From the NCBI GenBank assembly GCA_020974905.1, contig CP087563.1:3472001-3536000 (forward strand): a DNA stretch of 64,000 bases, written 5' to 3'. The stretch comes from Planctomycetes bacterium syqfu. GTDB taxonomy: Bacteria > Planctomycetota > Phycisphaerae > Phycisphaerales > Phycisphaeraceae. A model generated the notes under the pieces. It saw only the letters and a program-made list of their open reading frames with translations, was not told where the DNA came from and searched no databases. This document shows positions 1-64,000 of this stretch, piece by piece. Each line of letters begins with the position of its first letter. Position 1 is the stretch's first letter. The position numbers and the translations under genes were made by a program.

Positions 1-2
1 GA

Positions 3-755
3 AAATATGTCAAAGCATGGCGAAAACAACAGGGTCTTAAACCATTGCCACGCGGAAGTGATTTTCTGCATGATGCTTCCGGTCAACCCATCGACTACCT
101 GCTGGGCTACAGTCAACATGTCTGCCCGCGCCCTGACGATTGGCCGGACCATGTGCATGTGACGGGCTATTGGACATTGGCGCGTCAAGATGATTGGCAA
201 CCGCCGGATGACCTGCGTGCGTTTCTGGATGCAGGTCATCCGCCGGTGTACGTGGGCTTTGGTTCGATGTCCGGGCGCGATCCCAAACGGCTGACGGACA
301 TCATCATCAAAGCAGTCAAGCAAGCCAACGTCCGGGCGGTTCTTGCAACGGGTTGGGGTGGTCTGGATGCAGCAGAGTTACCCGATTGCATGTTCAAGAT
401 CGACCAGGCGCCCCATGACTGGTTATTCCCAAGATGCAGCGCAGTCATCCATCACGGCGGAGCAGGCACCACGGCAGCAGGCTTGCGCGCAGGTAAACCC
501 ACGGTGATTTGTGCCTTTGCCTTCGACCAACCCTTCTGGGCCAAACGCGTCTGGGAACTTGGTGTCGGCAGCAAACCGCTACGCCAGAAAAAACTCACCG
601 TGGATCAACTGGCCATCGCGATTGGTGAAGTGACCAACAACCCAACGATCAAACAAAACGCTGCACGTCTGGGCGAACAACTGCGTGTTGAAGATGGTTT
701 AACCAACGCCTTGCAGGTGATCGAGCGATTGATGGTGAAAAAAAACGAGTCATGA
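3..755 (+). CDS. Glycosyltransferase, GT1 / sterol glucosyltransferase-like (5' end outside window)
   Basis: This is the C-terminal part of a GT-B fold glycosyltransferase that would move a sugar from a UDP- or dTDP-sugar to a lipid or small-molecule acceptor. The frame is open from the first bases, so the real start lies before the window. Visible features are VYVGFGSM, which opens the nucleotide-sugar domain, and the donor-site block HHGGAGTTAAGLRAGKPTV followed by FDQPFWA. That block is typical of the GT1 branch containing sterol 3-beta-glucosyltransferases and the GtfB-type antibiotic glycosyltransferases. The His-Gly-Gly stretch binds the nucleotide phosphates in that family. The acceptor cannot be told because the N-terminal domain is missing. 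The stop codon lies inside a perfect palindrome (746-762), after which the repeat region begins. Family call is firm; the sterol-like assignment is an inference from motif resemblance. Confidence 0.85.
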   Translation, partial: KYVKAWRKQQGLKPLPRGSDFLHDASGQPIDYLLGYSQHVCPRPDDWPDHVHVTGYWTLARQDDWQPPDDLRAFLDAGHPPVYVGFGSMSGRDPKRLTDIIIKAVKQANVRAVLATGWGGLDAAELPDCMFKIDQAPHDWLFPRCSAVIHHGGAGTTAAGLRAGKPTVICAFAFDQPFWAKRVWELGVGSKPLRQKKLTVDQLAIAIGEVTNNPTIKQNAARLGEQLRVEDGLTNALQVIERLMVKKNES

Positions 756-801
756 TGACTCGGCTATCTCGGCTTTGTAGTCCGGTCATCTTGGCCGGTG
801 T
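746..801. repeat. Palindrome-containing repeat, copy 1
   Basis: A perfect palindrome CGAGTCATGATGACTCG (746-762) is followed by a short hairpin with CCGG arms (782-798). The same two parts, in the same order and spacing, recur at 55589-55641. The palindrome contains the TGA stop of the glycosyltransferase. It may work as a transcription terminator, but the U-tract is weak. Confidence 0.55.
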
Positions 802-827
802 TTGACGATCAGAATGATACACACGCA

Positions 828-983
828 AGCGCTTCAAATAATTAATCGCCATACCTTCTCTCATTTCGTCACTCCCGCGCAGGCCCGAATCCAGTGGCAT
901 TCTGATGACGCCTGCAAGTTCCACTGGACTCCCGCCTGCGCGGGAGTGACGGGAAGTGGAAATGAATGATTTGAACGACTCTA
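828..983. repeat. MITE-like dispersed repeat family 1, copy A
   Basis: About 155 bp. The outer ends are imperfect inverted repeats (GCGCTTCAAATAATT at the left, ATGATTTGAACG.CTCT at the right). Inside is a second, GC-rich pair: TCACTCCCGCGCAGGC near 869 and GCCTGCGCGGGAGTGA near 936. Between them is the conserved line CCAGTGGCATTCTG. Five further copies lie in this window. There is no coding capacity, so it is either non-autonomous or a REP/MITE-type element. Confidence 0.8.
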
Positions 984-990
984 ACCACAC

Positions 991-1026
991 AAAAAAACAC
1001 GGGACGCCTTGTGAGCATCCCGTGTT
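991..1026 (-). terminator. Rho-independent terminator of the ABC ATPase gene
   Basis: Read on the minus strand, an ACACGGGA/TCCCGTGT stem is followed by seven T residues, about 40 bases after the ATPase stop codon. Confidence 0.8.
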
Positions 1027-1066
1027 GGATCTGTGTCAAATTTAATCTTCAGCTTCGAAGGCTTGA

Positions 1067-2212
1067 TCAACCGACTGTGGCGGCGGCGATCTGTTCCTGC
1101 GGCAGGCTGATGTTCAAACCGTGTGCACCGGGTTCAAAGATGTGCAGACGGCTGGCCGAGACATGCATGGTCACGTTAATGTCGTGCTCAAGTTCTTCAG
1201 CGGGGATACGAGCGATGATACGCTTGCCCTTGGAGGTTTCCAGGTAAGCATCCATTTCCTTACCAAGCGGTTCAACCACGTCGACCTTGGCTTCGAAGGT
1301 CTGGTTTTCACCTTCACCGTAGCCCGGTTCCTTACGCAGACGCATGGCTTCGGGACGCAGACCAAGGATCACTTCCTTGCCCACGTGACCCATCACGCGG
1401 CCGGCCACAACGTCGGTCAGACGGATGGCAAGGCCTTCGCCTTCAAAGAAGACCGCATCGCCGTCCTGGCTGAGTTTACCTTCAATGAAGTTCATCGGGG
1501 GCATCCCCATGAAACCAGCCACGAAACGGTTGACCGGGTAGTTGTAAATGTTCATCGGGGTGTCGATCTGCTGAACCAGACCAATGTCCATGACGCAGAC
1601 GCGATCGCCCAGCGTCATGGCTTCTTCCTGGTCATGGGTCACGTAGATCGTGGTGGTCTTGAGGCGGTGATGCAGGTGCTTGAGTTCAGCACGGGTCGTC
1701 ACACGCAACTTGGCGTCGAGGTTGGACAGCGGTTCGTCGAAGAGGAACGCAGAAGGCTGACGCACGATGGCGCGACCAAGTGCAACACGCTGACGCTGAC
1801 CGCCGGACAATGCCTTGGGTTTACGATCGAGAAATTCGTCGAGGCCGAGGATCGCAGAAGCGTCACGGACGCGCTGATCGATTTCAGCTTTCTTGAATCC
1901 GCGAAGCTTTAAGCCGAAGGCCATGTTCTTGTACACGGTCATGTGCGGGTAAAGTGCGTAGTTCTGGAACACCATGGCAATGTCGCGATCCTTGGGGGGA
2001 ACATCGTTGACGATGCGTTCACCAATGGCGATGGTACCTTCGGAGATTTCTTCCAGGCCGGCAACCATGCGAAGTGTGGTGGACTTACCACAACCCGACG
2101 GACCGACGAGGACGAGAAACTCGCCATCTTGAATGGTGATGTTGACATCTTTGACATCTCGGACATTACCGGGGTAGATTTTCCCCACTGATTCGATTTT
2201 GACTTCGGCCAC
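1067..2212 (-). CDS. ABC transporter ATP-binding protein, MalK/UgpC/MsmX type
   Basis: This is the ATP-hydrolysing subunit of a carbohydrate (CUT1-type) ABC importer, on the cytoplasmic face of the membrane. From the proposed start there are 381 residues: Walker A GPSGCGKST (37-45), Q-loop Gln83, signature LSGGQRQR (135-142), Walker B FLFDEP (156-161) and the H-loop His193, followed by a C-terminal TOBE/OB region as in MalK. The frame extends to 2317, but the likely start is a GTG at 2212, because GGAG sits about seven bases before it and the protein then begins MAEVKIESVGKIYPG like its relatives. No permease or binding-protein gene lies near it. It may therefore serve several importers encoded elsewhere, as MsmX does in Bacillus. 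The family is certain; the transported sugar is unknown. Confidence 0.93.
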   Translation of the reverse strand: MAEVKIESVGKIYPGNVRDVKDVNITIQDGEFLVLVGPSGCGKSTTLRMVAGLEEISEGTIAIGERIVNDVPPKDRDIAMVFQNYALYPHMTVYKNMAFGLKLRGFKKAEIDQRVRDASAILGLDEFLDRKPKALSGGQRQRVALGRAIVRQPSAFLFDEPLSNLDAKLRVTTRAELKHLHHRLKTTTIYVTHDQEEAMTLGDRVCVMDIGLVQQIDTPMNIYNYPVNRFVAGFMGMPPMNFIEGKLSQDGDAVFFEGEGLAIRLTDVVAGRVMGHVGKEVILGLRPEAMRLRKEPGYGEGENQTFEAKVDVVEPLGKEMDAYLETSKGKRIIARIPAEELEHDINVTMHVSASRLHIFEPGAHGLNISLPQEQIAAATVG

Positions 2213-2421
2213 AGAAAAGCTCCAGTTGAATTTAACACATTTAATAAAAAGACCAGACCGGCTGGAAAGTGTAGCAAAGTCATGGCCCATTAGCCAATCC
2301 GATCCCACAATTTTCACCGATGGTGATCAATGTTCGGCCAGCGTTGTGGCGGCTGAAACCGAAAATTTCATTGAATTAATTTTTATCCGGTCAGACGTGA
2401 AAAATCAACCCTGTTGAGCAT
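2213..2421. other. Spacer upstream of the ABC ATPase gene
   Basis: It holds the promoter region of the ATPase gene and the downstream end of the IscX-like gene. No hairpin with a T-tract was found after the IscX-like stop, so the two genes could be on one transcript. Confidence 0.4.
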
Positions 2422-2703
2422 TTATTCTTCGGGTTTGTACGGATTCACCGGCTTGTAGCCGCTACCGTCCTCTTCATCGTCATCATCGCGGAGGTCCTGA
2501 GCTTCCTCATGCCACGCCGCCTGGATCGCTTCAAGAATCTGCTCGTTAACCGGGTGCCCTTCCTGAGCCTTAAAGTCATCAAGCGATTCGACCATCTCAC
2601 GGAGCTTGGTAAACCGCACAGTCAACGGGTCCACCGACGGGTAAGTCTCTGCCAATGCAATGGCTATGTCTTCAACGTCTGTCCAGGAAAAAGTATCGTC
2701 CAT
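2422..2703 (-). CDS. iscX: IscX-like protein (Fe-S cluster assembly modulator)
   Basis: This 93-residue protein matches the small acidic protein IscX (YfhJ) over its first 70 residues. Shared features are an SWTD start, AL..TYPSVDPLTVRFTKL, the DDF segment, and NEQILEAIQAAWHEEAQD. In other bacteria IscX binds the cysteine desulfurase IscS and iron, and tunes Fe-S cluster assembly. Here a tail of about 20 residues follows, rich in Asp and Glu and ending in a Pro/Tyr/Lys repeat (YKPVNPYKPEE), which E. coli IscX lacks. In proteobacteria the gene closes the isc operon; here no iscS, iscU, fdx or hscA is near. The upstream 100 bases hold no other gene. The assignment rests on motif memory and should be reliable for the core domain. 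Confidence 0.8.
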   Translation of the reverse strand: MDDTFSWTDVEDIAIALAETYPSVDPLTVRFTKLREMVESLDDFKAQEGHPVNEQILEAIQAAWHEEAQDLRDDDDEEDGSGYKPVNPYKPEE

Positions 2704-3023
2704 GGCTGCTACTCTTCTGATTCGTCACCATTCTCGGCTACAGGTGGATTGGCCAACACAAAAGCAAACAACGCCATCGGCGCTGAATCTCACACGACCC
2801 GTAGTATAAACCATCTGAGGTTTCAGGTATAGAACACCAATCGATAGAGCCATTTGCATTTTCACTCAAGTGTCGCGTCGTCGTGTGACGCGCGAGCTGT
2901 CAGCTCGCAGCTACTGAATTGGTTTTTCATTGAAGACGCACGCAGACATGAGCACGCCAGACGCGACATTTGAGTGAAAAATGCAAATCCCGCAAGGTCG
3001 TCAGCCCAAGTCTTGAAGCTTTG
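2704..3023. other. Intergenic region without a gene
   Basis: No convincing coding sequence. It contains the 137-bp inverted-repeat element at 2852-2988. The rest is upstream sequence of the IscX-like gene and the tail of the secreted-protein gene. Confidence 0.6.
2852..2988. repeat. 137-bp element with 28-29 bp terminal inverted repeats
   Basis: The left end (2852-2879, beginning ATTTGCATTTTCACTC) and the right end (2960-2988) are reverse complements, apart from one extra T and one mismatch. An internal hairpin GCGAGCT-gtc-AGCTCGC lies at 2892-2908. There is no coding capacity. This structure fits a MITE or a very stable RNA hairpin. No second copy was noticed in this window. Confidence 0.7.
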
Positions 3024-3845
3024 TCATTTTTCGAAAACGACAAAGTCCACCACACCCACATGCTGGGTTGGACTGACTTTCACAATACGCGGCGCGGGCA
3101 TGGTCTGATCAAATTCTGCTAACGAACCATCCTGATACAGGGCGACGATCCGCTGACCCAACCACCGCGCTCTAATCGGCGGGACCTTGCCGGCCTGCTT
3201 GAATCCCTGCCCCATTCTCTGGCCGACGGTTTGATTGGTCTTGTAGAGTTCAAAAAAAGTGTCTGCTGCTGTGGTTAGCAAGACCATATCCTCTACCACC
3301 AGCCAGGAGACATTGGTGGTTGCATCAAGATGCTGTAACGGTTGATGCGGGCTATCAGCGGACTTCAAGGAAATGTAATTGGATCGCTTGATGGACTGGC
3401 TTAATGTCAAAGCGTCCAAAGCAAACGTCTCGGCATACTGCCAGCCCGTGTCATCGACCTTGGCAAGAACAATCAACTGCTCATCGGCAACGGCGATCGA
3501 CACCGCTTCTCGTTGGGCAGGATTGGCTAACGGGCAGTAACCGTAACGCTTGAGCATCGAAGTCTTGCTGTCGGGAAGCGGGTAAAACTCAAGGTGTCGA
3601 TCAGATCGCAGCACGACCAACTCTTTGCCATCGTGTTGAGGTAAAACATCACCAACGGCAACGCCGATGAGCATATCCGCAGCAACCGGGCTGCCAAGCT
3701 TGATCTCAATGGGTTTGGCTTGGACCGTGCCGCCAAGCAGGACTGTCTTGCGATCCGTCAGCGATATCAGCGACATCTCCCCAGCCCCAAGTTGCCTGCT
3801 GCCAATACCAATCACCAAGACTGCAAAAAGCAGATACCTGATCAT
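3024..3845 (-). CDS. Secreted protein of unknown function
   Basis: A 273-residue protein that I do not recognise. The first 22 residues are a signal peptide (MIRYLLFAVLVIGIGSRQLGAG, ending near AGE). The rest reads as short beta-strands broken by polar turns, for example GDVLPQHDGKELVVLRSDRHLEF, which recalls FG-GAP or WD-type propeller blades, but no clear repeat period was established. A good Shine-Dalgarno (AGGAG) precedes the ATG at 3845. It lies 51 bases downstream of the hybrid regulator gene on the same strand and may share its transcript. No enzyme motif is visible. Confidence 0.75.
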   Translation of the reverse strand: MIRYLLFAVLVIGIGSRQLGAGEMSLISLTDRKTVLLGGTVQAKPIEIKLGSPVAADMLIGVAVGDVLPQHDGKELVVLRSDRHLEFYPLPDSKTSMLKRYGYCPLANPAQREAVSIAVADEQLIVLAKVDDTGWQYAETFALDALTLSQSIKRSNYISLKSADSPHQPLQHLDATTNVSWLVVEDMVLLTTAADTFFELYKTNQTVGQRMGQGFKQAGKVPPIRARWLGQRIVALYQDGSLAEFDQTMPAPRIVKVSPTQHVGVVDFVVFEK

Positions 3846-3896
3846 GTTCCATATCTCCTGTTGTTCGATTCATCCCAATATCAATGAGGAATCCGA

Positions 3897-5009
3897 TCAC
3901 GAAACGGATTGCCCATCCCCCCACTGCACAGGTAACACACGACCGGGCAACCACAGTTCTTCCTGGTCGTAAATATCTAACATCAAGTCCACCGCCGCAT
4001 GCCCAAGTTCGTCCATCGGTTGACGCAGATGGGCCAAAGTCGGCGAACATACCTGTGAGGCATTAAGTCCGGTCGACCCGATGAAGCAGACATCCTCGGG
4101 CACCTTGAACCCTTTTTCCAGGCAAACCTGCATCGCACCAATGGCAGTGAGATCACCAATCCCAAACACACAGCGCGGCGGCGTGCTGTGCTGGGCAAGA
4201 TATTGGGTCATAAACTCACGCCCCATCTGTAAGGGAGGTAACTTGCCAGCATCGTTATCCAGCGATACAAACTCCAGACATCCCGGGCGCTCTTCAAGCA
4301 GCCGATCCTGAAATCCGGCGATGAGTTGACGACGGGGAAAGTCGTGTGAACACTTCTCAGAGATTGTCATAAACGGGCCGGGCAGTCGATCCAACACATG
4401 GGATGCCGCCTTGCGACCTGCCCCAAAATAATCCACTGCCACGAAGTTGTATCGGCTCTGGCGATGCGGCATGCCGATCTGCACGATTGGAATTTCATAC
4501 TCTTGAATGAAGTCATGCAACGGCTGATCCTCAACATTGGCCCAACAGAAGATGACACCGCCAAGCTGCTCGCGATGCTCAATGATCAACGCTTTGACAA
4601 GGTCCCAGTCAGGTCCCTGATTCTGACAGTTGAGCACCATCGGCTGAATCTTTTTTGAATTGAGGTACTGAAACATGCTCAAGGTGACATGACTCGACCA
4701 ATCGTCGGACGTGGAGAAGTACTCGGCTTTAGGTGTGAGTAAAGCAATCGCTTTTTTGCGACGCCTCTGACTGGGTTGATGCACAAACACGCCACGGCGT
4801 TGATCGCGCTTGATCAGTCGTTGCGATTCGAGAATTCCCAGCGCAGCAGTAATGGTGTTGGGACTCACCCCCATGTCTTTACTGAGTTGACGAATGGATG
4901 GCAGACGCTGACCGGGCTGAAAATCACCATCACGAATCTGATCACCCAGACACGCGGTCACATGCTGCACCGGTCGATGCTTCGGAGATTCAATCGTATT
5001 ACCTGACAA
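3897..5009 (-). CDS. GntR-LacI hybrid transcriptional regulator
   Basis: A 370-residue DNA-binding protein with a GntR-type winged helix at the N-terminus (residues about 12-80: LGDQIRDGDFQPGQRLPSIRQLSKDMGVSPNTITAALGILE) joined to a LacI-type periplasmic-binding-protein domain (about 88-365). The end of the sensor domain carries IGSTGLNASQVCSPTLAHLRQPMDELG, as in LacI-family proteins. This architecture is known from AraR-type sugar regulators, in which sugar binding releases the operator. The start is TTG at 5009, supported by AAGGGG just upstream; no ATG is available before the helix-turn-helix. It is divergent from the prepilin-like gene at 5245, and the space between holds four TGTRTCAC-like sites (5026-5166), so it probably represses both directions. 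The sugar is unknown. Confidence 0.88.
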   Translation of the reverse strand: MSGNTIESPKHRPVQHVTACLGDQIRDGDFQPGQRLPSIRQLSKDMGVSPNTITAALGILESQRLIKRDQRRGVFVHQPSQRRRKKAIALLTPKAEYFSTSDDWSSHVTLSMFQYLNSKKIQPMVLNCQNQGPDWDLVKALIIEHREQLGGVIFCWANVEDQPLHDFIQEYEIPIVQIGMPHRQSRYNFVAVDYFGAGRKAASHVLDRLPGPFMTISEKCSHDFPRRQLIAGFQDRLLEERPGCLEFVSLDNDAGKLPPLQMGREFMTQYLAQHSTPPRCVFGIGDLTAIGAMQVCLEKGFKVPEDVCFIGSTGLNASQVCSPTLAHLRQPMDELGHAAVDLMLDIYDQEELWLPGRVLPVQWGDGQSVS

Positions 5010-5025
5010 TCAACACCCCTTCCAT

Positions 5026-5166
5026 GGTGTATCACCTTAAACCAATCTGTGTCACACAATAATAGACGTTAAGCAAGAAAACATCAAACAAAAACCTGTA
5101 AAACATATCATTTAGTGTATTTTATTGAATAATATGGGTGATACAGATTATTTTTTGTTTGACACA
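5026..5166. promoter_or_regulatory. Cluster of operator-like TGTRTCAC sites
   Basis: Four related octamers lie between the hybrid regulator and the prepilin-like gene. They are TGTATCAC (5028-5035, inside the palindrome GGTGTATCACC), TGTGTCAC (5048-5055), GTGATACA (5138-5145) and TTGACACA (5159-5166). The last two are in opposite orientation to the first two, and three are flanked by AAT or ATT. The symmetry about the divergent promoters suggests binding by the neighbouring regulator. This is seen by eye only. Confidence 0.55.
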
Positions 5167-5244
5167 GAATAATTCCGCGCCTAGCATTCCAACACGATGC
5201 CCAAAGTCGACTCCGACATCAGGTGACCTTATCTGGAGAATCCG

Positions 5245-5892
5245 ATGCAGCCAACAAGCAGCCCAAAACCTGAGAGTGGACGCGAGAATGCAACACGCCG
5301 TGGCTTTACGCTCATTGAATTACTGGTTGTCATTTCCATCATCAGCATTCTCATCGCCATCCTCTTGCCAGCGCTGGGCAAGGCACGTGAGTCATCACGT
5401 AATGTCAAATGCCTCACGGCACTCAAGCAACAAGGCGTAACCCTTCAGGTCTATTGCAATGATTATGATGACTACTATCCATACAGCAATTTTGATTGGC
5501 TCCAACTGACATGGACCTATATCTACCCGGGCAAGACCATGACCGCTGCCACACCCAATACGCTGAACATGTTCCCCGGCACGATTTACTCCTGTGCGGA
5601 ATTGGAGTTTCGTGATGATATTGGTGTGACCCACCAACGCAGCTATGCGTTTAATATCCGCATGGTGGATAACAGCAGCGCGACACCCAACCGGACCATC
5701 GAAATTCTCAAACCCAACGCCTGCAGCCTGGTGATGGACTATCGTGGCGGGTCGACCCTTGCCAACGTCAATTACGTGAGTCTTCGCCATATGGATTCAT
5801 TTAACAACAGCTTTGCGGATGGACATGCCGCTGGCTTGCGTTGGGATACGGGCTATGCAAGCACGGTTAACACACTCTGGTCCGGGAAGTAA
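5245..5892 (+). CDS. Prepilin-like protein with N-terminal methylation motif and H-x9-DG motif
   Basis: A 215-residue type IV pilin/type II secretion pseudopilin-like protein. Residues 1-20 are a polar leader ending in Gly; the prepilin peptidase site is G20-F21, followed by TLIELLVV with Glu at mature position 5 and a hydrophobic helix ending in [13 protein letters not shown] globular part follows. Near the C-terminus is [14 protein letters not shown], which fits the prepilin-associated H-x9-DG pattern widespread in Planctomycetes and Lentisphaerae. GGAG precedes the ATG at a good distance. It is followed after 140 bases by the GH42-like gene on the same strand and is divergent from a sugar-sensing regulator. 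Export and cleavage are inferred; whether it forms a fibre is unknown. Confidence 0.88.
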
Positions 5893-6035
5893 ACCGACAG
5901 GTTCTACTGTTTGAATCAGTCTTCAATGGAGAGCAGGCAGTTGGCAAGGTGATCCCTTCGCGCACTTCACGCATCCGGGCACCCCGCTCATGCAACCTTT
6001 CTTATCCTACCAACAGACAATCAAGGAAGTTTTTC

Positions 6036-9000
6036 ATGTTTCGTTTTTTCGCTGTCGTTCTGAGCATAAGCCTATCTGCTGTGATCGCTGGTTCTGTCTC
6101 TGCGGCCCAATGGACGGACGCATTTGAGTCAGGTGACATGGTGTGTGACTTGTCGGCACTTGATCCTGCCAATACACAGCACACCGCAACACAACCATGG
6201 AACCTGGAACCGAGTGTCTCGGCTATCAGCATTAATGCGTTAAAACCAGAGACCACCTTGCCGGTGAATTTGTCCTTGCCCCAAGGCAGCTTCGGTGTCG
6301 GTCTTTGGATCAACGCAGGCAAAGGCACGACAGTTATCTTCGAGCTGAGTGATGGGACTAAAACCTTCACCCTGGTCGACGGGCAACTTGAAGGGCAATC
6401 CATGGCCAAGCGACAGTCGGGCATGACGACGGTTTACAAAAACTGGACACTCCGCCGAGCCCATTGGCTTGAACCTTCAAACAACATGGTGCTCAAAAGC
6501 ATCACCATCCAACAATCTCACCCATCGGGCTCATTACAACTTGGTGGTTTGTTGGCTTCAATCAAAGGTGCCGACCCCTACCGCGCGACCCGTGTCTGGA
6601 AACTCAAAGATTATGTCCTGCCCAAACCCAGCAGTCTGAACTGGACCGCCATTGCTTATCACGAGTACGGCTTTGGGACCGATGCCGTGATTCGCCCAGC
6701 CGTCTTTGATGACATACTCCACTGCTCAGTGAGTTCCACCCTCCGCGTCACGTTGACCGATTCGTATGACCGCCCAATCCAGACGACCTGGCACGCCCCA
6801 CACACCCTTAAGTCCGGCTTGATCCTGCCACGGCTACCCAAGGCGTGTTATTTTCTGTTGATTGATCAATTCAATCATTCAGGCCACTTGCAGCGCTCCA
6901 GTCGGATGGTTTACCAGGTCCTGCGTGATGACGCCTTGCCTGTTGACCTGCCGATGACCGAAATCGAAAACGCCCATGATCCGATGTGGGTCGAGGGGCA
7001 TGTGGCAGACGGTCCCAGCGGCAACGTGGGACAGGCATGCGTGATGACCGTACATACTCAGCCAATCTTCCGCCGTTTGAAAAACACCGACAAACTGATG
7101 CTGCGCTGGTCAGTGACCGATACCACGGGGATGAATTGGGACTATGGTCGCGTTTGGATTTCGCGTGATGAACCTGCTGCTCAAATCACCGTCCCCTCAG
7201 GCCGCGGAGGCGGGTACGACCTGACGCTGCGTTGGGATCAGCCCTCAGGCGCCATGGTGGATCAGCGAGTGATTCGCTACGGCATTGCAGACACACGCCC
7301 GTTTGAGCCCCCCCATGTTGAGCAGATTGAACTTCGACGCGAGCAGCATCGACCCATGCTCATGGATATGTACTCCACCCACTCTGACCCATCGCAGTAC
7401 GCCCGTCTGCCACAGGCTTCGCTGGTATCGCGCGTGGCAGCGACCTATGTCTCCGGGATCACGCCCCGCCTTGGTGTCCCCTGGGTCGACTTTGAGCCGG
7501 TGCCTGGTTGTTATCAATGGTACATCGTCGAGCGTTACCTGGGTTACGCCCAGATGTCCGGCAAGCCTGTGGGGATCGGCCTTGGTTATTCCGGTGACAA
7601 CATCCCCCAATGGTTGTGGTTTGAAGAACTCATGAGTCAGGATCAGCAAACCATCCACGCGGGCTACCACTATGTCACGCCGATGGGTGACCGTTATGCC
7701 AAGGCACTGGTGCGTGCCAACGAAGCCTTTCTCAACCGATACAAAAACGATTGGCGACTGGCTGGGTTCCATTACTACGCAGGTCCCAGCGAAGGTTTTC
7801 TCACCGACACGCCACCGGACGTCAGCGACTATAGCCCCGACGCACGCGCCAAGTTCCAAACCTACCTTGCAGACAAATATCAACAGATTGAAAAACTCAA
7901 CCAAGCCTGGCAAACCCAATACGAAAACTTCAACGCCATCCATATCCCGCAACCCGATTGGGATCAAACCTGTGAAACGAGCCTGCCTTGGACGGACTTT
8001 CATTTTTTCAAAGTGGACTTTGTGAGTAAGCGACTGGATCAGCTCCAAAGCCGCGCCCGAGCGATTGATCCGAATCACATCATGATGATGTATGGCAAAG
8101 AAGGCTTCGGCCCAACCGGCGCACTGGCCAGCGTGTATCGCAAAAACAATTTCCGATACTCCAACGGCGGTGGTGAAACCGTCATGGCTTACGTACAGAG
8201 TTCGATCATGCAAAGCGCAGGCGTGGATGTGCAATGCGAAGGACACTACGTCCAACCCAATCTCGGATCAGTCACACGTACAGCTGCCAACGCCATCCTC
8301 GCTGGTGGCTATACCGGGCATAATCAGATGTGGGGATTGGTCTGGGCCAAGAAAGCACACGAACTGGTGCCTGAGTATCAGGCGATAAGTCGGTTCAATG
8401 CTGCCATCGCAAAAGTCAGTGATGAACTCAACCAACTGGAACTGGCCACACCCTGGGCAGGATACCACGGGGCGCACCAGGACATCCTCACCGGCAGGAG
8501 CTTTCGCATGCGAGGCAGCCATGCGCTGATGGCGCTGCAAGGCGTGGCAACCAATGTCATGCACCAACCCTGCGCCTGGGTCGATGACACCAGTGAACTC
8601 GCCGCCTTATCGCGTTATCCGCTGATCGTCGACACACACAGCAAGGTACTCACCCAACAGAGCATTGCTGTCATTCTCGATTACGTCAAACAAGGCGGAA
8701 CCTTCGTCGCCTCAGCCTATACCGGTCGTTACCAACCCGGCAGCGACACCGCGACAGACACCTTGATGCGCCAATTGGGTGTTAAACAAATCAAGACCAG
8801 CGATCAACGCATCACCGCAACGGGCATCAGTCTCAGTGAGTTTGCACTACTGACATGGGACAAACAAGCTGCTCCCAAAATCCTACTCACCAATACGCAA
8901 AACCAACCCTTGATTTACGAACTGCCCCTTGGCAAAGGTCGCTTGCTGATCACCGCAGGTTTGCTGGATATCTCACAATCCACGGATTGGCTTAAAGACA

Positions 9001-9299
9001 CCGTCGGACAATTCGCAGGTATTAACCCTGTACACATCACAGCAAACAAAACACTGGCAGCCGTGATGCACAACGATCAACACCGGTATCTCTTGCTCAT
9101 GGCAGAGATGCCCGACCGATCTCTCAATGCCACGCAGCTACAGATCATCACTGCCCCCAAGGTCGATGTCACGATCTCTGGATTGGCCCCGCAGCTTAAA
9201 AGTCTCACCAACCTGCTCGACGGTGAAGACCTGAGCATCAGCAATCAACAAACGAATTTACAGATCATGCCCGGCATGCTGTATCTGTATCGCTGGTGA
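6036..9299 (+). CDS. Large secreted glycoside hydrolase, GH42 (beta-galactosidase)-like
   Basis: A 1087-residue exported protein. The start at 6036 (AAGGA upstream) gives a clean signal peptide, MFRFFAVVLSISLSAVIAGS, cut near SVSA-AQ; the frame is open further upstream but without a good start. The first 450 residues look like beta-sandwich domains. A TIM-barrel region follows with FEPVPGCYQWYIVERYLGYA, then HYYAGPSEGF and DYSPDARAKFQTYLADKY, with LNQAWQTQY next; the latter resemble the GH42 segment where a sugar-cutting enzyme reads a kneeling row of aromatic residues. The Glu in GPSEG is the candidate acid/base. After about residue 800 comes a flavodoxin-like trimerisation-type domain (LIVDTHSKVLTQQSIAVILDYV). 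It lies downstream of the prepilin-like gene. Substrate could be a beta-galactoside or another polysaccharide; GH family is inferred. Confidence 0.72.
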   Translation: MFRFFAVVLSISLSAVIAGSVSAAQWTDAFESGDMVCDLSALDPANTQHTATQPWNLEPSVSAISINALKPETTLPVNLSLPQGSFGVGLWINAGKGTTVIFELSDGTKTFTLVDGQLEGQSMAKRQSGMTTVYKNWTLRRAHWLEPSNNMVLKSITIQQSHPSGSLQLGGLLASIKGADPYRATRVWKLKDYVLPKPSSLNWTAIAYHEYGFGTDAVIRPAVFDDILHCSVSSTLRVTLTDSYDRPIQTTWHAPHTLKSGLILPRLPKACYFLLIDQFNHSGHLQRSSRMVYQVLRDDALPVDLPMTEIENAHDPMWVEGHVADGPSGNVGQACVMTVHTQPIFRRLKNTDKLMLRWSVTDTTGMNWDYGRVWISRDEPAAQITVPSGRGGGYDLTLRWDQPSGAMVDQRVIRYGIADTRPFEPPHVEQIELRREQHRPMLMDMYSTHSDPSQYARLPQASLVSRVAATYVSGITPRLGVPWVDFEPVPGCYQWYIVERYLGYAQMSGKPVGIGLGYSGDNIPQWLWFEELMSQDQQTIHAGYHYVTPMGDRYAKALVRANEAFLNRYKNDWRLAGFHYYAGPSEGFLTDTPPDVSDYSPDARAKFQTYLADKYQQIEKLNQAWQTQYENFNAIHIPQPDWDQTCETSLPWTDFHFFKVDFVSKRLDQLQSRARAIDPNHIMMMYGKEGFGPTGALASVYRKNNFRYSNGGGETVMAYVQSSIMQSAGVDVQCEGHYVQPNLGSVTRTAANAILAGGYTGHNQMWGLVWAKKAHELVPEYQAISRFNAAIAKVSDELNQLELATPWAGYHGAHQDILTGRSFRMRGSHALMALQGVATNVMHQPCAWVDDTSELAALSRYPLIVDTHSKVLTQQSIAVILDYVKQGGTFVASAYTGRYQPGSDTATDTLMRQLGVKQIKTSDQRITATGISLSEFALLTWDKQAAPKILLTNTQNQPLIYELPLGKGRLLITAGLLDISQSTDWLKDTVGQFAGINPVHITANKTLAAVMHNDQHRYLLLMAEMPDRSLNATQLQIITAPKVDVTISGLAPQLKSLTNLLDGEDLSISNQQTNLQIMPGMLYLYRW

Positions 9300-9339
9300 T
9301 GGGGACGTGATGCTACTGTGCAAATAGAGTCGCAGATAC

Positions 9340-9478
9340 TCAAACGCCATCGGTCTACGATTTCGTCATTCCCGCGCAGGCGGGAATCCAGTGGCATTCT
9401 GTGAACACTTGCAAGTACCACGCGACGCCCGCCTGCGCGGGAGTGACTTAATGTGGTTTTTTTATGACTTCTCAAACC
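9340..9478. repeat. MITE-like repeat family 1, copy B (diverged)
   Basis: The core at 9364-9448 carries TCATTCCCGCGCAGGCGGGA, the conserved CCAGTGGCATTCTG and GCCTGCGCGGGAGTGA. The outer ends (ATACTCAAACGCCAT and TGACTTCTCAAA) are degraded versions of the terminal repeats of copies A and C. It lies in the gap after the GH42-like gene. Confidence 0.75.
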
Positions 9479-9490
9479 TGATACTTGACC

Positions 9491-9540
9491 CAACCAAAAC
9501 AAAGGCCGCATCTTCAAGGATGCGGCCTTTGTTTTGGTTG
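9491..9540. terminator. Strong bidirectional terminator between GH42-like gene and dnaN
   Basis: A perfect 22-bp stem (9491-9512 with 9519-9540) has a six-base loop, TTCAAG. A-rich and T-rich arms flank a GGCCGCATC core, so it can stop transcription from either side. It lies 25 bases after the dnaN stop codon. Confidence 0.88.
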
Positions 9541-9564
9541 AGTTGTTATGACTTGATTGGTGAT

Positions 9565-10668
9565 TTACTGCAAATTCAACGGCATGATCACATACAGAAA
9601 TTCGTTGCCCGTCCGCAGCACGCCGGGTTTGTTCGGGGCTTTGAGTTCAAGCGTTACTTCGTCGTCTTCAACCACCTTCAAGGCTTCAGAAACAAAGCCG
9701 GGATTAAAGCCGATTTCCATGGCTTCACCATCATAATTCTCCAAAGGCACGTTCACTTCCGCTTCACCCATTTCCGGGGCGCGGCTTGAAAGCGTCAAAC
9801 CTTCAGACGAAAAGCTCATGCGAACGCCCTTGGACTCTTCGTTGGTGAGCAAACTTGCACGACGGACACCTGATGCCAACACGTCGGTGCGCATCGTTGC
9901 CTTGCGATCTGAGTCCTTGGGGATGACATCGCGATAAGGCGGGAAGTTGCCTTCCACCAGGTTCGTCGAAAGCACCGCGGTATCCGTTGCAAAGAGCAGT
10001 TGGTTGTCGGTGACCTTGACGCTGACGGTTTGTGCATCATCATCAAACAGACGCAGCGCGGTGGTCAATGCCTTGGTGGGGATGATCACGCTCTTGGAAC
10101 CGGCATCGCCGTTACCCTTGCACGAACCCTTGGCCATCGCCAGACGACGCCCGTCGGTCGCAACGAGAGTCAGCTTGTTGTTGTCACGTTCAACAAGCAC
10201 ACCATTGATTGCATAGCGGCTGTTTTCACGGGCGGTGGCAAAAGTCGTCTGACGGATCAGGCGATGCAGTTCGCCGGAGTTGATCGTGTAATCCGGATCA
10301 CCCTTGGCTTCGGGGATCGGGGGGAAGTCGCTGACGGGATAGCCGAAGATTTTAAAGTGCGAGTCGGCACCGGTGATCTGGGCTTCCTGTTTATCGACTT
10401 CAAGGGTGATCGTCGGGTCAACAGCTTCGCGGACGATCTGGTTGAACTTGTCATTGGGGATCAGGGCTTCGCCGGGTTCGACGATTTCGATCTTGTTGGT
10501 ACAGGCACGGATCGCCAGTTCCATATCGGTTGCCATGACAGTGAGCGTATCCTCAATGACGGTGAGTTTGACGCACTGGAGCACGGGCTTGGGGGTACGG
10601 GAAAGAATCACGCCGCCTGCCAGATTCAGCAGGTCAACCAACTCGGCTCTGTCGCAAATGACTTTCAT
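9565..10668 (-). CDS. dnaN: DNA polymerase III subunit beta (sliding clamp)
   Basis: The 367-residue ring-forming clamp that tethers the replicative polymerase to DNA; two copies close round the duplex. The length is normal for the family and the three repeated clamp domains are complete, starting MKVICDRAELVDLLNLAGGV. Domain 2 includes RYAINGVLVE, then ATDGRRLA; the C-terminus ends YVIMPLNLQ, close to the usual MPMRL-type hydrophobic end. The frame runs up to 10734, but the start is the ATG at 10668, because GAGGAG is placed eight bases before it. dnaA is not next to it. Upstream on the same strand are two membrane-protein genes and a terminator, so dnaN probably has its own promoter in 10669-10742. 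A DnaA-box-like nonamer lies at 10816. Confidence 0.97.
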   Translation of the reverse strand: MKVICDRAELVDLLNLAGGVILSRTPKPVLQCVKLTVIEDTLTVMATDMELAIRACTNKIEIVEPGEALIPNDKFNQIVREAVDPTITLEVDKQEAQITGADSHFKIFGYPVSDFPPIPEAKGDPDYTINSGELHRLIRQTTFATARENSRYAINGVLVERDNNKLTLVATDGRRLAMAKGSCKGNGDAGSKSVIIPTKALTTALRLFDDDAQTVSVKVTDNQLLFATDTAVLSTNLVEGNFPPYRDVIPKDSDRKATMRTDVLASGVRRASLLTNEESKGVRMSFSSEGLTLSSRAPEMGEAEVNVPLENYDGEAMEIGFNPGFVSEALKVVEDDEVTLELKAPNKPGVLRTGNEFLYVIMPLNLQ

Positions 10669-10742
10669 GGCTGCTCCTCTAGATCGTTTATAACTCAATA
10701 AAAATAACGGTTTGCAATCATCAGAGCAACCCAAGACAGCCC

Positions 10743-10766
10743 AAAAACCGCTGGAAACGGCGGTTT
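10743..10766 (-). terminator. Terminator after the second membrane-protein gene
   Basis: On the minus strand, an AAACCGC/GCGGTTT stem with an eight-base loop runs into TTTTT. It separates the membrane-protein genes from dnaN. Confidence 0.6.
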
Positions 10767-10815
10767 AGACCGGATTTAGCCCCGGATATCGGATTTAGCG
10801 TCAACAATCCCCAAT

Positions 10816-10824
10816 TTATGCACA
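10816..10824 (+). promoter_or_regulatory. DnaA-box-like nonamer TTATGCACA upstream of dnaN
   Basis: A perfect match to the E. coli consensus TTATNCACA, in the 190-base gap before dnaN. Two short direct repeats, CGGATTTAGC, lie at about 10771-10799. A single box does not make an origin; it may be chance or may link dnaN expression to DnaA. Confidence 0.4.
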
Positions 10825-10856
10825 AGGAGTTAACAATTTGCCCTGTATCCTGTGGT

Positions 10857-11330
10857 TTACGCAAAATGCCGAATCACCGTAAACAGCAGGAAGAACAGGA
10901 AGATCGCCCCACCGAAATAAACCCATGTCTGCGTGAGTCCGCCCCCCGAATCGATGTCATCTTCCTCGGAGTTGAGAAACTCGTGATTCGCCCGCGCGAT
11001 GCCAAAGCAGAGCATCATCAACACTGTGGTGATCATAAACAGGCTAAATGCGACATTGCCAAGCAGGTTGCGTAACGCCAGCGAGAGTTTGCCTTGCTCA
11101 TCGGCAGAGACAAAAAAGTGACCGATGTAGCCAGCAAGCATCAGGAAGTTAACCGCTGCCAAAACGTGCGTTCGAATCCGATACATTTTGCCTTTGGAGG
11201 TCCGATGCCGACTATGCACCGTCGGCCCATGCGGGTCCACATCACGCCCACCCTGCACGTCGTAAGACCGATGGTCATACATCCGGTTGAACCAATGTTC
11301 ACGCGGCGGGTTGGGTTTGGGGTCGGACAT
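10857..11330 (-). CDS. Small integral membrane protein, unknown function (paralogue 2)
   Basis: A 157-residue protein with about 50 polar residues first and then three hydrophobic helices (around residues 54-75, 90-110 and 135-155). I do not recognise the family. It is clearly related to the gene just upstream (11341): both have a basic N-terminal part, then a Y-R-R/L-x-T-x-x-x-A-A-x-N-F-L helix. The second helix ends in TTVLM and is followed by FGIARAN or FGLAKRAN, and the last part begins TQ.WV. The start at 11330 lies 10 bases after the stop of that paralogue, so the two are almost certainly co-transcribed. The frame is open further up to 11393, overlapping the paralogue, which argues against the longer form. 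Confidence 0.75.
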   Translation of the reverse strand: MSDPKPNPPREHWFNRMYDHRSYDVQGGRDVDPHGPTVHSRHRTSKGKMYRIRTHVLAAVNFLMLAGYIGHFFVSADEQGKLSLALRNLLGNVAFSLFMITTVLMMLCFGIARANHEFLNSEEDDIDSGGGLTQTWVYFGGAIFLFFLLFTVIRHFA

Positions 11331-11340
11331 CAGCAGGCTT

Positions 11341-11841
11341 TCACATGTCAAAAAGCATGGCAAATTGTATGACGATGACAAACATGAAGACAAGACTGCT
11401 CAAGAGGACCCACACCTGCGTGATCACATGTTCTGCTTCTGCATCATATTTTGCAGGCTGAAATTCATTGGCTCGTTTTGCCAAGCCAAATGCAACGAGC
11501 ATCAAGACCGTCGTCAAGACATAAAGCCACTTTGACAAGAGTCCGACCAGCTTCATCACATCATATATTGTGGTTCCGTCGTCTTTGGTAAAAACAAAGA
11601 AATCGACTACAGCCAACACGACGAAAAGAAAATTGAGCGCTGCGCAAATCTGTGTCGCCAAACGTAGGCGTTTACCATGCAGTGTACACCGATATGATCG
11701 ACTTAAGGATTGGGCCTGATCAAGCTCGGGATAACTTTCTGCCCTGTTTCCCCACAAAGGCCATACTAAAAATTTAATGACCGCTCGGTGTTCTCGTTGT
11801 TGTCGCTTCAACAACGCTTGCTTTCGTTTTGGATCAATCAT
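11341..11841 (-). CDS. Small integral membrane protein, unknown function (paralogue 1)
   Basis: A 166-residue membrane protein, the tandem relative of the gene at 10857. The first 55 residues are basic and polar (KRKQALLKRQQREHR), and three hydrophobic helices follow (about 65-85, 95-120 and 140-164). Shared pieces are ALNFLF, then VLTTVLMLVAFGLAKRANEF and TQVWVLL. No catalytic or metal motif is visible. It lies 74 bases downstream of the RegA-type response regulator on the same strand. Possible roles include a small membrane sensor or accessory factor, but nothing in the sequence decides this. Confidence 0.75.
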   Translation of the reverse strand: MIDPKRKQALLKRQQREHRAVIKFLVWPLWGNRAESYPELDQAQSLSRSYRCTLHGKRLRLATQICAALNFLFVVLAVVDFFVFTKDDGTTIYDVMKLVGLLSKWLYVLTTVLMLVAFGLAKRANEFQPAKYDAEAEHVITQVWVLLSSLVFMFVIVIQFAMLFDM

Positions 11842-11914
11842 GCAGATGCCCCGGATGGTAGCTCATGTTGATGTCATGCAACTCACCGCATTGATCTCAA
11901 ATACATCTCAGGCA

Positions 11915-12490
11915 TCACGCTTCAGACGGTGAATGCTTGGCGAGTTTGCGTTGGAGACTGCGGCGGTGGATGCCCAACACGCGGGCGGCCTGGGAGACGT
12001 TGCCATCACAGTCGGCGAGAATGCGCTGGATGTGTTCCCATTCGACTTGTGCCAAGGAAGGCGCGGTCGTGGGAGCATAGCTTGAACCGTCACTGCTGGC
12101 TTCAAACGCGCCGAGAATCTGATCCGTCGTCGCAGGCTTGGTCAAATAGTCCACGGCACCGGCGCGGATTGCATCCTTGGCAGAGGCAATGCTGCCAAAC
12201 CCGGTGAGCACGACAATGTCGATTTCGTCATCAATGGCAAGAAGCTGCGGGATGAGCTGTAAACCCGATATACCGTTCATGCGCATGTCGACGATCGCGC
12301 GTTGGGGACGGTGTTGGCGAGTCTGCTCAATGGCCTGCTGTGCGTTCTGGGCATGGAGAACCGGGAAATGTCGATCTTCCAAGGCACGAACCAATCGCGT
12401 GCGGAAAGCCTGATCGTCATCAACGACGAGCGTGACAGGCAAAGACTTGGCGGTGGCATGATTCATGGGACTCATCACGGCTAAATTCAT
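11915..12490 (-). CDS. regA: Response regulator, RegA/PrrA/ActR family
   Basis: A 191-residue two-component regulator. The receiver has the acidic pocket D24-D26, phospho-acceptor Asp68, Thr96 and Lys118 (YLTKP). A short linker leads to a Fis-type helix-turn-helix, DCDGNVSQAARVLGIHRRSLQRKL, which is nearly identical to that of RegA/PrrA/ActR. In alpha-proteobacteria these proteins are phosphorylated by RegB/PrrB in response to the redox state of the quinone pool and control respiration and related genes. A RegB-like kinase lies 6 kb away at 18649 and is the likely partner, although the two are not in one operon. The start at 12490 has TGGAG seven bases upstream; ATGs at 12475 and 12466 are alternatives. 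Confidence 0.9.
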   Translation of the reverse strand: MNLAVMSPMNHATAKSLPVTLVVDDDQAFRTRLVRALEDRHFPVLHAQNAQQAIEQTRQHRPQRAIVDMRMNGISGLQLIPQLLAIDDEIDIVVLTGFGSIASAKDAIRAGAVDYLTKPATTDQILGAFEASSDGSSYAPTTAPSLAQVEWEHIQRILADCDGNVSQAARVLGIHRRSLQRKLAKHSPSEA

Positions 12491-12810
12491 TATTACTCCA
12501 TAGGCATGGGCAGGACCTGTACATCATACCTTTGTGTATCATAATGGATCAAACACGGATACAGTGAATCGACGATAAAGAACTGGAAATTCTCTGCTAG
12601 AGTGCTTCAAAATAATGAATCGCCATGCTATCTCTCACCTCGTCATTCCCGCGCAGGCCCGAATCCAGTGGCATTCTGTGCGCACTTGCAAGTTCCACAG
12701 GACTCCCGCCTGCGCGGGAGTGACGGAAAGTGGAGATGCATGATTTGAACTGCTCAAAACACGTGATATAAAGTCGATTCGCCACTCACCCAAAACATAA
12801 GGTCAACACC
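12491..12810. other. Intergenic region holding repeat copy C
   Basis: No gene seen. It separates the divergent response-regulator and nucleoside-hydrolase genes, so it must carry two promoters; half of it is the repeat at 12599-12756. Confidence 0.6.
12599..12756. repeat. MITE-like repeat family 1, copy C (best preserved with A)
   Basis: The left end is AGAGTGCTTCAAAATAATG and the right end ATGATTTGAACTGCTC, which are imperfect reverse complements. The internal GC-rich arms are at 12641-12655 and 12707-12722. It aligns with copy A along its whole length. Confidence 0.82.
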
Positions 12811-13785
12811 ATGCCCCAAAGCAACCACCTGTCCAATCATCAACTTGTTGAACGCATCACCTTGCCTGATCCCAAGGGCTGCGTGCTGGATATGGTTCTC
12901 GATACGGACACGTTTAACGAGATTGATGACCAGTTCGCGCTGGTCTATGCCCTGCTGTCACCGGAGCGCGTGAAGGTGCATGCGGTGTATGCAGCGCCCT
13001 TCGTCAACGCCAAGTCCAAGACGCCTGCAACGGGGATGGCAATGAGCTATGACGAAATTTTTGAACTCTACAAACGGATGCCCACGACGCCGGACGTGCC
13101 GGTGTATCGCGGGTCGGAGCAGTGGATGCGCCAGGCACGTGGTCCGGTGGAGAGTGATGCATGCAATGACTTGATCCAACGCGCGATGTCACGATCAGCT
13201 GATGATGCTCCGCTGTATGTCGTTGCGATTGGCGCACCGACGAACGTGTCCTCAGCGATTGTAAAATGCCCCGAGATCATGGATCGGATCGTGATCGTCT
13301 GGTTAGGAGGTCATGCTGTCAGTCACCCCACCGCGCGTGAGTTTAACCTGGGGCAGGACCTGCTGGCATCGCAGACGCTTTTTGACAGTGGTGTGCCGCT
13401 GATTCGTGTCCCATGTATCCCCACTGCCCAGATGCTCCGAACCACAGTTGCTGAGTTAACGCATTACATCGGCAACAAGAATCCGATGTGCGACTTCCTG
13501 CTTGAGCGTTATGCAGAACATGAAGCGATGGAGACAACGCAAAAGTGCGAGCGTTGGAACGTGGAGCATATCGCTTACTGCAAGGAGATTTGGGATGTGG
13601 CAACCATTGCCATCCTCGTTAATTCAACGTGGTGTCGAAGCATGATCACCCCAAGTCCAATCCTCACACGTGATGTCACATGGAGCATTGATCCATCGCG
13701 TCATCTGATTCGTGACCTGATCTCCATGAACCGTGATGCAATCTTCGGCGACATGTTTTACAAATTGGCGAACATGGGCGGGTGA
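12811..13785 (+). CDS. Nucleoside hydrolase (inosine/uridine-preferring family)
   Basis: A 324-residue cytoplasmic enzyme of the nucleoside hydrolase family, which splits the N-glycosidic bond of nucleosides to give ribose and a base. The calcium-binding motif is present in the form DTDTFNEIDDQFAL (31-44), the variant found in many planctomycete and Bacteroidetes members instead of DTDPGxDDAxAL. A central VAIGAPTNVSSAI and VIVWLGG match the family's core strands, and a late Asp/His loop is harder to place. The ATG at 12811 has AAGG ahead of it. It stands alone, between two repeat copies, so it cannot be tied to a pathway. Some relatives act on other ribosides, so substrate is open. Confidence 0.88.
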   Translation: MPQSNHLSNHQLVERITLPDPKGCVLDMVLDTDTFNEIDDQFALVYALLSPERVKVHAVYAAPFVNAKSKTPATGMAMSYDEIFELYKRMPTTPDVPVYRGSEQWMRQARGPVESDACNDLIQRAMSRSADDAPLYVVAIGAPTNVSSAIVKCPEIMDRIVIVWLGGHAVSHPTAREFNLGQDLLASQTLFDSGVPLIRVPCIPTAQMLRTTVAELTHYIGNKNPMCDFLLERYAEHEAMETTQKCERWNVEHIAYCKEIWDVATIAILVNSTWCRSMITPSPILTRDVTWSIDPSRHLIRDLISMNRDAIFGDMFYKLANMGG

Positions 13786-13848
13786 TTCGCACTCACGAAA
13801 CAAGCAATAAAACACGTTGTGTTTTCAGCAACCCCCTGTGTTGCAGCT

Positions 13849-14002
13849 GGAACTTTGAAATCATTTATTTCTACTTCCCGTCACTCCCGCGCAGGTGGGA
13901 GTCCAGTGGAACCTGCAAGCGTCAACTGTATACCACTGGATTACCGCCTGCGCGGGAATGACGAATTGAGAGATGCATGGAGATAAATTTTTGAAGTGCT
14001 CT
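13849..14002. repeat. MITE-like repeat family 1, copy D
   Basis: Outer ends are GGAACTTTGAAATCATTTAT and its diverged reverse complement, AGATAAATTTTTGAAGTGCTC. The core arms are TCACTCCCGCGCAGGTGGGA and CCGCCTGCGCGGGAATGACG. The middle differs from the other copies (CCAGTGGAACCTGC). Confidence 0.75.
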
Positions 14003-14015
14003 CACACACCGAACC

Positions 14016-14041
14016 AACCCGTGCCACAGGAGTGGCACGGC
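14016..14041. repeat. REP-like hairpin family 2, copy 1
   Basis: AACCCGTGCCACAGGAGTGG then CACGGC, a near-perfect hairpin around CAGGAG. Related sequences are at 55372-55397, 59161-59186 and 59210-59236. Confidence 0.6.
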
Positions 14042-14057
14042 ATTGAAGAACGATCAT

Positions 14058-14097
14058 AAAAAACAGACGCCCCGATCTCAGATCAAGGGCGCCTGTG
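14058..14097 (-). terminator. Rho-independent terminator of the TMEM43-family gene
   Basis: On the minus strand, ACAGGCGCCC pairs with GGGCGTCTGT (one G-U pair) and is followed by six T residues, 25 bases after the stop codon. Confidence 0.82.
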
Positions 14098-14121
14098 TAG
14101 ATGTCGTGTGATGTCGATCAA

Positions 14122-15321
14122 TCAGCCTGCGGGCATGGAGAGTTCCATTTGCTCGATCTTGGCTTTGCGTTTGGCTTTGCCGGCTTTCATGCGGAGGAAT
14201 CCGAGAAAACCAATGACACCTGCGATAGCAAGGATGCTCAGCCCAAGCACAGGTCTAAAGGCGATCCAGCCTATGGCAATGGTGATCAGGGAAAGCATGC
14301 CACCGAGCAGTAGCGCGATCAGGGCGGTACCGCTTTCGACAAGGTTGCCGATGAAGGGAACGACATCAGCAAGAACCGAGAGCGGTTTTAACACGGTGGC
14401 AAAGCCGATGACCATGAGGACGAAACCAAGCCCGCGGAGCAGCCAGGTGAACATGGTGTTTTGCGTCTGTGCCTTTTTGAACATGTCATCAGCAGAGACC
14501 AGGCCCATTTCAACGAGCAGGATATCGCCACCAACATCGGTCTTGTATTTTTCAATGTGATTATCAACTTGTTTGCCAATCACACTGACAGATGTTTCGG
14601 GCTTGATGATCTTGAAATGAACTTTCACATCACCAATCTTCGGACTCTGCGGGGATTGGCCGATGTAGTAACCCCCTGCATGAACCATGGCTTTCTGCTT
14701 GAATTCTTTGGGGAGTTTGCTGGTATCGGAAACGCTGAAAGCTGTTGCGCCTTCGAAAGCACCGACGATGTTTTGCCCCAGTTCATATTCACCGAGAAAC
14801 ACGTTGGAAGCCAACTCACGGTGATCCTCAAACGGGAGTCGGCCGGGGTTTTGGTGATTGGTCTGCACTTTGAACTCGTTGGATGAAATCGCGCGATCCG
14901 ACCAGACCTTGGTGTAGTCATAGGTGGTGACTTTCTTCACGGAACCGCCAAGCTGTTTTTCCTCTTTGGTGGTTTTGGATTCTTTCCACTGATACATCTG
15001 CACTTCACGAATCAATGCCATGGCATTGGTGGCGATGCCGAACTTGTCATCATGCAGAACGTCTTGGGTCTTGGCCACGCCGGAGATATGGATGAGTTTA
15101 TCCTGCAGCGCGGGATCGACTTTTTCCGCCTTGACGGAGATGACACTTGAGCCACCTTCCTTGAGTGTCTTGTACCGTTTGACGGCACGACCTTCATTGA
15201 GGAAAAGCACGGGGAAGGCTGCAACGATCAGGAGGAGCCCAATGAAGATTCCCTTGATTGAATTGCCGATACGACTGCCCCATGAAACGGTGGTAACTTC
15301 GGTGTAGCGATCTGTGGACAT
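14122..15321 (-). CDS. TMEM43 family protein
   Basis: A 399-residue membrane protein of the TMEM43 (LUMA/DUF1625) family, which is known from the animal nuclear envelope and from many bacteria, where its role is unclear. The N-terminal part has a helix (about 22-42, IFIGLLLIVAAFPVLFL) followed directly by NEGRAVKRYKTLKEG, the family's hallmark. A long extracytoplasmic domain (about 45-295) carries the tyrosine- and lysine-rich YQWKESK segment and a YTKVWSD..ISS block typical of the family. Three closely packed C-terminal helices follow (about 300-385), ending in a basic, Lys/Arg-rich tail. AGGAG precedes the ATG by seven bases. It has its own terminator, so it is probably a single-gene unit. 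Confidence 0.88.
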   Translation of the reverse strand: MSTDRYTEVTTVSWGSRIGNSIKGIFIGLLLIVAAFPVLFLNEGRAVKRYKTLKEGGSSVISVKAEKVDPALQDKLIHISGVAKTQDVLHDDKFGIATNAMALIREVQMYQWKESKTTKEEKQLGGSVKKVTTYDYTKVWSDRAISSNEFKVQTNHQNPGRLPFEDHRELASNVFLGEYELGQNIVGAFEGATAFSVSDTSKLPKEFKQKAMVHAGGYYIGQSPQSPKIGDVKVHFKIIKPETSVSVIGKQVDNHIEKYKTDVGGDILLVEMGLVSADDMFKKAQTQNTMFTWLLRGLGFVLMVIGFATVLKPLSVLADVVPFIGNLVESGTALIALLLGGMLSLITIAIGWIAFRPVLGLSILAIAGVIGFLGFLRMKAGKAKRKAKIEQMELSMPAG

Positions 15322-15505
15322 AGTGTCTCCTGAAAATTTGCTGGCGGCAAAGGATCAATGGTTGTTTAGCAACATGAGGGATTCATTCAATTGGTCGGGG
15401 TCCCCGGTACGGATGGGAAGGCGATCTTTGCCATCGGCAAGGACCATGCATGTGATTGTGCAGATATGAAAAACAATGTCAAGTTTGCTTTACATTCAAA
15501 AATGA

Positions 15506-15533
15506 GAAAAAACGTGGCCGCAAAGCCACGTTT
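15506..15533 (-). terminator. Rho-independent terminator of the RNase Z-like gene
   Basis: On the minus strand, AAACGTGGC-tttgcg-GCCACGTTTTTTCTC: a nine-pair stem followed by a T-tract about 30 bases after the stop codon. Confidence 0.88.
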
Positions 15534-15561
15534 GGGAATGTTGGGTTGATTTTGGGCACAA

Positions 15562-16488
15562 TCAATCGCCTTGCATATTGAAGGCTTCCTGTTGCTGGTT
15601 GTAGCGATCGCGATTGGAACGGTGATCCATGAGCAGGAACAACCGCTCGCGGTCTTCAGGTTTGATCGCGTCATTGATCTGTCGGTGTGCCTGGGCCAGA
15701 TGCGTCCGCCGGGACAGATGCGTGAGTACAATGTATTTGGCTTTGGAGCGTTCGAGCAGTTGGACGATGTGGTCCAGATGCAGATGCTTACCCACATTGG
15801 CACGATTGCGGTGATCGTCTTCCAGGAACGTGCATTCGGTAATGAGAATCTGCGCGTTGAGCACATCTTCACGATCAAAGCATGAGCCCCATGTGGTATC
15901 ACCGGTGTAGCACATCAAGGGAATCTCAAGCGTCTGGGTGATGTCTTCGCCCTTTTTCTTGAGTGCAACCAACTGCTCCTGAGGCAGCCCCTGCAACTCG
16001 GCTTTGAGCTTGGAACGTTTTTCGACCACGCAGTACCCCAGTGAGGGCACGGTGTGATGTGTTTCAAACGCACGGAGATAGATCGTGTTCTTGATCTCCA
16101 ACATCTCATCGGGTTCCATGGCTTTGACGTTGTAAGGCGTCTTCTGAGCTTCAATGTCAACCCAGGCACGCATGAGATTGTGGATCGGCTGCTCCAATTT
16201 CGGATGACAGATCACCGTGCCGACGCCCATGCCCTGGAAGTAGCGCTGTGAGTAGTAGTAGGCCAAGCCTGCCGCATGGTCCATGTGCCCATGGGTTAAT
16301 GCGACATAGGAACTCGACAGCGCAGCGCGCGGGCAGCGGCCGATATCAAAACAGGTATCAAGCTCAGGAATCTGCACCACCGACTCCTCGCCGGCAATGG
16401 AGATGCCCTGGACGCGGTACGGTGGCAGATACAGAAAACCCAATTGAGGACGTCGTGGCGGATCGCGTGGGATCATATCAATATCCAA
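15562..16488 (-). CDS. MBL-fold metallo-hydrolase, RNase Z-like
   Basis: A 308-residue cytoplasmic enzyme of the metallo-beta-lactamase fold. The zinc motif THGHMDH is at 65-71; further ligands are expected at the Asp of CYTGDTTW and the His of VLTHLSRR. In addition there is ETHHTVPSLGYCVVEKR, where RNase Z proteins carry a matching His-containing segment. RNase Z removes the 3' trailer from tRNA precursors. The protein lacks clear evidence for the flexible exosite arm, and relatives of this size include other phosphodiesterases and arylsulfatase-like hydrolases. The start may be either of the two ATGs at 16488 and 16476; neither has a strong ribosome-binding site. It has its own terminator. 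Confidence 0.8.
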   Translation of the reverse strand: MDIDMIPRDPPRRPQLGFLYLPPYRVQGISIAGEESVVQIPELDTCFDIGRCPRAALSSSYVALTHGHMDHAAGLAYYYSQRYFQGMGVGTVICHPKLEQPIHNLMRAWVDIEAQKTPYNVKAMEPDEMLEIKNTIYLRAFETHHTVPSLGYCVVEKRSKLKAELQGLPQEQLVALKKKGEDITQTLEIPLMCYTGDTTWGSCFDREDVLNAQILITECTFLEDDHRNRANVGKHLHLDHIVQLLERSKAKYIVLTHLSRRTHLAQAHRQINDAIKPEDRERLFLLMDHRSNRDRYNQQQEAFNMQGD

Positions 16489-16859
16489 TTGTTCGGATCA
16501 GCCTGTTGCTCCACAGTATATCCTCGCAAACGGCTGATCCATCGACGTTTGGGACATTGATCGAAAATGCGTCGTCGGGGGATTTGAACCCCTGGCTCAT
16601 TGCTGAACCGCCACCAGGCACGACCAACATTATGCGCCATATCATGTCTGATTCGACGCCACTGGTCAACTGACGCAGCACACTTGCCCCGATCAATCAT
16701 CGTGAACAAAACAACAACAAAAACTGTCGCCATCAGAATCTATATGACATCAGAGATATTCCCCAACGCCCAATATCTGATACCATTGAACGTTGATTTG
16801 TCCCATTAGGCCCTGATGTACCGCCGGTGGGTTTGACGAAATGATCAGGGAACCATGGC
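16489..16859. other. Intergenic region, no gene seen; contains a tRNA T-arm-like hairpin
   Basis: No convincing coding sequence. On the minus strand, near 16575-16595, a stretch reads GGGG-TTCAAAT-CCCC, the form of a tRNA T-arm, but no matching acceptor, D or anticodon arms could be assembled. The rest must hold promoters of the two divergent flanking genes. Confidence 0.5.
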
Positions 16860-18506
16860 ATGTCCGACACATTGCCCCAGACAACTTCCCAACATGTTCT
16901 GATTCTGGATGAAGATGCATCCATCCGCCAGACGCTCAGCCAGTTGCTTGAGCAACAGGGCTTTACTGTGACCGGGGTCGGTGATCCACAGCAGGCACTG
17001 GAAACCTTGCGTTTCACCCAGACGATCCTGTTGATCATGTCCCAATGCGCTGAACCGCAAGAGACACTGGACTTTCTGGAGCAGGTCAAAAAGTCAGCCC
17101 CCCATGTGCAGGTGATTCTCTATACCGGCGAATGTTCCTTTGAGATTGCCCAGCGGGCGCTGAACCTGCAGGTCTCTGCAATCGTTGAAAAGTCTGAGGA
17201 CACCGGGCAACTGATCAAGACCGTTCACCGTGCTGTCCATCAATATGATGCGCTGGCGTTACAGCGTTCGGAGATGCGCTTTGCCACCATTGTCAATGAC
17301 TTAAGTGACGTGGTCATTCGCTATCTGCCTGACGGGACGATCACCTTTGCCAACCGCGTCTTCATGGACTTATTCGAACTCTCAGCGATCCAGCTCAAAG
17401 GCAAGCAGATTTTTGAGTTTATCCAGCCATCCCAACCGTTGAATCTCAGGCAGTTACTCAAGCAATTCACGCCACACAACACCGTCCATACCATGGATGT
17501 GAAAATGCATCTGCCTTCGCAGCGTCAAGCGTGGTTCCGTTGGACCAACCGGGCGATATACGACAATCAGGATCGCATCCAGGAAATCCAGTCGGCATTG
17601 CATGACATCACCGACGCCATCTACTCAGAACGTTACCTGCTTTCACGGGTCGCTCAGAGTACCAGCCAACTCGATGAGACACATAAACGATTATCAGAGG
17701 AAATTGCCAGCCATCAGCAAGCGCAATCCCGCTTGCGTCAACACGAAGCGGAATTGGCGCACGTGGCAAGGCTAAACATCATGGGGGAAATGGCATCGAG
17801 TATCGCCCATGAACTCAACCAACCCCTGGCAGCCATCGCCAATTACACCCGAGGCTGCATCAAGCGACTTGAACGTGTCGAAGACCTGCCACCCGCGATC
17901 CTCCAGGCCATGGAAGCCGCAGCCCGTCAATCCGACCGTGCGGGACAGATTCTCAGGCGCCTGCGTGACCTGGTGCAAAAACGTCCCACCCAAAAGCAAA
18001 CCCACACGCTGGAGGAGATTTTTCAAGAGGTCGAGCAATTCATCCTGCCATTGCTCCAGAACCATGGCATCGAACTTTCTGTTCGCAATGACCTGGCCGA
18101 GCAGCGGGTCCATGTCGATTCCATTCAGATCCAACAGGTCTTTATCAATCTCATCCGCAATGCCATTGAAGCCATGACACCCGTCCAAAGAGATCACAAC
18201 CTGATCACAGTCCATTTTCATGGCCAGGATGAAAACACCTTGACAGTTGACATCATCGATCAGGGACGCGGTTTGGAAGACAAAAATCCAGCCCATCTCT
18301 TTGATATGTTCGTCTCAACCAATCCGCAAGGCATGGGCATCGGACTTGCCATCTGTCGGACCATCATCGAGGCGCATGGTGGCGGATGCTACGCTGTGAA
18401 TCACCCACAAGGCGGTGCGGTTTTCAGCTTCACGCTCCCGGTACACCTGACAACTGAATCCCATGAAAACACAGGCTCTGCCGCATCACAGGTAACATAT
18501 GACTAG
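16860..18506 (+). CDS. Sensor histidine kinase with degenerate receiver and PAS domain
   Basis: A 548-residue cytoplasmic kinase with no membrane segment. Residues 10-125 form a receiver domain that keeps the acidic pocket (D17-E18-D19) and Lys111 but has Ile-Met-Ser where the phospho-acceptor Asp should be (about 59-61), so it cannot be phosphorylated in the usual way. A PAS domain (about 135-255) follows, then a coiled-coil linker and the catalytic core: H-box MASSIAHELNQPLAAI with His317, the N-box NLIRNAIEAM, a G1 box DQGRGL and G2 MGIGLAICR. The H-box is the FixL/TodS type. The stop codon TAG overlaps the first bases of repeat copy E. It sits just upstream of the RegB-like kinase but the repeat separates them. 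Its target is unknown. Confidence 0.9.
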   Translation: MSDTLPQTTSQHVLILDEDASIRQTLSQLLEQQGFTVTGVGDPQQALETLRFTQTILLIMSQCAEPQETLDFLEQVKKSAPHVQVILYTGECSFEIAQRALNLQVSAIVEKSEDTGQLIKTVHRAVHQYDALALQRSEMRFATIVNDLSDVVIRYLPDGTITFANRVFMDLFELSAIQLKGKQIFEFIQPSQPLNLRQLLKQFTPHNTVHTMDVKMHLPSQRQAWFRWTNRAIYDNQDRIQEIQSALHDITDAIYSERYLLSRVAQSTSQLDETHKRLSEEIASHQQAQSRLRQHEAELAHVARLNIMGEMASSIAHELNQPLAAIANYTRGCIKRLERVEDLPPAILQAMEAAARQSDRAGQILRRLRDLVQKRPTQKQTHTLEEIFQEVEQFILPLLQNHGIELSVRNDLAEQRVHVDSIQIQQVFINLIRNAIEAMTPVQRDHNLITVHFHGQDENTLTVDIIDQGRGLEDKNPAHLFDMFVSTNPQGMGIGLAICRTIIEAHGGGCYAVNHPQGGAVFSFTLPVHLTTESHENTGSAASQVTYD

Positions 18507-18604
18507 AGCAGTTCAAATAATCAATCTTCATACCGTCGTATTTTTCGTCATTCCCGCGCAGGCGGGAATGACGGAAGGTGAAGATTAACTCAGTGCATTG
18601 CTCT
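18505..18604. repeat. MITE-like repeat family 1, copy E (short form)
   Basis: A 100-bp copy with clear terminal inverted repeats: AGAGCAGTTCAAATAATC at the left and TTAACTCAGTGCATTGCTCT at the right. The core is reduced to one hairpin, TCATTCCCGCGCAGGCGGGA followed by ATGA; the middle is missing. It begins inside the stop codon of the kinase gene. Confidence 0.82.
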
Positions 18605-18648
18605 AAACGCCTGTAGCCCGGTAGAAAGTAAAAACGACTGATCCGACT

Positions 18649-19974
18649 TTGCAACGCATCACCCTGACACAACCCACCGACGATCCATCAGCCAGAACCT
18701 TTGAAGGATTGCACACACAACCCAAGGTGTTGATTGTTCTGCGTTGGTTATGTCATCTGCGCTGGCTGGCGGTCCTCGGGCAGGCGTTGGCTATCGCGTT
18801 GGGATACCTGATTCTGCAGTTGCCCTTGCCGATGACCACGCTGGGAATCTGGGTCGGTGTGGCATTGGGTTCGAACCTGCTCTTGACGGTGTACCTGCTT
18901 GGGACCAGTTCCCCACCGCGCGTGTTGGTACCGTTGGTCTTGCTTTTGGATGTGATCCTACTCACGGGCATGCTCGGGTGTACCGGTGGCGCAGCCAATC
19001 CGTTTTGCGTGTTCTACCTGATTCACGTTGCCATGGCTGTGGTCGTCGCGCGTTCCGGTTGGAGTTGGGCGGTGTTGGTGACCACGCTCATCGGCTATGC
19101 GTTGATGTTTTTCGTGGATGATCATATCTTTGCGCCAAGTGATCTACCCTTCTGGGTCCTGCGTGCCGGATCATGGTCCGCACTGGCATTGACGGCTGTA
19201 GTCCTTACGTACTTTGTTGGTCAATTGCGTAGCACATTGCGCAACCGTGAACGGCAGATCAGTTCAATGGCAGACCGCGTCAACCGTGCGGATCGCCTGG
19301 CAGCGTTGACCGCGCTGGCTGCAGGCGCCGCTCATGAGTTGGGATCACCGCTGGGGACAATCATGCTCGCTGCCTCAGAAATGCAGCATCAGATTCAGCA
19401 AGGTAAAACCCCAGCAGACCTGCCGCATCTGCGTGAAGACCTCGACCTCATTGCCCAACAGGCGCAACGTTGCCGACGCATTCTCGACAGCATGAACGCT
19501 GACACCGTGCGCCATGCCGACGAAGATCCAACGCAGTTTGCAGCGTCGCAAATGCTCGATGATCTGAAAGCCGAACTCATGGCAAGTCACCAGGCTCAAC
19601 TCCAGGTTCATGATCGTATGGGACAAACCCCAATCACCACACGCAAACACACCCTGATTCAAGCGCTGAGCATCCTGCTTCACAATGCGCTCGATGCCTC
19701 AGCTGACACGCAAACACCGGTCACTTTAACCATCCAACAAGCGGATAAAAACTGCCAATGTGTCATTCAGGATCAAGGCAGCGGTATCAGTAATCAACAA
19801 TTCCAACACCTTGGCGAACCCTTCCGCACCACCAAGAGTCCACAACAAGGCATGGGCCTGGGACTCTTCCTGGCTCGCCTGATGACCGAACAACTCCACG
19901 GCAGACTCACCATCCACTCCGCCCCCGGCAAAGGCACCATCGCTGTCCTGCAATTTGAAAACCAACCACGTTAA
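18649..19974 (+). CDS. regB: Redox sensor histidine kinase, RegB/PrrB family
   Basis: A 441-residue membrane kinase. Six hydrophobic segments fill residues about 33-190, as in RegB. Three family hallmarks are visible: the quinone-binding heptapeptide GGAANPF (113-119), the H-box ALAAGAAHELGSPLGTI with His229, and the cysteine of QAQRCRRIL (Cys275), which matches the redox-active Cys265 of Rhodobacter RegB. The ATPase core ends in DQGSGI and GMGLGLFLARLM. In known systems RegB senses quinone redox state and oxygen and phosphorylates RegA. The matching RegA-type regulator is at 11915, 6 kb away on the other strand. The start is TTG at 18649, because an in-frame stop lies just upstream; the ribosome-binding site is weak. 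Confidence 0.88.
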   Translation: MQRITLTQPTDDPSARTFEGLHTQPKVLIVLRWLCHLRWLAVLGQALAIALGYLILQLPLPMTTLGIWVGVALGSNLLLTVYLLGTSSPPRVLVPLVLLLDVILLTGMLGCTGGAANPFCVFYLIHVAMAVVVARSGWSWAVLVTTLIGYALMFFVDDHIFAPSDLPFWVLRAGSWSALALTAVVLTYFVGQLRSTLRNRERQISSMADRVNRADRLAALTALAAGAAHELGSPLGTIMLAASEMQHQIQQGKTPADLPHLREDLDLIAQQAQRCRRILDSMNADTVRHADEDPTQFAASQMLDDLKAELMASHQAQLQVHDRMGQTPITTRKHTLIQALSILLHNALDASADTQTPVTLTIQQADKNCQCVIQDQGSGISNQQFQHLGEPFRTTKSPQQGMGLGLFLARLMTEQLHGRLTIHSAPGKGTIAVLQFENQPR

Positions 19975-20290
19975 ACTGTCATTTGAAATTTGAAAATGGA
20001 TCACATTGCCCCGTTGACAATAGCGCATTTTTCCAATTCAAGGTAGCATGCTCGAAGGGCGCGTGATCCGTCTTTTCAACAGAACCGTTTGCGTCAAAAT
20101 CTGCCCATGTTCAAAGTAACCGCGTCGCGACGCAACAGGTGAATAAGAACGCTCTGAGGGGGCTGACATAAGTTCGTCGTGTTATCTGCAACAATCGCTA
20201 CGACACCACGTGGCGCTGAACTGCATGGCAATGACAACGCTACTTACCCGGCCTTGGTACCCATGCTGCCAAATGTAACGTTGTAACATC
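19975..20290. other. Intergenic region, nothing recognised
   Basis: About 316 bases after the RegB-like gene. No open frame of note, no strong hairpin with a T-tract, and no repeat of the families found elsewhere in the window. Confidence 0.5.
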
Positions 20291-20962
20291 ATGTTCAATC
20301 CCTTGACGCATCCTTTGAGATACCACAAACTACTCACAAACATGAACACACCCAATCTCATTCCGGGGACTGCTCGCTTTTTGATACAGCTCATCATGAT
20401 CGGCAGCCTCTGTCTTTTCAGTTGGCTGGCAATGATGCTCGTCCATGAAGCCGGTCACGCTCTGGCAGCACAACTCACCGGCGGACATGTGCATGAGGTT
20501 GCCTGGTATCCGACGGTCTTTTCGTATACTGACATTCACTCCAATCCTTCACCGCTGCTCGTGGTTTGGGCGGGACCTGTCGTTGGCATGGTCATCCCGC
20601 TTCTGATCCTTATGTTCCATCGCTGGATCGACAACGCCACTGCGTATCTCTCAGTGTTCTTTGCTGGCTTTTGTCTTCTGGCTAACGGCCTGTACATCGG
20701 CATTGGCTGGATCGATCACGTCGGAGATACCGTTGTGATGCAAACCCATGGGACGCCCATCCCTGTCATGATTGCATTCGGATTGTTAAGCACTCCCGCG
20801 GGCCTGTATCTTTGGCATCGTGTCAGCCGAAAAGTCGGTTTGGCAAAAACCAGTCAATGCCGCATTCACCCTAAACACGCATGGTTCATGGCAGCACTTG
20901 CATGCCTGATCACCATCATCGGATTTGTATTTGGAAATGCCGGACAAACATATTTGAATTGA
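20291..20962 (+). CDS. Integral membrane protein with HEAGH motif, M50-like metalloprotease
   Basis: A 223-residue membrane protein with five to six hydrophobic helices. The zinc motif HEAGH (52-56, in MMLVHEAGHALAAQLTGG) lies at the end of a helix, as in site-2 proteases of family M50. A VVWAGPVVGMVIP segment (about 97-109) resembles the second conserved helix of the family, but the usual LDG motif that gives the third zinc ligand was not found. It may therefore be an M50 relative of the small, poorly studied kind. The ATG at 20291 and the one at 20342 are both possible; neither has a clear ribosome-binding site. No operon partner is seen, and substrate is unknown. Confidence 0.7.
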   Translation: MFNPLTHPLRYHKLLTNMNTPNLIPGTARFLIQLIMIGSLCLFSWLAMMLVHEAGHALAAQLTGGHVHEVAWYPTVFSYTDIHSNPSPLLVVWAGPVVGMVIPLLILMFHRWIDNATAYLSVFFAGFCLLANGLYIGIGWIDHVGDTVVMQTHGTPIPVMIAFGLLSTPAGLYLWHRVSRKVGLAKTSQCRIHPKHAWFMAALACLITIIGFVFGNAGQTYLN

Positions 20963-21030
20963 CATGACTCCAAGTCAAAAAATCCGGTCGATATCCCCTA
21001 TCATCTTGACCGGTTGCTATCGAACCATCA

Positions 21031-23367
21031 TCACACCACCTGCATGTTCTGTTTGATCCGTTGACGCAAATCAAAGTCAAACACTTTGCCTGTGTCATTC
21101 AATGACAATGCCACACGTTGCACGCCATGCTCACCATCGAGCATCAACCACCAACGCAAAGGCCAATGCCAACGTTCGGATATTCGGCCATAGCAGCGGT
21201 CGGCTGAAAGTTGGAACATCTCAAACTCACCCGCACCACCGGAAAGGTGCCCGTCGGTTCCTAACAGCAACGGCAACTTCCGATCCTGCCACGGAGCAAT
21301 CCGCAGGACGCGAACACCATGTGCTGGGAGTTTGAGCTTCAAAACATCCGATCCATCACATAAGCCATGATGCGTTGACGTCACCAACTCCATCACGCCC
21401 ATCACCTGCTCAAGAGCCAACCCCGGGATCACCGATAATGGGACCGACTTGTTAACCGGCTGATCTTCCCAGTTAAACACAGTCAACGTATACCAGACGC
21501 GATGATCCGCAATCTCCGGCTCGATGCGCGTCCAAAGCATCGTCGGACACTTGGGCGCATCAAAGTCGATAATCTGCGCAGGCTCAGCAACCGAGGGCAG
21601 AACACGCCGAAGCATGGCATAACGGTCATCATCCAACTCGGCCATCCGTTCGCATAAGGTCACCGCCCCGCCACCAATGTACTGGTTGGCAAGCAATGTC
21701 ATCGCTTCGTCATCGGTAAACGAACCTTCGCTCAGATGAAAGAACTGCTCCTGTTCACGGAACGGTTCATGACGTCGACGAAGCTGCATGGCATCGGGGT
21801 CGGTATGCCAGAGACGGTTGGTGTGATTGCGGAAAATGTTCTGTTTGATACGGGCCATGTAGTCGAGTTTCTGATACGCGGTCGCCGCGTTGGGGTCCGA
21901 CCAATGTCCACGCGTATCCGACCCGATTCGCATCCCATCGGCCAAACCGGCAGTGCCTTCAAAGAGTCCGCCGCATGCCAGAATGTAGGCGTCTTTACCT
22001 GCATATTTGCGGATCAATTCCATCCCGCGTCGATAGGCCTGCGCCCGCGTCATGGTGGGGTCGGCAAAGCGAATGCGTGGTGAGACGATAATCGCGCGTA
22101 GAAAATCGAGCTTATGGGCGGTGTATCCCCATGAGGTGAGTTTGCCATAGAGTTCAGCAAAATAAGGTTCGGCATCAGGCGATGTCGGGTCGAGTACATG
22201 TTCCTCACGCTTCTCACAGGAGAAGGTCATCAGGTTCCCATCGACATCTCTTGCAAGTAGATTCGGGTACTTCTTGAGAATCGGCGAGCCGTTTGAAATC
22301 ACAAACGGGCATGTCCAGATTCCCGGCCGGTAACCTGCCTTCTCAATGGCTTTGGCAGCATGCGTCATGCCCAGCTCAAATCGCTCGTTGGCTTCATAAC
22401 AACCAAAATCCGTCATCCAGCCGTTGTCGATCAGCAGCACATCAAAGGGTAAAGGACGCTGTTTCAAACCGGCAAGGTTTTCATCCAGATCTGCCTGCGT
22501 GAAGTCCGTGCCATAGAAATACCAGGAACAGAAAAAAGATGGCGCAGGAGTGGGCTCGGCCAAACGCATCTCTGCTGCCAGCATCTGCACGCCTGTTTGT
22601 CGAAGTTGCTCCTGATCATCTGAAGCAGAGATCATCAACCAGTGCGTACTCCGCCGTTGACCGGGGCGCACGATCACGCCATCAAACTCGCAATGGACGC
22701 ACAAGCTGGTCATCTGTTCTTGCGTGTCATCCGACGAGATGGCGATGTGAGAAAGGTGCTCCGTCTGCCCAAGCATGCAAAAGCACAAGCCCGGTTGCGC
22801 ATCGTCATCACGAGCCATGATCCACAAGCAAGGGTCGGCACGGACGGTGTGTTTGTCGATCTTGAGTTTGGCAAGGTCGGCTGCGGTGACGCCCTGTCCT
22901 GCCTTGATCTCCGCGCCGTCAATTCGGGCGTGGCTCATATCCATATCATCATCACCGGGACGAAAGTTCCCCGGGATATCATTTTTCTGCCGGGACATGC
23001 GGACTATGCGCCAATCACCCATATTCTGGCCAACACCTGACAACGAAGTCTGATCGGAGATCTCAAATAGCGTCAGATCATCAAGCACCTGATCCTGATC
23101 CGAGTGATTGAGCAAATGTGCGCGCATGGCAATGAGCGTTTGATCCTCGGAAACAAACAGCTCACGCTGAATCTGCCAGGGGCCATGGGTACCAAGCCGA
23201 CTGTTGGATTGGCCTTGCATATACCCCAGACGCATCGACTGCTTGCGCAACTGGCCAGCCGAATGTGATCCGGTGAACTCCGGCAGCAACCGACCGGACA
23301 TCTGCCAGGGCAAGGTTTTCAGATGCAACGTATCCAATGTATTCCATTGACAATGAAAACAATTCAT
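21031..23367 (-). CDS. Alpha-galactosidase-like glycoside hydrolase, GH36 family
   Basis: A 778-residue enzyme with a beta-sandwich N-terminal domain (about 1-270), a TIM barrel (about 275-640) and a C-terminal beta domain. Barrel signatures are SWYFYG (281-286), FDVLLIDNGW (308-317), the nucleophile segment HKLDF with Asp421, and RIGSD with the likely acid/base Asp484. These are the marks of clan GH-D, most like GH36. No signal peptide is present, so it should act in the cytoplasm on imported oligosaccharides, probably releasing alpha-galactose. It lies 58 bases downstream of the GH10 xylanase gene, in a four-gene block with a LacI regulator. Galactose side chains on xylan or galactomannan would be a natural substrate; this is inference. 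Confidence 0.85.
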   Translation of the reverse strand: MNCFHCQWNTLDTLHLKTLPWQMSGRLLPEFTGSHSAGQLRKQSMRLGYMQGQSNSRLGTHGPWQIQRELFVSEDQTLIAMRAHLLNHSDQDQVLDDLTLFEISDQTSLSGVGQNMGDWRIVRMSRQKNDIPGNFRPGDDDMDMSHARIDGAEIKAGQGVTAADLAKLKIDKHTVRADPCLWIMARDDDAQPGLCFCMLGQTEHLSHIAISSDDTQEQMTSLCVHCEFDGVIVRPGQRRSTHWLMISASDDQEQLRQTGVQMLAAEMRLAEPTPAPSFFCSWYFYGTDFTQADLDENLAGLKQRPLPFDVLLIDNGWMTDFGCYEANERFELGMTHAAKAIEKAGYRPGIWTCPFVISNGSPILKKYPNLLARDVDGNLMTFSCEKREEHVLDPTSPDAEPYFAELYGKLTSWGYTAHKLDFLRAIIVSPRIRFADPTMTRAQAYRRGMELIRKYAGKDAYILACGGLFEGTAGLADGMRIGSDTRGHWSDPNAATAYQKLDYMARIKQNIFRNHTNRLWHTDPDAMQLRRRHEPFREQEQFFHLSEGSFTDDEAMTLLANQYIGGGAVTLCERMAELDDDRYAMLRRVLPSVAEPAQIIDFDAPKCPTMLWTRIEPEIADHRVWYTLTVFNWEDQPVNKSVPLSVIPGLALEQVMGVMELVTSTHHGLCDGSDVLKLKLPAHGVRVLRIAPWQDRKLPLLLGTDGHLSGGAGEFEMFQLSADRCYGRISERWHWPLRWWLMLDGEHGVQRVALSLNDTGKVFDFDLRQRIKQNMQVV

Positions 23368-23425
23368 ATATCTGCTCGCAAAAAACAGGCGTTTGATTGG
23401 GAGTTGGACGATCCATACAAGCGTA

Positions 23426-25222
23426 TCAAGGCAACTGGATCACGAAGGTGTTCTTGCCATCTCTGGTGAGTTTGGCAGCGATGGTTTTGGTTTGACCGTT
23501 GGCTGTGGCGGTGATGTCGTATTCGCCGAGGAACCCGCGGATCTGATATTCGCCGGACATACTGGTGCTGCCGGTCTCGTTGGTCTGCCATTGCTTGAGC
23601 ACGAGGTCTTCGTAGACTTTGCCGCACGGCTTGATGGTCCAGTCGGTGTTGTAGACGGAGGCCACGGTGCGTGCGGGGTTACTGGTCCACCATTTCCAGA
23701 TGGTGAAGTTATAGAACGCCGGATGACTGAACACCATGGTCATGTAATCCCGCATATAGTCAGCTTTGAGTTGTTCGTCGGTGGTGTCGATGTCGAACTC
23801 GGTGATCGCCAGCGGTTTGCCATAGGCTGCGAGTTTGTCGAAATTGGCTTTGAGTTCATCCATGTGAATGGGGATTTCGCCGGTATGCCCCTGAATGCCG
23901 AAGGTGTCCAATGGACCGCCGTTTTCTTCGATGATTTCCGCCAATTTCAAGAATCGGTCGGACTTGTCGGGCTTCAAACCTTCAGTGCGGTTTTCGTTGA
24001 ACATGAGTTTGGCATTGGGATCAATCTCACGAGCCAACTTAAACCATTGGGCCATTGATTCCTTACCCAGCACATCGCGAAGTTCGCTGTTATCGACGGC
24101 TTCATTTTCGACCACCCATTCATCAACCATGCCTTTGTAAGTGGTCATGATGGTGCGGATGTGATCGGTAACACGTTTGCGGATGGCATCCTTATCGCCG
24201 GACTTCAGTAGCTGACGCATGTCCTTGGGCATCACGTTGGACTTCTCCCAGACAAGTACATGGGCGCGGACATAGTAGCCGTTGTCCTTGTAGTACTGCA
24301 TCAAAGCATCTGCCTGCTTGCGACGTTTGGGTTCTTCCCAGACCCGCCAGACAATCGAACCTTCGCACAGCGCCATGTTAAACAGTCGCTTGTGATGCTT
24401 GCGGAGATTGGCTGCATCATCCGTGTCATACAGCGACAGGACATTGAGCGTACACCCAAACCAAAAGGCATGACGCTTGAGATTCACATCGACTTTGGCG
24501 TTGGGGATGGGTGAACCCGATGCATCTTTGACGGTGATATTCATCGCTGCCTTACGGTGCTTTTCAATGCGTTGCTGAGCCTCTTTTCGCCAAGGCGCAT
24601 CCGCCTCACGACCACGGTAGGTGATCTTGGTCACCGGCAGTTGATCCACCGTTTTGAATTTTCCGTAATTGATCAGATGAATATCTGCAATCTGGACTGT
24701 CTGCAATTGCGCGCCAAAGGAAAAGCCCATGGCAGTGCGTTTATCCTGGCTGTCGATCTGGGCTTCAAATGGGATGAAATATTGCATCCACTGCGCATTG
24801 GGCGCGACGATGGCTTTGCCGATGCCTTTCCCGAGCATATTGAGATTCATGTGGACCATACCGCCACCGGTTTCGTTATTCCCACCAGCCAGTGAGCGAG
24901 CGTAGAAGACACAAAGCAAGGTATCCCCACGCTTGATTGTGCCGTTGACTTTGTACTTGGTGCCGATGTGATAATATTTTTCCGGTTGGATGGCTGTGGT
25001 CACTTCGATGGCATGATCAAAGGGCATATCCTTGACGGTGACCACCTTGACATCGCCATACTTCTTGCCATATGCATGTGCTTCGGATCCTAGAAACGTG
25101 GCCGGTGTCACCAGGCGATCACCGCCATCCGGGATGACTTGAGCCGATACGTTGGCATTGCAGAGCCAACATGCAAGCAGGCTGCAACATAAAAATTTGA
25201 CGTAAAATATAGGGTTATTCAT
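23426..25222 (-). CDS. Secreted GH10 family endo-beta-1,4-xylanase-like enzyme
   Basis: A 598-residue exported protein. The ATG at 25222 (AGGA upstream) gives a signal peptide ending near NANVSA-Q27. Residues about 30-190 form a beta-sandwich like a carbohydrate-binding module, followed by a GH10 barrel (about 215-540) and a short beta domain at the end. The acid/base is Glu374 in WVVENEA, the nucleophile Glu475 in AITEFDI. Two usual GH10 landmarks are changed: RGHxLVWH appears as RAHVLVWE, and the ENxMKW segment as CEGSIVW, so substrate contacts at subsite -1 or -2 differ from classic xylanases. It is co-directional with a prepilin-like gene and GH36. Xylan or a related beta-glycan is the probable substrate. 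Confidence 0.86.
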   Translation of the reverse strand: MNNPIFYVKFLCCSLLACWLCNANVSAQVIPDGGDRLVTPATFLGSEAHAYGKKYGDVKVVTVKDMPFDHAIEVTTAIQPEKYYHIGTKYKVNGTIKRGDTLLCVFYARSLAGGNNETGGGMVHMNLNMLGKGIGKAIVAPNAQWMQYFIPFEAQIDSQDKRTAMGFSFGAQLQTVQIADIHLINYGKFKTVDQLPVTKITYRGREADAPWRKEAQQRIEKHRKAAMNITVKDASGSPIPNAKVDVNLKRHAFWFGCTLNVLSLYDTDDAANLRKHHKRLFNMALCEGSIVWRVWEEPKRRKQADALMQYYKDNGYYVRAHVLVWEKSNVMPKDMRQLLKSGDKDAIRKRVTDHIRTIMTTYKGMVDEWVVENEAVDNSELRDVLGKESMAQWFKLAREIDPNAKLMFNENRTEGLKPDKSDRFLKLAEIIEENGGPLDTFGIQGHTGEIPIHMDELKANFDKLAAYGKPLAITEFDIDTTDEQLKADYMRDYMTMVFSHPAFYNFTIWKWWTSNPARTVASVYNTDWTIKPCGKVYEDLVLKQWQTNETGSTSMSGEYQIRGFLGEYDITATANGQTKTIAAKLTRDGKNTFVIQLP

Positions 25223-25317
25223 CGATTCATCATCCTGTGTTATTGTAGATGCCTTTTGACAGCCATAGGCGCCATCAATCGAAGCTGTCATTGTCAGTTA
25301 CCTGTGTTTGAGATTGT

Positions 25318-26130
25318 TCAGTTGAATTTGTCACGACGGTAGTAGTAGTCGATATCACCACCTTTGCCGGTGGACAGCGTTTGAAACGACATCATGGCAG
25401 CATGTCCGTCGACAAAACTCGTAGCCTGACCGGAATCCAGATGTCGCTTGCCGGGGATGGTGATGGTGTGGAAGGTCCCGCCCCCGTCTTTGACCGTGAT
25501 GGTGATTTTGCTGGGCTTGTTGGCGCAGAGCATTTCCCCCATGCCGTTGCCGTCCCAGGGCTGGTTGGGAAAGTCGATGTCATCCGCATGGGTGATGGTG
25601 TCCGAAGGTCTGATCACTTCATCCATCTTCACGCGACGATTACTGTCACTGCCCGGATTGCCGTTGATATAGTCAAACGCCCCCATGTAGTAGAGATTCC
25701 AACCATAACCACCTTCGCCATATTTGAACTTGGCTGTCGCGATCGTCTGCCTGGACTCAGGACATGCAAAGACACCTTCAGCAATCTTGTGGTTGACCTG
25801 CGTGTCAGCGGTAGGCATTTGACTGGCCGAACCGTTGTTGTGAATCGGTACGTTCATATACCGGGCGATCTCCATCTTCCAAACCACCGGCAAGGTGATC
25901 GGGGAACCCGATCCGTTGTACGACTTGGAACATGGCAGGTAGTTATTCTGGTCATTGACATAACAGTTGATGGCCACCAGATGCTGACGCTGATTGCTCA
26001 GACAACCCGCCAGCCTGGCCGACTCCCGCGCCTTCCCCAATGCGGGGAGCAGGATCGCAATCAACAAGGCGATGATGCTGATGACCACCAATAACTCGAT
26101 AAGCGTAAAGGCTTCACAGGTTCGTTTCAT
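25318..26130 (-). CDS. Prepilin-like protein with H-x10-DG motif
   Basis: A 270-residue protein. With the ATG at 26130 (GGAG at a good distance) the leader is only MKRTCEA, and the cleavage site is A7-F8 instead of the usual Gly-Phe. The mature N-terminus is [16 protein letters not shown] with Glu at position 5, and the helix ends in [16 protein letters not shown]. In the C-terminal half, RHLDSGQATSFVDGH has the His and Asp-Gly of the H-x9-DG pattern with one extra residue. It lies between the LacI gene and the GH10 gene, all on the same strand, with about 95 bases to the xylanase start. A perfect operator-like palindrome is upstream (26158). Probably exported and processed by prepilin peptidase. 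Confidence 0.87.
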   Translation of the reverse strand: MKRTCEAFTLIELLVVISIIALLIAILLPALGKARESARLAGCLSNQRQHLVAINCYVNDQNNYLPCSKSYNGSGSPITLPVVWKMEIARYMNVPIHNNGSASQMPTADTQVNHKIAEGVFACPESRQTIATAKFKYGEGGYGWNLYYMGAFDYINGNPGSDSNRRVKMDEVIRPSDTITHADDIDFPNQPWDGNGMGEMLCANKPSKITITVKDGGGTFHTITIPGKRHLDSGQATSFVDGHAAMMSFQTLSTGKGGDIDYYYRRDKFN

Positions 26131-26157
26131 GGCGTGCTCCAACCATCAAAAAATCTT

Positions 26158-26171
26158 GGAAATCGATTTCC
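26158..26171. promoter_or_regulatory. LacI-type operator palindrome upstream of the prepilin-like/GH10/GH36 genes
   Basis: GGAAATCGATTTCC is a perfect 14-bp palindrome with the central CG typical of LacI-family operators, 28 bases before the start codon. A similar site lies at 27428 near the LacI gene. Autoregulation and control of the downstream genes are inferred. Confidence 0.6.
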
Positions 26172-26347
26172 AATCACTCTAGGACGAGCGCCTATCAAAG
26201 TCAATCAATTCAAACCACAAACTTATTAAAAACACTGCAAGTTGTTAATTTTAAAATATTAACATTATAATCTGTAATTCAAATACAACCTGCTCCCATG
26301 TCCAATCCCGTGAACATGCATTTCCAGGAAATCAAAACAACCTCAGA

Positions 26348-27394
26348 TCAGGCATGATTCGGTGGCGGCGATGTGGATGAACGCAATATCAATTCCGATG
26401 CGAGCATTGGCAAAGTCTGCTGCTCATTGCGATCATGGGGTTGGCCTAACAGGTTCAGTAACTCGTCAGCTGCCTTGTAGGCCATCTGTTCAATCGGGAC
26501 GCGCATCGTCGTCAAAGGCGGGATGGTATTGGCGGTGATCGGTGTGTCGTTGAAGGTGGCAACACTGATCTTTTCGGGAACCTTGATCCCGCGCTGCCAC
26601 AACGCTGAGAGGATCGGCAAGGTATCCAGATCGTTGTAACACACCAGGGCCGTCACCTGGGCATGCTCCGTCAATACGCGATCAATCCATGTCCCCACTG
26701 GACCTTTGAATGTACAGACTTCTGATTTGAGTTTGGCTTCACGGACGGCCTGCTGCAAACCTTCGTGTCGGTGAAAATAACTGAAGTGTCTCAGATGCGG
26801 ATGGGTGCTGACATAGGCGATATGCTGATGCCCCTGCCCAATGAGATAACGCCCCAACTGCATGGCTGCATCACGATCATCGGGCATAATCTGCGGTATT
26901 TTTGCCTTCTCAAGAATATCGCTTTGAGCATTGAGCAGCACCGTCGGCAATTTCAACTCCGCCAGAACATGGGCCACATCCGGTTCAATGGAGTGTGCGA
27001 CGACAATGCCATCAAAGCGTCCCTGCTGCAGGATCAACGGCGTGCGTTCGGAGTTGGGGATGAACTGCAGATCGTAATCATGTTGATGCAACTGGTCGAC
27101 AAGCACCTGGAGAATATCATGCCATGCCCCCGCCGCTTCGGGGATGCGCGACCAATGCAGCAAGCCAATGGTGCGTGTGGATTGACGACGCAACGCCTGT
27201 GCCGCCCAGGCCGGTTTATAGCCCATCTCCCTTGCTGCCTTGAGCGCCTTAAGGCGTGTGCTCTGGGTTAACGGGCATCGATCCGGTGGATGGTTGAGCG
27301 CTTTACTGATTGTCGATGGTGCCAGACCACTTGCCTTGGCGACATCAGCAATCGTCGGGCGGCCGTTGGGTCGAGTCGATTGGGTTCGTGCCAT
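26348..27394 (-). CDS. LacI family transcriptional regulator
   Basis: A 348-residue repressor. The N-terminal helix-turn-helix PTIADVAKASGLAPSTISKALN and the hinge (about residues 55-66, AWAAQALRR) are standard, followed by a periplasmic-binding-type sensor ending in TMRVPIEQMAYKAADEL. It should bind the palindromes at 26158 and 27428. A -10 box TATAAT lies seven bases before the ATG, so the mRNA would have almost no leader; this fits leaderless translation, and no Shine-Dalgarno sequence is visible. Downstream on the same strand are the prepilin-like gene, GH10 and GH36, which are its likely targets. The inducer is probably a xylan-derived sugar, by context only. Confidence 0.92.
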   Translation of the reverse strand: MARTQSTRPNGRPTIADVAKASGLAPSTISKALNHPPDRCPLTQSTRLKALKAAREMGYKPAWAAQALRRQSTRTIGLLHWSRIPEAAGAWHDILQVLVDQLHQHDYDLQFIPNSERTPLILQQGRFDGIVVAHSIEPDVAHVLAELKLPTVLLNAQSDILEKAKIPQIMPDDRDAAMQLGRYLIGQGHQHIAYVSTHPHLRHFSYFHRHEGLQQAVREAKLKSEVCTFKGPVGTWIDRVLTEHAQVTALVCYNDLDTLPILSALWQRGIKVPEKISVATFNDTPITANTIPPLTTMRVPIEQMAYKAADELLNLLGQPHDRNEQQTLPMLASELILRSSTSPPPNHA

Positions 27395-27427
27395 AGATCA
27401 CATTATAGCAACCAACTAAACCTTTTT

Positions 27428-27441
27428 AAAAATCGTTTTCC
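27428..27441. promoter_or_regulatory. Operator-like site near the LacI promoter
   Basis: AAAAATCGTTTTCC resembles the 26158 palindrome (GGAAATCGATTTCC), with the right half almost the same. It lies where the -35 region of the lacI-type promoter would fall, so autorepression is plausible. Confidence 0.45.
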
Positions 27442-27455
27442 ATTAACAATTCGCT

Positions 27456-28538
27456 TTAATGTGACTTGGTGAGTGCTTCATCAAAGCAGACCGCCACTTT
27501 CCCGCACTTACCCGTTGCCATTAGCTTGTAGGCCTCCCCGACATCTTCCAGGGCAAAGCGATGGGTCACCAGTTGTTCGGGGTGAATATTCCAACGCACC
27601 AGTCGTTCAACAAGTTCTTCCATTTTCCAGATGGATGTGACCCACGAGCCATGAATTGTTTTCTGATCATGAATGATGTCCGGGGATGGGTTGAGCGACA
27701 CCGTGCCCCCCTCTCCGATCATGACGATGCTACCCCACTTGCGTGTTGCGCGAATGGCGGTGGCACGCGCTTCGTGATGTGCCGAACAATCAATCGCTCG
27801 TTCGACACCTGCCCCACCGGTTAACGCACGCACCTGTTCGACATTGTCTTCGAAGGCTTTGAGAACATGATCGCAGAGCTTTAAATCCGCAGCGATTCTC
27901 AGGCGTTCGTCAATCACGTCAATCCCGATGATCATCTGAGCGCCCATGGCTTTGCATAACATGGCGGTCGCCAGTCCGACCGGTCCCAGCCCGGTGATGA
28001 GGACAGCATCATTGCCACTGATGCCAACCTTTTCCAAACCTTCATAAACCGTCCCAAAACCACAGGCCACCTGCGCGCCATCAAGAAAACTCAGCTCATC
28101 AGGCAATGCCACCAGGTCTTTTTCATCCGCCAGCAGGTACTCAGCCATCCCCCCGTCACGCTGCCATCCGTAGGCTTTGCGATAAGTCTGGCTGGTGCAT
28201 GAAATCATGTAACCCCGTCGACAGTCATTACACACACCACAGCCGGAGATGTGATAGACGATCACGCGATCCCCCTCGCCAAAACGACGACACCCCGGTC
28301 CCCTTGCCACCACCTGGACGCAGGGTTCATGGCCTGCGATAAAGCCCTGATAACCTTCAGGACCTTTACCCAGATGTTCATGGTAGATGCATCGAATATC
28401 CGAGCCACAAATGGTCGAAGCCTTCATGCGCAAAAGCAACTGCCCATGTCCGGGTGTCGGGACATCAAAGGTTTTCAGATGCGTTGAACTGTTACCGGGG
28501 AGTACGGCACCGAGCATGGTTTGAGCAAGTGCGGACAT
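27456..28538 (-). CDS. Zinc-dependent alcohol dehydrogenase (MDR family)
   Basis: A 360-residue NAD(P)-dependent dehydrogenase of the medium-chain family. The catalytic zinc ligand Cys is in ICGSD, with a His-Glu pair in AGHEP; the structural zinc cysteines lie in CGVCNDCRRGYMISC, and the Rossmann motif is GLGPVGLATAM. The closest family branch contains sorbitol, threonine and L-iditol dehydrogenases. AGGAG precedes the ATG at 28538. It is 62 bases downstream of an aldo/keto reductase gene on the same strand, and both look like a small operon for oxidising and reducing a sugar or sugar alcohol. The LacI gene downstream reads in the same direction. Substrate is not known. Confidence 0.9.
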   Translation of the reverse strand: MSALAQTMLGAVLPGNSSTHLKTFDVPTPGHGQLLLRMKASTICGSDIRCIYHEHLGKGPEGYQGFIAGHEPCVQVVARGPGCRRFGEGDRVIVYHISGCGVCNDCRRGYMISCTSQTYRKAYGWQRDGGMAEYLLADEKDLVALPDELSFLDGAQVACGFGTVYEGLEKVGISGNDAVLITGLGPVGLATAMLCKAMGAQMIIGIDVIDERLRIAADLKLCDHVLKAFEDNVEQVRALTGGAGVERAIDCSAHHEARATAIRATRKWGSIVMIGEGGTVSLNPSPDIIHDQKTIHGSWVTSIWKMEELVERLVRWNIHPEQLVTHRFALEDVGEAYKLMATGKCGKVAVCFDEALTKSH

Positions 28539-28607
28539 CAGATATCTCCTGAGGGAGTTGGTTTGTTGTAGGCTGATTAATGAATACGTAAAGCAACATC
28601 AGAGGGA

Positions 28608-29630
28608 TTATGCAGGGGTAATCGTGTCATCCATATCCCAAAGGTCTTCCCAGCTTTGATCCTCTTTCCAGAGAAAGACCTGTCCCTTGATCAGACGACA
28701 ATTCCGATCAATCTGCGCGATGGCAGCCATCTCCGCATCGGTCAGCGGTTCACTGATCGCAGCAAGGAGATTGCTTTGGTAGTTGCGGGGTGTGGTCGAA
28801 AAGGGAATGGGAATTTGCCCACGTGTGATGGCCCACTTGATGCAGATCACCGCTGGATGTACACCATGTCGCTTAGCCATTTCGACGATCACCGGGTCCT
28901 GTGTATCCACCGTATCCGTGGATGTGCGATCACGCTCAGGTCTGGCCGGTGATCCAATCGGTGAGTAGCCAATCGGGACGATGCCGTTGCGGATGACAAA
29001 CTCAAAAAGCTCGGGTTGCTGGAAATGCGGGTGGAGTTCCATTTCGTTGACAGCAGGTTTAATACGTGCATCACGCAAGAGCAATTGGAGTTTGGGGATG
29101 GTCATGTTCGACGTGCCGATGTGTCGGACCAGACCTTGATCAACCAGCTTTTCGAGTTCACGCCAGGTCTTCATGTAGTTCTCATGGATATAGGGTTTGG
29201 CATCGGGACTTCGGGATGAGACATCGCAACCCACCGGGTGAAAATTCGGGAACGGCCAATGAATCAGGTACAAATCCAGATAATCCAACTGCAGGTCATC
29301 CAGTGTCTGCATGCATGATGGGATCACATCCGATGGTGTATGTTTATCATTCCAGAGTTTGGATGTGATCCATAGTTCATCGCGATTAACCCCTTGTTTC
29401 ATGGCATTATTGAGCACACGGCCAATCTCTTTTTCATTGCCATACACCGACGCACAATCGATATGGCGGTAACCAAATGCAATGGCATCGGCGACGGCAG
29501 CAGCGACCTGCTCAGGGGATACATGGTCCGAACCGAACGTCCCCAACCCTATGGCCGGGATGTTGGCGCCGGTGTATAGCTGACGCTTGGGAACCGTGTT
29601 GGGATCGACTTGCTGTGGGTGAGTTGTCAT
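28608..29630 (-). CDS. Aldo/keto reductase
   Basis: A 340-residue NADPH-dependent reductase with the AKR barrel. The catalytic tetrad can be read as Asp in HIDCAS, Tyr in VYGNE, Lys in ITSKLW and His in LIHWPFP. LIPFSTT-type sequence near the end (IPIPFSTTPRNYQSNL) is the cofactor-binding segment, where Ser/Thr and Arg contact the NADPH phosphate. The frame is open to 29651, but the ATG at 29630 has GGAAAG upstream and gives a normal N-terminus. It is divergent from the AraC-type gene and precedes the alcohol dehydrogenase. Together with that enzyme it may interconvert a pentose and its alditol, as in the xylose reductase/xylitol dehydrogenase pair; this is inference. Confidence 0.9.
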   Translation of the reverse strand: MTTHPQQVDPNTVPKRQLYTGANIPAIGLGTFGSDHVSPEQVAAAVADAIAFGYRHIDCASVYGNEKEIGRVLNNAMKQGVNRDELWITSKLWNDKHTPSDVIPSCMQTLDDLQLDYLDLYLIHWPFPNFHPVGCDVSSRSPDAKPYIHENYMKTWRELEKLVDQGLVRHIGTSNMTIPKLQLLLRDARIKPAVNEMELHPHFQQPELFEFVIRNGIVPIGYSPIGSPARPERDRTSTDTVDTQDPVIVEMAKRHGVHPAVICIKWAITRGQIPIPFSTTPRNYQSNLLAAISEPLTDAEMAAIAQIDRNCRLIKGQVFLWKEDQSWEDLWDMDDTITPA

Positions 29631-29788
29631 TGGCCATGCTTTCCAGATCAAAGGTTGTTGATGGGATGATCATAGCCCCAGTTATCATGGACACCATGTC
29701 GGATTGTGACCAGTACTTGTCGATTTTTGACTTTCCAGTAAACTCAAACAATGATGGTCTGAAACTGTCAACAAACAGGATACGCCCG

Positions 29789-30661
29789 ATGCCTGATCAA
29801 CCTTTACGTCCCGCGTTTATTTCCAGACAGGTGATTGATGGGAACTATTTCTTTCTGGATCTCAAAACGCGAAAGCCAGGCCGCCTGAGTATTGCCTGTG
29901 GCGGGTTGGAAAAGTGCTCGCCTCATTATGATGTCCATCGACAGGATTTTCGCTATTTTGCGATAGAATTCGTGCTATCAGGACGTGGTGAGTACACCGT
30001 TGGCGATCAGGTCCACCCCCTTTTTGCAGGCAGTGTCTTTGCCTACGGCCCGGGAGTTGATCATCGGATTCGGTGTATCGACCGTAACGGCATGGTCAAA
30101 TATTTTGTCGACTTTCACGGCCCCGGTGCCAACAAATTGATCCAATCCAGCGCCTTGTCAGCATCCAATCCTCTGCGTCTTGGCCGGACGCGCTGGTTTG
30201 AGATGATTTTTGACATGATGATCAGCAGTGAATCCCAACCGCGACAGCTTGCCATCGAGCAATGTTCCCACCTGCTGTCCCTGCTGTTTCTGAGATTGGA
30301 AACCGATGCCCAAAGCGATACGCCCGACGCCAGTTCAGCCTTTGAGACCTTTAAGCGTTGTCAACGTTACATTCAGGCACATCATGCCCAGTTACACACG
30401 GTCAGTGAAGTTGCAGATGCCTGTCATGTCGATCGTGCCTACCTTTCACGCTTGATCAAACGCTATGCACACGAGGGGGCTTATCAGTATTTGATCCGAC
30501 TGAAAATGCAACATGCTGCGGAACTGCTGGTCAAAGAGAAACAGGCTTTGGCACATGCAGCTTCTGCAGTGGGATATGATGACACAGCACTTTTCTCCAA
30601 AGTGTTCAAACGAATTCATGGCGTGAGTCCGCGTCACTTTATTGACCGAATCGGTCGGTAA
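29789..30661 (+). CDS. AraC family transcriptional regulator
   Basis: A 290-residue regulator. The N-terminal half is a cupin sugar-sensing domain (FVLSGRGEYTVGDQVHPLFAGSVFAYGPG, about 55-95). The C-terminal 100 residues hold the two helix-turn-helix units: VSEVADACHVDRAYLSRLIKRY and AHAASAVGYDDTALFSKVFKRIHGVSPRHF. The reading frame is open back to 29477, overlapping the aldo/keto reductase, but the ATG at 29789 with AGGA eight bases before it gives a normal-length protein. It is divergent from the aldo/keto reductase gene and upstream of the second GH10 xylanase gene, so it may control either or both. No ligand can be named. Confidence 0.9.
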   Translation: MPDQPLRPAFISRQVIDGNYFFLDLKTRKPGRLSIACGGLEKCSPHYDVHRQDFRYFAIEFVLSGRGEYTVGDQVHPLFAGSVFAYGPGVDHRIRCIDRNGMVKYFVDFHGPGANKLIQSSALSASNPLRLGRTRWFEMIFDMMISSESQPRQLAIEQCSHLLSLLFLRLETDAQSDTPDASSAFETFKRCQRYIQAHHAQLHTVSEVADACHVDRAYLSRLIKRYAHEGAYQYLIRLKMQHAAELLVKEKQALAHAASAVGYDDTALFSKVFKRIHGVSPRHFIDRIGR

Positions 30662-30804
30662 ACTACAACATGGGTGATGCGTTTGAATTTGCAATGAATC
30701 TGCAAAAAATATCACTTCACAAACGGAACAAGACATGCCATGATGTCCTGTTCATCGTCCTTTGACCCATCCCATGTCTCCCCCTTGCACGAGTACACGC
30801 ACCG

Positions 30805-32637
30805 ATGAAAACCAAACTTTTTTCGTTACTTGTCTGTCTGACACTTGTAAACGGTATTGTCCACGCTGACACGTTACCGGAGGGGGGTAAAACCATCATT
30901 GCCCCGCAACCCACACCCGGCCATAACGACGGGATGAACTTCTCCGGGAAAGATGCCCAAATGCAGGTCGTCCCCAAAACCGGTGGCGGTTATGCCTATC
31001 GCATCACCGTCAACAAACCCGGCAATCACCGTTGGGATGTCCAACTCAACACCGTGATCCCATCAGCGATCCAGCTCGGCCATGTGTACCTGGTGCGCTA
31101 TGATGCGCGATGTATTGAATCGATGAACCAGGAAGGTACCGCCCATGCCAATGTCGAAAAAAATGGCCCGCCGCACAGCAAGACCATGAGTCGCGCGGTG
31201 GACTTCGGCACGGAGTGGACCACCATCAACCTGCCTTTTGTTGTCCGCAAGGGTTTAGCCTTCGATGCCAAAGGATCGGTCTTCACACTGCATCTGGGCG
31301 CAGCCAAACAGGTGATCGAACTGGCCAACATTCAGCTCATCGATTTTGGCAATCAAATCGACATCAATACGTTACCCAAGACCAAAGCGACCTATCCAGG
31401 CATGGCAGCGGATGCCCCTTGGCGAACCGAAGCTGCCAAACGCATCGACCAATATCGCAAAGCCAACCTTCAAATCCAAGTCGTCAATTCAGAAAACAAA
31501 CCCGTGGAAAACCTCAAAGTCCACATCGCTCAGCAGCGTCACGCCTTTGCCTTTGGCACCGCGATGAACATCCGTTACATGAACTCAGGTGATCCAAACA
31601 TCCCGACCTATGAAAAGGCGCTACTGGATCGGTTCAATAGTGCGGTTTTTGAAAATGGTCTGAAGTGGTTTGCCATCGATCGCCATACCAACGACCAGGC
31701 CGTCGCAAGAGGGATCAAGTTTGTCAAAGACAACGACCTGTACATGCGTGGCCACGTGCTGGTTTGGCCGAGTAAACGTCATGTCCCTAAACCGATTGCT
31801 CAGATGATCGATACCCTCAAAGCCAATCCGGATGATCAGACGACACGAGAGAAACTCCGCAACGCTGTCGAACATCGCATCACGTGGATCACACGCGATA
31901 TGGCTGGCAAAGTCGATGACTGGGACGTGGTCAACGAAACCTATACCAACCATGACATCATGGATGTGCTCGATCCCCAGGGAACGCCGCATGGCAAAGG
32001 TGTCATGGTTGACTGGTTCAAACTCGCTCACCAAGGTGATCCCAATGCCAAGCTGTTTCTCAATGACTACGGCATACTCACCAGTGGCAATCACTGGAAC
32101 ACCCATCAGCAGTACTTCTTCGAAACACTCAATGATCTCAAAAATTCCGGCGCCCCCATCCATGGCATCGGCATGCAAAGTCACTTTGGTGCAACGCTCA
32201 CTGCCCCGACGCGTCTCTGGGAAATTCTCGATCACTACAGCCAACTTGGCTTGCCGATCAAGGTCACGGAGTTTGATATCAATCTGGATGACGATGAGAT
32301 CAAGGCAGCCTACACGCGCGACTTTTTCACTGCTGTCTTTGCGCATCCCAATGTCGAGGCGCTCCTGAGTTGGGGCTTTTGGGCTGGTCAACACTGGCGT
32401 CCTGAAGCAGCGTATCTGGACAAGCAATTCAAACCGCGTCCCAATGACATTGCCATGCGTAAACTGCTCTTTGAAGACTGGTGGACCAACACCACCCTCA
32501 CCACCAACGACACCGGCAAGATCAATCAACGAATCTTCAAAGGCCAACACCTGATCACCGTCACCTGGCCAGACGGCAAAACAACTTCAAAAACCGTTAA
32601 CCTCACAACCGATCAAACCCTTGAGATCAAACGTTGA
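30805..32637 (+). CDS. Secreted GH10 family endo-beta-1,4-xylanase-like enzyme (second)
   Basis: A 610-residue exported protein with signal peptide MKTKLFSLLVCLTLVNGIVHA (1-21). It shares the layout of the GH10 protein at 23426: a beta-sandwich (about 25-185, ending VIELANIQLIDFGN), a GH10 barrel (about 200-560) and a short beta-rich tail. The acid/base is Glu378 in WDVVNE and the nucleophile Glu489 in VTEFDI. ENGLKW (283-288) keeps the family's Asn and Lys, but RGHVLVW is followed by Pro instead of His. It follows the AraC gene after 143 bases and ends convergently with a GH39/GH5-like gene. A weak Shine-Dalgarno is noted. Xylan-type substrate is inferred from family. Confidence 0.88.
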   Translation: MKTKLFSLLVCLTLVNGIVHADTLPEGGKTIIAPQPTPGHNDGMNFSGKDAQMQVVPKTGGGYAYRITVNKPGNHRWDVQLNTVIPSAIQLGHVYLVRYDARCIESMNQEGTAHANVEKNGPPHSKTMSRAVDFGTEWTTINLPFVVRKGLAFDAKGSVFTLHLGAAKQVIELANIQLIDFGNQIDINTLPKTKATYPGMAADAPWRTEAAKRIDQYRKANLQIQVVNSENKPVENLKVHIAQQRHAFAFGTAMNIRYMNSGDPNIPTYEKALLDRFNSAVFENGLKWFAIDRHTNDQAVARGIKFVKDNDLYMRGHVLVWPSKRHVPKPIAQMIDTLKANPDDQTTREKLRNAVEHRITWITRDMAGKVDDWDVVNETYTNHDIMDVLDPQGTPHGKGVMVDWFKLAHQGDPNAKLFLNDYGILTSGNHWNTHQQYFFETLNDLKNSGAPIHGIGMQSHFGATLTAPTRLWEILDHYSQLGLPIKVTEFDINLDDDEIKAAYTRDFFTAVFAHPNVEALLSWGFWAGQHWRPEAAYLDKQFKPRPNDIAMRKLLFEDWWTNTTLTTNDTGKINQRIFKGQHLITVTWPDGKTTSKTVNLTTDQTLEIKR

Positions 32638-32654
32638 CCCATCAAACACTCGCA

Positions 32655-32722
32655 GCATCAATGTCTTCGTGAGCCGGACTGTGTCAGTTCGGACGGCTCG
32701 ACACGAGCCAGCTCGCTGATGC
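32655..32722. terminator. Nested hairpin between two convergent genes
   Basis: GCATCA (32655) pairs with TGATGC (32717), and GAGCCG (32671) with CGGCTC (32694), giving a nested stem. It probably ends transcription from both sides, although the T-tract is poor. Confidence 0.45.
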
Positions 32723-32742
32723 AATGAAAGCATCGAAACCCA

Positions 32743-35091
32743 TCACTCCGCGGTGATTTGTGAAAAGAACACCGTCCCCTGCAAATGCTCTGGGCTGGGG
32801 CGTGGGACACTGATGTAAAATTGCTTGGTCGGGAACTTCACAAAACCATCATTGGCACCGCCCCAGTGTTCAAGCTTGCGGTCAAGCGGAATGCGGATGG
32901 TTTCCCAATCACCGATGCCGTTGATTTTCGTCTTGTATTGCAGGGTTTGGCCCGTTGAATCAGTCACACGGAACGTGAGTTTCTGTGACACATCGGACTT
33001 GGCTTTGAAGATGATGCCCGTTGCGCCTTTGCCAATAACCATGGATGCACCTGCCAGCACGTATGGTGTGGACTTGGATTGGGATTGTGTGAAGTCATAG
33101 TCCAGAACGCCCATGTCAACGCCGTCCTGAGATTGCACTTTGAAGCTGCCCTGCCCGGTATTCTTGAGAAACTGCCAGGTGACCGACGGGGTGAAGAGTT
33201 TCAGATCACCTTCGGTGGTTCCTGCAGTTTGCGAACTGGCTTGAGGGGTGGACACCGCTGAACCGCGACCGCCAACGATCATTGCATTGGCATATTCGAC
33301 TTTGCCAGCGAGTTGTTCTTTCTGAGAGCGCGGGATGTTCATGGATATGCTGGTGATGGGGAAATGAACTTTACCATCGTTGGCACCGCCCCAGTGTTCA
33401 AGCTTGCGATCCAATGGAATGCGGATGGTTTCCCAATCCCCGCCGCCTTGCAAAGACGTCTTGTATTGCAGGGTCTGGCCGGTGGAATCCGAAACGCGGA
33501 AGGTGAGTTTTTGAGCCAACGCGGTGCGTGCATTGAGTGTGATGGCATCACCGGATGGGATGTTGACTTTAACCAGTGAGATGACATAAGGCGTGGACTT
33601 CGTGCCGGGGTTGGTGAAATCAAAATGCATCACACCAATGGGCGTCCCATCTGCGTCTTTTGCAACGGAGAACGAACCTTCGCCGGTGTTCTTGATGAAC
33701 TTCCAGTTGGCATCGGATGTAAACAGATCAAGTGATTGGTTATCGACGTTGGCCATCGGCAAAGGTTTGGCGGTGGTGATCTTGCCCAACTCGACACCAG
33801 CAGGAATCGCGACATACTGCGGACTTCCGGAGAGTGAAAGTTTGAGTTGATTGCTTGTGCTGGTCTTGCCATCAATGTCGGTGGTGACAAACGTTGAGCC
33901 TGCCGAATTGGTGTCGATGGTGACATCATGCACGAGCGCTTCATCCGGGAAGCCGCCTGCCGGTGGCGAGGTCCATGCAACGAGTTGGCGATGCCCCTTG
34001 TCATTTTCCCAAAGCAGCAGATAGTCGCGATGGTTCTCAGTGGTGATGCGACGGGTAAGCTGGTAACCATTGAGCTGTTTGATCATTACCTTGGCTGCTC
34101 TGAGAATCGGGCGCGACTGGTCGGGCGTCATCATCCCAAACGTGTCACCATCCCATTCATACCAGATGGTCAGTCGGACATCATGCAATTGATCGAGCAT
34201 GAATTGGCGGACGAAATGCCACGCCTGATACTTTCGAAGCTCAACTTCCCTGCCACCGGACCAGCCTTCAAGTTCCAATTGTGTCTTGGGTTTTTTGACT
34301 GCAAAGCCGCGTTCGGAATTGAGCATGATCATGTCCGCATGACCGTACTTCTTGAGGAGGTTCCGTGTGATGTCATGACCAATGGAAAATTCTTCAGGCG
34401 TCCTCACACCATAGGGATGTACCGACCATGCCTTGATGCCGGTATCCAAAATGCCTTTATCAAAGCAGAATTCCGTCCACTGGTAACTGGGCTCCCAATA
34501 GTTGGAAACCGAGCCAACCATCACAAACACATCCGGGTCCGCCTTGAGCATGGCAGGCATGATGGTCTTGACCAGATCGACATATTCCTGGGCGAAAGGT
34601 TCGGAGTTATGCGTGCCATCCTTACGCCAGAACGTGCGGATGTTCGGCTCATTCCAGACTTCCCAGATGACGTCGTAGTCCTTGAAATGTTTGGCAACCG
34701 CTGCAGCAAAGTTGGCAAAGCCCTCGCGCCCTGCCTGGGTCTGAATGCCACCACGTCCGTCATCTTCATAGAGCTTGTTACTACCATATAGACAGCCCAG
34801 AATCCGCATGCCCTTGCTCTTGGCATGGTCGAATTCTTTTTGATACTGATCAAAGTTGTAAACGCCTTTTTCCTTCTCCACTGCATCCCAGTACACGCCA
34901 CGTCGGAACGTGCTGAATCCCACTTCGTTGACCTGATCGATGGTCGCGGTGTTGAAGTTATGCGTCTTAAGCTGAACGCCACAGGATTGCGGGACACCCG
35001 AGGTCATGGGCAACTCAGCGTTAGCTGACATCGACGTCATGAAAACAAGGGATAGAGACAAAACAACCGAGAAAAAGTGCGTGTGGGACAT
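32743..35091 (-). CDS. Secreted glycoside hydrolase, GH39/GH5-like, with duplicated C-terminal domain
   Basis: A 782-residue exported protein; the signal peptide ends near MSANA-E26. The ATG at 35091 has AGGA eight bases upstream. A clan GH-A barrel (about 35-345) shows the acid/base Glu148 in VWNEPN and the nucleophile Glu260 in LNSERG, like GH39 xylosidases and GH5-type enzymes. A beta domain follows (about 350-450), then two copies of a 150-residue domain (456-606 and 631-782), which share stretches such as LTFRV.DSTGQTLQYKT and DWETIRIPLDRKLEHWGGAND. The copies look like carbohydrate-binding beta-sandwiches, with similar DNA too, which points to a recent duplication. It lies downstream of the beta-helix protein gene on the same strand. 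The substrate is unknown. Confidence 0.8.
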   Translation of the reverse strand: MSHTHFFSVVLSLSLVFMTSMSANAELPMTSGVPQSCGVQLKTHNFNTATIDQVNEVGFSTFRRGVYWDAVEKEKGVYNFDQYQKEFDHAKSKGMRILGCLYGSNKLYEDDGRGGIQTQAGREGFANFAAAVAKHFKDYDVIWEVWNEPNIRTFWRKDGTHNSEPFAQEYVDLVKTIMPAMLKADPDVFVMVGSVSNYWEPSYQWTEFCFDKGILDTGIKAWSVHPYGVRTPEEFSIGHDITRNLLKKYGHADMIMLNSERGFAVKKPKTQLELEGWSGGREVELRKYQAWHFVRQFMLDQLHDVRLTIWYEWDGDTFGMMTPDQSRPILRAAKVMIKQLNGYQLTRRITTENHRDYLLLWENDKGHRQLVAWTSPPAGGFPDEALVHDVTIDTNSAGSTFVTTDIDGKTSTSNQLKLSLSGSPQYVAIPAGVELGKITTAKPLPMANVDNQSLDLFTSDANWKFIKNTGEGSFSVAKDADGTPIGVMHFDFTNPGTKSTPYVISLVKVNIPSGDAITLNARTALAQKLTFRVSDSTGQTLQYKTSLQGGGDWETIRIPLDRKLEHWGGANDGKVHFPITSISMNIPRSQKEQLAGKVEYANAMIVGGRGSAVSTPQASSQTAGTTEGDLKLFTPSVTWQFLKNTGQGSFKVQSQDGVDMGVLDYDFTQSQSKSTPYVLAGASMVIGKGATGIIFKAKSDVSQKLTFRVTDSTGQTLQYKTKINGIGDWETIRIPLDRKLEHWGGANDGFVKFPTKQFYISVPRPSPEHLQGTVFFSQITAE
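32746..33201 (-). repeat. Intragenic repeat, domain copy 2
   Basis: Codes for residues 631-782 of the GH39/GH5-like enzyme. The strongest DNA identity with copy 1 lies at about 32860-32900 against 33380-33420 (the GCACCGCCCCAGTGTTCAAG stretch). Confidence 0.7.
33274..33726 (-). repeat. Intragenic repeat, domain copy 1
   Basis: Codes for residues 456-606. The order of conserved blocks is identical to copy 2; a 24-residue Ser/Thr/Gln/Gly linker separates the two. Confidence 0.7.
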
Positions 35092-35136
35092 CAATCAATT
35101 CCTGTAGGTGTGAATCCTATCGGCCAATCAACACAG

Positions 35137-35152
35137 TCTGATATATATCAGA
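35137..35152. promoter_or_regulatory. Perfect 16-bp palindrome upstream of the GH39/GH5-like gene
   Basis: TCTGATATATATCAGA, centred about 55 bases before the start codon. It could be an operator or overlap the promoter; no protein can be assigned. Confidence 0.4.
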
Positions 35153-35217
35153 TTTACAGTATCATAGATCACTCTCGCGCCAAGTCAATACCGATAGCTG
35201 GGATTTTTTACAGCATG

Positions 35218-35246
35218 AAAAAAGCCCAACCGTAAAGGCTGGGCTT
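35218..35246 (-). terminator. Rho-independent terminator after the beta-helix protein gene
   Basis: On the minus strand, AAGCCCAGCC-tttac-GGTTGGGCTT with a T-tract behind it. It lies 115 bases past the stop, so the GH39/GH5-like gene downstream probably has its own promoter. Confidence 0.82.
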
Positions 35247-35361
35247 GGAAGGTTTCTGTTGTGGATAGCAATAACAACGCAATATCAATGGTTCACCGCA
35301 GACAAGTCACCATAGCCTTGTCGTCAGCCATAATGAAAATCACATTGGGGTGGGATGACAT

Positions 35362-37734
35362 TTATTGACCGATCTGGATATTGTTCTGATTGATGACGTT
35401 ATTCATATTCTCAGGCACGACCAGTGAGCCTTCATACAGATTATTCACCAGAATCACACGTGCTGGATACGGGGACAAACCGACATTGTTAAACGCAATG
35501 GGGGTCGCCCAACCGCGGAAGCTGTTGCCATCGAGTTGACGGAAGACATCATCCGCAATGGTGTCAGGACGTTCTGCTGCAAGCTTTTGGGTGACTTCAA
35601 AATTCAACACCACTGCCGGATCACCGGTTGCGGACTCTTTGTTTTCATTAATGAACGTGTTGTTGCGAAAGGTCAATTCCTTGATGATCTTGTTAATGAT
35701 CACAAGCGACGGTTGATTGGGTAACTGGTTGATGAAGGTGTTGCCGGTGGCGGTGATTTTGCCCCCACCATAGGGGTTGGTAAGGATGCCACCGTTGACG
35801 AATTTATTGCCGGAGATCACGACGTTGCGGACCTGATCGACCTTGATGAATCGTGGTTCTTTGAGATGACTGACAAAGAGATTGCCGGAGATGATGGTCT
35901 TGCCCGACTGCGTACCGTGCGAGGAGTGCAGGCGAATGAACTGTCCTTTGTAAATCTCATCGCCGATGTCTTCGATGTTGACCATGTTGCCGGTGATAAC
36001 GGTCTTGTCATTGTGATAGAAGCTGCCGATCCCTGCTGCCTTGGAGTTGGTGCAGATGTTGTTGGCAACGATGACTTCCTCGCAGCCTTCAGCATCAATC
36101 GCCATGTCATACTGATATTTCGAGGAGTTGGCGGTGACGATGATGCGACGACCTTTGCGTCCCCAGACCAGGGTCTTGCCATACTCGCCGTAGTTGTTGT
36201 GACAGTAGACTTCGTACGTGCCGGTCATGTGGATGGCATAGTCCTTGTCACCGGGGAGCATGTTGCGATACACATCACGGGGCAGGTTGGGGACCAGACG
36301 TTTATTCTGCGGCGAGCAGTCACCACCATCCCAAACCAGGGGGTGTTTCACGTGACTAAACCAGTTGTTGTAGAACTTGACGTATTCACTGCCATGGTAA
36401 AAACTCAGCAGATTGTGTTGGCCGTTGATGCCCACGTTGTCGTGACAGAGCACACGAGAACAATGCGTGGTGCGGACCCCCAACGAGAAATTCCTGAAAT
36501 GACAGTTGGAAATTTCAATGTCTTCGCAGAGTGAAAGCAGAAGAATCGTCCAACGAATTCCCATCAATGAACGTGTGCCCGGGCGTTGGCGTGAGAGACG
36601 TTGTGCGATGTACTGCTTGTCTGTGAGTGCAAATTTGACGTGATCGATCTTGATGTTCTTCAGACCTTCACCCACCATCAGGTTGTGTTCGTTCTGGGCA
36701 TGAATCTTGGCAAGTAAATCATCGGTGATGGCAATGTTGAGATTGGAAAGCGTGGTGTTATCACCGGTGAGCGTCACCAATGTTTCAAACTCAGGCTTGT
36801 CGGAAGCGAAAATTAACCTGGTGTTTTCCGAACCCTTGAGCGTGACATCAGCAGGCAAGACAAGCTTGGTAACACGGAAGGTACCGTTGGGGATGAGCAC
36901 CATTTTTTCGCCTGAATCAAGGCGTTTTTGCAGGTCAGCCGTAATGTCTTGCAGGTCCTTATCGGAGTTGCCATCAAGCTTGACGTCCTTGGCAACTTCC
37001 ACGCTGGCCCAGCGTTTGTCGAGATTCTCACCTTCTATTGCTGACGCCAACGGATACCACAGTGGCGGGAACATACCTTCTTTGGCATCCTCAAGTTCGC
37101 GGCGCGTGGGTTTGCCATCGTCCTTGTCAGCAGCGACTTCTTCGACAAATGGCGCAAATGCCTTGGCCTTGAAGCTGATGGTGACGGTGGTGTTGGCGGT
37201 GACGTTGATGCTTTGCGTCAGTTCGTTGCCAACCCACACCTTGGCCGACTCACCGAGATCAGTTTTGAGCGGTTGAGTCCCCCAACGTGAATGCCATGCA
37301 ATAAAGCCACCGATGTCGTCGGTTTGTTCAAAATCAGGGTTCTTAAGTTCGGCCCCGGTGATCTGAATGTTGTCATAGACCGTGTAAATCTTAGCGCGCT
37401 CACCATCGCGTTGCTTGTGGATGCGACCGCTTAATGCCAACTCAACCTCACCGGAGTCCTGCGGGGTAAAGGCGAAGGTGTAATCCTGCCACTGATCGGC
37501 CAGATCATTGCCGGTGACCGCCAGGAATGCCTGACGGTCATCTCCCTTAAGCCAACCGGGATGAAAGAGATTCAAGGTTGCAGACGGACCTTCGACCAAC
37601 TTGATATGTTGCTTGCCGGTGTTGCCTTTAACGAAGATGTTGACCTGAGGCTGGATGCGTGTTTGATCCTGCGCGAGAACCGTTGAGACGGATACAAGTG
37701 CGACACAGAAAAACAGAGACAGTAAGCGTTTCAT
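35362..37734 (-). CDS. Secreted right-handed beta-helix protein, probable polysaccharide-active enzyme
   Basis: A 790-residue exported protein with signal peptide MKRLLSLFFCVALVSVSTVLA. Residues about 25-230 form one or two beta-sandwich modules (LNLFHPGWLKGDD, then WQDYTFAF and NPDFEQTDDIGGFIAWHSRWG, like CBM4-type modules). From about residue 300 the sequence is a right-handed parallel beta-helix: pairs such as NIKIDHVKFAL, IEISNCHFRNFSLGVRTTHC, YKGQFIRLHSSH and NVVISGNKFVNGG follow one another. Polysaccharide lyases and pectinesterase-like hydrolases share this fold, but no catalytic set could be identified. The start at 37734 gives the clean signal peptide; the longer frame to 37815 does not. 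It lies downstream of the BNR protein gene. Confidence 0.8.
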   Translation of the reverse strand: MKRLLSLFFCVALVSVSTVLAQDQTRIQPQVNIFVKGNTGKQHIKLVEGPSATLNLFHPGWLKGDDRQAFLAVTGNDLADQWQDYTFAFTPQDSGEVELALSGRIHKQRDGERAKIYTVYDNIQITGAELKNPDFEQTDDIGGFIAWHSRWGTQPLKTDLGESAKVWVGNELTQSINVTANTTVTISFKAKAFAPFVEEVAADKDDGKPTRRELEDAKEGMFPPLWYPLASAIEGENLDKRWASVEVAKDVKLDGNSDKDLQDITADLQKRLDSGEKMVLIPNGTFRVTKLVLPADVTLKGSENTRLIFASDKPEFETLVTLTGDNTTLSNLNIAITDDLLAKIHAQNEHNLMVGEGLKNIKIDHVKFALTDKQYIAQRLSRQRPGTRSLMGIRWTILLLSLCEDIEISNCHFRNFSLGVRTTHCSRVLCHDNVGINGQHNLLSFYHGSEYVKFYNNWFSHVKHPLVWDGGDCSPQNKRLVPNLPRDVYRNMLPGDKDYAIHMTGTYEVYCHNNYGEYGKTLVWGRKGRRIIVTANSSKYQYDMAIDAEGCEEVIVANNICTNSKAAGIGSFYHNDKTVITGNMVNIEDIGDEIYKGQFIRLHSSHGTQSGKTIISGNLFVSHLKEPRFIKVDQVRNVVISGNKFVNGGILTNPYGGGKITATGNTFINQLPNQPSLVIINKIIKELTFRNNTFINENKESATGDPAVVLNFEVTQKLAAERPDTIADDVFRQLDGNSFRGWATPIAFNNVGLSPYPARVILVNNLYEGSLVVPENMNNVINQNNIQIGQ

Positions 37735-37862
37735 ATTTCGATTCCAGTTCGTTTTGTGTTTGTTGATTAGGCGATGACAGGGATGCGTGTGCCGACACAG
37801 ACGAAGGCGTTGCAAAGTAGCAACGATGGACGTCAGGCCTTTGGCTGAAGCCCAGACATACC

Positions 37863-39002
37863 TTAAAACGCCAGATTCTGATCGAAGTAATGACGGAAGT
37901 TTTTCAGGACGTGATACGTGATGCGATTGGAGTCATGAAAGCTACGCGCACCGCGATACGACGTGCGGGAGAGGATGATCAGATCATCACCATCAAACTG
38001 CCAATCGGGATACTGGAAGCCGACGAGACGCAGCGAGTCTTTTTCACGGTGTCCTGAATCGTCCTGGACGATGACTTTGCAGACCCGCCAATTGCGCAGG
38101 TCTTCGGAGACGGACATGGTGAGTACGTTGCGCTGCGAAGCAAAACCTTCGACAGTATTTTTGTTACTGAGATTGACATACATGCCGGTGACTGGATCGC
38201 GGCGGACAACAAATTTATGCGTGCCACCGGGGAATTTGATGATGTCATTGTCGTAGTCGAGGCTGACGGTCTTGCCATCGTCGGAGACTTTGACAAAGGC
38301 TGCCCAGTCGGAGTGTGGCTCGGTGCTGATGCGGAGGATATCCCAGAGTTGGCCCTCCGGATCAACGCAGACATTGCCTTCAAGGAAACCCGGGCCGTGA
38401 TCGCCCCAATCGTCGGGGACTTTGCTGCCATCGAAAGTGAGTTTGTTGCTCATGGTCCAGTTGGCTGCATCAAGCAGGTCACTGTCGACAGGCGCGGAGA
38501 CAACAAACGCGCGGAAGCCGGTGGGCCAATGCGTGGTTTCGTTGTCTTCATACGCGCGGAAGATGCGACCGTTATGAATTACCAGTGGCACCGGCGCACA
38601 GTGATAGTTGGGCGCCTGATCACCGTGACCACCTTCAAAAAGCAGGCCGGTCCTGGCGGTATCGGGCGTGGTCCATTGGTAACCGCCGTCGGTACTCTTG
38701 CGGATGATGAGATTGCCATGCTTGCGGTCACAACCCATGAGGTACAGATCACCATGATGCAGGAACAGCGTGCACCAGTAAGCGCCAATGATCGGCATGG
38801 TGTCAGTCCACGTCTGGCCGTCATCGTAGGAGTGATAGATGCTGCTGACAGCGAGCTTGGAACTTTCGACGTTGTCGTTTTTGTTGTAGCCGAAGTAATC
38901 ATGGCTTGCGACAAGCGTGTCATCGGGCAAGCGGACAATGCTGGGTGATCCCAGGAACAACTCGGTCTTTTCCGGTTGATGACGTAACTGGACGAACTTC
39001 AT
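37863..39002 (-). CDS. BNR/Asp-box (sialidase-like) protein
   Basis: A 379-residue protein with a six-bladed propeller of the sialidase type. Two Asp-box repeats are clear (SYDDGQTWT near 56-64 and STDGGYQWT near 103-111), and an N-terminal arginine segment (LGSPSIVRLPDDTLVASHD, about 17-35) resembles the first propeller strand. A catalytic Tyr/Glu pair of true sialidases could not be confirmed. There is no signal peptide, so it probably works in the cytoplasm. It lies between the prepilin-like gene and the beta-helix gene, all on the same strand, 89 bases after the prepilin stop. A perfect palindrome GTATCGATAC at 39027 sits just upstream. Relatives include exo-sialidases and other sugar-binding hydrolases; substrate open. 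Confidence 0.78.
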   Translation of the reverse strand: MKFVQLRHQPEKTELFLGSPSIVRLPDDTLVASHDYFGYNKNDNVESSKLAVSSIYHSYDDGQTWTDTMPIIGAYWCTLFLHHGDLYLMGCDRKHGNLIIRKSTDGGYQWTTPDTARTGLLFEGGHGDQAPNYHCAPVPLVIHNGRIFRAYEDNETTHWPTGFRAFVVSAPVDSDLLDAANWTMSNKLTFDGSKVPDDWGDHGPGFLEGNVCVDPEGQLWDILRISTEPHSDWAAFVKVSDDGKTVSLDYDNDIIKFPGGTHKFVVRRDPVTGMYVNLSNKNTVEGFASQRNVLTMSVSEDLRNWRVCKVIVQDDSGHREKDSLRLVGFQYPDWQFDGDDLIILSRTSYRGARSFHDSNRITYHVLKNFRHYFDQNLAF

Positions 39003-39026
39003 TTTGAGCCTTTAAAAAAAGAATCG

Positions 39027-39036
39027 GTATCGATAC
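39027..39036. promoter_or_regulatory. LacI-type operator-like palindrome upstream of the BNR gene
   Basis: GTATCGATAC, a perfect 10-bp palindrome with central CG, 25 bases before the start codon. A hairpin with CCTGCAT/ATGCAGG arms lies at 39041-39061. Confidence 0.45.
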
Positions 39037-39091
39037 TGGGCCTGCATCAACTTCATGCAGGAATCACCCGGGAATTTCGTGTGTGTGATGG

Positions 39092-39910
39092 TTAACGGTA
39101 GCCGTCAGGTTTGACGAAGAAGTAGCTGCCATCGTCTGCTCGGGAACTGTAGGAGGAGATATACCGTTTGGTATCTTTCATCCAATAGGCATGCGGCGCT
39201 TCCTCGTAAAGTACTTCAGGTGAGACACGTTCGACATGGCCATCATAGAGTTGGATATTAAACGCACCGGAGTGTGGCACGTAGTAGGCAAGTGTCAGAT
39301 AGCTGCCTGCACTATCAGGACGGGCGTACCCATACGTACGACGTAACGGAACCGTATCGCGGAAACCTGTTGCAACGGTGTCTTCAATCAAGCCGATACT
39401 CATGCTTGGCCTGGTCATGTTGCCCGTGCGGATCATGCTTGAGTCACCGCCTTCACCATAACCTGAGAGACCGTATGAGACGTTGGTGTTTTCAACGTTA
39501 TCCGGATCGCTGTACGCCATTTTGTGGTCCGTCACAGGATCGGAATAAATCTGATGCGACGGCATGTATTTGTGATAGTAAAGCACCTGCCACCAGACGG
39601 TCGCAAAAGCGGTTGAACCGTTGATCGTCGCTTCACTGGACCACGTGCTGACATTGGTATTGCTCGGCAGATAATCCTTGAACTCAAAGGAATAGGTGAG
39701 CATGGCCGTCCCCAATTGTTTTTGTTGCGTCCCGCATTGGATCGCCCGCGCTGCTTTGCGCGCACTACCCAATGCAGGAAGCAGAATGGAGATCAGCAAG
39801 GAGATGATCGAGATCACCACCAATAATTCAATGAGCGTAAACGCGCGCTGTCCCATTGCAATGAACGTCTTCCCGGAAGTGCGAAGCTGTACTGCTTTTG
39901 CCAAATTCAT
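39092..39910 (-). CDS. Prepilin-like protein with H-x9-DG motif
   Basis: A 272-residue protein. The leader of 23 residues ends in Ala, and the cleavage site is A23-F24, followed by [19 protein letters not shown] with Glu at mature position 5 and then [16 protein letters not shown]. The C-terminal part contains [14 protein letters not shown], a correct H-x9-DG. GAGGAG precedes the ATG at 39910 by seven bases. The start codon overlaps the stop of the upstream LacI gene by three bases (ATGA), so the two proteins are translationally coupled. The BNR protein gene follows on the same strand. Probable export and processing by prepilin peptidase; function in a fibre or secretion complex is inferred. 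Confidence 0.88.
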
Positions 39911-41031
39911 TTGTGTCTCCTCGAAGTGGACGCCCCGGATTTGGCTGTGGAATCACGAACAAAGAGCTGGGGTTCAAGCTCCCAGCGAATCATCGAAGGC
40001 AGATCCGTCTCATCATCACCCGGTTCAAAACGGGCACTGACACGGTCCACCACAATTTGTGCAATCTTGCGGGCATAGGCCTTGAGGTCATAGCCCACAC
40101 TCGTTAACCCCGGCGTGGTGATCTGGGCAACGGGCAAATTATCAAACCCCGTTAACGAGACATCGCCAGGAACATCAATCCCCATTTGTGTCAGCGTCTG
40201 AATCGCATGCATCGCAACCCAGTCGTTGTGACAAAACACAGCCGTCGGCGCATCGGCCTTGCTATACACTTCACGCAACACGCGCGGGATATCTTCGACT
40301 TCATGTAAGCGAATCAGGTGATCAGGATCGATGTGCAGTCCCAGTATTTTGGCTGCATCACGCAAGCCGTTGAGCTGAACATGAAGATGCGGGTTACGTA
40401 ACTCACGTTCGCTGACGCCGAGCACGAGAATCTGTCGATGCCCCAGGTCCGCCAGGTGTTTAGCCAGCAGTTGCCCCCCCTGATACGTGTTCCATTTCAC
40501 ATGGTCGATCGGCAAGTCATCCACCGCATCAAATGCCAAAGCATGCGGGCAATGTCCTAACAGGTCAGCCAACTGGTGATACTCTTCCAAAGCGCCCAAC
40601 GGACCGATCACCAGTGACTCAACACCGATCTCCATGAAATGCTCGATGGCTTGGCGACACTCATCAATCCCCCCTGGCGCCAGACACGTCTGAGCGTGCA
40701 TGTTATGGGGCTTTAAAGCCAAACCAATCTCACGCATCAAACCATAAAGCCACGGGTACCCCCAAGGCTTGGCACTGTGACCTTCACGGATGCAAATGCC
40801 CACCGTGTGCGTCCGCCCCTTAAGCAGTGACCTTGCTGCATGCGACGGGCGATACCCCATTTGCTTGGCATAGGAACGAATCGCATCGGCCTTCTCGGGT
40901 GAAACACCTTGCTTACGGTTCAGCGCCTTACTCACCGTCATGGCTGAGACATCAAACGCCCGGGCAATGTCGCTAAGCGTCACACGACCACTGGCAGGTG
41001 TCGGGAATGTGGTTGTCTTGTTCGTGGTCAT
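39907..41031 (-). CDS. LacI family transcriptional regulator, coupled to a prepilin-like gene
   Basis: A 374-residue repressor. The N-terminal helix-turn-helix [22 protein letters not shown] is standard, and the hinge [10 protein letters not shown] follows. The sensor domain ends with [24 protein letters not shown] and a long C-terminal extension rich in Ser and basic residues. The start at 41031 has AAGG eight bases upstream; the frame is open to 41073. Its stop TGA overlaps the ATG of the prepilin-like gene (39907-39910). A TTAACGTTAA palindrome at 41111, about 80 bases upstream, is the likely autoregulatory operator. The target genes should be the prepilin-like, BNR, beta-helix and perhaps GH39/GH5-like genes downstream. 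Confidence 0.93.
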
Positions 41032-41110
41032 CGGTAAGCCTTTGATGTCTGTCATGCTGGCCAGATAAGCCAAGTGCTTGCGATTTGGTAATTGAGTTTA
41101 TCTTGCAGGT

Positions 41111-41120
41111 TTAACGTTAA
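41111..41120. promoter_or_regulatory. Palindrome upstream of the LacI gene
   Basis: TTAACGTTAA, within GTTTAACGTTAAC, a symmetric site with central CG as in LacI operators. By position it could allow autoregulation of the coupled LacI/prepilin-like unit. Confidence 0.5.
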
Positions 41121-41282
41121 CTCTCAATAGCTAATTCTAGGCGCGCTCCTTTGTGAGTCAATGATTCCTTTTGAAAATAGATTGTTTTTTCTAAATGGTG
41201 TTCAAACCACTGGGTTACAGGATGGGTTAAAGCCTTATCCTTAACTGCAAGCTCAGCTTTGCTAATCAGGTTAAGTGATGTA

Positions 41283-41993
41283 TCAGGGGGTCTCCGGCCA
41301 AACCTCATGAGCGTGACGCTGATCGTGATGAAGAATCATTTCCGTTAAGCCACGGTCGATATGCTGACGCATCCAATTCCGGGCGCGTTTGGCATCACCA
41401 TCTCGGATTGCCCGGACAATCTGAGCGTGGTAACGGTAGGTGGTGACGATCTGCTTAAAGCGTGGTCGATCACGTTCGTAGTCTCGGAAAATGCGTGCCA
41501 GGATGCGCAGATCACGCACCATCTTTAATAGTCGCTTATTCCCTGCCACCTGCATGATGTAAGCATGGAAGGATTCGTCGACTGCCAGATAATGATTCAT
41601 CTGCTCGGGACTGAGCACTTCCAACTTGTCCTGGCGAAGTAGCAACGCAAAGTGCTTGAGTTGGCCCAGCAGTTCGTTGAGATATTCCAACTGTTGATCG
41701 GTTCGCTGCATCGCTGCCTTTTGCACTGCGCAACATTCCAATGCTGCGCGTATCTCGTAAAGCTCCACCACTTCATCGCGGTCCGGCTCGCGCACCACCG
41801 CCCCGAGATTGGGGACCAGGTTCACGTAGCCCTGTGATGCCAGGCGACCGATGGCTTCGCGGACGGGTGTCGCGCTGACCCCGATCTCCTTGCCGATGGG
41901 GCCGTAGAGTAAGCGCGTGCCCGGTTTGTATTGCCCGGACATCAGCTTGGAAAACACGTGATCGTAAGCGCGCTGTGCGTTGTTGGATTGCAT
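41283..41993 (-). CDS. GntR family regulator, FadR/FCD subfamily
   Basis: A 236-residue regulator with the GntR winged helix (about 5-75: YGPIGKEIGVSATPVREAIGRLASQGYVNLVPNLGAVV) and an all-helical FCD ligand domain (about 85-220). FCD metal-binding His and Asp residues are expected in DESFHAYIMQVAG and in the late HAQIVRAI helix. It is the third gene of an operon: sulfatase, then aldolase, then this gene, with only three bases between the aldolase stop and its start. The double palindrome at 44458-44495, before the sulfatase gene, is its probable operator. FCD regulators often sense sugar acids, which would fit an aldolase that acts on a 2-keto-3-deoxy acid; this is inference. Confidence 0.92.
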   Translation of the reverse strand: MQSNNAQRAYDHVFSKLMSGQYKPGTRLLYGPIGKEIGVSATPVREAIGRLASQGYVNLVPNLGAVVREPDRDEVVELYEIRAALECCAVQKAAMQRTDQQLEYLNELLGQLKHFALLLRQDKLEVLSPEQMNHYLAVDESFHAYIMQVAGNKRLLKMVRDLRILARIFRDYERDRPRFKQIVTTYRYHAQIVRAIRDGDAKRARNWMRQHIDRGLTEMILHHDQRHAHEVWPETP

Positions 41994-41996
41994 GGT

Positions 41997-42938
41997 TTAT
42001 CCCATTGCGTGTTGCGGGAATTGGCTCAGATCAATAACGTCTGCATCGACGAGTTCACGAATGCGCTGCTTGATGACCTGGCGTTCAGGATTACGGAAAC
42101 GGTGCAGCGGATCAGCCATGTAATCATCGCAGATGCCCATCACTGAGAGCGTGCATTTAATGCCTTTCACGCAGGACGAAACGTGTTTACCCACGCCGTA
42201 AAGTGCATCACCGAGTTGCAGAATTTTCTTCTGGATCGCCAGAGCTTTATCCAGTTGTTGATTCATGACGGCTTCGTAGGTTTGGACGTAAAGTTTGGGA
42301 GCGAGATTCGCACCACCGTTGACGCCGCCGTTACCGCCCTGCATCACGGATTCACAAAGCAGTTCTTCCGGGCCGATGAGTGTAAACCAATCTTCACGAC
42401 CAACCGCGAGTTTGAGCAGTTTTTGATAGTACATCATGTTGCAGGAACTATCCTTGATGCCCACGATGTTCGGCTCATCCATCAAGGCTTTAACCGTATC
42501 AAGAGTCATGTTCACCTTGGTCAAGCCCGGCATGTTGTACAGGATCAACGGCAAAGGTGAATCGCTATTTAAATGCTGATAATACTCAAGCAATTCCGGC
42601 GGGTCCGACGGGAAGTAAAACGGCGGCGCTGCAACAATCGCATCCGCACCACAGTCCGCAGCATGTTTGGATAAATTCAATGACTCGGTAATCGACGTGT
42701 CCGTCACCCCCACCACCACAGGCACCTTGCCCTTGGCCTGTTTGCACACGCGCGTGATCATCTCACGGCGCACTGCATAACTCAGCGACGGCGCTTCACC
42801 TGTCGAACCGAGCGCAAATAAACCATGCACGCCCCCCACGAGCATGTGCTCAATCAAACGCTCCAGACCATCAACATCCAAAACATCGCGGTCCTTCAGC
42901 GGCGTGATCACCGGCGGGATAATACCTTGTAACTTCAT
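41997..42938 (-). CDS. Dihydrodipicolinate synthase/N-acetylneuraminate lyase family aldolase
   Basis: A 313-residue class I aldolase with a TIM barrel. The marks are GSTGE (44-48), Tyr134 in LILYNMP and the Schiff-base Lys162 in GIKDSS. The family contains DHDPS (DapA), N-acetylneuraminate lyase and 2-keto-3-deoxy-sugar-acid aldolases, which cleave or condense pyruvate with an aldehyde. Because the gene lies in an operon with a sulfatase and an FCD-type regulator, a catabolic role in cleaving a sugar-derived 2-keto acid is more likely than lysine synthesis. The start at 42938 has GAAGG upstream; the frame continues to 42974, overlapping the sulfatase gene end. No Arg of the DapA type at the carboxylate site could be confirmed. 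Confidence 0.88.
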   Translation of the reverse strand: MKLQGIIPPVITPLKDRDVLDVDGLERLIEHMLVGGVHGLFALGSTGEAPSLSYAVRREMITRVCKQAKGKVPVVVGVTDTSITESLNLSKHAADCGADAIVAAPPFYFPSDPPELLEYYQHLNSDSPLPLILYNMPGLTKVNMTLDTVKALMDEPNIVGIKDSSCNMMYYQKLLKLAVGREDWFTLIGPEELLCESVMQGGNGGVNGGANLAPKLYVQTYEAVMNQQLDKALAIQKKILQLGDALYGVGKHVSSCVKGIKCTLSVMGICDDYMADPLHRFRNPERQVIKQRIRELVDADVIDLSQFPQHAMG

Positions 42939-42964
42939 TTTGCGAACCTTCAAAAACAGGGGTT

Positions 42965-44425
42965 TCACCGACACTGCGGTGCAAAAGTCTGGCCTTCAAC
43001 CAATGCTTCGAGCTGCTCAAGCAATCGCGCTTTTTCACCTGCAAACGAAGCATTATCTGACAAATCGTTAAGCTCGTTAATGTCTTGTTTCATGTCAAAA
43101 AGTTGACATTCAATCCCCTGGTCCCCGTTCCAGTAGACATTGAGCTTAAACCGATCATCGCGAATCATCGAGGCATAAATCGGCGGGTCGAAATATTTGG
43201 GTTCCAACGTACTGGTGCTACTGATGCCGGTGTTCAGATAGTGACACACGGCATACTCACGTGTCCTTACCGAAACAGGGTCTGACCCCGTTTCGCTTGG
43301 CAGCATGTTGATCGACTCGGGCATGACATCGGCAATGGTGTCAGCAGACATCCCGGCAGCAGTGAGAATCGTGGCAGCAAGGTCGTGGTTCTGCACCAAA
43401 CCTTCATGCACCTTGCCCGCTTGAATCTGTTTGGGCCAACGCATGATCAGTGGCACGCGTGTGCAAGCGTCATAGAAGAACGCGCCTTTAACCAGCAACT
43501 GATGATCGCCGAGCATGTCCCCGTGATCACTGATGAAGATCACCAGCGTGTTGTCGAAAATGCCTTGTTTTTCCAGTTCATCGAGTACATCACCGACTTT
43601 TTCATCGATCAGTGAGACTGAGCCGTGATAACCGCGACGCATATCATCGATGCCCTGCTGGGAGTAATTGCTGTAGTCCTTCATGTAGGAACCGTGGTGT
43701 TCCTGTTGAATGCCGCGTGGCAGTTTGCTCATGTCGGTATCCATGCCGATGCGCGATGGCATTCTGGACATGTCGACTTTGGCAGCGTACTCCGGCGGGC
43801 AATCGTGATAGGGATTATGCGGGTCAAACACACTCATCTTGATGAAGAACGGTTTGTCAGCATCACGGTTACGAATCAACTCAACCGTCTGCTGAGCTGC
43901 CCATGTCGTCATATGCAAATCTGTCGGAGCAATCGCGCCCCATCGCTTGGCTTTGAGTTGAGCAAGATACTCAGGATTCTTTTCGCTCAGCCACTTGGCG
44001 TAGGCATTAAACGGTGAGTCCAACCCCAGCGTCGGATCATGACACCACAGGTAATCATCAAAGCCGTCGTTGGGATGGCGATATTCAGCTTCGATCTTGT
44101 AATCACTGACGTGAAGCTTGCCAACTAATGATGTGTGATAGCCAAGATTTTTGAGATGCTTGGGTAGTAACGTGAATCGGTCATCCAGTTGCCCATAGAG
44201 TTGGTGGACGCCATGCCCAAGCAAGGTCTGGCCGGTCATCATACTGGCGCGGGATGGGGTGCAGATCGGGTTGTTCACATAGCAATGCTCAAAGTGAACC
44301 CCCTCACTTGCCAGGCGGTCCAAACGCGGCGTGTGGGCAAAGTCCGCACCATAACAGCCCAGCGAATCAAAACGCTGCTGATCGGTCATGATGAGTAAAA
44401 TGTTGGGTTGCGATTCAGACATCAT
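42965..44425 (-). CDS. Sulfatase (S1 family), CTPSR type
   Basis: A 486-residue alkaline-phosphatase-fold sulfatase. The catalytic cysteine, which is turned into formylglycine by a maturase, is Cys55 in ICTPSRASMMTGQ. Metal ligands Asp15 and Gln16 (TDQQ) come first, and a second metal pair lies in the SDHGDMLGDH block, near residue 315. No signal peptide is visible, so it should act in the cytoplasm on imported sulfated oligosaccharides. Start ATGs at 44425 and 44422 are both possible. It leads the aldolase/GntR operon, and two tandem palindromes lie 33-70 bases before it. The sulfated sugar is unknown; algal polysaccharides are likely because of the other gene content. Confidence 0.93.
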   Translation of the reverse strand: MMSESQPNILLIMTDQQRFDSLGCYGADFAHTPRLDRLASEGVHFEHCYVNNPICTPSRASMMTGQTLLGHGVHQLYGQLDDRFTLLPKHLKNLGYHTSLVGKLHVSDYKIEAEYRHPNDGFDDYLWCHDPTLGLDSPFNAYAKWLSEKNPEYLAQLKAKRWGAIAPTDLHMTTWAAQQTVELIRNRDADKPFFIKMSVFDPHNPYHDCPPEYAAKVDMSRMPSRIGMDTDMSKLPRGIQQEHHGSYMKDYSNYSQQGIDDMRRGYHGSVSLIDEKVGDVLDELEKQGIFDNTLVIFISDHGDMLGDHQLLVKGAFFYDACTRVPLIMRWPKQIQAGKVHEGLVQNHDLAATILTAAGMSADTIADVMPESINMLPSETGSDPVSVRTREYAVCHYLNTGISSTSTLEPKYFDPPIYASMIRDDRFKLNVYWNGDQGIECQLFDMKQDINELNDLSDNASFAGEKARLLEQLEALVEGQTFAPQCR

Positions 44426-44457
44426 CGGGTGCTCAGGACAAAGATAATCGATCCATA

Positions 44458-44495
44458 TAAGTCTATAGAGTTTAACTTTAAAGTCTATAGACTTT
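44458..44495. promoter_or_regulatory. Double operator upstream of the sulfatase/aldolase/GntR operon
   Basis: TAAGTCTATAGAGTTT (44458-44473) and the perfect palindrome AAAGTCTATAGACTTT (44480-44495). Their centres are 22 bp apart, or two helical turns, so two dimers could bind on the same face. The likely binder is the GntR protein encoded by the same operon. Confidence 0.65.
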
Positions 44496-44680
44496 TTCAA
44501 AGATCACCTGAAAAAAGTCAGATTGCGTTTTACTTGCAATATCACAAGACCCATGCCAATATCCACTTAAAACGATCAAAACCAATCGCTTCATCGCAAA
44601 ATCGTCCTATTCTCAACTGACTTTCGCTGCTAGGATGAAGCCACATAACCACGGATTCTGACACCTGCGAGCCCAATGTG

Positions 44681-46420
44681 ATGACCGCCAAACGCCCCAA
44701 TATTCTCCTGATTCACTCCGACCAACATCGCTATGATTGCGTTGGGATCAATGGTCACCCACAACTCAAAACGCAGAATCTCGATCGACTTGCAACCCAG
44801 GGTGTCAACTTCACACAGGCCTACACCCCCACCCCGATTTGCTCTCCGGCAAGGGCGTCGCTGGTCACCGGGCAGTGGCCGACCCAACACGGTTGTGTCA
44901 ACATCTCAGGCACCGAGTCCCACCACTCTGCGAATCTCAAAGCCCCGACACTTTGGCAACTTCTTAATGATGCAGGCTATCACGTGGGCATGGTGGGCAA
45001 GTTTCACCAGGAAGTCGACGGCCTGCCAACCGATCACGGGGTGGACGACTGGATCAGTGAACGTGACTATGCCCCATGGCGCGCGTCGCAAAATCTCAAA
45101 CCCCAACCGCGCGATCAAAAATTCTTCGGCCAAGTCGATGAGCACATCACCGCTGACCAATCGCGCATGGCATGGGAAGTCGATCACGTTCTCTCACTGA
45201 TCAATCAGTACGAAGACGATGCAGACAACGATGCATGGTTCATGCGCTGGGATCCGTCCGAGCCGCATTTGCCCAACATCATTCCCGCGGAACTTGCGGA
45301 CCTCTACCCACCCGACACCATCGAACCCTGGCCCGGCTTCCCGGATGACATGGCAAATAAACCCTATTCCCAAAAACGCTGCATCGACAACTGGGGCATT
45401 ACCAACTGGCCCTGGGAGAAGTGGCAACCGATCGTCAGCCGTTATCTCGCTGAGATCACGTTGCTGGATCAACAACTTGGGCGCATCCTCAAAACTCTTG
45501 AAAACAAGGGCATTTTGGACAACACGCTGATCATCTACACCACCGATCACGGGGACATGTGTGGCAGTCACGGCATGATCGACAAACACTTCTCCATGTA
45601 TGACGACATCGTCCACGTCCCATTGATCATGCGCTATCCGGGTAAATTGAAAAATGAATCACAGACCTGTGATGCGTTTGTGATTCACGAAATGGACATC
45701 GCTGCAACGCTCTTAACCGCTGCCGGTGTGCCCTGCCCGCAGACCTATGAAGGACGTGATTTGATCACCGTTGCCAACGGCAAAGATCCGGCCCCGCGCC
45801 CTGATACCTTTGCGATGTATCAAGGCGCGCAACAGGGCTTATACTCCATTCGCATGGTCCGCGATCGGGATTGGAAGTTCGTGTTCCACCCGACTGATCG
45901 TCATGAGTTGTATCACATTTCAGAAGACCCCGGCGAGTTGAATAATCTGATTGATGACCCTGCTTCCAAACCGCATCTTGATCGGCTTCGCCAGCGCATG
46001 ATCCAATGGATGAGCGACATCAAGGACCCCTTGGGCAACGCCTTCACACGCGCCCAACTGGAACCGGACAAACCCTCCCCCCTGCTGCCGGAGAACCTGC
46101 GGCGATCAGGGGTCGATTGTGATCGGATCACAGCCGATCATCCGATGCTTTTGTCATCAAATCACTTTTTTACTTTTTATTGGAATAACTTGATATGCTC
46201 AGGAGTCCATCCTGTTGACGTAACCTCACCGAGGCCATGCTTGTCGTATGACCGGAACACGTTTTGGTACAAAAAGTACCCCTATTTTACGTTTTTTGGC
46301 ATTCAATCGGCCTCAGGAGACGTCAAACGGGTCCCAATGCAGTTTATTGAACAAAACTTTGTCTCGCTGCCGGAAATTTTGCATCAACGCCAAGACCACA
46401 AACCCTCAACGGAGGCCTAG
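44681..46420 (+). CDS. Sulfatase (S1 family), CSPAR type, with long C-terminal extension
   Basis: A 579-residue sulfatase. The formylglycine cysteine is Cys54 in PICSPARASLVTGQ; Asp14 and Gln15 bind the metal, and the second metal block is TTDHGDMCGSHG. No signal peptide is seen. A GTG directly before the ATG at 44681 is an alternative start. The normal sulfatase fold seems to end near residue 490, close to DRITADHPM. The last 90 residues are encoded by AT-rich DNA (46150-46420) with promoter-like sequence, and they do not look like a folded domain. The stop TAG lies two bases before the GTG of the RND adaptor gene. The tail could thus be read-through of an old intergenic region. It is divergent from the other sulfatase gene. 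Confidence 0.88.
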   Translation: MTAKRPNILLIHSDQHRYDCVGINGHPQLKTQNLDRLATQGVNFTQAYTPTPICSPARASLVTGQWPTQHGCVNISGTESHHSANLKAPTLWQLLNDAGYHVGMVGKFHQEVDGLPTDHGVDDWISERDYAPWRASQNLKPQPRDQKFFGQVDEHITADQSRMAWEVDHVLSLINQYEDDADNDAWFMRWDPSEPHLPNIIPAELADLYPPDTIEPWPGFPDDMANKPYSQKRCIDNWGITNWPWEKWQPIVSRYLAEITLLDQQLGRILKTLENKGILDNTLIIYTTDHGDMCGSHGMIDKHFSMYDDIVHVPLIMRYPGKLKNESQTCDAFVIHEMDIAATLLTAAGVPCPQTYEGRDLITVANGKDPAPRPDTFAMYQGAQQGLYSIRMVRDRDWKFVFHPTDRHELYHISEDPGELNNLIDDPASKPHLDRLRQRMIQWMSDIKDPLGNAFTRAQLEPDKPSPLLPENLRRSGVDCDRITADHPMLLSSNHFFTFYWNNLICSGVHPVDVTSPRPCLSYDRNTFWYKKYPYFTFFGIQSASGDVKRVPMQFIEQNFVSLPEILHQRQDHKPSTEA

Positions 46421-46422
46421 AC

Positions 46423-47655
46423 GTGAACGAAAAAACCGACGGCAACTCTGCCAAGCCCCAATCCAAACGACCGCTGGGTTGGTTACTCACCAGCTTGACG
46501 ATCTTCCTGATACTGGGCATTGCCACCAGCCTCATCGCCTGGATTCAGCTCAGTGAACCCACCGCCCAACGTGAAGGGGCAACCAAACAGACAGCCATGC
46601 TGGTAGAGGTCCAAACCGTCAAGCGCGACACCTTTATTCCCAGGATCGCAGCGCTGGGCAAAGTCCAGGCAGCGCAGGAGATCATTCTCAGCCCGCGCAT
46701 CGAAGGCAACATCACCGACATCTCCGAAAACTTCATGCCCGGCGGATTTGTTGATGCCAATGAACTGCTGGTCACAATCGACCCATCGGATTACAACAAC
46801 ATCGTCAAGCAACGCGAGAGTGAACTCCAACAAGCCCAGGCCAACCTGGATATCGAATTGGGCAAACGCGATATCGCGCTCAAGGAGTACGAACTGCTGA
46901 ATCAGGAACTCAACGATGATGACAAGGACCTGGTTTTACGAGAGCCACAACTCACCGTCGCCCGCGCTTCGGTACTCTCAGCAGAGGCTGCACTCAACCA
47001 GGCCAAACTCGAGCTGGGACGAACGAGTATCCGCGCCCCGTTTCATGCTCAGATTCTTTCGCGCAACGTCAATGTCGGTTCGCATGTCGATGCAGGCATG
47101 AACCTGGCAAAACTCATCGGTGTCGATGAATACTGGGTCATCGTCATGATCCCGTTGGCAAAACTCAAGCAAATTGATATCCCGAAAAACGGGGACACAG
47201 GCGCCACCGTCATGGTGCGCAATCGCACGGCATGGCCCGATGGGGTCTACCGCCAAGGGCGCATTAAAAAACTCATCGGCGCACTGGATGACCAAACCCG
47301 CCTGGCGCGTGTGGTGGTCGGCATTGACGATCCGTTGGCACTGAACACCGACGCGCCGCAACTCATCGTCGGCACGGTGGTCCAGGCTGAAGTTCACGGG
47401 CGACCGCTGGAAAATGTCTTTCGCATCGATCGCGATTTTCTGCGCGAAGACAACACCGTCTGGGTCAAGAAGGATGGCAAACTGGATATCCGATCGGCTA
47501 CCGTTGTTTTTCAAGACCGCCAATATGCCTATCTTTCTGACGGACTTGATGATGGTGATCAACTGGTGACCAGTTCGCTTGCAACGATTGCCCAGGATGT
47601 CCCGCTGCGACTTGAAGGTTCCGACACGAACAATGCCGGAGACCAAGATGAATAA
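46423..47655 (+). CDS. RND efflux system periplasmic adaptor (membrane fusion protein)
   Basis: A 410-residue HlyD/AcrA-type adaptor that links an inner-membrane RND pump to an outer-membrane channel. The N-terminus is cytoplasmic, followed by a single membrane helix (about 21-43). The adaptor has a lipoyl half-motif near 75-100 ([22 protein letters not shown]), a coiled-coil hairpin (about 115-195, [24 protein letters not shown]) and the second lipoyl half ([22 protein letters not shown]), then beta-barrel and membrane-proximal domains. The start is GTG at 46423, with GGAGG seven bases upstream. It overlaps the pump gene by eight bases. No outer-membrane factor gene is next to it, so TolC-like partners must be encoded elsewhere. 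Confidence 0.92.
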
Positions 47656-50600
47656 AACCAACCGATCCGCATCCGGCGGTCATCCCATTGACTGGATGGC
47701 TCAGAATGCCATTGCCGCCAACCTGTTGATGATGATCCTGTTTCTGGGCGGAGCCTGGGCAGCGATCAACATCCAGAAGGAAGTCTTCCCGCAATACCAG
47801 TTGGACATCGTCACGGTGGATGTGGGTTATCCCGGTGCTGCGCCCAGCGAAGTGGAAAGCGGGATTCTCCAACCGGTCGAAGAAGCTGTGCGTGGTCTTG
47901 AAGGCATCCGTGAGATCACTGCTGAAGCGCGTGAAGGTCGGGGCAGTGTCGAGATTGAGCTTGTCTCCGGTGCCGATCGCATGAAGGCGTTTCAGGATAT
48001 TGATCAGGCGATTGCGCGCATCCGAACTTTTCCTGATGAAGCTGACGAACCGGAAGTCCGATTAAGGGATCAGCAGCGCGAAGCAATGTCGCTTGGACTG
48101 TATGGCCCGGTGGACATCTGGACGCTGCGCAAGCTTGCAGAGCGTCTGCGCGATCGGCTGCTCAGTGATCCGAACATGACGCAGGTGGAGTTGGGTAACG
48201 TCCCGGATTACATCACGCATGTTCAGATCAGTAACGACACATTGCGCGAATACAATCTCACGTTGCCGCAGGTCGCCCGGATCATCAGTCAGTCTTCGCG
48301 TGATATTCCAGCAGGTGCGGTGCGGACATTTGATGGTGAGATTCTGCTGCGAATGCAGGAGCGTAAAGTCTGGGCGGATGAGTTTGCCAACATTGACATC
48401 ATTGCCACCGAGGATGGTGCGCATGTCAAACTTGCTGACATCGCAACGATTCATGATGGCTTTGAGGAAGGCAATTTTCATTCCCGGTTTAATGGTGTGC
48501 CGTCAGTTGAGATTGAAATTTTCCGCACGGGGATGGAGTCGCCGCTGGACATTGAACAAAGCGTCACGCGCATCATGGCAGACTTTCAGAGCATGCTGCC
48601 CCCCGGTGTGCAGTGGCGGATTGATTCGAACAATGCGCAGGACTTTCGCGAGCGTTTGAGTTTGCTGCTTGAGAATGGCGCGATGTCAACGGTGATCGTG
48701 CTGGGGATTTTAGCCCTGTTTTTAGCGGGTCGACTGGCATTCTGGGTGATGATGGGGATGGCGGTTTCGTTTATCGGATCACTGTTGTTTTTGCCGACCT
48801 TGGGCGTGAGTATCAACATGATTTCCATGTTCGGCTTTCTGGTTGCGCTGGGGATCGTGGTCGATGATGCGATTGTGGTGGGCGAGAATGTTTTTGAATA
48901 CCGCAAGCAGGACAGTAACCCGGTGACAGCTGCGATCCATGGGACGCGTGAAGTGTCTGGGCCGGTGGTGTTTTCGATTTTGACCAACATCGTCGCCTTT
49001 GTACCGCTGCTGTTTATCCCCGGCGAGACGGGCTTGTTCTGGTGGCCTCTGCCGGTGGTGGTGATCACGGTGCTGACACTGTCATTGCTTGAAGCATTAT
49101 TCATCCTGCCTGCGCATCTGGCTCATGTGAAGAACACGAAAAAAGAAAACTCGATCCTGCGCCCGATCAAGAAGGTTCAGTCTGTTTTCGTGGTTTTTTT
49201 TGATCGGATGGTGCAGTCGGTTTACAGCCGCTTTCTGGCCTGGACACTGCGTAACCGCTACATCACGATCACCGCAGCGGTGGCCATGCTCACCGTCATC
49301 GGCGTCTATGCCAACAGCGCTCACATGGGCATGATCAACATGCCTGAAGTCGCTGCCGATGAGATCGAAGCGGGCGTGCGCATGCCGGTGGGGACGACGC
49401 CTGCACAAGCCGGTCAATTGGCACTCAAACTCACCGAAGCCACGCGACGGATGTACGAAGAACACAATCTGCATGAAGTGGCAGAGGGCATCAAAACCAA
49501 TGTCCGCGGGCAGAGTTTTATCGACATTGAAATCGTCATGCGCCCACCGGATCAACGGGACATGACAGCCAAAGAGGTCATTGCGCTATGGCGTGATGAG
49601 ATTGGGGACATTCAGGGCGTGGACCAGATCACCTTTGAAGCCGAACGCGGCCCCGGGGGTTGGCGGCCGGACATCAGTGTGGACCTGAGTCATCAGAACA
49701 TTGACATCCTGGAAGTCGCAAGCCAGAAACTCGTCGCTGAGATCAAACGGTTTTCCAATACGGCAGACGTCAGTGACAACTACAATCGGGGCAAGAAGCG
49801 TATCGACTTTCGACTGCTCCCCGAAGGACGTGCCTTGGGACTAACGCCTGAAGATGTCGGCGAACAATTGCGCGGCGCGTTTTTCGGATCACTGGCTTTG
49901 CGTCAACTGCGCGGCAACAACGAAACCGAGATCCGCGTAAAACTGCCTGAGTCGGAACGTGAAGACCTGGCCTACCTGCAGGACTACGTGATTCGGACCC
50001 CCGATGGCAGTGAAGTGCCTTTGTTTGAAGTCACCGCGTTTGAATACACCGAAGCGTTCAGCGCGATCAATCGTCGCAATGGCGGTCGCATCGTTTCGGT
50101 CTCTACGGATGTTGAACCCAAGCGCGAGATCGTGCAGGTGGTCAATGCGCTGAACAATGAAGTGCTGCCCCAACTGCGGGCGGACTACCCGGGGTTGACG
50201 TGGAGCTTCCAGGGCTCGGACGCGCGGATGCGCGAAGCGACGGCAACGTTGTGGGGTTATTTTGGTTTGGCGATGATTGTGATTTATGCGCTACTTGCCA
50301 TCGCGTTTGGGAATTATCTCCAACCGCTGGTGGTGCTTGCTGCCATCCCGTTTGGCGTGATCGGTGCGGTGATCGGGCACATCATCATGGGCTTTGACCT
50401 ATCGCTGATTTCGCTGATGGGGGTGGTGGCGTTGTCGGGGGTGGTGCTCAACAGCTCGTTGATCATGACCGACTTTGCCAACCGACATCGCAAGGATCAT
50501 GGCGGGGATTTGACGCCTTTTGAAGCGATTCACATGGCAGGTGTCCGACGTTTCAGGCCGATCATGCTCACCACGCTGACCACGTTTGGCGGGCTCACGC

Positions 50601-50794
50601 CGATCCTGCTTGAGCGGTCCCTGCAAGCCCAACACCTGATCCCGATGGCGATTTCGCTGGGCTTTGGGATCATCTTTGCCACCGCCATTATTCTGATCAT
50701 CGCCCCATCGCTGTACATGATGCTCGAAGACATCAAGGGCCTGTTCACCCGGGAGCAAACGTCCGAAAACAAGGCTGTCCCGCAGGCCAATTGA
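47648..50794 (+). CDS. RND efflux permease (HAE1-like family)
   Basis: A 1048-residue proton-driven pump with the usual twelve membrane helices and two large periplasmic loops. Helix 4 contains [16 protein letters not shown], which holds the two conserved Asp residues of the proton path. The typical docking-domain pieces ([23 protein letters not shown]) open the protein. The start is ATG 47648, placed after GGAGA and overlapping the adaptor stop by eight bases. The open frame continues to 47579, but the longer form is unlikely. Substrates are not visible from the sequence; close relatives export drugs, metals or lipids. The pair is preceded directly by a sulfatase gene and followed by a regulator. 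Confidence 0.93.
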
Positions 50795-50878
50795 TGCAAA
50801 TATCAAAAATATCACCCGCAATCCCATGAATCTGTAAAAAAATGCATGGCATTGGTTGACTTGCGGCCTTACCAAGAC

Positions 50879-50912
50879 TATAACAAATCTGTTATATAAC
50901 AAGTTTGTTATA
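50879..50912. promoter_or_regulatory. Two overlapping operator palindromes upstream of the GntR-LacI hybrid gene
   Basis: TATAACAAATCTGTTATA (50879-50896) and the perfect palindrome TATAACAAGTTTGTTATA (50895-50912) share two bases. They end 15 bases before the ATG, so they cover the expected transcription start. A similar half-site, TATAACAAATTTATCC, lies at 56503-56518 between AraC and a sulfatase. Autoregulation is inferred. Confidence 0.65.
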
Positions 50913-50926
50913 ACCAAGAGTCCACA

Positions 50927-52036
50927 ATGGCAGCCAAGTACCAACAAATCGCCCAGCTTGTTCGCACGCAGGTCCGCGATGGGGAGTTCACCCATCGACC
51001 GGTTCCCAGCGAAAGGCAGATCGCCCACTCCTACGGCGTGAGTCACATGACGGCGCGCAAGGCGACGCAGGAACTGCTCTCCGATGGGACGCTTGAGCGC
51101 CTGGACAACGGTCGCCTGGCGGCGGCACGCAAAGCCATCGCCAAAATCAAGGGACCGAAGATCGCGCTCGTCAGCCCGTCATTCGATTCCGAGTCCTCCC
51201 GCAAGGTTCACGTGGCTTTGGAAGAAGTCATCGAACAACGACACGGCTCGCTTCGCCCGGTCGGTTTCACACGTCTGTATGACACGATCATCAGCGAAGT
51301 ATTGGAAGCGGACTACGACGGTATTTTTCTGTTACCACCAAGACAAACCATGCCCAAGGTTTTCCTGGACATGCTCAAGCGACATGCTTCGCGGTTGGCG
51401 ATTGTCTTTCGCGACATGACCAGCGAGGGGTTACTGAGTGTGGGCTATCGTTCACCGTCGGACATTCAGAAAGTCTGGGAGCATCTCTACGATCTGGGAC
51501 ATCGCAGAATGGCTTACCTCAACACCGAGCCGGACCTGCAAAACGATCGGCTGCATGACACGTTTGAGAACTGGTGTCTTGCCAGGAGCGTTACGCCGGT
51601 GATTCTCTGCGACCCGGTGGAGAGTTTTCAGTATTCGGATCTCAAAGCCTACGAAGTGATGAAGCAGGCTTTGGAACAAGGCAAGCTTGAGGGCGTGACC
51701 GCGCTGTTTGGCAACAATCTCACGGTGACCCGCGCTGCCATCCGAGCCTACTACGAACAGGGCATGATGGTGGGCAGGGACATTGCCATCTGCACGCAGG
51801 ACCTGCCCCGCATCTGCCGACTGTCCACGCCCAGCATCACCACGCTTGATCTCAAACCCATGAACCCGTTGATCGAACAAATACTCGACTGGTTTGCATT
51901 GGGCAAGGCGGGCAAAAAACAACCGATGCCCAAACAGATGCTTCACCATCCGGACGTCCCGGTGCTTATTGGTGAATCAACGTGTCCGCCCGCAACCGTC
52001 ACAAACTACGCACACCTTTCAGAGATGAGCAACTGA
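50927..52036 (+). CDS. GntR-LacI hybrid transcriptional regulator
   Basis: A 369-residue regulator with a GntR-type winged helix (about 1-65: YQQIAQLVRTQVRDGEF, PSERQIAHSYGVSHMTARKATQELLSDG) and a LacI-type sensor (about 76-350), where a segment like DLPRICRLSTPSITTLDLKPM ends the sensor domain. It has the same architecture as the protein at 3897 but is clearly diverged from it. The ATG at 50927 directly follows the two palindromes at 50879-50912, which are its likely operators. The prepilin-like gene starts 15 bases after its stop, so they form one operon with the beta-helix protein gene. The ligand is unknown. Confidence 0.9.
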   Translation: MAAKYQQIAQLVRTQVRDGEFTHRPVPSERQIAHSYGVSHMTARKATQELLSDGTLERLDNGRLAAARKAIAKIKGPKIALVSPSFDSESSRKVHVALEEVIEQRHGSLRPVGFTRLYDTIISEVLEADYDGIFLLPPRQTMPKVFLDMLKRHASRLAIVFRDMTSEGLLSVGYRSPSDIQKVWEHLYDLGHRRMAYLNTEPDLQNDRLHDTFENWCLARSVTPVILCDPVESFQYSDLKAYEVMKQALEQGKLEGVTALFGNNLTVTRAAIRAYYEQGMMVGRDIAICTQDLPRICRLSTPSITTLDLKPMNPLIEQILDWFALGKAGKKQPMPKQMLHHPDVPVLIGESTCPPATVTNYAHLSEMSN

Positions 52037-52051
52037 CCTCAGGAGTCCACC

Positions 52052-52657
52052 ATGCACAGGCCCCAAACCGCACAACCTCATCAGGCCTTTACACTCATTG
52101 AGTTGCTGGTTGTCATCAGCATTATCTCAATCCTCATAGCCATTCTCCTGCCCGCATTAGCCAAGGCACGTCTTTCAGCACGGAGCATCCAATGCGCTGC
52201 TCAGGAAAAACAGATCGCCTTGGTCCTCAAGCTGTATGCTGACGACAACGACAACGTCATTCTCAAATACAACATGGGCCCGGACCTGGGAGGCGGAACC
52301 TGGGATTGGACGGAGTACCTGGATTACACGCACTATCTGGACGCCAAAACCGGTGTCTGGAACTGCCCGCAAGCTCAATCGCGCACCTTCCGAAGCTATG
52401 GCATGAACTGGAACATCGCAGGCTCCACCGCGCTTTCCCCCTCCGGCTGGACGCGGTTTGATGATGTGATCCGTGCATCGGACATTATTCTTTTTGCAGA
52501 TCACAAGGAAACCAGCAACCCACTTAACGGCATCAACCACGGCACCGTCGAAGCGACGCGCGTCTCGGATCGACATGACGGCACGAACTTCGCGTTCGTC
52601 GATGGCCACGTCCAGCGTCTGCCCCTGCCGATGCCCAAAGACAATTACGTCCCCTAA
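52052..52657 (+). CDS. Prepilin-like protein with H-x8-DG motif
   Basis: A 201-residue protein with a 12-residue leader ending in Ala; the cleavage site is A12-F13, followed by [16 protein letters not shown] with Glu at mature position 5 and the helix end [16 protein letters not shown]. The C-terminal part has [15 protein letters not shown], a His and Asp-Gly pair eight residues apart, so one shorter than the usual H-x9-DG. AGGAG lies at a good distance before the ATG. It is 15 bases after the hybrid regulator gene and 41 bases before the beta-helix protein gene, all on the same strand. The prepilin-like nature is firm; the function within a pilus or secretion complex is inferred. Confidence 0.88.
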
Positions 52658-52698
52658 AACCAACACGCATTGAAGTTCAAGATTTGAAAGCTATCACC

Positions 52699-55344
52699 AT
52701 GAAACGTCATCTTTCAGGATGGTTGGCGGTCATTGCCATCGCCTGCCTTACCCGGACATCCTTGGCCCAGAATCAAACACTGGAAGCTGCGGTCGCCCAT
52801 TGGTCTTTCGATCAATCGCTGGTGGCCACGCCCAAGCCGATGACCTTGGTGCCGATGGATGCCAACAACAAGCCGGCACCCAATGCGATCACATATCACA
52901 AAGCCGACGATCAAACCCCAGCGAACGTGACGATAGCAGGTGATCATTTCCTGCGCATTGATGGTTCGGACGCCAAGCCGATTTGCCTGACCGACACGAT
53001 GACCATCTGGACGCGCATCAAACTCGGCAGTAACCCCCAAGGCATTGTCTGGTCACGTCACCGGCCCATGGATGGTTTTCGTGGCATGGAACTTGGCCTT
53101 ACCGCAGACACCCCCTGGAACCCCAACGGTCCCAAGCCCTGCTTGACGGTTTCCGGTGGTGATCGCAATGATCTTGCCTTTCTCGTTGCCAAAAACGAAC
53201 TCAAAGCAGGTGTCTGGTATGACCTGTTTGTTGAGTATGTCCCCAGTGAATCGATCAAACTCACGATCATCGAATCGCAGACGGGTGCACTGATTGAAAC
53301 CATCGAAGAGACCAAAAACATCCCCGCCAAGATCAAGGCCGATGCCGGTCAATATGTCGTAACGCTGGGCGCTCGCCGCAATCACTCCAAGGGCAACTCG
53401 CATTACCTGCCTGACGGTAGCAGCTACGCAGGCTTTGGTGTCTGGGACAAAACACTCGATGAAAACCAGCAGGCAGAGATCGTTGGTAAACCCATCACGC
53501 AAGCCAAGCCCGCCACCCAATTGCCTCAACCAACCCGCAAACCGGTGACGTTTCACGTGAACACCAAGACCGGCTCGGACACAGCAGATGGACTGACCAC
53601 GCAAAGCGCCTTTGCAACCATCTCCCGAGCAGTGCGTGATCTTGTCCCCGGTGACACCGTACTCATCGCACCGGGCGTCTATCATGAACAGGTTCGCATT
53701 CGTGATGCCGGTTCGAGCATTGCGCCGATCACCATCAAGGCAACCGACTCAAAAAAAAACAGTGTCATTCTCACATTGGCTGATCCGGCGATTCGTCAAG
53801 GTCAGAAACAATGGGACCTGGTCGACAAGGACCTGAACCTCTACAGCATTGGACTGGATCACTTCCCCGCCCGTGTGCTTTACAGTCAGATGGGGTTGAT
53901 GCCTTACCCGGACTTGCAGACGCTTAAGACCTTCACGCTCTACGACGAATACCCCGGCCCGCTTAATGGTTTCACCTACGACGCCAATGCCAAATTGCTT
54001 TACGTCCGGCTTGATGCGTCGGGTCAGTATGGCTCGGTGAATCCCAATGACCATGTCATGTCCGTCTCACCCGTCAATGCCCATGGTTACAACGGTCAGA
54101 ACTTGAATCCCGATCGACTTGATGCCAACCTTGTGATTGAAGGTGACGGCGATGGGTTTATCGCGATTCAAGGCCTGACCCTTGAAACCCCGGGCGCGGT
54201 CGGCATTATGACCATGCGCGACAACGTGCTCGTCAAAGACTGCACCTTCATCGGCTGTCGCTTCGGTGTCGCTGGCAGCAGACCCTCCCCCGATCCGACA
54301 CAAACCTCTAATCACATCACCATCGATGGTTGTGACTACTCCAACAAGCCCGTCTTCACCGACATGGTTCAAATAATCCAGCGACTGCATGGCCAACCCG
54401 TTACGCAAAAACACAAGTTTTTCTGGTGGCATCGCAAGGGGCACAACACCGACAATAACCTTGTCAAAAACGACGAAACCGGCATCCTCGGCAACGTTGG
54501 CAGCAACTGGACCCTCATTAATTCCAACATCCATCATGCCTTTGAAGGCATCGCAACCTGGGGCGTGAGTTGGGCGAAAAACCTCACCATCAAACACAAT
54601 CGCTTTGCGTACCTTGTGGACAATGCCATCGAAACCGAGAACCATGCAGCCAATGTGACCATCGCGCATAACTGGATCGAAGATGTCTTCGAACCTATCA
54701 GTTGGCAACCCCTCGGTGGCACGCCATGGCCCGGCCCGGTCTTCATTCACGACAACGTCATCGTGCAGAACCCTGAATTCGGCAACCTCTGGAAACTTGT
54801 CGATCACACCCCCGGTGTCTTTAAAATCGGTGCCAACGGCAAGAACTGGTTCAAACCACACATGGGTTCAACCACCGTCGACACCCTCCATAGCAAAATC
54901 TCAAAACGCTTTGTCGTTGTCCCCGGTGAAGGCTTTGTCGTCTACCACAACACCATCTACTCACCCAACAGCAATCTGCTGACATTGCCCAATCCCAATG
55001 AAGGTCCGTTCAAACGCGAACTGGTCAACTTCCGATTCTTCAACAACCTCATCGTCACCCAGCAACTTTACAAAGATGACAGTTGGCAGGGCAGTGTCAT
55101 GGAGTTTGATGGCAATCTCAATGTCTGTTTAAACTCGCAAAGTCAGTCCGCCAATCTCACCGCAGGTGCTTCAGGCAAGGTCTTGCATCAGATTCCCGAA
55201 GTCGGTTTTACCAACCCGCAGTCCCACGACTTTACACTGCAAAAACAAAGTCCGGCCAACGGCATCGGTGTCCGCATCCCCGGACGCTTCACCGCCAACC
55301 GCCCCGTCGGTGCCGACATTTCAACCATCAAAATCACGCATTGA
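52699..55344 (+). CDS. Secreted protein with LamG-like domain and right-handed beta-helix
   Basis: An 881-residue exported protein. The ATG at 52699 gives the signal peptide MKRHLSGWLAVIAIACLTRTSLA-Q; a TTG 15 bases upstream is an alternative. Residues about 25-270 are a concanavalin/LamG-like beta-sandwich (VAHWSFDQSL, then LDENQQAEIVG). A typical DUF1565-like start of the helix follows (FHVNTKTGSDTADGLTTQSA near 285-305, then GVYHEQV), and a long right-handed parallel beta-helix fills about 300-800 (IQGLTLETPGAVGIMTMRDN, VKDCTFIGCRFGVAGS). Such proteins include polysaccharide lyases and other glycan-active enzymes, but no active-site set was identified. It is the third gene in an operon with a sugar-type regulator and a prepilin-like protein. 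Confidence 0.82.
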   Translation: MKRHLSGWLAVIAIACLTRTSLAQNQTLEAAVAHWSFDQSLVATPKPMTLVPMDANNKPAPNAITYHKADDQTPANVTIAGDHFLRIDGSDAKPICLTDTMTIWTRIKLGSNPQGIVWSRHRPMDGFRGMELGLTADTPWNPNGPKPCLTVSGGDRNDLAFLVAKNELKAGVWYDLFVEYVPSESIKLTIIESQTGALIETIEETKNIPAKIKADAGQYVVTLGARRNHSKGNSHYLPDGSSYAGFGVWDKTLDENQQAEIVGKPITQAKPATQLPQPTRKPVTFHVNTKTGSDTADGLTTQSAFATISRAVRDLVPGDTVLIAPGVYHEQVRIRDAGSSIAPITIKATDSKKNSVILTLADPAIRQGQKQWDLVDKDLNLYSIGLDHFPARVLYSQMGLMPYPDLQTLKTFTLYDEYPGPLNGFTYDANAKLLYVRLDASGQYGSVNPNDHVMSVSPVNAHGYNGQNLNPDRLDANLVIEGDGDGFIAIQGLTLETPGAVGIMTMRDNVLVKDCTFIGCRFGVAGSRPSPDPTQTSNHITIDGCDYSNKPVFTDMVQIIQRLHGQPVTQKHKFFWWHRKGHNTDNNLVKNDETGILGNVGSNWTLINSNIHHAFEGIATWGVSWAKNLTIKHNRFAYLVDNAIETENHAANVTIAHNWIEDVFEPISWQPLGGTPWPGPVFIHDNVIVQNPEFGNLWKLVDHTPGVFKIGANGKNWFKPHMGSTTVDTLHSKISKRFVVVPGEGFVVYHNTIYSPNSNLLTLPNPNEGPFKRELVNFRFFNNLIVTQQLYKDDSWQGSVMEFDGNLNVCLNSQSQSANLTAGASGKVLHQIPEVGFTNPQSHDFTLQKQSPANGIGVRIPGRFTANRPVGADISTIKITH

Positions 55345-55371
55345 TGATGTGATCAAACCTCACCCCCAAAA

Positions 55372-55397
55372 GCCATGTCGCTCCCGCGGGACGGGTT
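55372..55397. repeat. REP-like hairpin family 2, copy 2
   Basis: GCCATGTCGCTCCCGCGGGA followed by CGGGTT; related to 14016-14041 and 59161-59186, with one arm changed. Confidence 0.5.
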
Positions 55398-55480
55398 GCC
55401 TTGATGCCTGCACCGTTGTGTTCGCATCTGCGCCCAAGACATTTTTTGCCGCAGATGCACAAAGAAAACACAGATGTTTA

Positions 55481-55567
55481 CGTCATTCTCGCGCAGGCGG
55501 GAATCCAGTGGCATTCTGTTGACACTTGCAAGTTCCACTGGACTCCCGCCTGCGCGGGAGTGACGGA
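55481..55567. repeat. MITE-like repeat family 1, copy F (core only)
   Basis: Holds the core GCGCAGGCGGGAATCCAGTG and the opposite arm GGACTCCCGCCTGCGCGGGA. The outer terminal repeats seen in copies A, C and E are not visible, so this copy appears truncated at both ends. Confidence 0.75.
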
Positions 55568-55588
55568 TAACAAGAACATCAAGGCAAC

Positions 55589-55641
55589 CGAGTCATGATG
55601 ACTCGGCGATATCAATGCATTGCCCGGTCATCTTAACCGGG
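55589..55641. repeat. Palindrome-containing repeat, copy 2
   Basis: Perfect palindrome CGAGTCATGATGACTCG (55589-55605), then a CCGG-armed hairpin (CCGGTCATCTTAACCGG). It matches the region at 746-798. It may terminate the AraC gene that ends at 55644 on the minus strand. Confidence 0.55.
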
Positions 55642-55643
55642 TT

Positions 55644-56492
55644 TCAACTCACCTGATTGCGATACGCCGTCGGACTCAGGCCGTTGACCTGTTTGAACTG
55701 GCGACTGAAGGTGTACACATCGGCGTAACCCAACTGCTGAGCAAGTTCACCAATGGAGATATCCGTTTCAAGCAGGCGGCTTTGAGCCAGCCCGATGCGA
55801 TGGGTGATGCGGTAGGCCATGGGACTTTTGCCCATGTGATGCGTGAAAGCTTTGCGGAAATGTTCGTAGCCCATACCAATCTCAGCAGCGATGGCTTGCA
55901 GGTCCACGGACTTTTCGAATGACGCGGTGAGTATGCCTGCCGCCTGTCGGAGTTTGGCGGGAATGGTTGACGCATCATCAGTCAGCACCTCAGGTCGATG
56001 CATGGCATTAAACCATTGCATGATGTGATACAGCAGTGTCTGTGAGGTGAGTTGCTGGCCTTGTCGGACGTGATCACTGAGTGTATGACACTGGCGTACA
56101 AACGATTCGCCCTTGCCGACATGCACGGTCTTGAGCGAGTCGGGCAGAATCTGCATGGGCTTGAGTGCTTCGTATAAATCCGGACTGATTGCCAAAGCGA
56201 ATGACAACCAGGACTGAGGTTGTGGTCTTGTCACGTAATGCGGAATGTGTGGCGGTCTGAAAAACAGGTCACCTTCTGTGAACTCAAAGGTGGGTCGTTG
56301 CATGTCGTTGACGATCGCCTTGCCACGGATGAGATAGACGACGATGTAATCGTACATGACACAGTAGCGATGCCCTGCCGGATGCATGTGTGGATTGATC
56401 CATGAGCAGCGGACCGAGCCCTGCCCCAGGGCGCAGGTCACTGAATCGCGGGGGAACTTTCGTTTTTTCGGTCGTTTGGGAATGCTGGACAT
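55644..56492 (-). CDS. AraC family transcriptional regulator
   Basis: A 282-residue regulator. The N-terminal cupin-like sensor carries YIVVYLIRGKAIVNDM, then FTEGDLFFRPPHIPHYV; the C-terminal DNA-binding part has the two helix-turn-helix units LQAIAAEIGMGYEHFRKAF and IGELAQQLGYADVYTFSRQFKQVNGLSP. The ATG at 56492 is chosen because the alternative TTG at 56510 adds only six residues. It is divergent from the sulfatase gene at 56618, with 125 bases between, and the half-site TATAACAAATTTATCC lies there. It probably activates the sulfatase gene on a signal from its sugar. The ligand is unknown. Confidence 0.9.
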   Translation of the reverse strand: MSSIPKRPKKRKFPRDSVTCALGQGSVRCSWINPHMHPAGHRYCVMYDYIVVYLIRGKAIVNDMQRPTFEFTEGDLFFRPPHIPHYVTRPQPQSWLSFALAISPDLYEALKPMQILPDSLKTVHVGKGESFVRQCHTLSDHVRQGQQLTSQTLLYHIMQWFNAMHRPEVLTDDASTIPAKLRQAAGILTASFEKSVDLQAIAAEIGMGYEHFRKAFTHHMGKSPMAYRITHRIGLAQSRLLETDISIGELAQQLGYADVYTFSRQFKQVNGLSPTAYRNQVS

Positions 56493-56617
56493 GAATACCA
56501 AATATAACAAATTTATCCCATTTGAGCTATGGAATATCTGTTTACGAGGCTTAATATGGCTACGACTGATCCCATATTCAACATCACCGTCTCAATGACG
56601 ACAACGGAGATTACCTG

Positions 56618-58180
56618 ATGTCCACCGCGCAAAAGCCCAACGTTCTGTTTTTACTCTCTGATGAACACAGCTTTCGATTTCTTTCAGACCATCATCAACC
56701 GGAACTCGCCGAACCTTGCCGAACTCCGACGCTTGATGCACTCAAACAGAATGGGACCGCGTTTAACACCACGTACTGTCAGATGCCACTGTGTACGCCA
56801 TCGCGCATGTGCATGCTCTCAGGCAAGGAAGTCAATGACTGTGGCGCGTGGTTTAACAGCAGCGTGCTTGATCCGAACTTACCCACCATCCCCAAGGCCT
56901 TTGCAGCGGACGGTTACACAACCTGTCTGGTTGGCAAGATGCACTTTGGGGGCAATCTCCAATACCACGGCTTCCAACACCGCCCCTATGGTGATCTCAC
57001 CGGCCAATGCGGTCATCAACATGAACTCATTGACCTCAAGGAACGCGGCCTTGAAGGTTACACCGGCATGCAACTTCGCACACTCACCGCGGGCCTGACC
57101 ACGATTCCCGAAAGTCAACTTCAGGAGCAGGTCGTCAGCCGTGAGACCATCACGTTCCTGCGTGAACATCAAGCTGCCACACCGGAGAAGCCCTGGTTCT
57201 TGTGTGCGTCCTACAGCCGCCCGCACTTCCCACTCAATGCGCCCAAGCGACATCTGGATAAATACTGGCCCAAGGGTGTCACCCCACCCAAAGTCGGGCG
57301 CACGGGAGATACGTTTGATCACCCGATGACGCAAGGCATGCGTAAAGGCTTTGATACCGATCGCATCGACGGTGATGAACAGGCCTTGGCAAGGGCATCC
57401 TACTTTGCCTGCGTCGATTACCTGGATGAAATTCTCGGCGACCTGTTAACCACGCTGGAAAAAGACGGTCTGCTGGAGAACACCATTATTGTCTACACCT
57501 CCGACCACGGTGAAATGGTCGGTGAACACGGCGGCTGGTGGAAGAACACCTGGCATGAAGCCTCCGCGCGTGTCCCCTTTATTGTGCAGACACCTGCCCA
57601 ACGTCGCGGTGAAACGAAGCCCAACCAGATCAACACGCCCGTGAGTCTGGCGGACCTGTTCCCGACACTCTGCGGCTTGGCGGGTGTCGCGTATCCCGAT
57701 GATCTGTATGGCATGAATCTCACACAGGCGATCAACACCGGCAACGAACCGGACCGGGGCGCGGTCTTCTGCGATACACTCAACGACCGTTGGGGACAAG
57801 GCACCAATTTCCGCATGGTCCGCGATGGCAAGTACAAGTATGTTGCCTTCGGTGAAGCACCGGAAATTCTCATTAACGTTGAAGACGATCCCTTTGAGCA
57901 ACACAACCTGGCACCCAATGCACAGGGCGAAGATGCTGATGCACTGGCAAAACTTCGCGCGTTTGTACAGCAGTCCATCAAGCTCAATGATCAGGAAACA
58001 TGGAGACAGCGGGATAAACAACTCAAGGAACAATATCCCAAACCCGAGGCAATCATGCACGCGGGGCTCAATCACTATGAACTGTCCGATGGCCGGATCA
58101 TTGAGCACGAACACCTGCTTTACCAACCGCATGTCATCGCCCCGACTGCTGGGACCTACATTGCTGACGCACCGAAGTGA
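56618..58180 (+). CDS. Sulfatase (S1 family), CTPSR type
   Basis: A 520-residue sulfatase. The formylglycine cysteine is Cys59 in LCTPSRMCMLSGK. The first metal pair is Asp15 with Glu16 (SDEH), where many relatives have Asp-Gln, so one ligand is changed in type. The second metal block is TSDHGEMVGEHG. No signal peptide is visible. A SYSRPHFPLNAP segment and the C-terminal FNLAP-like region follow normal S1 order. It is divergent from the AraC gene and 126 bases upstream of a GntR gene on the same strand. The three sulfatases here differ from each other, so they probably handle different sulfate positions or sugars. Confidence 0.92.
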   Translation: MSTAQKPNVLFLLSDEHSFRFLSDHHQPELAEPCRTPTLDALKQNGTAFNTTYCQMPLCTPSRMCMLSGKEVNDCGAWFNSSVLDPNLPTIPKAFAADGYTTCLVGKMHFGGNLQYHGFQHRPYGDLTGQCGHQHELIDLKERGLEGYTGMQLRTLTAGLTTIPESQLQEQVVSRETITFLREHQAATPEKPWFLCASYSRPHFPLNAPKRHLDKYWPKGVTPPKVGRTGDTFDHPMTQGMRKGFDTDRIDGDEQALARASYFACVDYLDEILGDLLTTLEKDGLLENTIIVYTSDHGEMVGEHGGWWKNTWHEASARVPFIVQTPAQRRGETKPNQINTPVSLADLFPTLCGLAGVAYPDDLYGMNLTQAINTGNEPDRGAVFCDTLNDRWGQGTNFRMVRDGKYKYVAFGEAPEILINVEDDPFEQHNLAPNAQGEDADALAKLRAFVQQSIKLNDQETWRQRDKQLKEQYPKPEAIMHAGLNHYELSDGRIIEHEHLLYQPHVIAPTAGTYIADAPK

Positions 58181-58306
58181 TCCGGTGATGTCGCAATAGC
58201 ATGACCTGCAAAATTCAATACAATGGAGGCATCATCTTTCCAGTGTGTTCTGGCGATCACGTCCCCTGCTGGAGAGTAAAGTACCAATGAAAGCAGGTCC
58301 ACTTTC

Positions 58307-59137
58307 ATGTCCAGCATGCCTCAAACCAGGTCGAATCTGGCGTTGCAAGCCTACGAACATATCCATTGCAAACTCTGGAATGGCGAGTTGGCGGTAGGCA
58401 GCAAATTGCCGGAAGTCGCATTGGCCAAAGAGATCGGCGTCAGTCGGACCCCCGTCCGCGAGGCGGTGGCACAACTGGAGAGTGAAGGCTTTCTCGTTCA
58501 GGTCCCCAACACCGGCAGCTTCGTGCGTATGATGCAACGGGACGAACTCGACGAGCTTTTTGACTTTCGCATGCACCTGGAATGCTATGCCCTTGAACTG
58601 GTGATCCAATCCGCAGACGCCAAGCTGATCCAAACACTCAGTGAACTGTGTAAGCAAATGTTCGACTTGGTCAAACAGGCATACAAAGCGCAGACACGCG
58701 ACCGTCTTGCTGAAGGTTTTGTATTCACACCACACTGGCATCAACTCGACGCACGTTTCCACGAACTGATTCTCCAGTCCGCCAACAACCGGTGGATTCA
58801 GCGGGTCAGCGGGCAATTGCATTTGATGAGTCGCATCTTCATGCCCGGTCGGATTGTGGCGCAGAATGAGAATTCATGGCATCGTGCCATCCGCATCTGG
58901 CGACAACACCGCCGCATCGTCCGATCCATTCGCACCAATGACCTGAAGACCGGACGCGATGAGCTATGTCTGCATATCGATCAGGGACGACGTGAATCCA
59001 TGGCATTCATGGACTGGATCGAAAACCATATCAACGACAAACCCTCGCAACGCCGCAAACTCCCACAAGAGCAGGCAAACATGCTTGAGAATATTCTGCA
59101 CCTGCGGGAAGTGTTGGCCAATCAGGTTGACGTGTGA
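58307..59137 (+). CDS. GntR family regulator, FadR/FCD subfamily
   Basis: A 276-residue regulator with a GntR winged helix (about 10-80: GSKLPEVALAKEIGVSRTPVREAVAQLESEGFLVQVPNTGSFV) and an FCD helical sensor (about 85-235), with a metal-binding helix FHELILQSANNRWI and the later HRRIVRSI. A C-terminal tail rich in Gln and Arg follows. It lies between a sulfatase gene and a convergent GH31/GH36-like gene. Whether it controls the sulfatase upstream, on the same strand, cannot be read from the sequence; no clear operator palindrome was found in 58181-58306. A large hairpin ends both convergent units. Confidence 0.9.
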   Translation: MSSMPQTRSNLALQAYEHIHCKLWNGELAVGSKLPEVALAKEIGVSRTPVREAVAQLESEGFLVQVPNTGSFVRMMQRDELDELFDFRMHLECYALELVIQSADAKLIQTLSELCKQMFDLVKQAYKAQTRDRLAEGFVFTPHWHQLDARFHELILQSANNRWIQRVSGQLHLMSRIFMPGRIVAQNENSWHRAIRIWRQHRRIVRSIRTNDLKTGRDELCLHIDQGRRESMAFMDWIENHINDKPSQRRKLPQEQANMLENILHLREVLANQVDV

Positions 59138-59157
59138 AGCGGGACGAAGGATTAGAC

Positions 59158-59239
59158 AAAGCCGTGTCGCTCCTGCGGCACGGGTTACATCACCAACATC
59201 GCAACACAGTGACCCGTGCCCCGGGAGGGTCACGGCTTT
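59158..59239. terminator. Large bidirectional hairpin between convergent genes
   Basis: AAAGCCGTG (59158-59166) pairs with CACGGCTTT (59231-59239); inside are two inverted copies of the family 2 repeat (59161-59186 and 59210-59236). The A- and T-rich ends suit termination in both directions. Confidence 0.65.
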
Positions 59240-59260
59240 TGATCAAATCAGATCATCCAA

Positions 59261-60568
59261 TCACTGCTGATAGAACGTACTCACCGGCGTGGGATTCGCT
59301 TCGTAGGCTTTGAGATAATCGCGCAGGGTATCCACCGCCAACGTTCCAACTGAATCGGGAAGCAGCGACACTACGGGATAACCTTCCGCACCACGATAAA
59401 GATCCAGATGTTCGCAGAAACGCTCAGCGGTAATAGACGGATCATTGCCTGCAATGTGATCCAGATTAATCACCTTGCCAGGCGAAGATTGGTGACAGAC
59501 TTTAAAGTGTGCCAGGGTTAAATCACGCCAAGCCATCTTCTCATTACAGAGCACATCGTTGGTGCGAATCGCATCACCGTACTGGGCAAAGAAAATATCC
59601 GGCTGATGAATCTCCACTTCGACCTGCGGGTCAATTTCCTTGACAGCTTTGTAAAACAGGATGTGCAGTTTTTTCATGAACGACTTGTCTGCATAGATCA
59701 TATCCCACTTGAACTTCCGCACGCCCATATCGATAAACCGCGCAAACACCGGCTTGATGAGGTCGAAGGTTTCCTGCGAATCGTTCCAGTAATACCAGTC
59801 ATCTTCCTTGTTGGGTGAGTCCGGTGTGGAAGGCGAAATCATCGGCCCCTTGAGATGCGGATGGTTTTGGACAAGCCGGGAAAGATGATGCAGCCAAACC
59901 GGCGCCATCCAGAGACCGGGGACAAAGCCGTTATCCGCAATGCGGCCAATCGTCTTGGCAAAGTCGGGGAACCGCTCCGTGTCGACATCCCAATCACCGT
60001 AAGTGAAATGGCCGGGCGTCCAACCGTGATCAATGGTGAATTTCCCCTTGGGAAAACCCATCGCATCGACGCGTTGCATGTAGTCATCGAGAAAGGCATC
60101 ACAGAGCACTTCATGCGGCGTGCCGTTGCCCATGACGCGCTTTTGTTCGACCCATGTGCAGTATTCAATCATGTCCCAATGGGCGGGACGATCTTTCGTC
60201 GGATCAAGCAAGGGATGCGCTGCCATGATCAAACGGTTGCAATGTTTCCAGGCGGCGTCGGCATCACCGTTGTCATCATGGTAAAGCGTCTGGCCGTCGG
60301 GGATGGTGACGGTGAGTGTGTCCTTGCCATCAAAATCAAATTGGCAACCCTGCTCAACCGCATCGGTCATGAAGTGAAAAAACTGACCCTTGGCATCGAC
60401 GATGGCAGGCGAACCCGACGTGGAAGACGCGTTAATCGTGAACGGATTGTCGCGAAAAGCATGATCACGCACATAGACATCACGCCCCCAGATGTTGTAA
60501 TACGGGCAATACAGCGGGCCGGTCACGGGGAACGTCTGTGTCGATAAACCGGGAATCATATTGGGCAT
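59261..60568 (-). CDS. Glycoside hydrolase, GH31/GH36-like (clan with Asp nucleophile)
   Basis: A 435-residue enzyme of an alpha-glycosidase type. A short N-terminal beta domain is followed by a barrel with EYCTWVEQKR, then FTIDHGWTPG, FVPGLWMAP and FKWDMI. The Asp in KFKWDM matches the nucleophile of GH31 and GH36 enzymes. A candidate acid/base lies in the later IRTNDVLCNE or VINLDHIAGND segment. At 435 residues it is short for either family, with the C-terminal beta domain largely missing. No signal peptide is visible, so a cytoplasmic role on oligosaccharides is expected. The start ATG at 60568 has AGGTG before it. It is convergent with the GntR gene and divergent from the esterase gene. 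Confidence 0.72.
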   Translation of the reverse strand: MPNMIPGLSTQTFPVTGPLYCPYYNIWGRDVYVRDHAFRDNPFTINASSTSGSPAIVDAKGQFFHFMTDAVEQGCQFDFDGKDTLTVTIPDGQTLYHDDNGDADAAWKHCNRLIMAAHPLLDPTKDRPAHWDMIEYCTWVEQKRVMGNGTPHEVLCDAFLDDYMQRVDAMGFPKGKFTIDHGWTPGHFTYGDWDVDTERFPDFAKTIGRIADNGFVPGLWMAPVWLHHLSRLVQNHPHLKGPMISPSTPDSPNKEDDWYYWNDSQETFDLIKPVFARFIDMGVRKFKWDMIYADKSFMKKLHILFYKAVKEIDPQVEVEIHQPDIFFAQYGDAIRTNDVLCNEKMAWRDLTLAHFKVCHQSSPGKVINLDHIAGNDPSITAERFCEHLDLYRGAEGYPVVSLLPDSVGTLAVDTLRDYLKAYEANPTPVSTFYQQ

Positions 60569-60712
60569 GGGGGCACCTGAAACTCATTTAAAATTTTAAA
60601 TTGATCACTACCAGCAAGGGGCAAAACACCATCGTAGAAACTCCTGTTTAGATGGACAAATCAGCGTAAGCTTCAACTGTCATTTGCCACCCTGCACTGC
60701 TAAAATTCCCGA

Positions 60713-61792
60713 ATGCAAACTTCCGAAAAAATCATGCGTGACGTCACGGCTTTCTGGCAATCCGGGCAGATGCACGGCGAGAGTATTCTCCCGATCCGAT
60801 CCCAGACCGATGCGGGAACCACCGTCAAACTGGCGTTTGTCCCAAGCGATTTACCGCGACTGGTGAAATGTGATTTAACGCAGACCTTTGAACCGGGCAT
60901 AGATTTTTGCTGGGAACCGGGAAGCGACGAGATCAACATTCCTGCTGACTCGCGGATTGCCGTGGTCAATGAATCGGATCTCTACCGCCCTGCGCATTCA
61001 CAGCAACATGGCAAGTGTCGCGACATGGACCGTGACATTTTCTTTGGTGCCAAGGGTCAATACCGCGACATGCAGACCGCGGTGAGCTATGCCTTTGATG
61101 TGGACCAATGGAAGCTTGCAAAGACCATGCAACCGACGGGCACGCTGCCGAACACCACCGCCAAACTCAAGGCTGGTGATCCGATCAATCTCGTCTTCAT
61201 GGGGGACAGCATCACCACCGGATGTGATGCCAGTGGCAAGTACAATGTCGCCCCCAATGCACCGGGATATGCTGATTTACTCACGGATGCGATGAGCAAA
61301 CAATTTAGCTGCAAAGTCGATGCGCAGAACCTTGCAGTCGGCGGCAAAACGTCCGACTGGGGACTGGAGCAAACCGAGAAGATCAATGCTCAAACCCCCG
61401 ATCTCGTCGTCCTTGCCTTTGGCATGAATGACGCTTCGCATCAAACGAGCGCCTTGAAATTCCAGGGTAATATCAGCCAGATGATCGCGAGTATCAAATC
61501 CCAATGCCCTGCCTGTGAGTTCATACTCGTTGCGACGATGACCGCCAATGCGCAGTGGGAACATGCCAGCCCCGAGCTTTATCCGCAATACCGTGAGGTG
61601 CTTTCGCTGCTTCAAGGTACGGGTATCATCATGGCTGATGTCTACAGTCTCTGGGACGAGATGGTGATGCGCAAAGGTTACCTGTCTTTTACCGCCAATG
61701 GGCTCAATCACCCCAATGACTTTGGGCATCGACTTTATGCTCAAACGCTTTGGGCCTCACTGCTGCACACCGTCGGTGTTCAAAGCATGTGA
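60713..61792 (+). CDS. SGNH/GDSL hydrolase, probable carbohydrate esterase
   Basis: A 359-residue two-domain esterase. A beta-sandwich (about 1-150) precedes an SGNH hydrolase domain (about 155-355), as in CE2-like acetyl-xylan esterases. Motif blocks are complete: block I GDSIT with Ser, block II NLAVGGKTS with Gly, block III GMND with Asn, and block V NHPND with Asp and His. No signal peptide is seen, so it would deacetylate oligosaccharides in the cytoplasm. A second ATG at 60734 is possible; neither has a strong Shine-Dalgarno sequence. It is divergent from the GH31/GH36-like gene and convergent with the GH78 gene. Removal of acetyl groups from xylan- or rhamnan-derived sugars is likely but inferred. 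Confidence 0.85.
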   Translation: MQTSEKIMRDVTAFWQSGQMHGESILPIRSQTDAGTTVKLAFVPSDLPRLVKCDLTQTFEPGIDFCWEPGSDEINIPADSRIAVVNESDLYRPAHSQQHGKCRDMDRDIFFGAKGQYRDMQTAVSYAFDVDQWKLAKTMQPTGTLPNTTAKLKAGDPINLVFMGDSITTGCDASGKYNVAPNAPGYADLLTDAMSKQFSCKVDAQNLAVGGKTSDWGLEQTEKINAQTPDLVVLAFGMNDASHQTSALKFQGNISQMIASIKSQCPACEFILVATMTANAQWEHASPELYPQYREVLSLLQGTGIIMADVYSLWDEMVMRKGYLSFTANGLNHPNDFGHRLYAQTLWASLLHTVGVQSM

Positions 61793-61805
61793 TCAATCAA
61801 CGCAA

Positions 61806-63548
61806 TCAGACATATTGAATTTGCGTGTGCTCGGCGGTGGCGTCATCCATCTCCAGTGTGATCGCATGCGGGCAGGTGATCTGGTAGTCGTGTTTACCAT
61901 CAGCCGCCAACAGTGCCGTAACAAAAATCGGACCATGGGGTGTGGGCAATTTCAGTGATGCATTTTGCAAGGTCGCAGGCTGCGGCGCAAAGCGGACTTT
62001 CTGCCAACCGGGTTTGGTGACTTGGATCCCCATGAGTTTGCGCGTGATGATGTTCAGCGGTGATGTCGCCCATGCATGATTCCAGTCGAGATTGTTCTTG
62101 TACCGATGTGCCCAGGCTTCAAGCGTCATCGTTGAGCCTTGCTCGATCAGTGATACCAACTGCGGTCATCTTTGAGCCTTGCTCAGTTTCAGAGCATGCT
62201 CAGCGCTACCTGCATCGTACAAGGCTTCGAGCAGGTATTGGCTGCCGTACACACTGCATGCCATGCCACGGGATTCGACGAACTGGCGTACGGTTTGTTT
62301 GCGGTCATCAGGCACCATCCCAAAGGCAAGCGGGAACATGTTTGAATGCAATGAACGATGCGTTGAACCTTCACCATCGACATACAAACCGGTATTGGTG
62401 TCAAAGAGTTTTTCGTTCATGGCAACGCGGACTTTTTCAGCCTGCTCATCAAACTCGATAATCTCACCGTCGTGCCCCAACGCTGCAGCGATCCTGGCCA
62501 TGCATTTACACGCCTGATAATGCAGTGCGTTGACCACCGTATTGATCGGCATCATTTCATGATTGTCACGCTCACCGGTCCCGCCTTCCGTGAAACTTCC
62601 GGGAGGCCAATCGACAAGGTCCATCAGGCCGCGTTCTTCGAGATAGCGTTCGTGATACAGATGCAGACGCTCTTCAAGTGTCGCAGGGCGATTGGCTTTA
62701 TCCGTGCAGATCAAACCGTCCTCGCGCGCCAACTCAATCAACGTCTTGGCACGCAGGTCCTGGTAAAAACAGGCGATTGACGATTGCTGACCGGTGTACA
62801 GATAATCCGCCCATGCCATGAAAACACTGTGCAGATTCCAATCCGCAAACCACGTCGGATACTGCATCAGATATTCCGTGCTGTAGCGCGCGATCTGCAC
62901 CGCATTGGCAAAATCGACTGCATAATGGCTGAGCTGATTGATGTAGGCATCGCCTTCATACGGGATGCGCTCGCGATCACCATCCACATACACGCCACAG
63001 AACGTGGTCGCCTTGATGGTGTGCTTACACAAATCCCACACCGCGTTAAGCGTGTCATCCGACGAGGTGAAGTCGGCAGCGGCATCGTCAAAGGCAACAT
63101 GCGCAGCGATCATCTCCAATGATGAATCATCCACCGTAAAACCGACACCAGCAATCTGACAGTACCGCATGGGCAGTACTTCGCCAACATCCGTTGGCAT
63201 GGGGATACCGGCAACGTTGGTGTTGCGTTCATCAGGCGGGATCACAACCTGATAGCTATGCGTCCCCTGCTGCAATGACACGTCAATACTCCGGTAACGA
63301 ACCGTCCCCGGCGGGTCCGTATCAATGCAATCATCCGATGAAAGTTTCTCGCCCAGTTCAACCCTGGCAACGGTGGACGCAGCGTCACAGGTCGCTGTAA
63401 ACCGCACCGTCGCAAACATCGCTTTGCCAAAGTCCGCAAAGAGCACACCGTCAACACGATGCAAAAACCGTGTTGGCTTGATGCAAGACGTGACAACCGT
63501 CGGACGCTCAACGGTAAACCGGCCGGATTGATTTTCAGCAGTGGACAT
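61806..63548 (-). pseudogene. Alpha-L-rhamnosidase-like GH78 enzyme, frameshifted (two compensating indels)
   Basis: The two reading frames 62166-63548 and 61806-62159 are parts of one GH78-type protein of about 580 residues, separated by an in-frame TGA at 62166-62168. The first part has a beta-sandwich and the start of the (alpha/alpha)6 barrel with DGDRERIPYEGDA, the family's D-x-x-R-E-R motif, and DWNLHSV. The second has GSTMTLEAW, LDWNHAW and the C-terminal beta domain. Around the break, the third frame spells DDRSWYH, the expected GH78 sequence. A surplus A in the T-run at 62171-62173 and a missing base near 62150 restore it. The gene was therefore either hit by two single-base changes or contains two sequence errors. 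The ATG at 63548 is the likely start. No signal peptide. Confidence 0.82.
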
Positions 63549-63560
63549 GAGAAGACTCAA

Positions 63561-63844
63561 CAGGACAAAGTGGACACCGCAGGATTAAACGCGAGGATGG
63601 GACATTTGTCAAAATCTCATGTCCAAACCATGTCAAACATCGGTTGATGCAAGTGATGCAAAAGCCAAGGGCCATAAACCACATGCGATGCCCAAATCAA
63701 ACCTGCGATAACCGGTCTCGATCCAATCGCGCCGGTACGGATCTCATTTATCCAATCCAGTCCGTGCAATGAGGACCATTGATCATTTTCGGCCTGGTAA
63801 CAATTGACCTTGACGGGCCATTTTCTTTGTGTACTGTATACAGT
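63561..63844. other. Intergenic region, nothing recognised apart from the promoter near 63804-63844
   Basis: No coding sequence of note. At its right end, TTGACC (63804) and TTGACG (63810) precede a TGTATA box at 63835, which overlaps the palindrome before the GntR gene. Confidence 0.4.
63833..63844. promoter_or_regulatory. Operator-like palindrome touching the start codon of a GntR gene
   Basis: ACTGTATACAGT, a perfect 12-bp palindrome that ends at the base before the ATG. It overlaps the probable -10 box, so a bound GntR dimer would block its own transcription. Confidence 0.6.
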
Positions 63845-64000
63845 ATGCAAAATACACTTGAACGGCGATGTCTGGCGGACCAGGTTTACGATGTGATTCG
63901 GATGGGGATTCTTTCCGGGGATTACCTGCCGGGGACGCGACTGGTTGAAGAAGACCTGGTTGCAACGTTGGGGGTCAGTCGGACACCGGTGCGCGAAGCT
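63845..64000 (+). CDS. GntR family regulator, N-terminal part (runs off the window)
   Basis: The first 52 residues of a GntR regulator: a winged helix with DQVYDVIRMGILSGDYLPGTRL, then EEDLVATLGVSRTPVREA, as in FadR/FCD proteins. There is no Shine-Dalgarno sequence, and the -10 box lies only a few bases before the ATG, so the transcript may be leaderless. The rest is outside the window. It is divergent from the GH78 gene and may regulate it. Confidence 0.88.
   Translation, partial: MQNTLERRCLADQVYDVIRMGILSGDYLPGTRLVEEDLVATLGVSRTPVREA

Follow-up and report, generated by a model that had tools for sequence, protein, structure and literature searches.

The locus occupies positions 11915 to 19974 of the window, the 64,000-nucleotide stretch of planctomycete DNA that was analysed as a whole, and is bounded by the genes for a RegA-like response regulator and a RegB-like sensor histidine kinase (Table 1). 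The start codons of regA and regB are 6159 bases apart and on opposite strands, and the two genes are therefore not neighbours in this window. An earlier note on this DNA had placed a TMEM43-family gene, an RNase Z-like gene and a further kinase gene (referred to as kinase 2) between them, and all three were recovered, together with a nucleoside hydrolase-like gene that it had left out. This last gene also adjoins regA in G039 and G109, while the RNase Z-like gene (75.1 bits against TIGR02651, under the cut-off of 292.95) adjoins kinase 2 in G133 also. None of the respiratory gene kinds tested for was present within the window.

Table 1. Features of the regA–regB region (positions in the window).
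Feature	Position	Strand	Remarks
RegA-like response regulator	11915..12490	-	191 aa; receiver and Fis-type helix-turn-helix
RegA Cys161 codon	12008..12010	-	Peptide VYELCDR; place of R. capsulatus Cys156, before the helix-turn-helix
RegA D68 codon	12287..12289	-	Phospho-acceptor aspartate; column invariant in 23 aligned RegA rows, including 1 fragment
Inosine-uridine nucleoside hydrolase-like gene	12811..13785	+	Bystander between regA and regB; PF01156, 2.5e-18
TMEM43-family protein	14122..15321	-	Bystander; PF07787, 7.3e-77
RNase Z-like metallo-beta-lactamase-fold protein	15562..16488	-	Bystander; PF12706, 1.8e-11
Kinase 2	16860..18506	+	548 aa; Pfam domains receiver-PAS-HisKA-HATPase; FixL-like kinase core
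Kinase 2 Ser61 codon	17040..17042	+	Expected site of the receiver phospho-acceptor Asp; Asp in G039
26-base palindrome	18547..18572		Kinase 2–regB intergenic; seems to be what is left of an 83-base repeat
RegB-like sensor histidine kinase	18649..19974	+	441 aa; TTG start
RegB GGAANPF	18985..19005	+	Residues 113-119; GGXXNPF quinone-site heptapeptide
RegB H229 codon	19333..19335	+	H-box phospho-histidine; invariant in 17/17 planctomycete rows
RegB Cys275 codon	19471..19473	+	Redox-box cysteine in QRCRRIL (273-279); invariant in 17/17 rows

The RegB-like kinase, whose start position is common to G039 (GTG) and G133 (TTG), matched the ActS/PrrB/RegB family best among the NCBIfam families (NF033792, 231.5 bits, 1.6e-68), followed by RegB of Rhodobacter (NF045988, 157.5 bits against a cut-off of 570) and a third family at 96.5 bits; its best score lies below the NF033792 equivalog cut-off of 350 bits. 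Profile searching of the single-contig 7.38-Mb genome revealed it to be the sole full-length match to this model, the next place scoring 85.2 bits and none of the lesser places spanning the whole model. Ahead of the kinase core, a structure model (mean pLDDT 77.3, pTM 0.50) predicted six membrane helices (residues 25-55, 62-85, 93-112, 118-133, 136-155 and 168 onward), and hydropathy exceeded the 1.6 cut in segments within residues 37-157, with the sixth helix peaking at 1.52 only. Within the heptapeptide, G113, G114, N117, P118 and F119 were invariant in all 17 planctomycete RegB rows, while the Cys275 column held Ile in three aligned non-RegB kinases of the window's family. Weaker matches to the RegB model (in G127 and G067, and the second hit of G133) were rejected as RegB, having SPL for NPF and Ile for Cys; the weaker hit of G148 was left out of that alignment. 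Fold searching with the RegB model returned, among the matches listed, mostly histidine-kinase structures over ~200-260 columns, corresponding to the size of a kinase core, and a sequence search of solved structures matched only FixL-chimera kinase cores.

The RegA-like regulator carries a receiver (PF00072, 3.6e-25) and a Fis-type domain (PF02954, 4.5e-14) according to Pfam, and its best NCBIfam family was ActR/PrrA/RegA (NF033791, 174.8 bits, 1.5e-51), with the runner-up at 76.8 bits and the equivalog cut-off at 250 bits, above its score. It likewise proved to be the only full-length match to its model in the genome, where the next place scored 69.5 bits and no lesser place spanned the whole model. 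The receiver has K118 in addition to the phospho-acceptor D68, and HRRSLQRKL (residues 175-183) lies in the Fis-type helix-turn-helix. Cys161 stands at the place of Cys156 of R. capsulatus RegA, located just ahead of the helix-turn-helix (PMC9147068), and Cys was found in 17 of the 22 planctomycete RegA rows reaching that column. Among solved structures, the top sequence match was 3rqi (4.3e-33).

With these best-matching families, single copies and motifs in place, the proposal of a RegA/RegB-type pair was borne out, and the coordinates, strands and HRRSLQRKL, GGAANPF and QRCRRIL assignments that came with it were all correct. The counter-example named at the time, a second RegB-like kinase paired with another RegA, did not appear, as the genome holds no second full-length RegB or RegA. 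Chance occurrence of the motifs was rejected, since each protein aligns with its model over the full length and far outscores the next places in the genome. We nevertheless name the proteins RegB/RegA-like because both score well below the equivalog cut-offs, like every planctomycete match examined: in all genome sets searched, not one planctomycete match passed the cut-off of NF033791 or NF033792.

Occurrence in relatives was scored at E<=1e-30 for RegA and E<=1e-45 for RegB. Among 392 sampled genomes of the phylum, RegA was present in 33, RegB in 36 and both in 32; in the sole RegA-only genome (G487), RegB was found adjoining RegA on closer look. As four phylum genomes (G489, G257, G273 and G418) carry RegB but gave no RegA match at E<=1e-30, the association is not absolute; G489 is 93% complete and its RegB matched at 1.4e-65. 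Within the order, both proteins occurred at these levels in the window's genus alone (151 genomes), and 148 of these genomes had no RegA match, including G133, whose regA is cut by a contig end. G109 has RegA, but its 88%-complete assembly yielded no RegB, and its contig ends inside the RNase Z gene. The control genomes yielded matches at these levels only in Caulobacter vibrioides.

That the two genes are usually neighbours, as had been remarked beforehand for alpha-proteobacteria, holds for the proteobacterial loci examined and for most planctomycetes seen. Among 47 other RegA-bearing Planctomycetota, regB immediately precedes regA in the same orientation in 41, comprising 29/32 phylum genomes and 12/15 class genomes outside the genus; the remaining layouts are convergent (2), apart (2) or unresolved (2). 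Moreover, G133, of the same genus as the window, has kinase 2, regB and regA in a row up to the contig end. Because of this adjacency in 41/47 other Planctomycetota and in G133, the split of regA from regB looks derived. The separated layout is unusual; the system itself is not a new kind.

Planctomycete rows fell outside a supported group of 10 proteobacterial rows in both the RegB (99/94) and RegA (99/95) trees. The phylogeny that had been proposed as a check agreed in part: the two trees are alike in grouping the genus with other planctomycetes of the class, and they disagree in detail. In the RegB tree the genus joins G212, which belongs to another class, while in the RegA tree it falls among the f106 genomes, grouping with G516 and G566 (99/90 in the 64-row tree). 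In AU tests, the RegA data did not reject the RegB placement (p-AU 0.29-0.45; 0.41 for the genus with G212), whereas the RegB data spoke against groupings of this kind (p-AU 0.004-0.027). The genus-plus-f106 grouping without G212 was chosen after the RegB tree, making its p value optimistic, and most of the RegB groupings tested were taken from the RegA tree. The composition of RegB deviates in G000 and G039 from that of the other rows, and the proteobacterial part of the RegA tree contains long branches that join each other. That the tree conflict reflects separate origins of the two genes was examined by AU tests and was not adopted, RegA being too short to decide. Acquisition by the genus from a distant phylum found no support, given its placement among planctomycetes of the same class, with G212 close in the RegB tree; either vertical inheritance accompanied by losses or an exchange within the phylum may account for the distribution.

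Kinase 2 has no hydrophobic stretch resembling a membrane helix (hydropathy peak 0.97). Its top NCBIfam family was FixL (NF041777, 230.8 bits over residues 281-529 only, under the cut-off of 850), followed by TtrS; its structure model (mean pLDDT 49, three sequences) was too poor, and no inference was drawn from it. The earlier note had called its receiver dead. This holds for the protein at hand, with its Ser61, but not as a fixed design, because G039 has Asp at the aligned place. In the G133 protein Pfam found no receiver over the whole length, the region being degenerate, and the ATP-binding domain is absent while PAS and the His-bearing HisKA helix are kept. The receiver thus looks unable to act in two of the three genus proteins (window genome and G133). 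The closest full-length kinase 2 homologue recovered from outside the genus (G010, 32%) lies immediately ahead of a FixJ-type regulator, to which an orphan FixJ-type regulator kept in the genus is ~50% identical; in the window's genome this orphan lies far from the locus, at genome position 6839836, and scores 230 bits against the FixJ cut-off of 255, which only the G010 gene passed among the FixJ-type genes scored. A FixJ-type neighbour was present in 3/4 neighbourhoods of kinase 2 relatives examined (G010, G560, G563) and was rejected as a rule for them, since the receiver-less kinase of G592 has none. Most likely, kinase 2 is of FixL type and originally worked with a FixJ-type regulator encoded elsewhere in the genome.

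Respiratory genes (ActA/ActB-like or cytochrome oxidase) were found near the pair in 10/35 planctomycete loci and in none of the other 25, with ActA and/or ActB-like genes in 9 of the 10 and cytochrome oxidase I and III in 1; ActA/ActB also lie near the pair in Poly30. Of the 19 named loci L096-L114, 7 have oxidase I and III genes, and all 7 are proteobacterial. As to the menaquinone route, each of four genus genomes has two PF02621 (MqnA/MqnD-type) matches. Because respiratory genes lie near the pair in those 10/35 loci, respiratory control appears to be the best reading of its role.

What is observed comprises the sequence features, the single copies, the joint occurrence, the adjacent layout of most relatives and, in some, a gene-context link to respiratory complexes. 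The two proteins probably form a functional redox pair of RegB/RegA-like kind, encoded by genes that have since parted. We infer its signal, phosphotransfer, targets and direction of movement as follows. RegB, as a six-helix membrane kinase, would monitor how reduced the (mena)quinone pool is through GGAANPF, and sense oxidation through Cys275. A reduced pool would lead to self-phosphorylation at H229, from where the phosphate would pass to D68 of RegA, and phosphorylated RegA would bind DNA via its Fis-type helix-turn-helix and set the expression of respiratory genes. The ancestor would have had adjacent regB-regA, with regA ending up 6 kb upstream and on the other strand on the branch to G000, G039 and G109.

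It is unlikely that kinase 2 and RegB both feed RegA, with kinase 2 using RegA since its own receiver is dead. The position of kinase 2, directly upstream of regB in 3/3 genus genomes that cover the region and in line with regB-regA in G133, speaks for such a shared network, and the G133 protein, with PAS and HisKA and without an ATP-binding domain or Pfam receiver, would suit an accessory of RegB. The FixL-type core, the FixJ-type partner of the G010 homologue, the orphan FixJ-type gene retained in the genus and the Asp in the G039 receiver all argue against it; moreover, an N-terminal receiver is needless for transfer to a separate regulator, and its loss alone does not require RegA. The suggestion that kinase 2 needs RegA is less well supported than the pair itself, although the position of kinase 2 and the receivers that look unable to act in two of the three genus proteins are in its favour. 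A more elaborate version seems rather improbable: in this genus, a FixL-type receiver-PAS kinase captured by RegB/RegA may be turning into an accessory subunit. The phospho-Asp is gone in one species, and another lacks both a recognisable receiver and the complete ATP-binding domain, with PAS and the helix carrying the phospho-His retained; such a catalytically partial kinase would modulate or relay the RegB signal toward RegA in a menaquinone-based respiratory chain.

We give similarly little credence to the regA beside dnaN being a separate acquisition from another planctomycete that replaced the operon copy (xenologous replacement). The grouping of the genus RegA with G516 and G566, against which the RegB data speak, would fit this; the RegA data, however, do not reject the genus with G212, and the regA fragment of the G133 operon (101 residues) shares 68-76% identity with the three moved copies versus 43-54% with the best-scoring RegA rows outside the genus, so that the operon and moved copies belong together. 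Finally, the distance and opposite strands in the window, the imperfect agreement of the trees and the four phylum genomes with RegB and no RegA match could be taken to mean that RegB and RegA ceased to be partners after the split, with another kinase phosphorylating RegA and another regulator receiving phosphate from RegB. This is very improbable given that both are single-copy and, at the levels used, confined to the genus among 151 genomes of the order, that phospho-sites and motifs are intact, and that regA and regB are adjacent in G133. The reading as a working pair with separated genes is preferred.

The findings point to a RegB/RegA-like redox pair well outside Proteobacteria, scattered in Planctomycetota and sometimes beside menaquinol-oxidising complexes; a test thus becomes feasible of whether kinases with GGXXNPF respond to menaquinone as they do to ubiquinone. 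Split and adjacent forms in the same genus, moreover, offer a natural test of pair specificity after genes part. A literature search by title, to whose scope most subscription journals did not belong, gave no paper on RegB/RegA in planctomycetes among the matches listed.

RegB/RegA (PrrB/PrrA, ActS/ActR, RegS/RegR, RoxS/RoxR) is the system that many proteobacteria use to sense respiratory-chain redox state. It is described as a one-to-one pair, in which the kinase has six helices, GGXXNPF, an H-box and a redox-box Cys, and RegA has a receiver, a Fis-type helix-turn-helix and a Cys before it (PMC8191878, PMC9147068). The window's pair shares each of these features, but differs in that both equivalog scores are below cut-off, that it falls outside the proteobacterial rows, that the host has futalosine-route menaquinone genes, that the genes are 6 kb apart on opposite strands, and that an extra FixL-like kinase lies upstream of regB. 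Compared with the pairs of other Planctomycetota, Corallococcus and a Verrucomicrobiales MAG, its RegB is 29-41% and its RegA 45-61% identical; most of those pairs are neighbours in the same orientation, and some lie next to genes of the ActA/ActB-like or cytochrome oxidase kinds. With FixL/FixJ and TtrS/TtrR, the locus shares a kinase 2 core that matches FixL best and TtrS next, and a FixJ-type gene elsewhere in the genome. Unlike FixL/FixJ, kinase 2 has an N-terminal receiver, a score under the FixL cut-off and a PAS domain whose haem binding is only putative, and the FixJ-type gene, at 230 of 255 bits, is not adjacent.

The regulator of the pair was matched best by the ActR/PrrA/RegA model of NCBIfam (174.8 bits; cut-off 250), and the kinase by the RegB counterpart of that model. 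In the single-contig genome of 7,376,598 bases (completeness 95.8%; the window being bases 3472001-3536000), scores then dropped steeply to 69.5 bits (RegA model) and 85.2 bits (RegB model) for the next-best matches, none spanning the full model, indicating that this genome carries one RegB and one RegA. Model matches, motifs (D68, the helix-turn-helix and Cys161 are all present in RegA) and single copies thus confirm the RegB/RegA-like pair seen in the earlier note, and no second RegB adjoining another RegA was found genome-wide.

Features in the window, its genome and related loci
Feature	Location	Strand	Remark
RegA-like regulator	11915-12490	-	receiver + Fis-type helix-turn-helix (Pfam)
RegB-like kinase	18649-19974	+	ActS/PrrB/RegB match, 231.5 bits; cut-off 350 (NCBIfam)
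Two small overlapping genes	10857-11841		between dnaN and regA
83-base repeat copies	868-950, 9365-9447, 12642-12724, 13880-13962, 55482-55564
Repeat remnant, 26-base palindrome	18547-18572		between kinase 2 and regB
FixJ-type gene (orphan)	genome 6839836, L266:5801-6439		230 bits (FixJ model)
Kinase 2 of G133	L090:1783-2835		350 residues
Small regB-upstream genes	L207:9679-10323, L213:5241-5897, L213:6000-6512		homologues L205, L210-L212, L214, L248
Loci with ActA/ActB-like genes	L184-L186, L188, L189, L194, L195, L210, L212		L212, ActA only

Outside the genus, gene order was compared in 47 RegA-bearing planctomycetes (32 from the phylum draw and 15 from the class draw, without overlap). By their coordinates, regB lay directly upstream of regA on the same strand in 41 of these (29 phylum, 12 class); the genes were convergent neighbours in two (G212, G562) and far apart in two (G411, G516), while two ended at contig ends where the order is not readable (G322, G599). 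Similarly, among the 23 named loci with a RegB match of more than 330 residues (from the best 80 kept), 19 had RegA about 300 bases or less downstream. L099 (Rhodopirellula solitaria) had no RegA in the 21 kb of sequence available for the locus, and L117, L143 and L149, their matches among the weakest of the 23, had none within about 300 bases downstream. Because adjacency is common elsewhere and other genomes also hold the genes apart, the window layout is an exception, though not unique.

The genus sample comprised four genomes. In G039 and G109, regA adjoins dnaN and the nucleoside hydrolase gene as in the window, where dnaN matches PF00712, PF02767 and PF02768. In G039, one contig carries RNase Z and another kinase 2 and regB; both stop between those genes, with non-overlapping ends, which is what a window-like order would give; the G109 contig stops within the RNase Z gene, and RegB was not found in this 88%-complete assembly. 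A 4242-base contig of G133 (560 contigs, 78% complete) reads RNase Z, kinase 2, regB and regA, the last three co-directional. Its regA is truncated by the contig end to about 101 residues; this fragment shares 68-76% identity with the other copies in the genus, compared with 43-54% for the best-scoring rows outside it. Since adjacency is the rule outside the genus and regB and regA stand in a row in G133, the split would, most simply and by parsimony, be derived, on the branch to the other three genus genomes.

An 83-base repeat whose ends are inverted (GTCATTCCCGCGCAGGC and nearly its complement) is also present in five copies in the window, and the nucleoside hydrolase gene beside regA has one copy on either side. 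The two small genes between dnaN and regA encode hydrophobic, mutually related proteins without Pfam match, whose best G109/G039 matches span 28-95%, compared with 93-99% for dnaN.

The pair is RegB/RegA-like and belongs to a separate, mostly planctomycete group. Presence was scored at E<=1e-30 (RegA) and E<=1e-45 (RegB), levels at which Caulobacter vibrioides alone of 14 control genomes gave matches, being also the sole one to exceed the cut-off. Among 151 genomes of the order, RegA and RegB were each found in three, all of the genus, next to four weaker RegB matches at about 1e-36. The class draw (298 genomes) held RegA in 17, two of them from the genus, and the phylum draw (392 genomes) RegA in 33, RegB in 36 and both in 32. 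RegB stood without RegA at these levels in G257, G273, G418 and G489, the last (93% complete) with a strong RegB match of 1.4e-65; the one RegA-only genome, G487, yet has RegB adjoining its RegA too.

Trees were built from 64 rows, 14 from the best 80 named loci and the remainder planctomycetes, with the truncated regA of G133 and the four genomes that have RegB alone omitted. In both trees the genus grouped with planctomycetes of its own class, and 10 proteobacterial rows formed a separate group, outside which Corallococcus and a Verrucomicrobiales MAG fell among planctomycetes. The genus joined G212 in the RegB tree, the RegB data disfavouring genus plus f106 (a group of genomes) without G212 (p-AU 0.013), and lay inside f106 in the RegA tree; with 182-185 columns, the RegA data remain compatible with the RegB placement (p-AU 0.29-0.45). 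There is no firm conflict between the two trees.

Kinase 2 had been suggested to cross-talk with RegA because its own receiver is dead. The receiver indeed lacks its phospho-Asp in the window, with Ser61 in its place; this place is Asp in G039 and ambiguous in G133 (Asn then Asp residues), where Pfam found no receiver. Kinase 2 is a receiver-PAS-HisKA-HATPase protein (Pfam) without a strongly hydrophobic stretch by hydropathy, and its core is FixL-like (NCBIfam). It was matched at 1e-45 in 24 of 198 class genomes, the window's included; with few candidates scored per genome at most, near-full-length matches among these were the window's own and that of G010 (32%) only. The gene following the G010 homologue encodes a FixJ-type regulator (256.5 bits; FixJ cut-off 255), and G560 (230.4 bits) and G563 (receiver + GerE, Pfam) likewise have a FixJ-type gene after their match; G592 has none there. 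The window genome has 13 FixJ-model matches at 1e-18, including an orphan gene without a kinase among its neighbours, whose product is 49.7% identical to the G010 regulator and which keeps alike-looking neighbours in G039 and G133. A DNA polymerase III delta-type gene lies on one side of this orphan gene, a nucleotidyl transferase gene on the other. Given the FixJ-type genes beside kinase 2 homologues and this conserved orphan gene, the orphan regulator is the better candidate partner for kinase 2, and the FixL-like core and FixJ-type neighbours make crosstalk with RegA less likely than pairing with a FixJ-type regulator. Alternatively, though with low probability, kinase 2 may have been captured by the RegB/RegA pair as an accessory subunit, which the receiver degeneracy in G133 slightly supports, too little to alter that probability. 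G133 kinase 2 stops after the HisKA helices, without an ATP-binding domain and 111 bases before regB; it retains PAS and the phospho-His helix.

ActA- and/or ActB-like genes, names that refer to alternative complex III, occurred in 9 of 35 fetched planctomycete loci (34 genomes, related ones not being independent), and one further locus (L192) has genes for cytochrome oxidase I and III; as several loci lie on short contigs, these counts are lower bounds. Poly30 (L106) also has ActA/ActB genes. ActA-like proteins are multihaem cytochromes and ActB-like ones TAT-type molybdopterin/iron-sulphur proteins; among their NCBIfam neighbours are QrcA-C, the subunits of menaquinone reductase, at scores below cut-off, and TIGR04519, at a score above its own. 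Near regBA in some planctomycetes, these genes are of the menaquinol:cytochrome c type. Oxidase I and III genes lay a few kb from regB in 7 of the 19 named loci L096-L114, all seven proteobacterial. None of these respiratory genes lies within the window. Two PF02621 matches in each of the four genus genomes point to menaquinone made by the futalosine route, from which we infer that RegB may read menaquinone. Just upstream of regB, several genomes of the class encode small proteins without Pfam match, whose stretch near the start appears hydrophobic by eye; in L210, one of two such genes sits on the far side of the regB/regA pair.

RegB is predicted to have six helices ahead of the kinase core, with GGAANPF after the third. 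Across 17 aligned planctomycete RegB proteins, the window's included, this heptapeptide is invariant at its two Gly and at Asn, Pro and Phe, and so are the H-box His229 and Cys275. Three weaker RegB-model matches from the family (one in the genus), without Asn-Pro-Phe and without the Cys, were rejected. PMC9147068 and PMC8191878 give the heptapeptide a role with ubiquinone and RegB Cys265 a role with oxygen. For RegA of R. capsulatus, PMC9147068 describes a disulphide at Cys156. The equivalent column held Cys in 17 of the 22 planctomycete RegA rows reaching it and Thr or Ser in five; where R. capsulatus RegA has the peptide VYELCDR, the window RegA has ILADCDGN.
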